Below are positions 1 to 36,678 of a DNA stretch of 36,678 nucleotides, piece after piece. The notes under the pieces are model-generated. The model worked only from the letters and a program-made list of their open reading frames with translations. It searched no databases and was not told the origin of the DNA. Position numbers and translations under genes: made by a program. This stretch comes from an uncultured Succiniclasticum sp. (lineage in GTDB: Bacteria; Bacillota; Negativicutes; Acidaminococcales; Acidaminococcaceae), in NCBI GenBank assembly GCA_905233365.1, contig CAJODT010000011.1, forward strand, positions 1 to 36,678, given 5' to 3'. The number at the start of each line of letters is the position of its first letter. Within the stretch, counting starts at the first letter, position 1.

Positions 1-183
1 GTAACCGGGAAAAAGGAACTGACAAGCGTTGTAATCGATCCCCAGGTGGTGGATCCGGAAGATGTGGAAATGCTTCAGGACCTGATTCTGGCTGCTGTCA
101 ATGAAGCGATGCATCAGGTGGATACAGTATCTGAAGAAGAAATGAATAAGGTGACCGGCGGTCTCAAGATTCCGGGAATGTAA
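1..183 (+). CDS. YbaB/EbfC-family nucleoid-associated protein, 3' end only (5' end outside window)
   Basis: Open frame from base 1: VTGKKELTSVVIDPQVVDPEDVEMLQDLILAAVNEAMHQVDTVSEEEMNKVTGGLKIPGM*; typical YbaB C-terminus, directly upstream of recR as usual. Confidence 0.9.
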   Translation, partial: VTGKKELTSVVIDPQVVDPEDVEMLQDLILAAVNEAMHQVDTVSEEEMNKVTGGLKIPGM

Positions 184-184
184 T

Positions 185-790
185 ATGGCTGGGATGATAA
201 AACCGCTGAACAGTGTGTATGAACAGTTCCGGCGCCTGCCGGGGGTAGGCAATAAGTCGGCATTGCGCCTGGCGTACCACATAATCGATATGCCGGAAGA
301 TGATGTTAAACGTCTGGCGGAAACACTGTTGCAGGCGAAACGGGACATTCGTTTTTGCACCGAATGTTTTAACCTGACGGACAGCGATGTATGTGATATC
401 TGCGGGGATGCGAAACGCGACCACAGTACGATTTGTGTAGTGGAGCAGCCCCAGGATGCCATGGCCATGGAACGCAGCCACGGTTATACAGGAGTTTATC
501 ATGTGTTGCACGGTTGCCTTTCGCCGTTGGATGGCATCGGGCCGGAAGAACTCAAGATTAAAGAATTGCTTTTCCGGATTGGTAAAGGTGAAGTGAAAGA
601 AGTGATTCTTGCCACTAACAGCAACGTGGAAGGGGAAGCAACGGCGGCCTATCTGGCGCAGCTTTTGCGGCATCAGCCTGTGATTGTCAGCCGGATTGCC
701 CGGGGTCTGCCCATGGGTGGCGATCTGGAATACGCGGATGAAGTGACACTGGCTAAAGCATTGGAAAACCGAACCCGGATTACGGGGTGA
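185..790 (+). CDS. recR: Recombination protein RecR
   Basis: 201 aa; LPGVGNKSALRLAYHI, zinc-finger CTECFNLTDSDVCDIC, TOPRIM CVVEQPQDAMAMERS. Confidence 0.96.
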   Translation: MAGMIKPLNSVYEQFRRLPGVGNKSALRLAYHIIDMPEDDVKRLAETLLQAKRDIRFCTECFNLTDSDVCDICGDAKRDHSTICVVEQPQDAMAMERSHGYTGVYHVLHGCLSPLDGIGPEELKIKELLFRIGKGEVKEVILATNSNVEGEATAAYLAQLLRHQPVIVSRIARGLPMGGDLEYADEVTLAKALENRTRITG

Positions 791-923
791 AAGTTATTTA
801 TGATATAATAATAGCGTTTTTCTAATAACGAGTTGTCTTTGAAACGTTAAACGACAGTTGATTAGTGAAACCTATGCATGAAATTTTTGAATCAAAATTG
901 TTTTCGGATTAAAGGAGGCAGAC

Positions 924-1181
924 ATGGAGATTATAGCTTCACTGGGCTCATTGGCAATAGGTGTAGTCATTTTGTTTATCATAGTTAAATTGCTGGCGCT
1001 TCCCTTTAAACTGGTGTGGAACGGGATCATCGGCGCCATTATGCTGTGGCTGGCCAATCTGCTGGGCGGCGCACTGCTTGGCGTGACGATTAAGATTACC
1101 ATCATCAAGGCGTTGATTGCGGGATTCTTTGGTATTCCCGGCGCGGCGGCAGTTATTTTGTGGGATTTGTTTATGAAATAA
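924..1181 (+). CDS. Pro-sigmaK processing inhibitor BofA-family small membrane protein
   Basis: 85 aa hydrophobic protein downstream of recR; RBS aaaggagg before ATG. Confidence 0.7.
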   Translation: MEIIASLGSLAIGVVILFIIVKLLALPFKLVWNGIIGAIMLWLANLLGGALLGVTIKITIIKALIAGFFGIPGAAAVILWDLFMK

Positions 1182-1282
1182 ATTTTACGCTAAAGAGTGT
1201 TTTGCGTTATTCTTCATATGAAAGAACCGGTGGCAGGTTTTAACTGCCGCGTTTTGGCCTTTCAAAAAAGAGAGGTATTTTA

Positions 1283-1966
1283 ATGAAAGAGTTACATGCA
1301 ATTGCTGCATGGATTCAACAGGAGACCAGCGCCCGCCGTCCCCGTCTGGACCAGACGGGAGTGGTGATGCGGACCGCTTCGGTTCTCCTGTTGCTGCTTC
1401 CCGGCAAAGAAGGGCCGGAGCTTCTGTTCGAGGTCCGTTCTTCCCGATTAGGCTGGCAGCCCGGCGACATTTGTTTTCCGGGTGGCCGCAGGGAACGCAG
1501 TGACCTGAATTTTGCGGCGGCAGCTGTACGGGAAGCTTCCGAGGAACTGGGCATCCGGTATAAGGATATCCGGCTTTGCGGCACGCTGGATTTTTTTGCG
1601 GCTCATAACGGCTTCATGGTCTATCCTTTTGTGGGTATCTGGGAACCGGGGGATGACGCCGCATCCTGTGATGCAGATTATAAAAAATGGAATTATAACA
1701 AAGATGAGGTTGCGGACCTGTTTACGGTGCCGCTTTCCTGGTTTTTGAAAAATGAACCCCGGATTGGCACGGCTCATATACAGGTCACACGTAAGGATGA
1801 TTTCCCTTTTGAACTGGTACCACATTTGGATCCCCACAAGGATTTCCATCAGGAGTATCCGATTTACTTTTACCAGTATGGGGACAAGGTGATCTGGGGT
1901 ATGACCGCTGCTATTTTACACAGCTTCCTTGACAGATTTGGAAAGGGGTTGGCCGACTTTGCGTAA
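1283..1966 (+). CDS. NUDIX hydrolase, CoA pyrophosphatase-like
   Basis: NUDIX box GGRRERSDLNFAAAAVREASEELGI. Confidence 0.88.
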   Translation: MKELHAIAAWIQQETSARRPRLDQTGVVMRTASVLLLLLPGKEGPELLFEVRSSRLGWQPGDICFPGGRRERSDLNFAAAAVREASEELGIRYKDIRLCGTLDFFAAHNGFMVYPFVGIWEPGDDAASCDADYKKWNYNKDEVADLFTVPLSWFLKNEPRIGTAHIQVTRKDDFPFELVPHLDPHKDFHQEYPIYFYQYGDKVIWGMTAAILHSFLDRFGKGLADFA

Positions 1967-2861
1967 AATTTTTTTCCTGATTATATTATTAATCGCTGCA
2001 TTTGTGTGGGGCGATTTTTCCATATTTGAAAGTATTGAACGTTTAGATTTGTTATCCGGCAAAAAGAATATTGTGGTGATGGGCTGCGATGTCCGCAAAG
2101 ACGATGTGGGGCGCAGCGATACCCTGTTCGTGGTCATGCTGGATAAAAGCAAAAAAAATGCAGCCCTGCTCTCTGTTCCCCGGGATACCCGGGTCAAGAT
2201 CAGAGAGCATGGCTGGGACAAAATTAACGCGGCGTTTGCCTACGGCGGGCACAAACTGACTCAGGAGACCGTACAGGATTTTCTGGGCATCAGGCTCAAT
2301 AATTATGTGGTCGTCGACTTTCAGGGCTTCGAAGGCCTGGTAGATGCTGTGGGTGGTGTGGATATTAATGTAGAAAAGCGTATGTATTATTACGATCCCT
2401 ATGCAAATTTTGAAATAGACCTTCGTCCCGGCAAGCAGCATCTGGATGGGAAAAAGGCCATGCAGTATGTCCGTTACCGTGATGAAGAGGGCGATATCGG
2501 ACGCATCCGCAGGCAGCAGAAGTTTATGATGGCTTTGTACCAGCAGATCGCCTCGAAAAATATCATTGCCAAAGTGCCCGGCGTTTCCAAACAGATCATG
2601 TCCATGATCAAGACGGACCTTTCTCTGAAAGAAATGGTGGAGTTAGGTAACGTGATGCGCGAAATGGTGGAAAAGGACGGGATGAAGATGGCTATGGTGC
2701 CGGGCGAACCGAAATATATTGAAGGCATCAGCTACTGGATCCCGGATATTCCGAAGATGCGCCAGCAGATGGCAGAGATGCAGGGGGTTAAAATAACAGA
2801 AAAATTCAATGAGAATACAAAGAAATTGGAACAGGAGTATAAAAGTTCCGCTAAAAAATAA
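1929..2861 (+). CDS. LytR-CpsA-Psr family cell-wall glycopolymer ligase
   Basis: LCP motifs GCDVRKDDVGRSDTLFVVMLD, SVPRDTRVKI, QYVRYRDEEGDIGRIRRQQ; N-terminal TM. Start may be the TTG near 1959. Confidence 0.9.
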   Translation: MTDLERGWPTLRKIFFLIILLIAAFVWGDFSIFESIERLDLLSGKKNIVVMGCDVRKDDVGRSDTLFVVMLDKSKKNAALLSVPRDTRVKIREHGWDKINAAFAYGGHKLTQETVQDFLGIRLNNYVVVDFQGFEGLVDAVGGVDINVEKRMYYYDPYANFEIDLRPGKQHLDGKKAMQYVRYRDEEGDIGRIRRQQKFMMALYQQIASKNIIAKVPGVSKQIMSMIKTDLSLKEMVELGNVMREMVEKDGMKMAMVPGEPKYIEGISYWIPDIPKMRQQMAEMQGVKITEKFNENTKKLEQEYKSSAKK

Positions 2862-2981
2862 ACAGGGCTTTTATGTGTCCGCGTGTTGTGAACGTTTGTA
2901 AGAAAAATAATCCTAAAGTTTTTACAAGGAAGTACTTTTCCTGAATTATGAACAAGTAGTGCAAACCTTACAGGCTATGGC

Positions 2982-3010
2982 TTGAAGTATCTTTCCTTTT
3001 ATGTTATAGT
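2982..3010 (+). promoter_or_regulatory. Sigma70-type promoter TTGAAG-17-TATAGT
   Basis: -35 at 2982-2987, -10 at 3005-3010 with TG extension (atgtTATAGT). Confidence 0.5.
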
Positions 3011-3039
3011 ATATGTACAATCAAACAGCCCCTCATTTG

Positions 3040-3064
3040 GCCCTTCTCGCAAGGGCTTTTTTTT
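3040..3064 (+). terminator. Intrinsic terminator
   Basis: gccctt-ctcgc-aagggc followed by 8 T. Confidence 0.75.
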
Positions 3065-3082
3065 CGCGCAAAATTACGAAAA

Positions 3083-3137
3083 AAGCTGCAAAGGGAAGAC
3101 TTTGCAAAACTTTCTCCTTTGCAGCTTTATTTTTTTA
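3083..3137. terminator. Bidirectional terminator, mainly for tex on the minus strand
   Basis: AAAGCTGCAAAGG ... CCTTTGCAGCTTT flanked by A- and T-runs. Confidence 0.7.
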
Positions 3138-3160
3138 ATGATTTTGCAATTAATCTTACG

Positions 3161-5329
3161 TTATTTGCTCTTATTCTCCGGTACCCGTTTCAGCGACAGC
3201 CCGATCCGTCCGCGGGCTTCGTCGATACTGATAATCATCACGTCCACGATGTCCCCGGTGGAAACCACATCCAGCGGATGCCTGAAACGCCGGTTGGAAA
3301 GTTCCGAACGGTGGATCAGTCCGTTGATTTTCAGTCCGATGTCAACGAAGCAGCCGAAATCCACCACATTGCGGATAGTTCCCTTGACAATGGAACCGAT
3401 CTGCAGGTCGCTGAGCTTCGTAACATTTTTCCGGCTCAGGGGCGCAGGAGAATCTTCCCGAGGGTCCCGGCCCGGCTTGGCCAGAGCCTGCAGGATATCG
3501 GTAACGGTGGGCAGGCCTGCCTGCAGATGTTCCGCAATCCGTTTCGGATCCGCTTTGGCGGCGGCTAACTGCACGGCAGGGCTGCCGCTGTTTTCTTTTT
3601 TGCAGCCTAACTCCGCCAATATTTTTTCCGTCAGTTCATAACTTTCGGGATGGACCGGGGTGTTGTCCAGGGGATTGCTGCCGTTGGCAATACGCAGGAA
3701 CCCGGCGCACTGGGTAAAGGCGGCCGGGCCCAGGCGGGGCACCTTCAGCAGTTCTTTGCGGTTGCGGAAACGCCCGTTTTCATTACGGTAGGCAATAATG
3801 TTTTTGGCTACGGCGCTGCTGACACCGGCTACGTAACTTAGCAAAGCCGGGGAAGCAGTGTTCAGTTCTACGCCCACATGGTTTACACAGCTTTCCACTA
3901 CGTCACCGAGGGCGTTGCCCAGTTCTTTCTGGTTCACATCATGCTGGTACTGGCCTACACCGATGGCTTTTGGTTCGATTTTAACCAGTTCCGCCAGCGG
4001 ATCCTGGATGCGGCGGGCGATGGATACGGCGCCCCGCAGGGAAACGTTCAGGTCGGGCAGTTCCTCTTTGGCCAGCGGGGACGCGGAGTATACAGAAGCG
4101 CCTGCTTCGCTGACGATCAAATAGGACAGATTCAGTTTATGCTTTTCAATCATTCTGGCGGTGAACTCTTCCGTCTCAAAGGAAGCGGTTCCGTTGCCGA
4201 TGGTGACAAGGGTAACGCCAAACTCTTTTACCAGTTTCACAAAACGCGCTTCTGCGTCGTCCTGCTGGCGCTGGCTGCCGATGATGTACAGGGTATCGGT
4301 GGCCAGCACTTTGCCCTGGGGATCGATGACCGCAGTCTTGCAGCCGGTACGGTAACCGGGATCCAGCCCGATGACCGTGTGCCCCGCAATGGGCTGTTGC
4401 AACAGCAGTTGCCGGAGATTGACAGAAAACACGTTGATGGCCTGCTTCTCTGCTTTTTCCGTCAGCTCATTCCGAATTTCCCGCTCAATGGAAGGAAAGA
4501 TCAGCCGTTTATAGGCATCGGCGCAAGCTTCTGCATACATTTCGGAAAACCGGTTCCCGGTTTTGATTTTCAGGAAACGGTGCAGCTCTGCCAGCATATT
4601 CTCTTCCGGATAGTTTAATGAAAGCTTCAGGTATTTCAACTTTTCGCCCCGGTTCAGGGCCAGGGTACGGTGAGGCGGCAGCAGCCGGACGGGTTCGCTG
4701 TATTCTTTGTACATGAGGAAATCTTTCCCCGTGGTTTCATCGGTTACCAGTACGGAAGCAAGCTGGGCGTTCTGCCACAGCACGCGGCGGATCAGGGCGC
4801 GGACATCGGCCCGGTCGGAGATGTTTTCTGCTACGATATCCTGGGCACCCTTCCATGCATCGCTTTCCGTTTCCACGCCTTTTTCCGCGTTGATAAAGGG
4901 CGCGGCCAGTTCAGCCAGGCTTTTGGGTGTATCCGCCTGCAGCACGATATAACTGGCCAGCGGCTCCAGCCCTTTTTCCCGGGCAATCTGGGCGCGGGTC
5001 CTTTTTTTCGGCCGGTAGGGCAAGTACAGGTCTTCCAGTACCTGCATTTTTTCTGCCGCCAGTATCTGCTGTTCCAGTTCCGGCGTCAACTTTTCCTGCT
5101 CCCGGATGGAGTTCAATATTTCTTCCCGGCGCGCGTCCAAATTACGGAGATACTGGGCCCGTGTCTCCAGATTACGGATTTGTTCTTCGTCCAGCGAACC
5201 GGTAGCCTCTTTCCGGTACCGGGCAATAAAAGGAACGGTGTTTCCGTCGTCCAGCAATTGCAGCGCGGCTTCTGCCTGAGCCGGTTTGATATTCAATTCT
5301 TTGGCTAATAAGAGTACAATTTTTTCCAT
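3161..5329 (-). CDS. tex: Tex-family RNA-binding transcription accessory protein
   Basis: 722 aa; Tex N-domain, YqgF-like GLDPGYRTGCKTAVID, HhH, C-terminal S1 domain. Confidence 0.95.
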   Translation of the reverse strand: MEKIVLLLAKELNIKPAQAEAALQLLDDGNTVPFIARYRKEATGSLDEEQIRNLETRAQYLRNLDARREEILNSIREQEKLTPELEQQILAAEKMQVLEDLYLPYRPKKRTRAQIAREKGLEPLASYIVLQADTPKSLAELAAPFINAEKGVETESDAWKGAQDIVAENISDRADVRALIRRVLWQNAQLASVLVTDETTGKDFLMYKEYSEPVRLLPPHRTLALNRGEKLKYLKLSLNYPEENMLAELHRFLKIKTGNRFSEMYAEACADAYKRLIFPSIEREIRNELTEKAEKQAINVFSVNLRQLLLQQPIAGHTVIGLDPGYRTGCKTAVIDPQGKVLATDTLYIIGSQRQQDDAEARFVKLVKEFGVTLVTIGNGTASFETEEFTARMIEKHKLNLSYLIVSEAGASVYSASPLAKEELPDLNVSLRGAVSIARRIQDPLAELVKIEPKAIGVGQYQHDVNQKELGNALGDVVESCVNHVGVELNTASPALLSYVAGVSSAVAKNIIAYRNENGRFRNRKELLKVPRLGPAAFTQCAGFLRIANGSNPLDNTPVHPESYELTEKILAELGCKKENSGSPAVQLAAAKADPKRIAEHLQAGLPTVTDILQALAKPGRDPREDSPAPLSRKNVTKLSDLQIGSIVKGTIRNVVDFGCFVDIGLKINGLIHRSELSNRRFRHPLDVVSTGDIVDVMIISIDEARGRIGLSLKRVPENKSK

Positions 5330-5353
5330 GTCAGATAAGACCTTTCTGTAAAG

Positions 5354-5518
5354 TTAAGGAAACGCTGATTAATTCGTCTGCACGCTGACCGGTGCTTTTT
5401 GCGACTGACTGCGTCAATGTCCCTCGACGCAGCTACGGCTGCGCCTTCGGGCCATTTCCTTGTCAGTCGCAAAAAGCCCTCGGACATCGCACAAACTCAT
5501 TTAATCAGCGTCTCCTAA
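5354..5518. repeat. 165 bp palindromic MITE-like repeat, copy A
   Basis: TTAAGGAAACGCTGATTAATTCGTCTGCACG ... ACAAACTCATTTAATCAGCGTCTCCTAA; near-identical to 18930-19094 and 22220-22385. Confidence 0.9.
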
Positions 5519-5633
5519 TACTGATTAATTAGTTTGCACTTTGTTAACATTATAACACTTGTCAAAGAAAAAAAGATACGATAAAATTATTTTCGTAGAA
5601 TATGCAAACATTTCAGAAGGAAGCGCTTTACAC

Positions 5634-6353
5634 ATGATTGAGCAATATATAGAGCATACTTTATTAAAACCGGAAGCAACGACCGGGGATATTATCAAAT
5701 TATGCCAGGAGGCACGCGAACATAATTTTTTAGGCGTGTGTGTCAACCCATATTTTGTGCCGTTGGCAAAACATCTGCTGGCGGGAACGGACGTAAAAGT
5801 CGTTTCTGTTGTGGGCTTTCCGTTAGGCTGCGATGAACCGGAGGTAAAAGCAGAGGCAACCCGCCGGGCGGTGCAGAACGGCGCCGATGAGATCGATATG
5901 GTCATCAACGTGGGCGCGCTGAAGGGCCGGGACAATGCCTATGTGGTGGAAGATATCCGCCAGGTCGTAGCCGCGGCAGGGGAAGCGCCTGTTAAAGTAA
6001 TTATTGAAACGTGTTTATTAAGTGAAGAAGAAAAAATCCTTGCCTGCCGGATGATTGCCCAGGCTGGCGCGGCTTTTGTCAAAACCAGTACAGGTTTTAA
6101 CAAAGGCGGAGCAACGGTGGAAGATGTGGCGCTGTTGTCCGCAGAAGCAAAAAAACTGGGACTGCGGGTAAAAGCAGCAGGCGGAATCCGGGATTACGCA
6201 ACGGCAAAGGCTATGCTTGAAGCCGGAGCAGAGCGACTGGGCTGCAGTGCCGGAGTAAAGCTGGTGCAGGATGAAAAGTCTGCTCATTCCGGTACTGATG
6301 GGGTTAAAATGCAGGCAGAATCAGTGAAAGCTGACCAAGAGGCCCGGGCATGA
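5634..6353 (+). CDS. deoC: Deoxyribose-phosphate aldolase
   Basis: MIEQYIEHTLLKPEATTGDI..., VKVVSVVGFPLG, FVKTSTGF, VKAAGGIRDYATA; ATG at 5634 with RBS agaagg (ORF track starts further upstream). Confidence 0.95.
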   Translation: MIEQYIEHTLLKPEATTGDIIKLCQEAREHNFLGVCVNPYFVPLAKHLLAGTDVKVVSVVGFPLGCDEPEVKAEATRRAVQNGADEIDMVINVGALKGRDNAYVVEDIRQVVAAAGEAPVKVIIETCLLSEEEKILACRMIAQAGAAFVKTSTGFNKGGATVEDVALLSAEAKKLGLRVKAAGGIRDYATAKAMLEAGAERLGCSAGVKLVQDEKSAHSGTDGVKMQAESVKADQEARA

Positions 6354-7174
6354 GTTGTTTTCAGGTAGCAGTACTGGCCAGCGGCAGCAAGGGAAATGCT
6401 ACGGTGATGCGCTGCGAATCCGGTATGGTACTGGTGGATGCGGGTATTTCCTGTCGCCGTATCACCCGGGGAATGCAGAGCCTGGGACTCCGTCCCGAAA
6501 ATCTGGACGCTGTATTCATTACCCACGAGCATATTGATCACGTACAGGGGCTGGAGACCTTTACAAAAAAGTATCCGGTTCCCATTTATGCCAGCAAAGG
6601 AACCTGGCGGGGGATCAAGCAGATGCTGCCAAGACTGGACCTGCAGTTGTGCGATTGGAACATTCTTGCGCCCCAGACGGAACTTACATTAGGCGGCCTG
6701 CAGGTGCGCAGTTTTTCCATATCCCACGACGCGCTGGAGCCTGCCGGTTATCTGTTCCGCTGCAAGGGCCATACGTTCGGCTATGTGACCGATACGGGTT
6801 ATGTCAGCGATGTTATGAAGCGCGAACTGGAGGGGGCAGAAGTGCTGGTGCTTGAAACCAACCACGACCCGATCCTGCTGAAAAGCGGACGATATCCGCC
6901 GCCGCTGCAGAAGCGTATACTGGGGACAAAGGGCCATCTGGCCAATGCAACGGCAGGGCATCTGCTGACAATGTTGCAAACGCTGCCACGGCAGGTTTTT
7001 CTGGCCCATCTCAGCCAGGAGAACAATACGCCGGATCTGGCGCTGTCTACGGTGCGCAGTATCGTGGCGCAGCAATATCCAAAAGCAAACATTCAGTTCT
7101 ATGTCACTTCGCAGTATGAAGTGGTGAAAAATAAGGAATGGGAGGATTATCATGAGCAAAACATTTTTGAATAG
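6350..7174 (+). CDS. MBL-fold metallohydrolase, WalJ/YycJ type
   Basis: VLASGSKGNATVM, HEHIDHV, followed by htrA as in walJ-htrA-rlmH loci. Confidence 0.92.
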   Translation: MSCFQVAVLASGSKGNATVMRCESGMVLVDAGISCRRITRGMQSLGLRPENLDAVFITHEHIDHVQGLETFTKKYPVPIYASKGTWRGIKQMLPRLDLQLCDWNILAPQTELTLGGLQVRSFSISHDALEPAGYLFRCKGHTFGYVTDTGYVSDVMKRELEGAEVLVLETNHDPILLKSGRYPPPLQKRILGTKGHLANATAGHLLTMLQTLPRQVFLAHLSQENNTPDLALSTVRSIVAQQYPKANIQFYVTSQYEVVKNKEWEDYHEQNIFE

Positions 7175-8303
7175 GGCAGGCAGCGTAACCATCAGCCTGC
7201 TGTTGGCTTTGAGTATGCTGCTGACAGGCTGCAGCGGCGATAAGGGTGGTAAAGCCGCGGCTCCGGATGCCAATAAGAAACCGGCAGCCCAGGCAACGGA
7301 ACAGACTGCGCAGAAGCAGAGCCCGGAAAAGAAAGCGGAAGAAATTGAGAAAAAGATGTCCGGCTGGAGGAACACGCCGATTGTGCAGGCTGCGAAAAAA
7401 GTGGGTCCTACGGTTGTGGGTATCACCAACAAAGCCTATGTGCGTGATTTCTTTAACCGGGTACAGCTGGCGGAACGGGGTTACGGATCCGGCGTTATTT
7501 ATGACAAGTCCGGCCTGATCGTGACCAACAACCATGTAGTAGATGGCGCTTCTGAAATCGTCGTCAGCCTGGCGGACGGACGCAGCGCCCAGGGTAAGGT
7601 GCTGGGCGCCGACGCGGCAACGGACCTGGCTGTGGTTAAAATTGATCTGGATAACCTGCCTGTAGCGGAATTCGGCGATTCTTCCACGGTACAGGTAGGC
7701 GAACCGGCCATTGCCATCGGTAACCCGCTGGGCATGGAATTCCGGGGCAGTGTAACTGTAGGCATTATTTCCGCGCTGAACCGTTCCGTGGAAATCGGTG
7801 AAAAGAAATTCACCCTGTTCCAGACTGACGCGGCCATTAACCCGGGTAACTCCGGCGGCGCCCTGGTAAATGCGGATGGGGAGATCATCGGCATCAACAG
7901 CGCCAAAATCGGAGTATCCAATGTAGAAGGCATGGGCTTTGCCATTCCCATCAATAACGTAAAGCCCATCATCAAAGAACTGGCATCCAAGGGCCGGATC
8001 GCCCATCCGTATGTGGGCGCTTCCCTGATTGATAAAGACATTGCCAAGCATTACGGTTTCGATATGGACCTGCATGACGGTCTGTTCATCATGAAGCTGT
8101 CCAAGGGCGGCCCGCTGGCCCAGGCAGGCGCACGCACCGGCGATATCATTACCGAGTTCAACAGCGTGAAAGTGAAGACTGTCGCTGCATTGCGTGAAGA
8201 AATTGCCAAACACAAAGTAGGCGATCAGGTAAACATTACCATACTGCGGAACGAAAACCAGATGACTCTGGCTGTTACTCTGCAGGAGTATCCGAGAAAT
8301 TAA
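7152..8303 (+). CDS. HtrA/DegP-family membrane/lipoprotein serine protease with PDZ
   Basis: Lipobox LLTGC, GSGVIYDKSGLIVTNNHVV, NPGNSGGALVN, C-terminal PDZ. Confidence 0.95.
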   Translation: MSKTFLNRAGSVTISLLLALSMLLTGCSGDKGGKAAAPDANKKPAAQATEQTAQKQSPEKKAEEIEKKMSGWRNTPIVQAAKKVGPTVVGITNKAYVRDFFNRVQLAERGYGSGVIYDKSGLIVTNNHVVDGASEIVVSLADGRSAQGKVLGADAATDLAVVKIDLDNLPVAEFGDSSTVQVGEPAIAIGNPLGMEFRGSVTVGIISALNRSVEIGEKKFTLFQTDAAINPGNSGGALVNADGEIIGINSAKIGVSNVEGMGFAIPINNVKPIIKELASKGRIAHPYVGASLIDKDIAKHYGFDMDLHDGLFIMKLSKGGPLAQAGARTGDIITEFNSVKVKTVAALREEIAKHKVGDQVNITILRNENQMTLAVTLQEYPRN

Positions 8304-8381
8304 CCGGATCGAGTAATAAGTAACGGAAACCTGTGCGCTTACAGAGTGCGGATGGAAATTGCTAAATTGAAATTAAATAGC

Positions 8382-8406
8382 CGCTCGTACCCGGGCGGCT
8401 TTTTTA
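8382..8406 (+). terminator. Intrinsic terminator downstream of htrA
   Basis: gccgctcgtacccgggcggcttttttaaa. Confidence 0.65.
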
Positions 8407-8524
8407 AACAGAAGATTTGTTGTAAAAGAATATAAAACCATAGATTATTTGCTGAAAAGTTTTGAAACGTTAGCGCACAAATTTATTTTTTAGCGTATCG
8501 TAAAAAATAAAATGGTGAACATCC

Positions 8525-9004
8525 ATGAAAATTACTATTGCCTGTGTGGGCAAACTGAAAGAAAAATATCTGACGGCAGCTCTGGACGAATATGTGAAGC
8601 GGCTGCAGCCTTTCTGCAAGCTGGAGATTCTCAGCATCAATGAAGAAAAGATGCCCCAGGAACCTTCGGAGGCGGAACGGAATCAGGTACTGGAAAAGGA
8701 ATCACAGCGTCTGCTGGAAATTATTCCGGAGCATTCCTATGTGGTTTTGCTGGATTTGCAGGGAAAGCAGATCACCAGTCCGGAACTGGCGGAAAAGATG
8801 GACGGGCTGGCCTTACAGGGCATAAGCCACATCACCTTTGTCATCGGCGGTGCGTTCGGGTATACAGACAGCCTGCGAAAAAGGGCGGACTTCCGCTGGT
8901 CTTTTTCCAAACTGACCTTTACCCACCAGATGATCCGCGTACTGCTGGCGGAACAGATTTACCGGGCGTTCAAAATCAGTAAAGGGGAAAAGTATCACTG
9001 GTGA
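8525..9004 (+). CDS. rlmH: 23S rRNA (pseudouridine1915-N3)-methyltransferase
   Basis: 159 aa; FVIGGAFGY, FSKLTFTHQMIRVLLAEQIYRAFKI..KYHW. Confidence 0.97.
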   Translation: MKITIACVGKLKEKYLTAALDEYVKRLQPFCKLEILSINEEKMPQEPSEAERNQVLEKESQRLLEIIPEHSYVVLLDLQGKQITSPELAEKMDGLALQGISHITFVIGGAFGYTDSLRKRADFRWSFSKLTFTHQMIRVLLAEQIYRAFKISKGEKYHW

Positions 9005-9030
9005 CATGCCGTTATAGTACACGAATAATA

Positions 9031-9204
9031 CGAACGGGAAAAGGCTGCGCAAAACCGTACACGTTTGCTATTCCATGGACTTATCCTCCTACGGCTTCGA
9101 AACTCGGAGCTTTGCTCCTCAGACAGTCTCGCCGTAACGGCGGATTTCGTCTCATGGAATGTCGCAAACATTCCCGATGTTTTGCTTATGCCTTTTCCTG
9201 TTCG
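9031..9204. repeat. 174 bp imperfect palindrome
   Basis: Left arm CGAACGGGAAAAGGCTGCGCAAAAC...GTTTGC.ATTCCATG vs reverse complement of right arm CGAACAGGAAAAGGCATAAGCAAAAC...GTTTGCGACATTCCATG. Confidence 0.75.
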
Positions 9205-9358
9205 CATTTTTTTATGCACAATCCCGGTTTTTCGTGTATAATACATGTAGTACAGATATATTGAGCATCTGATAACTCGTAAGAAAAGGATGTATGAACA
9301 ATTTGTGTATCCGGGACCGGAAACACGGAAGCGTTCATTTTCCGGAGGGAGGCTTTGT

Positions 9359-10474
9359 ATGAAAAACTGGAGAAAACTGGCTCAGGCTGCCTGCGCAGTA
9401 GCATTGATCGGTTCCACGGCAACCGCTTTTGCGGCGGCTAAAGCGCCTGTGGCAAAGGCGCCGGGAAAAATTCCGGTAATTTTGGACACGGATATGGTAG
9501 ATTTGTTTGATGACGGCGTGGCCATGCTCATTTTGGCTACCTCTCCCAAAGTGGACTTGAAAGGAATAACGATTGTCATCGGTAACAGCTGGGTAGAAGA
9601 AGGTGTTGCCAGCGCGATCCGCCACCTGGAAGGCATTGGCCGGACAGACATCCCGGTTATGGCCGGCAATAACAAACCGACCCGCCCTGGCCGCATAGAG
9701 AATATTCAGGCAGAGAAAAAACGTTGGGGCCGCGGGCACGATTCCCATTTGGGAGCGGCTGGTCATCCCCAGCCTGTTTCCTGGCAGGAAACATATCGGG
9801 AATGGTATAAGGCAGAGCCTACCATTGGACCTAAAGGGGAAGACGCCAGCGATTTTATCATCCGCACTATAAAAGAGAATCCTCATAAAGTTGTCGTTGT
9901 TGGCATCGGCACCGGCGGCAATATTGCCAAAGCGCTGGAAAAAGACCCGTCCATTGCGCCGCTGGCGAAGGAAATCGTATATATGGCAGGCGCTTTCCTG
10001 CATGCGGGTAATGTTATGCCTACGGCGGAATTTAACGTATGGCTGGACCCTGAAGCCGCGAAAAAAGAATACAGGGGAGCCTGGCCGAAACAGACATTCT
10101 TCCCGCTGGATGTATGCGAAAACCAAAGAATAAATTATAAAGATTTCCTCCAGCTGGAAAAACGGGTGAAGAATCCGGTATTTAAAGATATGTGGGAGCG
10201 TCATTACCAGACCCCGCTGTTCCGGAATGATCCTAAATTCGAAAACTATATCTGGGATGTACTGGCTGCAGCGTATGTGATTGATCCTTCTATTATTACC
10301 AAAGAAGTATTTATGCCGGTTGACGTAAATGATACCTATTCCCTGTCTTATGGCGAAACACTGGCCTTTGCAGGGCCGGGACCCGAAGGATCCCAGAAAG
10401 CCCACATTGTGCAAGAGGTTGACCGTAAGAAAATCTGGCATATGTTATTCGAGACGTTTGATAAATTGAAATAG
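9359..10474 (+). CDS. Exported nucleoside hydrolase-family protein
   Basis: Signal peptide MKNWRKLAQAACAVALIGSTATAFA; PVILDTDMVDLFDDGVAML; start ATG 9359 with ggaggga RBS. Confidence 0.8.
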   Translation: MKNWRKLAQAACAVALIGSTATAFAAAKAPVAKAPGKIPVILDTDMVDLFDDGVAMLILATSPKVDLKGITIVIGNSWVEEGVASAIRHLEGIGRTDIPVMAGNNKPTRPGRIENIQAEKKRWGRGHDSHLGAAGHPQPVSWQETYREWYKAEPTIGPKGEDASDFIIRTIKENPHKVVVVGIGTGGNIAKALEKDPSIAPLAKEIVYMAGAFLHAGNVMPTAEFNVWLDPEAAKKEYRGAWPKQTFFPLDVCENQRINYKDFLQLEKRVKNPVFKDMWERHYQTPLFRNDPKFENYIWDVLAAAYVIDPSIITKEVFMPVDVNDTYSLSYGETLAFAGPGPEGSQKAHIVQEVDRKKIWHMLFETFDKLK

Positions 10475-10516
10475 TTGCTGTCATTACTGTTTGTGCCGCC
10501 AGCCAAAGGCGGCGGA

Positions 10517-11341
10517 ATGGATATTGCTATGAATCTCTTTACCCCTGCTGAATTTACGGAGAATTATGCCCAGGCCGGCGTGAAAAAGGCTTCCTTGCCG
10601 GTTTCCAAAATGTTTTTATTGGGAATCCTTGCCGGCTTTCTCATTGCCATGGGCGGAGCCACGGCAAGTACGGCCTCCCATGCCATTCCGAATGCGGGAC
10701 TGGCAAAGATGGTCAGCGGTCTGTTGTTCCCCTTTGGTCTGGGAATGGTGATTCTTACCGGGGCAGAACTTTTTACCGGCAATGTGCTGATCAATATATC
10801 CGTGTTTGAAGGAAAAACAGGCTTTGCCTCCATGCTGCGTAACTGGTTCTGGGTGTACATCGGTAATTTCTGCGGCGCTCTGCTGGTGGCAGCGGGGATG
10901 GCTTTTTTAGGCTGTATGAATTTAAGTGGCGGCGCTTTTGCGGTGTCGTCCATGAAAGTGGCGATTGCCAAAAGTTCTTTGCAATTTATGACAGCGGTGG
11001 GGCTGGGCTTCTTCTGTAACGTGCTGGTAACCATCGGCGTACTGATCAGTCTGGGGGCCAAGGATACCATCGGACGTTTTATCGGGGCCTACATGCCGGT
11101 AGCGTTCTTTGTCATCTGCGGTTTTGAGCACAGCATTGCCAACATGTATTATGTTCCTGCAGGTATTTTCGCTGCTGCAAATCCTGCGTACCAGGCGCTG
11201 GCGGCGAAAGCCGGGGTAAATCTGGCTAACCTGGGCTGGGGCAGTTTCTTAATGGGCAACCTTCTGCCTGTAACCATAGGTAATATTTTGGGTGGGCTGG
11301 CAGTCAGCTTCATCTTCTGGTACTGCTACGGCAAAAAATAA
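10517..11341 (+). CDS. Formate/nitrite transporter family (FNT) channel
   Basis: GGATASTASHAIPNAG, AELFTGN, GFEHSIANMYYVPAGI motifs; start ATG 10517. Confidence 0.93.
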   Translation: MDIAMNLFTPAEFTENYAQAGVKKASLPVSKMFLLGILAGFLIAMGGATASTASHAIPNAGLAKMVSGLLFPFGLGMVILTGAELFTGNVLINISVFEGKTGFASMLRNWFWVYIGNFCGALLVAAGMAFLGCMNLSGGAFAVSSMKVAIAKSSLQFMTAVGLGFFCNVLVTIGVLISLGAKDTIGRFIGAYMPVAFFVICGFEHSIANMYYVPAGIFAAANPAYQALAAKAGVNLANLGWGSFLMGNLLPVTIGNILGGLAVSFIFWYCYGKK

Positions 11342-11368
11342 AGAAAACCTGAGAATTAACTTCCTTGC

Positions 11369-11400
11369 AACCTGCTTGTAATACAGCAGGTTTCTTTTTT
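11369..11400 (+). terminator. Intrinsic terminator
   Basis: aacctgcttgtaatacagcaggtttctttttt. Confidence 0.75.
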
Positions 11401-11463
11401 ATGGTGGTAACGCCGCCGGATAAATAGCTAATATAAAGCGGCCTTCAATTTATCTTTTATCTC

Positions 11464-11492
11464 TTTACAAATTTAGCAGGATAAAGTATAAT
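11464..11492 (+). promoter_or_regulatory. Sigma70 promoter TTTACA-17-TATAAT for the ABC operon
   Basis: TTTACA 11464-11469, TATAAT 11487-11492. Confidence 0.7.
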
Positions 11493-11528
11493 TAACATAC
11501 CAAAAACAAAAGGAAGGGGTTTTCCATC

Positions 11529-12308
11529 GTGAAAAAGATTTGTCTGGTATTATTTTCTATAATGATGATGCTTATGCTTGTTGGCTGCGGCAGCAGCGGC
11601 CCGAAAAAAATGGTCATCGGTCTGGACGATAATTTCGCTCCTATGGGTTTCCGTAACGAAAAGAATGAAATCGTCGGCTTCGACATCGATCTGGCAAGGG
11701 AAGCCTGCAAACGCGCAGGCATGGAAGTTACCTTCAAGCCCATTGACTGGAGCGCCAAGGAAGCTGAACTGAACGGCAAACGTATCGATGCCATCTGGAA
11801 CTGCTTCACCATCAATCCGGAACGTGAAAAAGTAATCCAGTTCTCCAAACCGTACATCAACAACTGCCAGGTTGTAGCTGTACCGGCAGCGTCCAAAATT
11901 GAAACCCTGGCCGACCTGAAGGGCAAAGCCGTAGGCGTTCAGGACGACTCCACCGGCAGCTATCTGCTGGACGGCAAATTTGCCGATCTGCGTAAAGGTC
12001 TGAAGGACTACAAAAAATATCCTGACTTTGCGGCAGCATTCCTGGACATTGACTCCGGCCGTCTGGATGCGCTGGTAGTTGATGAGATCCTGGTTCGTTA
12101 CTACATGAAAAAGGCTCCCGGAAAATACAAAGTGCTGAAGGAAGATCTGGGCAAAGAAGTTGTCGGCGTTGGTTTCCGCAAAGACGACAAGGAATTTGCG
12201 ACTCGCATCGACAAGATTCTGGATGAAATGAAGAAAGACGGTACCTGCAAGAAGATCTCCATGCAGTGGTTCGGCACGGACATCACCCGCTACGACGACA
12301 AGAAATAA
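11529..12308 (+). CDS. Amino-acid ABC transporter substrate-binding lipoprotein
   Basis: Lipobox LVGCG; SBP_bac_3 pattern NEIVGFDIDLAREACKRAGMEV. Confidence 0.93.
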   Translation: MKKICLVLFSIMMMLMLVGCGSSGPKKMVIGLDDNFAPMGFRNEKNEIVGFDIDLAREACKRAGMEVTFKPIDWSAKEAELNGKRIDAIWNCFTINPEREKVIQFSKPYINNCQVVAVPAASKIETLADLKGKAVGVQDDSTGSYLLDGKFADLRKGLKDYKKYPDFAAAFLDIDSGRLDALVVDEILVRYYMKKAPGKYKVLKEDLGKEVVGVGFRKDDKEFATRIDKILDEMKKDGTCKKISMQWFGTDITRYDDKK

Positions 12309-12410
12309 TCCGTCGGCGGCAGGCTGGCCAGCGCGGTATGTATTGCAGCTGCGCATAGGGTATACATGAAAAAGGACAGCCGGTAAAATTATTTTACTTT
12401 TGATTACAGC

Positions 12411-12442
12411 AAGGCCGATGGTTTGTACCACCGGCCTTTGCG
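12411..12442 (+). terminator. Intra-operon terminator/attenuator hairpin
   Basis: aaggccgatgg-tttgta-ccaccggcctttgcgtg. Confidence 0.55.
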
Positions 12443-12524
12443 TGTATTTTGGAGCTGCTGGTTTATCAGTCTGCAGTCGTACAGACTTACTGAATCAGCG
12501 TTTCCGTAACTGACGGAGCATTTT

Positions 12525-13175
12525 ATGGACTATATCATTTCAATTATTCCCCAGATGCTGTTGGGGACCGTAGATACTTTACGGCTTTTCTTTATTACGA
12601 TTGTGCTGGCGATCCCGTTGGGCATTCTCCTTGCGTTCTGCAGGATATCGCCTTTTAAAATTTTGCGCGACGTTGTTGCGGCGTATGTGTATGTGCTGCG
12701 GGGTACACCCCTTATGCTGCAGCTGCTGTTCGTTTACTTCGGCCTGCCCTTCATCCCCGTGATCGGCGTCCGCCTGGACGATTTCCCGGCAGCGGTGTTG
12801 GCCTTTGTGCTGAATTACGGAGCCTATTTCTGCGAAATTTTCCGTGCCGGTCTGCAGGCAATTCCCAAAGGACAGTTTGAAGCAGCCAAAACACTGGGTA
12901 TGAACTATACGCAGACAATGCGGCGTATCATCCTGCCTCAGGTATTTAAAATTATCCTGCCGCCGGTGAGCAACGAAACCATCACGCTGGTGAAGGACAC
13001 CTCGTTGATTTACGTGCTGGCCATGAACGATCTGCTGCGTACCACCCGCAACCTGGTACAGCGGGACTTTAACATCATGCCTTTCGTGGTTGCCGCGGTG
13101 TTTTATCTGGTGATGACGCTGATCCTTACTTACGGATTTAATAAACTGGAAAAACATTTTGCAAGGTGGGACTGA
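12525..13175 (+). CDS. Amino-acid ABC transporter permease (His/Glu/Gln/Arg family)
   Basis: YVYVLRGTPLMLQLLFVYFG, GLQAIPKGQFEAAKTLGM EAA loop. Confidence 0.95.
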   Translation: MDYIISIIPQMLLGTVDTLRLFFITIVLAIPLGILLAFCRISPFKILRDVVAAYVYVLRGTPLMLQLLFVYFGLPFIPVIGVRLDDFPAAVLAFVLNYGAYFCEIFRAGLQAIPKGQFEAAKTLGMNYTQTMRRIILPQVFKIILPPVSNETITLVKDTSLIYVLAMNDLLRTTRNLVQRDFNIMPFVVAAVFYLVMTLILTYGFNKLEKHFARWD

Positions 13176-13181
13176 TACATT

Positions 13182-13937
13182 ATGCGTAAGATAGAAGCAA
13201 AGAACATTTGCAAAAAATTTGATGATCTGGAAGTATTGAAAAGCATAGACATGACCGTGGATGAGGGGGAAGTCGTTGCGATCATCGGACCCTCCGGCGG
13301 CGGTAAAAGTACCTTTCTCCGCTGCCTGAACAAACTGGAGACGATTAACGGGGGAACGATCCTGGTCGACGGCGAGACGATGGTCAGTACTGACGAGAAG
13401 GGAAACGTGCGTTATGCGGATAATTCGACCCAGCTCGCCTGCAGGATGGGGATGGTGTTTCAGCAGTTCAACCTGTTCCCGCATATGACAGTGCTGGAAA
13501 ACCTCATGGAAGCGCCGGTGCATGTGCAGAAACGTAACCCGGCGGAGGTTCAGAAGGAAGCGGAAGCCCTGTTGGAGAAAGTCGGTCTTTTGGACAAGCG
13601 GGATCAGTATCCGCTGCGTCTTTCCGGCGGGCAGCAGCAGCGCGTGGCCATTGCCCGGGCGCTCTGCATGAACCCGGACATAATGCTGTTCGACGAGCCT
13701 ACTTCTTCTCTTGACCCGGAACTGACCGGTGAAGTGCTGAAGACTATGCGCAACCTGGCGGAAGACCATATGACCATGGTGGTGGTTACCCACGAAATGG
13801 GCTTCGCCCGGGAAGTGGCAACTAAAGTTTTGTTTATGGCGGACGGGTACATACAGGAGCAGGGAACGCCGGAAGAAATCTTTGAGCATCCGAAGAATGA
13901 GCGGCTGCAGAGTTTTCTGAAGAGCATCTTAAAATGA
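13182..13937 (+). CDS. Amino-acid ABC transporter ATP-binding protein
   Basis: Walker [35 protein letters not shown]. Confidence 0.96.
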
Positions 13938-14012
13938 AATGCCTGTGAGTTCCCGAATCCAAATAGATTGATAAAAAAAGAATTATTCTGTAGTAATTCG
14001 GGAGGTTTCCTG

Positions 14013-14840
14013 ATGAACGAACTGGAAAACAAACGTAAAAAGCTGGAAAAGATTTTAGAAGAGATGGGTAATGTAGCCGTTGCCTTCAGCGGCGGTGTGG
14101 ATTCGGCACTGCTGCTGGCCGTGGCGGCGCGGCTGTATCATGTGAAACTGATGGCAGTGACCGCTACGTCAATAAGCTACGCAGAACATGAAAAAAACGA
14201 TGCACAGCGTTTTGCCCAGCGCATGGGTGTGAAGCACCGTTATCTGGAGTTTGACCAGATGAGTATCTCTGAATTTGTGGCCAACGGGCCGGAACGCTGC
14301 TATTATTGCAAAAAAGCTATCTTCAGTGCGATCCGGACCTTTGCGGAGGAGGAAGGCTTCACCAATGTAGTTGATGGAAGCAATGCGGACGATTTACAAA
14401 CATACCGGCCGGGTACGAAAGCGATGACTGAATTGGGCATCCGCAGTCCCTTGCAGGAAGCCGGTCTGACCAAGGCGGAGATTCGCAAACTAAGCCGGGA
14501 GATGGGCCTGTTCACGGCGTCAAAACCGTCTTATTCCTGCCTGGCTTCCCGCATCCAATACGGTGAACCCATAACGCCGGAAAAGCTGGCCAGGGTCGAG
14601 CAGGCGGAAGATTTTCTGGCGAATCTGGGCTTTACCCATATCCGGGTGCGCAGTTACGGCACACTGGCCCGTATAGAAGTGGAGCCGTCCCAGGTCACTT
14701 TGATGGCACAGGTAAACACCCGCAATAAAATCATCGCGAAGCTTACAGAACTGGGCTACAATTATGTTACCTTGGATCTGGCAGGCTTCCGCAGCGGTAG
14801 CATGGATATGGGGATTGCAAAAAATCAACGAAACTGTTGA
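14013..14840 (+). CDS. larE: ATP-dependent sacrificial sulfur transferase LarE
   Basis: SGGVDSALLL PP-loop, ERCYYCKK, DGSNADD, KPSYSCLASRI; ATG 14013 with gggagg RBS. Confidence 0.92.
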   Translation: MNELENKRKKLEKILEEMGNVAVAFSGGVDSALLLAVAARLYHVKLMAVTATSISYAEHEKNDAQRFAQRMGVKHRYLEFDQMSISEFVANGPERCYYCKKAIFSAIRTFAEEEGFTNVVDGSNADDLQTYRPGTKAMTELGIRSPLQEAGLTKAEIRKLSREMGLFTASKPSYSCLASRIQYGEPITPEKLARVEQAEDFLANLGFTHIRVRSYGTLARIEVEPSQVTLMAQVNTRNKIIAKLTELGYNYVTLDLAGFRSGSMDMGIAKNQRNC

Positions 14841-14857
14841 AGCAACGCAAATAAAAA

Positions 14858-14894
14858 ACTCCGCTACCTTTAACGGGTAACGGAGTTATTTTTA
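14858..14894 (+). terminator. Intrinsic terminator downstream of larE
   Basis: aactccgctacctttaacgggtaacggagttattttta. Confidence 0.75.
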
Positions 14895-14896
14895 TT

Positions 14897-14971
14897 TGGC
14901 AGCGCCAATGGGAATTGAACCCATGATTTCGCCTTGAGAGGGCGACGTCTTGACCTCTTGACCATGGCGCC
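14897..14971 (-). tRNA. tRNA-Glu (CTC)
   Basis: Minus strand GGCGCCATGGTCAAGAGGTCAAGACGTCGCCCTCTCAAGGCGAAATCATGGGTTCAATTCCCATTGGCGCTGCCA; cloverleaf with encoded CCA. Confidence 0.93.
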
Positions 14972-15060
14972 AAATGATTGCGTAACTATTATACTACAAA
15001 TTTACCAAAAGTGAAAAGCCTGTCTGCAAAAAATTTATCTATCTTTTATAGATAAAAAAA

Positions 15061-15134
15061 TGGCTCCGGGACTAGGGCTCGAACCCAGACAAGAAGATCC
15101 AGAATCTCCTGTGCTACCATTACACCATCCCGGA
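15061..15134 (-). tRNA. tRNA-Gln (CTG)
   Basis: Minus strand TCCGGGATGGTGTAATGGTAGCACAGGAGATTCTGGATCTTCTTGTCTGGGTTCGAGCCCTAGTCCCGGAGCCA. Confidence 0.94.
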
Positions 15135-15299
15135 GTGAGTACTCACTAATAATAGCGCAATAGTTTAAAAATGTCAATAGTTTTTTGTAAGTTATAAAAA
15201 AAGTATTTTTCTTTTGTTTTTGTATTGGTTGCGATAAAAAGTTTTATATTCGTTTAGAAGATTGCGTACTGTGAAACTGCCTGCGAACAACTCTTCCCA

Positions 15300-17438
15300 T
15301 TACCGCACAGCCAGCATTACAATCGTTTCGTTATCCGGAACATCGGCCAGTTCGATATCCAGTACGGCAAAAACCTGCTCGCGGCTGGCAAGTCCGGAAA
15401 GATCCAGCTGCTTTTCACCGTAAAAAGCGAACAAGCCCGGTAACTGACCGCCTGTCGTACCAAACTCTGTGGTGTCTTCCAGCAACAGCTGGAGGTTTCC
15501 CCGTAAGTTTTCTTTGGAAGTGACCACGGCTCCCAGCCCTTCCCGCTGGAGGCAAACGACTCCGTTGCGGTCCAGCACACGAACCTTGTGTTTTTGTGCG
15601 GAGAAAAGGCCGAATGCTTTTTCTGTGTACGGTCCGTCAAAAATGTGCCACTTACCTGTCGCTGCCGCTTCCGTCACGTCCTCTTCCAGCATGCCCATAG
15701 ACTGGGCGGCGATGGAACGCAACTCAGGTGCTTCCAATGCTTTGGTGGCGCTTTCATTTTTGCGGAGTTCCGAAGCACCCAGCGCCACAGCCCGCAAGAT
15801 GTTGGTCTTTTTATCGATTTCAATGGAAATTTCCACTGTGGCTTCCTTGGCACCGGCCCGCAAAACCTGTTCCATGGCATCGTGACGGATGGAACGGATG
15901 TCGTGTTCGGTGGGATTGACAACGGTTCGCTCCACTACCTCCCGCACCATGGCCATGGCTACACCGATGGTAGATATGATGGGTGCATTTTTCACAATTT
16001 TCCAGCGCAGGTTCATGACCTTGCCCAGATACGGAACGATTACCCCGGCGCTGCCGCCGCCTCCTGCCAGGCAGAGGATGGCCGGGGACAGTTCGTATTC
16101 TTTTATGAGACTGCTGACAAGTTTCCCGATTTTTTTGGCTGCCAGCTCCATCGCTTTAACCGCCGCTTCTTCCGCAGTGCAGCCAATGGCATTCCCCAGC
16201 GGCTGCCAGGCAATGCGGGCGCTTTCTCTGTCGCCTTCCGCATAGTCCCCTGCCGGAACACTGCCTGTTAAATTGGCAGCGCCGGCCAGCGTCAGGGAGA
16301 CCTGTTTTCCGTCTGCACCTTCCACGATTGCGTAAGCCTTATCATCGTCGGCACAGGGCGCGACTAATTTCAGCTTTGGCTGATCCAGCCTGTCAGAAAA
16401 TACTTCATAAGTCAGGCCGGCGATATGTGCGCTGCGGGGGCCAACGTCTGTAATCTTTCCGTTCTCTACCCGGATCATGCTGCCGCCTGCTACACCCAGC
16501 GTGCGGACATCCAGGGAGGAAAGGTAGGTTTTATGGCCGCCCACTTCACCGTAGCGTACCATGACCCGTCCGTTTTTGACCACAGAAATATCCGTAGAGG
16601 TTCCTCCGGCTTCCAGAAAGATACCATCTGAAAGCTTTTCATACATCAAAACGCCTGCCACCCCGGCAGCCAGTCCCGACAGCATGGTCAGGATCGGGCG
16701 GCGCCGTACCTCGTCCACGGTCATCACGCCGCCGTCGCAGCGCATGATCATCAGGGACGCAGGTATGCCGGAGCGTTTCACACAGGCTTCAGTCATGTCA
16801 GCCGTTTCCATCATTTTGGGAATCAGGCTGCCGTTGATGACGGCAGTGCGGGTCCGCACCCGGAGCCCGTAGAGTTTTGATACTTCATGACCACCCGTTG
16901 CGTACAGACCTTTTTGGCGTGCCAGTTCCATGACAAACTGCTCGTTTGTCGGGTCGTCTACACTGAAAGGCTCGGTCGCCACAATAACTTCCGCGCCGGC
17001 TTCTTTCAGTCCTTCAATCTTTGCTTCGATTTCCTGCTGTGCTGCTTCTGCATCTCCCGTTTCCACAAAAGCATGAAAGGTTTTCAGTTCCTTGCCTTTA
17101 GCCAGGGGAATGTTTCCGGTATTGCTGATCGTTTTGGCCCGTCCTCCTTCGAATCCGCTGCCCATGGCAAGGATACCGGAAACTGCCACATCGCCTTCCA
17201 GTAACGCGTTGGTGGCCTGGGTCGTCCCGTGAGCGATAAAAACTACTTCTTCCGGTGCAATGTGGTTGCTGTGCAGGATGTTCTGCAATACTGTGATGAT
17301 ACCTTCCGCCACGCCTTCTTCGGATGAATGGGTGGTAGGGAGTTTTTCCCGGGCGACGATCTCGCCGGTCTCGTTGTCGATTGCTACGGCATCGGTGAAG
17401 GTTCCGCCTACATCAATACCAATCCGTATCCGTCTCAT
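15300..17438 (-). CDS. Hydantoinase/oxoprolinase-family protein (HyuA-like ATPase-fold)
   Basis: RIGIDVGGTFTDAVAID, FIAHGTTQATNALLEGD, EAGGTSTDIS, LAGGGGSAGVIVPYLG. Confidence 0.9.
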   Translation of the reverse strand: MRRIRIGIDVGGTFTDAVAIDNETGEIVAREKLPTTHSSEEGVAEGIITVLQNILHSNHIAPEEVVFIAHGTTQATNALLEGDVAVSGILAMGSGFEGGRAKTISNTGNIPLAKGKELKTFHAFVETGDAEAAQQEIEAKIEGLKEAGAEVIVATEPFSVDDPTNEQFVMELARQKGLYATGGHEVSKLYGLRVRTRTAVINGSLIPKMMETADMTEACVKRSGIPASLMIMRCDGGVMTVDEVRRRPILTMLSGLAAGVAGVLMYEKLSDGIFLEAGGTSTDISVVKNGRVMVRYGEVGGHKTYLSSLDVRTLGVAGGSMIRVENGKITDVGPRSAHIAGLTYEVFSDRLDQPKLKLVAPCADDDKAYAIVEGADGKQVSLTLAGAANLTGSVPAGDYAEGDRESARIAWQPLGNAIGCTAEEAAVKAMELAAKKIGKLVSSLIKEYELSPAILCLAGGGGSAGVIVPYLGKVMNLRWKIVKNAPIISTIGVAMAMVREVVERTVVNPTEHDIRSIRHDAMEQVLRAGAKEATVEISIEIDKKTNILRAVALGASELRKNESATKALEAPELRSIAAQSMGMLEEDVTEAAATGKWHIFDGPYTEKAFGLFSAQKHKVRVLDRNGVVCLQREGLGAVVTSKENLRGNLQLLLEDTTEFGTTGGQLPGLFAFYGEKQLDLSGLASREQVFAVLDIELADVPDNETIVMLAVR

Positions 17439-17450
17439 GGCAGGCCTCCT

Positions 17451-18830
17451 TTACTGCATAAGCTTCACGTACAGAAGCATCAGGAGACACATAGCCCAGG
17501 CATAGGGCAGGATTTTTTTCAATATGATGTCCGTATCTACGCCGGTATAGCCGCCGATCCAGGAGTTGTGGGAATTGGTGGGATCGGCCAGGCCCTGCAG
17601 ATAACCGACGGCAATGAACATACCGCACAGCGCGATAGGTGAAATAAATTTAAGACCGGTGAGAATCGCTGCAATACCGGCTCCCATGCCGTACATGTTG
17701 AGGGGGCCGCGGTACAGGGCTGCCGGGGCGAACACGGCAAAGAACAGGAGCAGGCCGTTCAGGCTGGAAGGCAGAATGGACCTGATCAAAGGCTGTAATA
17801 TTGCGACGGACGCAGGATGTATGGCAGCCGCTACCAGCATGCCGATACCGATGAAGAGGAACAAAACGCCGGCTATGTCCTGGATGCCTTCCACGAAAGC
17901 GCCGGTCAGCACGTTCACTGTCTTGCGGGGGCAAACAATCAGTGTTGCATACAGCGAGGCCATAATAAAACCGAACAGTGCCGCCGCCACCGGATCGATC
18001 TGATTCATCAGGGGGAGACCGAAACCTTTGATCAGCCGTAGGGTTATGATGATTGCCAAGGGCAGTACGGGAGCAATCAGCGCAGCCCCGGGCAGCTCCT
18101 TCTTTTTCCGGATCAAACCGGTCGGACGGCTGTGGAAAATACCGGCCAGCGCCTGCAACAGACATACCGGCAGGGAAAGGATGCCCGACAGAATTACCTT
18201 CATTGCATCGCATAAATTATTATTCCCGCCGCCCCCAGAAATATTTTTTACAATATAAAAGCATGTTACCAGAGCTGAAATAGCAACAGCCGGCAGATAA
18301 TACTGTAAGGCCGCTTCGCTGCCGAAGATGCCGATATACGTGCCATACCCTGCAATGTTGGCCATGCCTCCCGTACAGATTCCCAGCAAGAAAAGCGCCG
18401 CGGCGTCAACGGGTGAAATACCCACGCCGGTCATGATGGGAAGGGTGATGGAACCAATCATGATGACGGGACCCAGGCCGCTCATGCCGGAAAAAACAAA
18501 CACCGTGGCCGCAGTCAGCAGGAATGCGATGGATACCGGTTGGTCCCCCGAAAGTTCTGCTGCTTTTTTAATGATTGAATCTGAGATGCCGGTTTTCTGG
18601 ATCACTCTTGCAAACATGGCGCCGAAAATAACAAGGGCAATGGGGGACGCAAGCCGGAGCGCTCCTCCCAGCAGCACATCATTGAGCCAGGAGACGAAAG
18701 GCATCCCGGCCACGAAGGCAATCCACGCTGCCATCAGCGGCAGTGCCAGCAGCGTGGGCAACAGCCGCATAACCATCAGCGTGGCAAAAATTATAAAGCC
18801 TGCTAATAATAAAATTCCTGAAAATGTCAT
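17451..18830 (-). CDS. Multi-spanning permease, probable anion/organic-acid transporter
   Basis: 459 aa, many TM segments; GPVIMIGSITLPIMTGVGISPVDAAALFLLGICTGG; next to hyuA. Confidence 0.7.
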   Translation of the reverse strand: MTFSGILLLAGFIIFATLMVMRLLPTLLALPLMAAWIAFVAGMPFVSWLNDVLLGGALRLASPIALVIFGAMFARVIQKTGISDSIIKKAAELSGDQPVSIAFLLTAATVFVFSGMSGLGPVIMIGSITLPIMTGVGISPVDAAALFLLGICTGGMANIAGYGTYIGIFGSEAALQYYLPAVAISALVTCFYIVKNISGGGGNNNLCDAMKVILSGILSLPVCLLQALAGIFHSRPTGLIRKKKELPGAALIAPVLPLAIIITLRLIKGFGLPLMNQIDPVAAALFGFIMASLYATLIVCPRKTVNVLTGAFVEGIQDIAGVLFLFIGIGMLVAAAIHPASVAILQPLIRSILPSSLNGLLLFFAVFAPAALYRGPLNMYGMGAGIAAILTGLKFISPIALCGMFIAVGYLQGLADPTNSHNSWIGGYTGVDTDIILKKILPYAWAMCLLMLLYVKLMQ

Positions 18831-18929
18831 AGTCTTTGTCTCACAATAACAGTAGTTGTTGCCTTATGCTCGTTTCTTGCAGGTTATGCCTGCAAAATCA
18901 TTTTAACGTATTTCGCATGGTAAAACAAG

Positions 18930-19094
18930 TTAAGGAACCACTGATTAATTCGTCCGCACGCTTACCGGGTGTTTTTGCGAATGGCTTCGTCACTGTCTCT
19001 TGACGCAGCTCGGCTGCGCCTTCGAGCCATTTCCTTGCCATTCGCAAAAACTCCTCGGCCATCGCACGAACTCATTTAATCAGTGTTTCCTTAA
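18930..19094. repeat. 165 bp palindromic MITE-like repeat, copy B
   Basis: TTAAGGAACCACTGATTAATTCGTCCGCACG ... ACGAACTCATTTAATCAGTGTTTCCTTAA. Confidence 0.9.
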
Positions 19095-19203
19095 GAATGA
19101 AAGCAAAACATATTTCATTGCGGGAAGACGCAACATGGTACATGTGATATAATTAATAAAAGAAATTTGATATGCAAGGAATCATTGGGTGAGGAGTTTG
19201 AAA

Positions 19204-20349
19204 ATGAAATTTGTAAGCAGCAGGCGGATCCGTAATTCGTTCCCACGGTATATTGAAAATTATTTTTTGTATCAGTCAGCGTTCAGCCATGTTTTATCTA
19301 TGATTTCAGACAGCAAGTATGATTGTGTTCTGAATCTGGGCGACGCAAGGGACGAGGATATAACCCCTGTCAATGTGGTCAGCGCACTGGCAGGACATCA
19401 GATCAGTTCAGACAAAGACCCGTTCTATCCCATGATTTCCCATTGCAAAGCCTTTTCCCGTGAAGAACTGTTGCAGAATCCGTATTACCGCAACATACGC
19501 CTGGAAGGTTGTGAGCTGGGCGATTTCAGGGTTGCTTCTGTCATTGACAGGCAGTATGAAGTCATTTTATGGAATGAAGTCATCTGTGAAAAGTGTGACG
19601 GTCTGGATTCTTTTGTTCCGCGCATCGGCTTCTGGAAGGACGAGCCTGCGCCTTATTATGTTTTGCGGGATAAAGAGGGCGAGGCGTGGATGTCCGTTAC
19701 GTTTAATGAAATGTTTACCATGCAGCCCGCTGTTGACGAAGCAAGGGGCAGGGTTCTGGCGCTGGGTTGCGGCCTGGGGTATTACGCTTATATGGCAGCG
19801 TTGAAACCGGATGTGGAAAGCGTAACGATTGTGGAACGCAACGATGGTATTATTGAGTTTTTTAATCAGAAGATTTTACCGCAGTTTGGGGACGCCAAAG
19901 CAAAGATACGTGTTGTGCAGGCGGATGTCTTTGATTTCATGCCAGCCGTGCAGGATGGGGAGTATGATTACTGCTTTGTGGATATCTGGAACGGGCTGCA
20001 GGAGGAAAAGCCGTATTACGGATTGCGGAAACTGTGCGGAAACAATTACCGCGGTATGAAGATGGCCTATTGGCTGGAGAACAGTTTTCTCGGCCAGGTT
20101 GCCACAGGCGTAAAAGCTGTATTGATGGAAGCCTTCGCGGAAGCGGAGCAGGAAAAAGAGTGGCTGCAGCTTGCCATATCTGCAAAACAGTTGCGGGACA
20201 GTGGCCAGTACGAATTTTTTGCGGTAGCAGACAGCCTTATGCAGGATGTTGTAATCAGGACGATGGAAGATATTGATTATTACTGGGAATTTGCAAATAT
20301 AAAAAAACTGTATTATGAAAAGTACAATGATTTAGCAGAACGGAGATAA
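19204..20349 (+). CDS. SAM-dependent methyltransferase / spermidine-synthase-like protein
   Basis: RVLALGCGLGYYAYMAAL, VTIVERNDGIIEFF, DYCFVDIWNG Rossmann motifs. Confidence 0.7.
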   Translation: MKFVSSRRIRNSFPRYIENYFLYQSAFSHVLSMISDSKYDCVLNLGDARDEDITPVNVVSALAGHQISSDKDPFYPMISHCKAFSREELLQNPYYRNIRLEGCELGDFRVASVIDRQYEVILWNEVICEKCDGLDSFVPRIGFWKDEPAPYYVLRDKEGEAWMSVTFNEMFTMQPAVDEARGRVLALGCGLGYYAYMAALKPDVESVTIVERNDGIIEFFNQKILPQFGDAKAKIRVVQADVFDFMPAVQDGEYDYCFVDIWNGLQEEKPYYGLRKLCGNNYRGMKMAYWLENSFLGQVATGVKAVLMEAFAEAEQEKEWLQLAISAKQLRDSGQYEFFAVADSLMQDVVIRTMEDIDYYWEFANIKKLYYEKYNDLAERR

Positions 20350-20353
20350 CACT

Positions 20354-21214
20354 ATGCATCAGTATTTGTTTCACATAGGCGACTTCCCCATACGCATGTA
20401 TGGGCTGATGCTTACCCTGGCGATTTTTCTGGCCACCGGTACGGCGTATTTTCTGGCGCGGCAGGACGGACGCTGGCACGAGCACGTGCTGGATATCGGA
20501 ATTTACGGCGGCTTCGCCGGACTGATCGGCGCCCGCCTGTGGGATGTGTTTTTCTTTGACTGGAGCTATTATCAGGATCACCTGCTGGAGATTCCCTTTG
20601 TGTGGCAGGGGGGTATGGCGGTGCAGGGGGGTATGCTGGGCGGTTTGCTTACCGGTATTGTGTATTGCAAGCTGCACAAGATCGACTGGCTGGCGCTGGC
20701 GGATATCGTCTGTCCGGCCATGATTTTGGGGCAGGCGGTAGGCCGCATGGCCAATCTGTTGAACGGGGATGCCTTCGGCGCGCCTACCGGCGGCGACTTT
20801 GGTATTATTTACCCCGAGGGGACCCTGGCCCGTGTCACTTACGGGACTCAGCCCTTATGGCCCGCGGAAGTGTGGGAAGGTCAGTTGGACGTGGTGGTCT
20901 TTGCGTTACTGTTAGTGTTCCGCGCTTTTCCCCATGCCAAAGGCCAGGCCTTGTGCCTATACGGTTTTTTATATTCGCTGGAACGTTTCTGCCTTGAATT
21001 TTTGCGGGGCGATTACGCGGAGCCCTGGCTCTTCGGCCTTTCCAGCGCCCAGGCTACCAGCGCCGGGTTCATGCTGGTGTGCGTAGGATTCTTCATTTAT
21101 TTTGGATATCTGGCGAAAAATGATCCGGAACGGGTTATGTTGCCGGGCAGTGCGGTGGAAAATGTAACGGAAAAAGAAACGCCCAGGCAAGGAAAGAACG
21201 CAAAGAAAAAGTAA
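20354..21214 (+). CDS. lgt: Prolipoprotein diacylglyceryl transferase
   Basis: IRMYGLM, GARLWDV, GQAVGRMANLLNGDAFG, RFCLEFLRGD. Confidence 0.95.
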   Translation: MHQYLFHIGDFPIRMYGLMLTLAIFLATGTAYFLARQDGRWHEHVLDIGIYGGFAGLIGARLWDVFFFDWSYYQDHLLEIPFVWQGGMAVQGGMLGGLLTGIVYCKLHKIDWLALADIVCPAMILGQAVGRMANLLNGDAFGAPTGGDFGIIYPEGTLARVTYGTQPLWPAEVWEGQLDVVVFALLLVFRAFPHAKGQALCLYGFLYSLERFCLEFLRGDYAEPWLFGLSSAQATSAGFMLVCVGFFIYFGYLAKNDPERVMLPGSAVENVTEKETPRQGKNAKKK

Positions 21215-21247
21215 AACGTAATATTATGTTTGCAAAATGGGCAAAGA

Positions 21248-21284
21248 AAAACGGACGTTGCAATCAACGTCCGCTTTTACTTTT
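21248..21284 (+). terminator. Intrinsic terminator downstream of lgt
   Basis: aaacggacgttgcaatcaacgtccgcttttactttt. Confidence 0.7.
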
Positions 21285-21317
21285 ATGTGCAATATGCTTT
21301 ATTTTGTTTTACATCTG

Positions 21318-22142
21318 TTACCACTTCGGCGGGAAGTAGCGGCTTTCCAGTTTGTTGCTGGCCGTGACGATGATCCAGCCCCGGCCCGGTACGACTTCCA
21401 GATTCGCTGCGCCTTTAAAGACCTGTACGACGTTGGTTTCCGGCGTGGCATCTTTTGCAGTCAGGGTGTACTCAATGGTAGTCATGTCAGGACCGTCTGC
21501 CACTTCAACTGCATCGCTGATCACGCTGCTCACCGTTGTGGTGAATCCGTTGCAGAAGGCAGAGAAGCTGCCAAAAGATTTTTTGTAGCCGTCTCCCAGA
21601 AAACTCCAGGCCCGTCGCATTTCCTTGTGGGTGATACATTCGTGGTAACCCATGAGGATTGCTTTAGCGGTTTCACGGGAACCCAGCACTACACGGCTCA
21701 GCCGTTTTCCGGTCCCACTGTCCAGCATCCAACAGTTGTTAACTCTTTTCAAAACAGTGGAACATTCAAAGGTCTGCACTACGATTTGCTGGTCATTTTC
21801 CCGGTCTTCCGCTTTCAGCAGGTAAAACAGTTCCAATGTGTTGGCATCACGCTGCAGCTGGCGGATGTTGCTGGTCCGGCTGGTGATGGTTGTCCGGTAA
21901 CCTTCCGCAAAATTTTCATAGCTCCGGAAAGAGTTTTTATAATCTTCGGTAAGAATGTCCCAGGCTAAACCCGGTTCGCCGTCGGTAATTTTATGGTGGA
22001 AATATTCCAGTGTTTCGGCCGGGGTCATCCCTGTCGGGAAGGTGTAGGACCTGGGCACGCCACCATAAGGATTTGCGGATGCAGACAGGACGCAGGTTAA
22101 AGCGAAGACCATGGTCAAAACAAATAAAATTAATCTTTTCAT
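21318..22142 (-). CDS. Secreted protein of unknown function
   Basis: Signal peptide MKRLILFVLTMVFALTCVLSASA; two similar halves (ETLEYFHHKITDGEPGLAWDILTEDYKNSFRSYENFAEGY / AILMGYHECITHKEMRRAWSFLGDGYKKSFGSFSAFCNGF); start 22142, since the longer ORF runs into repeat C. Confidence 0.75.
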   Translation of the reverse strand: MKRLILFVLTMVFALTCVLSASANPYGGVPRSYTFPTGMTPAETLEYFHHKITDGEPGLAWDILTEDYKNSFRSYENFAEGYRTTITSRTSNIRQLQRDANTLELFYLLKAEDRENDQQIVVQTFECSTVLKRVNNCWMLDSGTGKRLSRVVLGSRETAKAILMGYHECITHKEMRRAWSFLGDGYKKSFGSFSAFCNGFTTTVSSVISDAVEVADGPDMTTIEYTLTAKDATPETNVVQVFKGAANLEVVPGRGWIIVTASNKLESRYFPPKW

Positions 22143-22219
22143 GCAACTCTCTCCCTTCAAACAAATTCTATTTTGTTCAGGTATTCCCCAACAGTCACCT
22201 AAGCGCATTGAGGCGATGT

Positions 22220-22385
22220 TTAAGGAAACACTGATTAATTCGTCTGCACGCTGACTGGTGCTTTTTGTGACTGACTGCGTCAATGTCCCTCGACGCAGCT
22301 ACGGCTGCGCCTTCGGGCCATTTCCTTGTCAGTCGCAAAAAGCCCTCAGTCATCGCACAAACTCATTTAATCAGCGTCTCCTTAA
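22220..22385. repeat. ~165 bp palindromic MITE-like repeat, copy C
   Basis: TTAAGGAAACACTGATTAATTCGTCTGCACG ... ACAAACTCATTTAATCAGCGTCTCCTTAA. Confidence 0.9.
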
Positions 22386-22407
22386 CGGAATTCCGGAAAG
22401 ATAACCC

Positions 22408-23781
22408 TTATCCGCGATAGTAATAGAAGAAGGTCATGCCTACGTTAACGATCATGGCGCCGCACATGGGGATGAAGGTACGCTTGATCAGGTCAAAGGG
22501 AGAAACGTTGCCCATGCCGGAAGCGACTACGATAACCGCGGTGATAGGAGAGCAGGTACGGGCGATAGAAGCCGCGAAATGCATCGGCAGCAGGAACAGC
22601 ACCGGTGCGATGCCGCTGGCTTTGGCTACGGCCGGGGTCAGAGCGGCGAAAGCGAAGAAGGGTGCGTTGCCGGAACCCATAACGACGGAAGATACGGCGA
22701 TAATAGCAACCATTACCACCATCATCATCATGGGGGAGAAACCTGCACTCTGGCTGCCTTTGATGAGGGTGTTGATGACGCCCATGCTCATCAGGCCCTG
22801 GGCAAAGACCTGACCGGCTACGATCAGGGTCACCACGTTGGCCATCTGCATGCCCATGCCGTCAAAGAAAGCCTGCACGCCGTCAAAGACGGTCTTCAGG
22901 TTGCGGGTGCGGATGAATTCTGCGATCATGCCCACTGCCAGACCGATCATCATGGCATTGATGATGTTGACTTTGATCCAGGTGATCCACAGGGGGCTGA
23001 AGCTTAAGATCAATGCCAGGGGTACGATGGGCAGCAGAGCGTAGATAGCCGGCGCATTGTCCGCCGGATCGTCGGATTTGGCGTGATCTACATCCATGGG
23101 AACAACTACATGGCCGTCGCGTTTATCCAGATATTTTTGAGAAAAGAAAAATAAGGTGCCGACCACGAAGAAAGCGACAATAACGATGGGAACCTGATAG
23201 TTGGTCCAGTAAATAACAGGGTCCAGGCCGGCGTGTTCCGCGGACAGGATGGTGCCGGTATCACTGGGACTCCAGTCAAAGCAGAGGGTGGAAGCAACGG
23301 CTGCGGTGGCGGCCAGACGACTTACGCCCAGACCGATGAGGATGGGGAATACCGTAACCATCAGCAGCATGGCCAGACCGGAGGCGGAGTTGATGCATAG
23401 GCCGATGCACAGGCCCAGCACCCAGCTCAGGGACAGTACCAGGTAGGGAGATTTCAGTTTCAATAACGGTTTGATGGTCATGCGAACCAGGGCGCGGGAT
23501 GCGCCGATCTTATCCATGTACTTGGCGAAAGCGCCTACGCACATGATGTTCAGGCCCAGCTTGGCAGCCCGGGAGGACAGTGTCTGTGACATGAACTGGA
23601 ACGTATCAAACAGGATGGAACCGGTACTGGCTTTGGGAGCCAGGATTTGTCCGTAACCGAAGATGACGGCGATGTACATGAGGATGAAACCGCCGACCAC
23701 CAGGACCGGTTGCGGTTTATATTTTTTGTAAATCAGGTATGCAACCCAGAATGTAACAAGAAATGAGATTACTAACGCCAT
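22408..23781 (-). CDS. DcuC-type C4-dicarboxylate transporter family protein
   Basis: Multi-TM; MCVGAFAKYMDKIGAS, FDWSPSDTGTILSAEHAG, VMGSGNAPFFAFAAL; ATG 23781 with ggagg RBS. Confidence 0.82.
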   Translation of the reverse strand: MALVISFLVTFWVAYLIYKKYKPQPVLVVGGFILMYIAVIFGYGQILAPKASTGSILFDTFQFMSQTLSSRAAKLGLNIMCVGAFAKYMDKIGASRALVRMTIKPLLKLKSPYLVLSLSWVLGLCIGLCINSASGLAMLLMVTVFPILIGLGVSRLAATAAVASTLCFDWSPSDTGTILSAEHAGLDPVIYWTNYQVPIVIVAFFVVGTLFFFSQKYLDKRDGHVVVPMDVDHAKSDDPADNAPAIYALLPIVPLALILSFSPLWITWIKVNIINAMMIGLAVGMIAEFIRTRNLKTVFDGVQAFFDGMGMQMANVVTLIVAGQVFAQGLMSMGVINTLIKGSQSAGFSPMMMMVVMVAIIAVSSVVMGSGNAPFFAFAALTPAVAKASGIAPVLFLLPMHFAASIARTCSPITAVIVVASGMGNVSPFDLIKRTFIPMCGAMIVNVGMTFFYYYRG

Positions 23782-23828
23782 TGAGAATACCTCCAAGAGA
23801 ATAATATTTAAAAGCTTAAATCAACAGT

Positions 23829-24939
23829 TTACTGTTTTGCAGCCAGACACACGATGTCCAGCGCCCACTGGCAGGTCATGTACAGATCTTCTTCCAGCAA
23901 AATCTCATCAACCGTATGCACATTGGTCATACCGGTGCCCAGCACGGTGCAGGGGATGCCGAAGCCGTTGAAGTGGCTGCTGTCGCTGCCGCCGCCGGTG
24001 GCGGTGATGTCTACGGTTAATCCCAGATTTTCCGCTGCTTTGGCCGCCAGCTGGATTACCTTGCTGTCTTTAGCGAGGCAGTAGGGCTTGTAGGAAGGTT
24101 TCACTTCTACGTCAACGGGTACGCCCGCTTTTTCCCCGCCTTTCTTGTATGCCGCTATGATATCTGCCGTGAGTTTTTCCAGCTTTTCCGGATTACGGCT
24201 GCGGCAGTCCATGGCAATTTCAACCAGGTCCGGCACGATGTTGGTGGCGGAACCGCCGTGGATGATGCCGATGTTGCAGGTGGTTTCTTCATCAATGCGG
24301 CTGGTGGGTACGCCCATTAAAATCTCTGCCGCTTTTTTAATGGCGTTGATGCCTTTTTCCGGCGCTACACCGCCATGAGCGGTTTTGCCGTGGACTTTTG
24401 CAAAAATTTTGTTCTGGCCGGGAGCTGCGAAAATGATTTTGCCGGGGCGTCCGCTGGAGTCCAGCGCGTAACCGATATCGGAATGCAGCAGGCTGGTATC
24501 CAGATTTTTCGCGCCGGCGCAGCCCTGTTCCTCACTGACGGAGAAGACTACCTGGATATCGCCGTGGGGCAGGTTCTGTTCTTTCAGGCAGCGGAGAGTT
24601 TCCATAATGGCTACCACGCCGCCCTTGTCGTCGCCGCCTAAGATGGTGGTACCGTCGGATTTGATGACACCGTCTTCGATACGGGGCTTGATACCGGCGC
24701 AGGGATTGACGCAGTCCATGTGGGCGTTCAGCAAAATCCTCGGGGCATTTTCCACGGTGCCCTTAAAATCCGCCACAATGTTGCCTGCCGTGCCATTCAG
24801 GGCTTTGGCAGTCTGCATGTCTTCCGTAACCTTGCCGCCTAATTCTTCCAGCCGCTTTTTCAGCAGGTCGGCAACTTCCCGTTCGCCCAGTGACGGACAG
24901 GGAATTTTGATCAGTTCATCTTTGTTTGTTGATGGTCAA
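23829..24939 (-). pseudogene. M20/PepT-like peptidase gene, apparently frameshifted near the N-terminus (long ORF 23829-24818)
   Basis: LLNAHMDCVNP, LGGDDKGGVVAIMETL, SVSEEQGCAGAKNLD, ALDSSGRPGKIIFAAPGQNKIFAKVHGKTAHGG. RBS aaaggagg (24956-24949) precedes TTG 24939 reading MTINKQR*, while the peptidase frame starts only after it. Confidence 0.65.
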
Positions 24940-24999
24940 TGTTGGATTCCTCCTTTAAAAATAATTCCCCTCAGTAAAAACGGTTAAAATGCAGTTTCT

Positions 25000-25773
25000 T
25001 TAAAATTCTGCATGTTCTTTAAACGCTGTACCCCAAACCGTATTTTTCAAAACGGCGCCTTTCAGGTTTGCCTTATCAAGCATGGCATTTTCAAAAACAG
25101 CTTCCGTAAAATCCCCGTTGGCTAAACGGGCTTTTCCCAGCTTGGCACTGGTAAAATTTGTGCGCTGGGCCTTGAGGCCGTTGCCATTGACTTCGTACAG
25201 GTTGGCGCCGGTGAACGAGCTGTCTGCCACGTTGGTTTCAAACATCCAGCTGTAGGACAGGTTGGCAAAAGTAAAATCCGCCCTGCGCATGTCCGCCTTG
25301 TCGAAAGTAGCTTCCTGAAAGTTTCCGGTGAAGGCTGTAAGTCCTGTTAATTTTGCACCCCTGAAATCGGAACGGTAAAAATTGCCGCCGGACAGGTCGG
25401 CCAGCTTCATATCGGTATGACCAAAGTATGAATAGGGAGCGTCAACCTTTTGCAAATTGGCATCGGCTAACTTTGCTTCGGAAAATACGGCCCGTTTCAG
25501 ATTGCAGCCCTGTAAGTTGGCTTTGTTCAAAATGGCCCGTTCCAGTCTGGCACCCGTCAGGTTTGCGTTCTGCAAATTTGCGCCGGTAAGGTCCAGTCCC
25601 GTCAGGTCGGCGCCGCTCAGATCGGCGTCGCGCAAATCGGCGTCAGGGCAGTTTTGCCCGCTGGTCACGGCTGCCACGTCCGCAGCACTGTATGCTTCCG
25701 CTGCGGGCTGAACCGCAAAACCTAAAAGCAGGGATAATGTTATGACAGGAAGTAAATAGTTAATTCGTTTCAT
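25000..25773 (-). CDS. Exported pentapeptide-repeat protein
   Basis: Signal peptide plus tandem A(D/N)LxG repeats (DLRDADLSGADLTGLDLTGANLQNANLTGARL). Confidence 0.92.
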   Translation of the reverse strand: MKRINYLLPVITLSLLLGFAVQPAAEAYSAADVAAVTSGQNCPDADLRDADLSGADLTGLDLTGANLQNANLTGARLERAILNKANLQGCNLKRAVFSEAKLADANLQKVDAPYSYFGHTDMKLADLSGGNFYRSDFRGAKLTGLTAFTGNFQEATFDKADMRRADFTFANLSYSWMFETNVADSSFTGANLYEVNGNGLKAQRTNFTSAKLGKARLANGDFTEAVFENAMLDKANLKGAVLKNTVWGTAFKEHAEF

Positions 25774-25868
25774 TTTTGCCTTTCGTAATTCATACTAAAA
25801 AACAGTTTATGTTCCCATGATGCGTCTTCGGAATTTTCGTCCGCAGCATGTTTTTACCTGCAGCACGT

Positions 25869-26564
25869 TTACGATTCGCAGATTTCCTTAATGAATTCCG
25901 ACGGGTCATCAGGGAGCTTGTCCCAGATTTTCCAGGGAGGGCAGTCAGTAAAATCTTCTGCCTTATACTCGCTGCCGGTTAAGATAATAATGCAGCGCGC
26001 GCCGATGGCTGCAGCGCATTTTGCATCGCTGGGGGTGTCGCCGATCACGATGATTTGAGAAGTATCCTTTACCAGCCCGTCCACCAGCAGACGGTTATAT
26101 AAAATCCTGGACAACTCATTACGGTCTTCTGCCAGATCGCCGTAGGCGCTGTGACGAAAATCAAAGTACTGCGCGATATCGTATTCCGTCAGCTTTTCCC
26201 GCGCTGCGTTAGTGGTGTTGCCCGTTAACAGCAGGTTGGAAATCTCCGGTGTGTTTTCCTTCAGATATTGCAGCGTCTTTTCCACGTTGGGCATCAGCCG
26301 GCCTTTGTGCTGTTTCAGGTTGCGCTTCAGATACATTTCGTATTTCAGAATCAGCGCAGCCGCCCAGCCGCTTGTGCAATGGCCTTTGATATCCGTAACA
26401 ATCTCCTTGATAATGGAGGAATCGGTACAGCCTGCCAGCGTATGTTTGAACTGGTAGGGCTCTTTCCGGAAAAAATAATCGCAGACAGCTTCCTGCAGCG
26501 CGTCATAGCCCGCGCGATTAGTCAGCAGCAAAGTACCGTCGATATCCCAGGCCAGGTATAACAT
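25869..26564 (-). CDS. HAD-family hydrolase
   Basis: DIDGTLL, LLTGNTTNAAREKL, VIGDTPSDAKCAAAIGAR; start 26564 preceded by gggagg. Confidence 0.88.
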   Translation of the reverse strand: MLYLAWDIDGTLLLTNRAGYDALQEAVCDYFFRKEPYQFKHTLAGCTDSSIIKEIVTDIKGHCTSGWAAALILKYEMYLKRNLKQHKGRLMPNVEKTLQYLKENTPEISNLLLTGNTTNAAREKLTEYDIAQYFDFRHSAYGDLAEDRNELSRILYNRLLVDGLVKDTSQIIVIGDTPSDAKCAAAIGARCIIILTGSEYKAEDFTDCPPWKIWDKLPDDPSEFIKEICES

Positions 26565-26742
26565 ACATGTTCCTCCCATATTAAGACTAATTACCATTTA
26601 ATTTTACTCTATCAGCCGATATTATGCAAATAAATACTTACAAACTGACAGATAAAATGTTATAATCACAATATAAAAGCTGTACAGTTTACAGTATCGT
26701 CTTTCGTTTTGCAATGAAACAGGCTGGAAAGAGGGGACGCGT

Positions 26743-27147
26743 ATGAAATTTATCAAGCTCTATGAACTGAAGATTTTTACTGCAGAAGATGTGCTTTGCG
26801 GGGACGAACCGTTTTACAAAGCGCTGTTTAAAGAAGCGCGCCGTCTCGGCCTGGGGGGCGGCACCATGATCCGGGCCGACGCGGGCTTTGGCAGGCAGGT
26901 CCGGGGCAACGACGGGCGGGCTTTGCCTGTTTTTTTCAGCGGTTCCTATAATCTGCCGCTGATTATCGAACTGGTAGACACGAAAGAAAATCTGGCTACC
27001 CTGTTTCCGTTTCTGGAAAAGAATGGGGACAGGCATTTCTTGGCGGTTATTGTGCCGCTGACGGCGTTGCATACAAAATATTGCGAGGAGAGCGGAAAAA
27101 TACTTAACAGACCGCCGATGCCCCTGATGGACGAACCGGATGTCTGA
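26743..27147 (+). CDS. DUF190-family protein
   Basis: KLYELKIFTAEDVLCGDEPFYKALFKEARRLGLGGGTMIRADAGFG. Confidence 0.75.
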   Translation: MKFIKLYELKIFTAEDVLCGDEPFYKALFKEARRLGLGGGTMIRADAGFGRQVRGNDGRALPVFFSGSYNLPLIIELVDTKENLATLFPFLEKNGDRHFLAVIVPLTALHTKYCEESGKILNRPPMPLMDEPDV

Positions 27148-27308
27148 CCGGAGTTGTTGTGAAAAAAGTGTGTTGTCTGCTGCGGTTTCTTGCAAAGCAG
27201 GAATGCATAGTATATAATTGATTCGGAAAAATCCGGCGGCGTTCCGGAATGCTTTTGTTGTATTATTTTTATTATGTTTAATGGCAGAGCGTAATGGAGG
27301 AAACATTA

Positions 27309-27790
27309 TGGAAGACGAGAAAATCACGGTAATCGATGATAAAGACAGAGAGGAAGAAGCTCTTTCCCTGTGCAAATGGGCGGCGGCCCGGGCTGGCGTG
27401 ATCGTTGTAGTTCCCGGCCTCGGTACTCTTTCTACAATCGCCAACGATATTTATATGATCATGAAGATCGGCTCCGTGTACGAAGAAAAGATCACGGAAA
27501 AAGCGGCTGTGAGCCTGCTGGGATCCATGGGTACGGTATTTGCCGGGGGCAAGCTGGCCACCCTGATCCCCTTCGCCCCGTTGCAGATCCCCCTGGCCAT
27601 CGGCATGACCTACGGTCTGGGCCGGGTGGTTATGGAATGGATAAAAGCCGGCAAACCGAAAGACCTGAGCGCTTTCAAGAAGGTATATGAAGACGCGTCC
27701 AAATACGCCAAGGACAACATCGACCTGTTTAAGAAAAATCCGGATAAGGATAAACCGCTGGGCGATGAAACGAAAAAGTTTGATGTGTAA
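27309..27790 (+). CDS. Hypothetical protein with hydrophobic central segment
   Basis: MEDEKITVIDDKDREEEALSLCKWAAARAGVIVVVPGLGTLSTIAND...; ATG 27309 with ggagg RBS. Confidence 0.7.
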
Positions 27791-27861
27791 CGGATGACCG
27801 CCTCAATGCCTGCAATCCTAAAATTTAGCTGTTACAACACAGCGTGTGGAGGTTTTGTAAT

Positions 27862-28269
27862 TTGAATTTCGAGATATTCCTGTTTTTACTGTTCATGTCG
27901 TTTGTCAGCTTTGCCGTAGGCGTCATCGTCTGGGTGGCGATCATGCGTTTTTTGGGCCGGGGATCCCAGAAGGCAAGGATATTGAGTTATATTTTGATTC
28001 CTGTTGTCGCCCTGGGCTATAACTTTCTGGTCCTTACGGCAGGGAAATGGCGGTATCTGGTTGGCTTCCTTCCCATTGCGCTGATCATCGGGTATGTCCT
28101 TTACTACCGGTTTGGCGATCATGGTACCTACCTTGAGCCTCAGGCAAAGCCGGAATCGGATTTCCAGCGGAGGGAAAGCTCCAAGTCCAGACGTATCCGC
28201 GAGGCCCGGGAAAAACGGGCGGCAGAACGCGAACAAAGAAAACACGGCAAACCGAAAGATAAAGTTTGA
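27862..28269 (+). CDS. Hypothetical small membrane protein
   Basis: Three hydrophobic segments, basic C-terminus; TTG 27862 downstream of ggagg. Confidence 0.6.
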   Translation: MNFEIFLFLLFMSFVSFAVGVIVWVAIMRFLGRGSQKARILSYILIPVVALGYNFLVLTAGKWRYLVGFLPIALIIGYVLYYRFGDHGTYLEPQAKPESDFQRRESSKSRRIREAREKRAAEREQRKHGKPKDKV

Positions 28270-28285
28270 AAGAGAGGAACGTAAC

Positions 28286-28729
28286 ATGTTTAAGAAAATC
28301 CTGGTTCCCGTTGACGGTTCGGAAAGTTCCTGGCGCGCTTTGGAGCAGGCTGCTGTTCTGGCCGGGAAGTTTGAAGGCGAGCTGCTGGTCATGACTGTTA
28401 TCCAGCCCTATAACAATGCGGCGCTGCTGGCGGTTCCGCTGGATCACAACATTATCAGCCAGAGCAACGCGGATTTGGAAGAAGTGGGCAAGGAAATACT
28501 GGCCCGGGCCGGAGAAAAAGTTGCAGAGACCGGTTTTGCCGGAACTGCTGCTTACAAGATCGAACTGGGGCATCCTTCGGAACGGATCCTGACCATTGCC
28601 AAAGCAGAAAAAGCAGACGCTATCGTGCTGGGCAGCCGCGGTCTTTCCGGTTTGGCGGAGTTCTTCCTGGGCAGCGTAAGTACAAAAATCTCCCAGTATG
28701 CCAACATTCCGGTACTGATTGTAAAATAA
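28286..28729 (+). CDS. Universal stress protein (UspA family)
   Basis: MFKKILVPVDGSESSWRALEQA..., ADAIVLGSRGLSGLAEFFLGSVSTKI. Confidence 0.95.
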   Translation: MFKKILVPVDGSESSWRALEQAAVLAGKFEGELLVMTVIQPYNNAALLAVPLDHNIISQSNADLEEVGKEILARAGEKVAETGFAGTAAYKIELGHPSERILTIAKAEKADAIVLGSRGLSGLAEFFLGSVSTKISQYANIPVLIVK

Positions 28730-28747
28730 GCAATAGTAATAAAAAAA

Positions 28748-28782
28748 GGCAGAACCTTATTCAGGTATCTGCCTTTTAGTTT
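28748..28782 (+). terminator. Intrinsic terminator downstream of uspA
   Basis: aaaggcagaaccttattcaggtatctgccttttag. Confidence 0.65.
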
Positions 28783-28794
28783 TGCCTGTTCAGT

Positions 28795-29745
28795 TCAGAA
28801 CATATGCTTTTTCCACAGCCAGAAGCCGGCCAGCAGGCTGACCACGCAGGCGATTCCGAACACAATGTAGAAACCGTGGGACATCGCCGCGAAAGGTACC
28901 GGCACGTTCATGCCCCAAAGGCCGGAGATAAACGTGGGGATGGCCAGGATGATGGTGACCGATGCCAGAAAACGCATCACCAGGTTCAGGTTGTTGCTGA
29001 TGATTGAGGCGAACACTTCCATCATGCTGTTCAAAATGTGGCTGTACATCTCAACCATTTCAATGGCCTGCTTGTATTCGACGATAACATCGTCCAGCAG
29101 ATCTTCGTCTTCTTCGTACAGCTTGATCAGCTGCTGTGTCTGCGGCGTGGTGCGCAGCCGCAGCAGTTTTTCCGTCACCATGTAATTGCTGCGCAGGGAC
29201 GTGGTGAAATAGGTCAGGGATTTCTGCAGGTCCAGCATGCTGAACAGCTTGGAATTTTCCATGGCCTGGCGCAGATGCGCTTCCAAATCGTCCGTCCTGC
29301 GAATGATGTTGCGGATATATTTCAGATATAACGTAGCCGACTTATACAGAATCTGGAACAGGAACCGGGTCTTCTTGTACGTACTGAACATTTTGTACGT
29401 TTTGGCATTAAAGCCGGAAGTGACCGCGTTGCTTTCCAGGCAGACGGTAACGATTACATCTTTGGTGACAATGATGCCTAGCGGCATGGTGTCATAATCT
29501 TTGTTGCTGCGGAAAAAAGGAATATCGATGACGACAAGGAGCTGCTCTTCGTCAATTTCCGTACGGGCTTTTTCTTCCCGGTCCAGAGCAGCTGTCAGAA
29601 AATCTCTGGAGATCTGGGTTGCATTGGCGATTTCATCGATTTCTTCCGTAGAAGGGGCGACGATATCGATCCAGCAGCCTTTTTCCATATCTTCGATGTC
29701 GAGTTCATCAACGCCGGTGTTGGAGCTTTTCAAAATTTTGTACAT
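28795..29745 (-). CDS. corA: CorA-family divalent cation transporter
   Basis: C-terminal two TMs with GMNVP signature (SGLWGMNVPVPF), long coiled region. Confidence 0.93.
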   Translation of the reverse strand: MYKILKSSNTGVDELDIEDMEKGCWIDIVAPSTEEIDEIANATQISRDFLTAALDREEKARTEIDEEQLLVVIDIPFFRSNKDYDTMPLGIIVTKDVIVTVCLESNAVTSGFNAKTYKMFSTYKKTRFLFQILYKSATLYLKYIRNIIRRTDDLEAHLRQAMENSKLFSMLDLQKSLTYFTTSLRSNYMVTEKLLRLRTTPQTQQLIKLYEEDEDLLDDVIVEYKQAIEMVEMYSHILNSMMEVFASIISNNLNLVMRFLASVTIILAIPTFISGLWGMNVPVPFAAMSHGFYIVFGIACVVSLLAGFWLWKKHMF

Positions 29746-29861
29746 GGCCGGTTCCTCCTTTCCTGCGTGATTTCATGATTCGCCATTACTGTTTTCAGTC
29801 TCTGTTTTCGGCAGAAAGGAGATTTTCGCCGGAGAAGGCCGAATCGTTTTAATGGCAAATC
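29746..29861 (-). promoter_or_regulatory. Candidate structured 5' leader of corA
   Basis: 12-bp long-range helix GATTTGCCATTA/TAATGGCGAATC, internal TTCGGC/GCCGAA stem, CTCCTTTC complementary to SD GAAAGGAG. Confidence 0.45.
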
Positions 29862-29907
29862 ATAAAAACACTTTCCCTTATAAAACACTTTTCCTTATAA
29901 CTAATTT

Positions 29908-29913
29908 ATTATA
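29908..29913 (-). promoter_or_regulatory. -10 element TATAAT, candidate corA promoter
   Basis: Minus strand ttcgtaTATAATaaatt; no strong -35. Confidence 0.4.
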
Positions 29914-30049
29914 TACGAAATTTTTGAAAAATGCTACCCCTAACCTAATTACTTCATAAATTATTTGCGGCAGGCCATGACGTGCAGCTTTTGAATTCAT
30001 CTTATACAGCCGTCCAAAATTATATAAAACAAATTGCAGGGTTTTATGG

Positions 30050-30078
30050 TTGACAGGTCATTTGGCCTGTGTTATAAT
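30050..30078 (+). promoter_or_regulatory. Consensus sigma70 promoter of tRNA operon
   Basis: TTGACA-17-TATAAT with extended -10 TGT. Confidence 0.9.
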
Positions 30079-30109
30079 AATTTCCGTCATTAAGCAATGC
30101 TTATGATAT

Positions 30110-30190
30110 GGTGGGTATGGTGAAGCTGGCCTAACACGGCGGATTGTGGCTCCGTTATTTTCGCAGGTTCAAATCCTGTTACCCACCCCA
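30110..30190 (+). tRNA. tRNA-His (GTG)
   Basis: G-GTGGGTATGGTGAAGC...GGATTGTGGCTCC...GGTTCAAATCC..TACCCACCCCA; G-1 present. Confidence 0.9.
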
Positions 30191-30202
30191 TTTTTTCATT
30201 TT

Positions 30203-30278
30203 TGGGGTGTAGCCAAGTCGGTAAGGCACAGGACTTTGACTCCTGTATGCGTAGGTTCGAGCCCTGCCACCCCAGCCA
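30203..30278 (+). tRNA. tRNA-Gln (TTG)
   Basis: TGGGGTGTAGCCAAGTCGG...GGACTTTGACTCC...GGTTCGAGCC..CACCCCAGCCA. Confidence 0.95.
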
Positions 30279-30287
30279 ATTTTTAAT

Positions 30288-30363
30288 GGTCCATTAGCTC
30301 AGTCGGTAGAGCACCTGACTTTTAATCAGGGTGTCCCGCGTTCGAGTCGCGGATGGATCACCA
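30288..30363 (+). tRNA. tRNA-Lys (TTT)
   Basis: GGTCCATTAGCTCAGTCGG...GACTTTTAATC...CGTTCGAGTCG..ATGGATCACCA. Confidence 0.96.
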
Positions 30364-30369
30364 GAAAAT

Positions 30370-30402
30370 TAGCTCCCGTTCTTCGGAACGGGAGTTTTTT
30401 TG
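30370..30402 (+). terminator. Intrinsic terminator of tRNA operon
   Basis: agctcccgttcttcggaacgggagtttttttg. Confidence 0.88.
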
Positions 30403-30488
30403 TTTGTACGCATAAGTGTGGATTCATTCTTATGCAAGCTGGCCAGAACCATTTTCAGTTTTCAAAACTTGTCACAAAAAGTTCACAA

Positions 30489-30552
30489 ATTACATGTTGT
30501 AATTTATCTTGCGATGTGTTATCATTCAGGCAGTTAAATAACAACATGTAAT
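30489..30552 (+). promoter_or_regulatory. Promoter with two palindromic operator-like sites
   Basis: ATTACATGTTGTAAT (30489-30503) overlapping -35 TTGTAA, 17-nt spacer, TATCAT (30520-30525); second site ATAACAACATGTAAT (30538-30552). Confidence 0.55.
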
Positions 30553-30652
30553 TTAACAATTAACGTTTATCAATTCATTACGTATTTCCGACAAGTATAA
30601 ATCAGCGGCGTCTGCAGCTTCTGGCAGACAGAAAAAGAAGGAGGTAAAAATC

Positions 30653-31444
30653 ATGAAAAAAATACTGTACGTTATCTTAACAGTTATGTGTTTGTTTGCC
30701 CTTGCGGGTTGTGGCGGAACGAAAAAAGCAGACGCGCCTGCCCCGAAACAGGCTGCTGCGGAAAAAGTACTGCGCGTAGGTACCGATTCGGATTATCCGC
30801 CCTTTGGATATTATCAGGAAGCAACCAAAACGTTTATCGGCTTTGACATCGAACTTATGCAGGGTGTGGCCAGGCAGATGGGCTACAGCAGGGTAGAATT
30901 TGTGGATCTGGAATTCAACAACCTGCTGCCGTCCCTGAAGGACGGGCAGGTGGATGCGGTTATTGCCTGCATGACTATTACGGATGAACGCAAGAAGGTC
31001 GCCGATTTCACGGAACCTTATCTTGTCAGCTCGAACGTTGCGGTAAGCCCCTTTGGTACGGAAGCCCGCAGCGTTGATGCCATGAAGGACAAACGTATTG
31101 CGGTTGAGGTTGGCAGCATCCACGCAAAACAGGCTAAAAACTATTCCGATAATGTTATTGCCTGCAGCAACGCGGAAGAAGCGTTAAAGATGGTTCTGGA
31201 TAAAAAGGCAGACTACGCCATCATGGATAATTACACCGCACGCTTTTTTATTACCAATTACTACAACGGAAAGCTGAGCGTTATGGCTGCATTGCCTGAC
31301 GATACCCATACCAATATCGGCATCGCCGTAGCCAAAGGCAATAAGGAAATGGTGGAAAAACTGAACGCGGGCCTGCAGGATTACCAGAAGCTGGCCGCGT
31401 ATTACCAGATGAAGAAATCCTACTTCGGCAAAATGGATATTTAA
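30653..31444 (+). CDS. Orphan amino-acid ABC transporter substrate-binding lipoprotein
   Basis: Lipobox LAGCG; SBP_bac_3 pattern FIGFDIELMQGVARQMGYSRVEFVDLEFNNLLPSLKDGQVDAVIACMTIT. Confidence 0.92.
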   Translation: MKKILYVILTVMCLFALAGCGGTKKADAPAPKQAAAEKVLRVGTDSDYPPFGYYQEATKTFIGFDIELMQGVARQMGYSRVEFVDLEFNNLLPSLKDGQVDAVIACMTITDERKKVADFTEPYLVSSNVAVSPFGTEARSVDAMKDKRIAVEVGSIHAKQAKNYSDNVIACSNAEEALKMVLDKKADYAIMDNYTARFFITNYYNGKLSVMAALPDDTHTNIGIAVAKGNKEMVEKLNAGLQDYQKLAAYYQMKKSYFGKMDI

Positions 31445-31497
31445 GGAACCAAAAGATTATTTATCAGAACGGTTCATGTTATAATGAGCCAAAACAG

Positions 31498-31533
31498 GCC
31501 TTCCCTGATAAGAACACAGAAGGCCTGTTATTT
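31498..31533 (+). terminator. Intrinsic terminator
   Basis: caggccttccctgataagaacacagaaggcctgttattt. Confidence 0.65.
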
Positions 31534-31604
31534 GTTTCATAAAAGCTGCATAATAAGAATAAGATGTGTTATAATACTGAAAAATGTTGAAGGAAGACGG
31601 TGCG

Positions 31605-32252
31605 ATGGACTTTATCAGGGCGCGGGGAGAAGAACAGAAAAAAATCAGGATTCAGCAGATCGTGGACGCTGCGGCTTCGCTATACGCGGAAGTGGGCTAT
31701 GACAAAGTTACGTTTTCACAAATTGGCAGGAAGTTAAGTTTTTCCCGCCTGAATCTGTACAATTACTTCCACTGCAAGGAAGACATCTTCCTTACCCTTC
31801 TGTTGCAGGATATAGGGGAGATGGTAGAAGACGCCGGGAAGACCTTTTCCGGAATGGTGACAGACCGTGACGCGTTCTGCCTTGCCTGGGCGGCGATGAT
31901 GCTCCGGCACCAGCGGATGATGGCCCTGTTCAGCATTGTGAACACGGTGATCCTGAAAGACGCTTCCTCTGAAATGCACAAACAGTTTCGCGTGGAGATG
32001 CGCCAGGCATCCCGCGAACTTATCACGCTGGCACAGGAACTTTTTCCGGAGTTTACCCCGGAGCAGGCCTTCCTGTTTGTGGATTGCGTGACCGGTTACG
32101 CCCTGACGCTGTATCCCGCAAGCCTTGAATATAAGAACAGGATGCATATAGAAGTTTTCCAGGACCCGGTATGGGGATCCCGGGACTTTGTTTCGCAGTA
32201 TGTTATGTTCCTGAAGGTTTTGCTGAAAGGTCTGGACAAACAGGCAGAATGA
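31605..32252 (+). CDS. TetR/AcrR-family transcriptional regulator
   Basis: KIRIQQIVDAAASLYAEVGYDKVTFSQIGRKLSFSRLNLYNYFHCKEDIF. Confidence 0.92.
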   Translation: MDFIRARGEEQKKIRIQQIVDAAASLYAEVGYDKVTFSQIGRKLSFSRLNLYNYFHCKEDIFLTLLLQDIGEMVEDAGKTFSGMVTDRDAFCLAWAAMMLRHQRMMALFSIVNTVILKDASSEMHKQFRVEMRQASRELITLAQELFPEFTPEQAFLFVDCVTGYALTLYPASLEYKNRMHIEVFQDPVWGSRDFVSQYVMFLKVLLKGLDKQAE

Positions 32253-32812
32253 TGAAAATTTATGAGGATTGGATAAGGGCGCGTTTGCCAGAAGAATTAG
32301 CGGACCAGCCCATAGACTTTTTCCGGTGCGAGTATCTGAACGGCCTGACCGTTATGCAGGAAGGGGATCGAGGCGGGCCGGATGTAGTAGTGTTCGAAGC
32401 GAAAAACGAAGAAGAGCTGAAATACTGGCAACTTGAACACGTCTGTCGTTTCATCAGGGAGAAAAAACCGCGGGAAAAGAAAATATGGCGCTATTACCGG
32501 GATCATGCGGAAAACGGCAAATGGTTCTATATAGAGCATCGTCATTACGACTATAATGCCATAGAAGATCCAAGGCTGTACGGTTTTGAGTGCTTCCTCC
32601 GCAATCTTAAGGCAGGATTTCCGCCGGAACTGTGGGAGCAGCGTGTTAAGACGCATGTCTTCCTGATGAATTACTGGTACAAAACACCGCACTGGGACTA
32701 TGACAGGAAAAACCTTTGTTTTATTGAAATCAGCGATGCAAAGGAACACGACGGGGGCAAGGAGTACATTGAAGAACCGCGGCCAGGTTCGATTATAAAA
32801 ATAGTAGATTGA
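32249..32812 (+). CDS. Hypothetical protein, translationally coupled to the TetR gene
   Basis: ATG 32249 overlaps TetR stop; MMKIYEDWIRARLPEELADQPIDFFRCEYLNG...; Trp/Tyr-rich soluble protein, family not recognised with certainty. Confidence 0.7.
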   Translation: MMKIYEDWIRARLPEELADQPIDFFRCEYLNGLTVMQEGDRGGPDVVVFEAKNEEELKYWQLEHVCRFIREKKPREKKIWRYYRDHAENGKWFYIEHRHYDYNAIEDPRLYGFECFLRNLKAGFPPELWEQRVKTHVFLMNYWYKTPHWDYDRKNLCFIEISDAKEHDGGKEYIEEPRPGSIIKIVD

Positions 32813-32847
32813 CTGCTTTCTTCGTAATTTTCATGTAAACAGTTGCA

Positions 32848-32882
32848 GCTTGTCTGACAATCAGGCAGGTTGCTTTTTTATT
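32848..32882 (+). terminator. Intrinsic terminator
   Basis: gcagcttgtctgacaatcaggcaggttgctttttta. Confidence 0.55.
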
Positions 32883-33174
32883 TCTGTTTGGAATAAACTT
32901 GGAACTAACTTGGAGTGAACTTGGAAAATTCTTGGAAGCAGGGGGCGAAATTATTTGCGATTGGAGTTGTAAATTTTTTCATTCAGCTTTTTCCAAATTT
33001 CACGACGTTCTTCGTACAGTTTTCCTGCATCTGCCAAAGCCTGCTGAAATTCTTGCCAATGTTTATGAGAATTGTTCATAATGACAACATGATTGGCGCT
33101 GAGAACAATAGCGTTATCAAATTCTTTACGATACGGCGAAAACGGGGTATCAGCTTTTGGGGAGGAGAACATCA

Positions 33175-33407
33175 TGCCGGTCAACAAAAAAGAACTCACA
33201 AAAGAACAAATCATGAAGGCCATGCAGTGCAAAACTGCCGACGAACTGATAGCGCTGGCGAAGGCTGGGGGCTATGAGATAACCAAAGAGGAAGCGGAAG
33301 CGTACATGGCGGAGCTGGCCGATTACGATCTGGACGGGGAAAAGTTGCAGGCTATCGCCGGTGGCACCGATCCTTATGATGCCCAACGGCCGAAACGGAT
33401 AGAATAA
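33175..33407 (+). CDS. Nif11-leader-like peptide with Gly-Gly motif and short C-terminal core (candidate RiPP precursor)
   Basis: MPVNKKELTKEQIMKAMQCKTADELIALAKAGGYEITKEEAEAYMAELADYDLDGEKLQAIAGG/TDPYDAQRPKRIE; ggggagga RBS. Confidence 0.75.
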
Positions 33408-33440
33408 TCGAAAAATACCTGTTTTTCACAGTAAGTGATT

Positions 33441-33476
33441 CAGCAACCGTAGATTTTTCTGCGGCTGTTTTGTTAT
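33441..33476 (+). terminator. Terminator-like hairpin followed by extended -10
   Basis: cagcaaCCGTAGAttttTCTGCGGctgttttgttataatg. Confidence 0.5.
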
Positions 33477-33555
33477 AATGAATTAAAATGATGTTTTCGA
33501 ATACAATTTGTAATTCTTGATAGTAATGATTAGCGTGATGACCGGGGGGGACAGT

Positions 33556-33995
33556 ATGAAAGTAAATTACGTTTGCACAAAATGTGGAAAAGTGGAAGAC
33601 GTAACAACGCGGGCGCCGAAATGCAAATGCGGTGGTTTGTGGAAACTGCAGTATGAACTGCCGGAGTTTGACGAAGCGCTGATCGATAAGGACGAATGAA
33701 GCATCTTCCGTTACCGTGCCTTTACGCCTCTGGCGGACGAAACATGAAAAGCCGTCACCATGGGTGAAGGCATGACACCCATCGTTCCCTTTGACGAAGA
33801 CCTGATATGGAAATCGTGGAGATTCCGAAAGAAACGATTTTGCCGGCCCGTGCCGCGCTGGCAGCCAAAGGCATTTACTGTGAGCACACCACGGCGGGCA
33901 ACTACGCGGCGTATCTGAAATACTGCGAGCTTCACGGCAGGACGCCGGACAGCCTGATTACCATGTGCGGCGCCGGACTCAAGTCAGATCACTGA
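33556..33995 (+). pseudogene. Decayed threonine synthase-like (PLP-dependent) gene: N- and C-terminal remnants
   Basis: MKVNYVCTKCGKVEDVTTRAPKCKCGGLWKLQYELPEFDEALIDKDE*SIFRYRAFTPLADET*KAVTMGEGMTPIVPFDEDL // MEIVEIPKETILPARAALAAKGIYCEHTTAGNYAAYLKYCELHGRTPDSLITMCGAGLKSDH*. Confidence 0.85.
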
Positions 33996-34135
33996 TACAA
34001 GTTTTGGTTTTGCTCAGCAAAGATGAGTATGATATAATTAAAAAAATAGTTTCATCAGTGTCAATTTTAAAGAATCTGTCTTGTATATATTAATAAAAGG
34101 CATTTAAAATAAAATTTACAGAGGAGGATTTCATT

Positions 34136-34318
34136 ATGCCAATCGACAAAAAAGAACTCACAAAAGAAATGCTGGAAAAAGCGATACAGTGCAAATCGGC
34201 CGATGAACTGATTGCGTTGGCAAAGACAGGCGGTTATGAGATGACAAAAGAGGAAGCGGAAGCTTACATGACGGAATTGTCTGATTTTGAATTAGATGAT
34301 ATAGTGAGTGTTATATGA
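34136..34318 (+). CDS. Truncated Nif11-leader-like peptide, paralogue of 33175-33407
   Basis: MPIDKKELTKEMLEKAIQCKSADELIALAKTGGYEMTKEEAEAYMTELSDFELDDIVSVI; gaggagg RBS; lacks GG/core. Confidence 0.75.
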   Translation: MPIDKKELTKEMLEKAIQCKSADELIALAKTGGYEMTKEEAEAYMTELSDFELDDIVSVI

Positions 34319-34363
34319 GAACTCCCCTGGATGATATTATGTGAAGATTTTTCTGTTTTCCTC

Positions 34364-34396
34364 AACAGCCGCAGATTTAATTTCTGCGGCTGTTTT
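34364..34396 (+). terminator. Terminator-like hairpin followed by extended -10
   Basis: ACAGCCGCAGA-tttaatt-TCTGCGGCTGT tttgttataatg. Confidence 0.7.
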
Positions 34397-34451
34397 GTTA
34401 TAATGATGGCAGTGATACAAATCTTGCAGTTTATCGCTGAAAATTATTCGA

Positions 34452-34486
34452 CAGTCGTGGCACTTCAACTTCCACGGCTGTTGTTA
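34452..34486 (+). terminator. Third hairpin of the same design
   Basis: ACAGTCGTGG-cacttcaactt-CCACGGCTGT tgttatagt. Confidence 0.5.
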
Positions 34487-35174
34487 TAGTATGTCAAATT
34501 ACAGTTCTTCACAAAAGCTAAAGTTGACGAACAACGTATTTAAAATGGCTTAACTTGAACGACTTTACTGGAACAGTTGGAACTTTTTTATGGTATAATA
34601 TATATTTAAGTGCGAGCTGCGAAAACAGCGCTAAACTGTTTTCCACTGGTTGCGCGAGCGACCTTTGTAAGCTGATAACATCACAGCAGGGCAAACCTGT
34701 CGGGTAAGGTTTAGCCAACCGCCCGTACCGAGTCCTTGGGAGCGAAGTGGTAACACCAGCTCTAAGCGTAGGACAGGGAGCAGCAGAGCCGTAGCGCAAG
34801 CGAAGTGATTGAGCCGGGAAATGATTATTTAGTGGGATTTGGCCGATGTTCTTTATTTGACAGCAGGCAACATCTATCTGGCCGATAGAGGCGAGGTCAG
34901 GCAGGCAACCCCCGGTCTGAGAGCATGGCGAGGCTGATGCAGACGTGAGCAGAGATTCACGCAAGTGAGTTATCGGAACAGCTGAGGTCCCGTTACATCC
35001 CGAAAGGGTATACAAAGTCAAGCGTCTGAACAAACGCAAGACAAGTAAACGTGCAGCGGGAAGTCCGATGTCGTCATAGTACTGTAGAAACCTGTGAAAG
35101 CAGGTGGAGGGAAGGGCGGCACATTTCATAGCTTCGGGCAAAGAAGCAACCGTACAGACAGGAGAGCTGAGAAT

Positions 35175-36503
35175 ATGGTGGGCGGAATGCTCGGAATAAG
35201 CTACAGCATAAGTAAAGCAAACAGAACAGACGGAAGAGTACAGAACCTTGCTGCTCACATAGACAAAAACCTTCTGATGGTGATACACCGGAGGATGAAA
35301 TCAGGAAAAGCAAAGGGCATTGACAATGTGAGCAAGGACGAGTACGCAGAGGAACTGGAAGCGAATCTGGACAACCTGCTTAGCAGGATGAAAAGAGAAG
35401 CGTACAGACCAAACCCGGCAAGGAGAACCTATATACCCAAGGCAGGAAGTAACAAAATGCGCCCATTGGGTATATCCAGCTATGAAGACAAGCTGGTCGA
35501 GAATGCGATAGCCCAAATCCTGACCCCGATATATGAGCAGAAGTTCATAGCTACGAGCTATGGATTCAGGCCACACCGGAATTGCCATATGGCAGTGAAG
35601 GAGGTCATAGAGATGGTGCAATACCGCAAGACCAACTATGTAGTAGAAGCGGATATAAGGGGCTTCTTTGACAACGTGAACCACGAGTGGCTGATAAGGA
35701 TGTTGGAGCATGACATAGCGGACAGGAAGTTCCTGAACATAGTGAGGAAATTCTTGGAAGCAGGCGTCATGGAAAACGGCAAATATCTGGACAGCGAGAA
35801 AGGCACGCCTCAGGGAAATGGAGCGAGCCCTGTGCTGGCGAACGTATACCTGCACTACGTGCTTGACTTGTGGTTTGAGAAAATCGTCAGGAACAGAATG
35901 AAAGGGCAGTGTTATCTGATACGATATGCAGATGATTTTGTCTGCTGCTTTCAGCACGGGAACGAAGCAAGAAAGTTCTTGGAAGTACTCCGGGCGAGAT
36001 TTCAGAAGTTTGGGTTGGAACTGGCGGAGGAAAAGACCAGGATTCTGGAATTTGGAAGATTTGCAGAAGAAAATCGGAAGAAGCGGGGAGAAGGGAAACC
36101 AGAGACCTTCGACTTCCTTGGTTTTACGTTCTACTGCGGAAAGGCGAATAAGCAGGGATTCTTCAGGTGCAGAGTAAAGACGAGCAGGAAGAAGTTTATT
36201 AGTAAGCTGCGGGCAATGAAAGAATGGATAAAATCCCACCGGGCATTGCCGCTAAGAGAGATGCTCAACATGATAAGAGCGAAACTAAGAGGACACTACC
36301 AATACTACGGAGTAACAGACAATACGAATGGAATTAAAAGTTTCTACACGCAAACGATATGTATGCTATTCAAGTGGTTAAACCGAAGGAGCCAAAAGAA
36401 AAGCTATACAAAGCAAGGCTTCTTTGAAGGTGTTCTACGGACGTTTAAGCTGCCTACACCAAAGATTTATGTGAGTTTGTTTTATAAACGTGTACAAATA
36501 TGA
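35175..36503 (+). CDS. ltrA: Group II intron reverse transcriptase/maturase (no HNH domain evident)
   Basis: RPLGISSYEDKLVENAI, TSYGFRPHRNCHMAVKEV, GTPQGNGASPVLANVYLHYVLD, IRYADDFVCCF, FDFLGFTFYCG; start uncertain within the 35094 ORF. Confidence 0.93.
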   Translation: MVGGMLGISYSISKANRTDGRVQNLAAHIDKNLLMVIHRRMKSGKAKGIDNVSKDEYAEELEANLDNLLSRMKREAYRPNPARRTYIPKAGSNKMRPLGISSYEDKLVENAIAQILTPIYEQKFIATSYGFRPHRNCHMAVKEVIEMVQYRKTNYVVEADIRGFFDNVNHEWLIRMLEHDIADRKFLNIVRKFLEAGVMENGKYLDSEKGTPQGNGASPVLANVYLHYVLDLWFEKIVRNRMKGQCYLIRYADDFVCCFQHGNEARKFLEVLRARFQKFGLELAEEKTRILEFGRFAEENRKKRGEGKPETFDFLGFTFYCGKANKQGFFRCRVKTSRKKFISKLRAMKEWIKSHRALPLREMLNMIRAKLRGHYQYYGVTDNTNGIKSFYTQTICMLFKWLNRRSQKKSYTKQGFFEGVLRTFKLPTPKIYVSLFYKRVQI

Positions 36504-36509
36504 AATGAA

Positions 36510-36542
36510 GAGCCGTATGCGTTAATAGCGCAAGTACGGTTC
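36510..36542 (+). ncRNA. Group II intron domain V
   Basis: GAGCCGTATGCG-TTAATA-GCGCAAGTACGGTTC. Confidence 0.9.
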
Positions 36543-36580
36543 TGTGAGGGGTATGGGGAGCAATCCCCATATCTACTCGA

Positions 36581-36606
36581 GACCGCTTTGTTAAGCGGTT
36601 TTTTAA
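36581..36606 (+). terminator. Intrinsic terminator-like hairpin directly 3' of the intron
   Basis: gaccgctttgttaagcggttttttaa. Confidence 0.7.
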
Positions 36607-36678
36607 TGTTTTTGTTACTAATTTGTTATTAATTCAATGTTCATTTTTAATTCATTTATATTTTTATGGGTGTAAACC

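Follow-up and report, generated by a model that had tools for sequence, protein, structure and literature searches.

The structured leader of corA in Escherichia coli and Salmonella (the corA motif, PMC6429828) has been reported only from Gammaproteobacteria; it combines alternative stems, control by Rho and a short upstream open reading frame (uORF), corL (PMC6429828, PMC11552253). The E. coli corA mRNA is also a target of RNase III, according to Lim et al. 2012 as cited in two later papers (PMC4067347, PMC11552253). A different kind of leader that would suit a Mg2+ transporter gene is the M-box Mg2+ riboswitch. In Bacillus, hairpins near the 5′ end are known to stabilise mRNAs, and the leaders of E. 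coli ompA and papA and of B. subtilis aprE carry a stem-loop close to the 5′ end whose loop sequence is not critical and which is followed by an accessible Shine-Dalgarno (SD) sequence (review PMC3997798). The RNase III-processed leaders of E. coli rnc and pnp contain a near-perfect helix of two turns.

The window analysed here, a 36,678 nt stretch of an uncultured Succiniclasticum sp. genome, carries corA on the minus strand (28795..29745). The gene encodes a CorA-family Mg2+ transporter of 316 aa (Pfam PF01544, E = 1.8e-47), in line with the divalent cation transporter named in the initial annotation, and its orthologues in 13 other Succiniclasticum genomes are 75–96% identical to it. Divergent tRNA genes lie upstream (30111–30360). 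A predicted −10 box, TATAAT (29908..29913, minus strand), with transcription expected to start near 29901, is present in all 14 aligned leaders of the genus, hairpin-bearing and hairpin-less alike; the −35 is off consensus and a promoter scan made no call there. From the position of this box, we infer that corA transcription starts just upstream of the hairpin described below. The window genome alone carries two copies of the leader block TTATAAGGRAAAGTGTTT, a tandem duplication of about 17 nt (29867..29901, minus strand) recognised by alignment and pattern search, of which the relatives have a single copy. The helix probably begins about 30 nt into the transcript in the window; in the relatives, which lack the duplication, this distance is about 13 nt. 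Another upstream sequence, GGGGTAGTATTTTT, considered as a regulator site, is no more frequent than its reversed control. The SD region (GGAAAGGAGG, 29754..29763, minus strand) is unchanged in all 14 leaders.

Between the predicted promoter and the SD lies a long helix. The initial annotation had noted 12 bp of it, including one U-G, formed by GAUUUGCCAUUA (29861–29850) and UAAUGGCGAAUC (29788–29777), with all coordinates correct. On the corA strand the pairing extends further, 29871–29850 with 29788–29767, so that 21 of 22 positions are paired, the exception being a U.U at 29868/29770; outward extension ends at GUG (29871) and CAC (29767). The 5′ arm is thus GTGTTTTTATGATTTGCCATTA (29850..29871, minus strand) and the 3′ arm TAATGGCGAATCATGAAATCAC (29767..29788, minus strand), and the SD, which is outside the helix, lies 3 nt past its base. 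The 171 nt leader of the window has a predicted folding energy of −45.1 kcal/mol (z = −3.3), equalled or beaten by none of 200 shuffles. Predicted pair probabilities in the helix are 0.84–1.0 except at the U.U, most of them above 0.9. In all hairpin leaders other than L028, the SD is predicted to belong to no stable helix: it sits just beyond the hairpin, with weak local pairing only. An inner stem that had also been proposed, UUCGGC (29843–29838) with GCCGAA (29812–29807), exists as complementarity and is unused in the minimum-energy fold.

Viewed in one genome alone the helix is unremarkable, because in 400 kb of S. ruminis, taken as background, about 10 sites on the two strands pair at least 21 of 22 positions with loops of at most 100 nt, and 16 of 121 leaders have a lower folding z than the corA leader. 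Judging from the alignments, the remarkable feature is the conservation of the helix across eight genomes. Some leader hairpins in S. ruminis are stronger, such as those near start codons around 118900 and 145300 of contig G001:C27 (L121–L140; for example GGCGAATGGAATTTCTG...CAGAGATTCCATTCGTC), and in Succiniclasticum long hairpins in mRNA leaders may be a common feature.

Of the 14 Succiniclasticum genomes, 8 (the window and L023–L029) have the hairpin in the corA leader. In L023–L027 the arms are 95–100% identical to those of the window, compared with 72–86% at the 4-fold degenerate sites of corA. Across the eight leaders, 94% of the cells in the helix alignment are paired, against 32–61% when the partner is slid. 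Covariation in related leaders had been named by the initial annotation as the check on the fold, and it is seen in the outer helix, where two pairs have had both members replaced and still pair, one in L029 and one in L028 (as many are reached in 8 of 500 shuffles, n = 8); the inner stem is not kept by the relatives. With 13 of the 22 pairs invariant in these eight sequences, several of them closely related, the covariation is real but thin. Read in the corA sense, most of the cells that are not Watson–Crick are U-G; only one is a C-A, which would pair on the other strand. This bias favours an RNA reading, though the independent events are few. The helix of L028 is degenerate, with three further unpaired positions.

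A covariance model (R1) was built from the eight hairpin leaders and searched against 59 genomes of the family. The hairpin was matched in the same eight genomes only, as a single copy in each and always at corA, and was not found in the 45 other family genomes outside the genus. Additional matches were to remnants in the hairpin-less leaders of G002 and G013, with weaker remnants elsewhere. Leaders without the hairpin that keep the −10 box and the SD occur within the genus (L030, L031 and L032) and among deeper relatives (L033, L034 and L051). The beginning of the 5′ arm is retained in L031 (GTGTTTCTAT), and a stretch of L030, ATAAAAATACGC, is identical to the base of the 3′ arm of L029; we read both as apparent remnants left by deletions. 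A single gain of the hairpin followed by its loss in the L030–L032 group fits the corA tree, which is poorly resolved. The hairpin is dispensable, being missing from three species of the genus and from all other genera. No further copies, as expected of a mobile element, a dispersed palindromic repeat or a MITE, were found in these genomes. The corA leader of Phascolarctobacterium has an unrelated 10 bp hairpin, GTGAATTAAA...TTTAATTCAC, shortly upstream of the SD (L036:1919–2003).

The initial annotation did not recognise the leader as the known M-box or ykkC-type fold, and the searches agree. The M-box model (RF00380) matched none of the 14 genus genomes, while the B. subtilis and L. lactis controls did match. 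Against Rfam 15, at gathering and permissive thresholds, the leader gave only a chance U4atac match on the other strand (E = 3.3), and 20 corA regions of deeper relatives gave only a tRNA. The published E. coli corA leader was also unmatched by the copy of Rfam used, so absence from Rfam is weak evidence. Model R1 had no match in the corA leader of E. coli (L154). The two leaders have in common that they are structured and precede corA, but the E. coli and Salmonella leader is longer and has the alternative stems, Rho control and corL that set it apart from the one described here. The hairpin adds a lineage-specific structured corA leader, apparently undescribed, from a genus of rumen bacteria that has been little studied and gave no M-box match.

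The 61 nt enclosed by the helix (29789..29849, minus strand), which form a predicted apical stem-loop, are hypervariable. Identity between leaders is 29–62% in most pairs, and 57% even where the genome flanks are 99% identical; the loop diverges more than the 4-fold sites of corA do. It is 29 nt long in L028, and in four of the eight leaders it folds better than 95% of its own shuffles. From this comparison, conservation is concentrated in the long basal helix, and the sequence of the loop is nearly unconstrained. In L023 and L024, 149 of 150 upstream bases and 298 of 300 gene bases are identical, compared with 35 of 61 in the loop; that is, 26 of 61 loop bases (L023:1905–1966) differ and 3 of 450 flanking bases. 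A loop that differs amid surroundings that are 99% identical is a small puzzle. The pattern in the alignment is that of a wholesale replacement, not of gradual drift, and short-tract recombination would be its simplest cause, because the arms and flanks are near-identical across species. The difference may also stem from an assembly mixture in the metagenome bin of L023. An invertible segment was rejected, as no loop is the reverse complement of another and reverse comparisons score at background. A search for a loop donor elsewhere in the genus gave weak matches only, and the two inspected sit within long open frames.

The reading that we favour, with a slightly better than even chance of being right, is that the hairpin is a lineage-specific stem-loop in the 5′-UTR of the corA mRNA with a structural, non-sensing role. 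Such a role is consistent with a predicted stable helix that leaves the SD outside (except in L028) and with the compensating changes among the eight leaders. The helix would form during RNA synthesis and then persist. It could shield the 5′ region from decay while keeping the neighbouring SD in open RNA, and/or could offer RNase III, which is encoded in the genome, a double-stranded substrate of two turns, so setting the level of corA mRNA; passive stabilisation or insulation and RNase III processing carry about equal weight. Like the ompA, papA and aprE stabilisers (PMC3997798), the predicted stem-loop is close to the 5′ end, is followed by an accessible SD and has a variable loop; unlike them, it has 21 pairs and is expected some 30 nt from the 5′ end (13 nt in relatives), and its stabilising effect is putative. 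The predicted near-perfect helix of two turns recalls the rnc and pnp leaders. In E. coli, control by RNase III concerns the same gene, corA, as far as the citing papers relate it, and the likeness is one of gene and enzyme. Points against a structural role are that the hairpin is dispensable, that it is represented by eight sequences only, and that the SD of L028 is predicted to be masked. With eight sequences, regulation by the leader has a lower probability than a structural role.

The initial annotation had instead proposed a metal-sensing fold in which CUCCUUUC in the loop (29821–29814) masks or frees GAAAGGAG of the corA SD (29762–29755). The two sequences are indeed present and complementary, but the switch did not hold up in the relatives. 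The 8 nt anti-SD of the window has p = 0.066 against shuffled loops. A long anti-SD occurs in two of the eight leaders, the second being L028, the leader with the degenerate outer helix, where it has at least 9 nt and the predicted fold exceptionally masks the SD. It is interrupted in L023 and L027, and the loops of L024, L025, L026 and L029 match the SD no better than their shuffles do. When nested pairing of the SD is imposed on the window leader, its energy goes from −43.9 to −30.4 kcal/mol, a cost of about 13.5 kcal/mol; a pseudoknot that retains the helix would be energetically possible (−37.6 kcal/mol with the helix kept and both strands open, −10.0 kcal/mol for the duplex). Among the eight leaders there is neither a conserved ligand-binding core of the sort expected in a translational riboswitch, the interior diverging beyond even the 4-fold sites, nor a conserved anti-SD or SD-masking alternative fold, and the hairpin itself is missing from three species of the genus. 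These eight sequences thus give little sign of a metal-sensing switch, which we regard as highly improbable. A 12 bp helix and an 8 nt anti-SD in one genome are insufficient to propose a riboswitch: the relatives keep the helix, not the parts of the switch. It is improbable too, if less so, that the arms are fixed while loops exchanged between lineages tune CorA strain by strain, as a variable anti-SD or as the target of an sRNA or protein. Translation could also enter through a uORF, AUG AUU UGC CAU UAA, in the 5′ arm, by analogy with E. coli corA, which is controlled by corL (PMC11552253): its translation, in the manner of corL or mgtL, would open the helix and, depending on cellular Mg2+, regulate corA via Rho or via the access of ribosomes. 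This AUG is present without change in the eight hairpin leaders and lies 12 nt after UAAGG in seven, but it is also part of the constrained helix. The encoded peptide is MICH or MICY followed by a stop in six leaders; in L028 and L029 the frame stays open and continues with other residues. There are no prolines or acidic residues, and the hairpin-less leaders keep UAAGG without the uORF. An overlapping 18-codon frame across the SD, MANHEITQERRNRPC-K-, was rejected: in L028 most of its differences alter the amino acid, L029 lacks its start codon, and it has no SD of its own. As neither upstream frame is conserved as a peptide across all leaders, the corL mechanism is a lead here, not a finding, and is quite unlikely to apply.

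Two further readings dispense with a role for the RNA. The hairpin could be a remnant, or a self-maintaining palindrome without function, whose arms are alike through template switching or mere inheritance. Template switching within a long inverted repeat can also produce compensating changes, the element is restricted to one lineage, with three relatives in the genus lacking it and apparent remnants in L030 and L031, its loop has been replaced wholesale, and the window holds other palindromic repeats. However, the 59 family genomes contain no second copy, and conservation in the arms exceeds that at 4-fold sites, an excess that template switching on its own would not produce; we consider this reading unlikely. 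Arms conserved around an unconserved spacer would also be expected of inverted binding sites for a regulatory protein, acting in DNA rather than as an RNA helix. Both arms are downstream of the predicted start, though, their changes keep RNA pairing including U-G, the spacing is altered in L028 and the covariance model finds no other site in the genus, all of which makes binding sites in DNA very unlikely. The structural stem-loop in the corA 5′-UTR is the reading retained here.

Other elements were seen elsewhere in the window. A MITE-like, dispersed nested palindrome of about 160 bp occurs at 5355–5518 and 18930–19096, with a related half-site near 22370–22411; its ends are TTAAGGAAACGCTGATTAA and TTAATCAGCGTCTCCTTAA, and it has a conserved inner hairpin. 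Parts of a group II intron RNA lie in 34691–36583, with domain matches at 34691–34925 and 36508–36583 around a frame of 469 aa.
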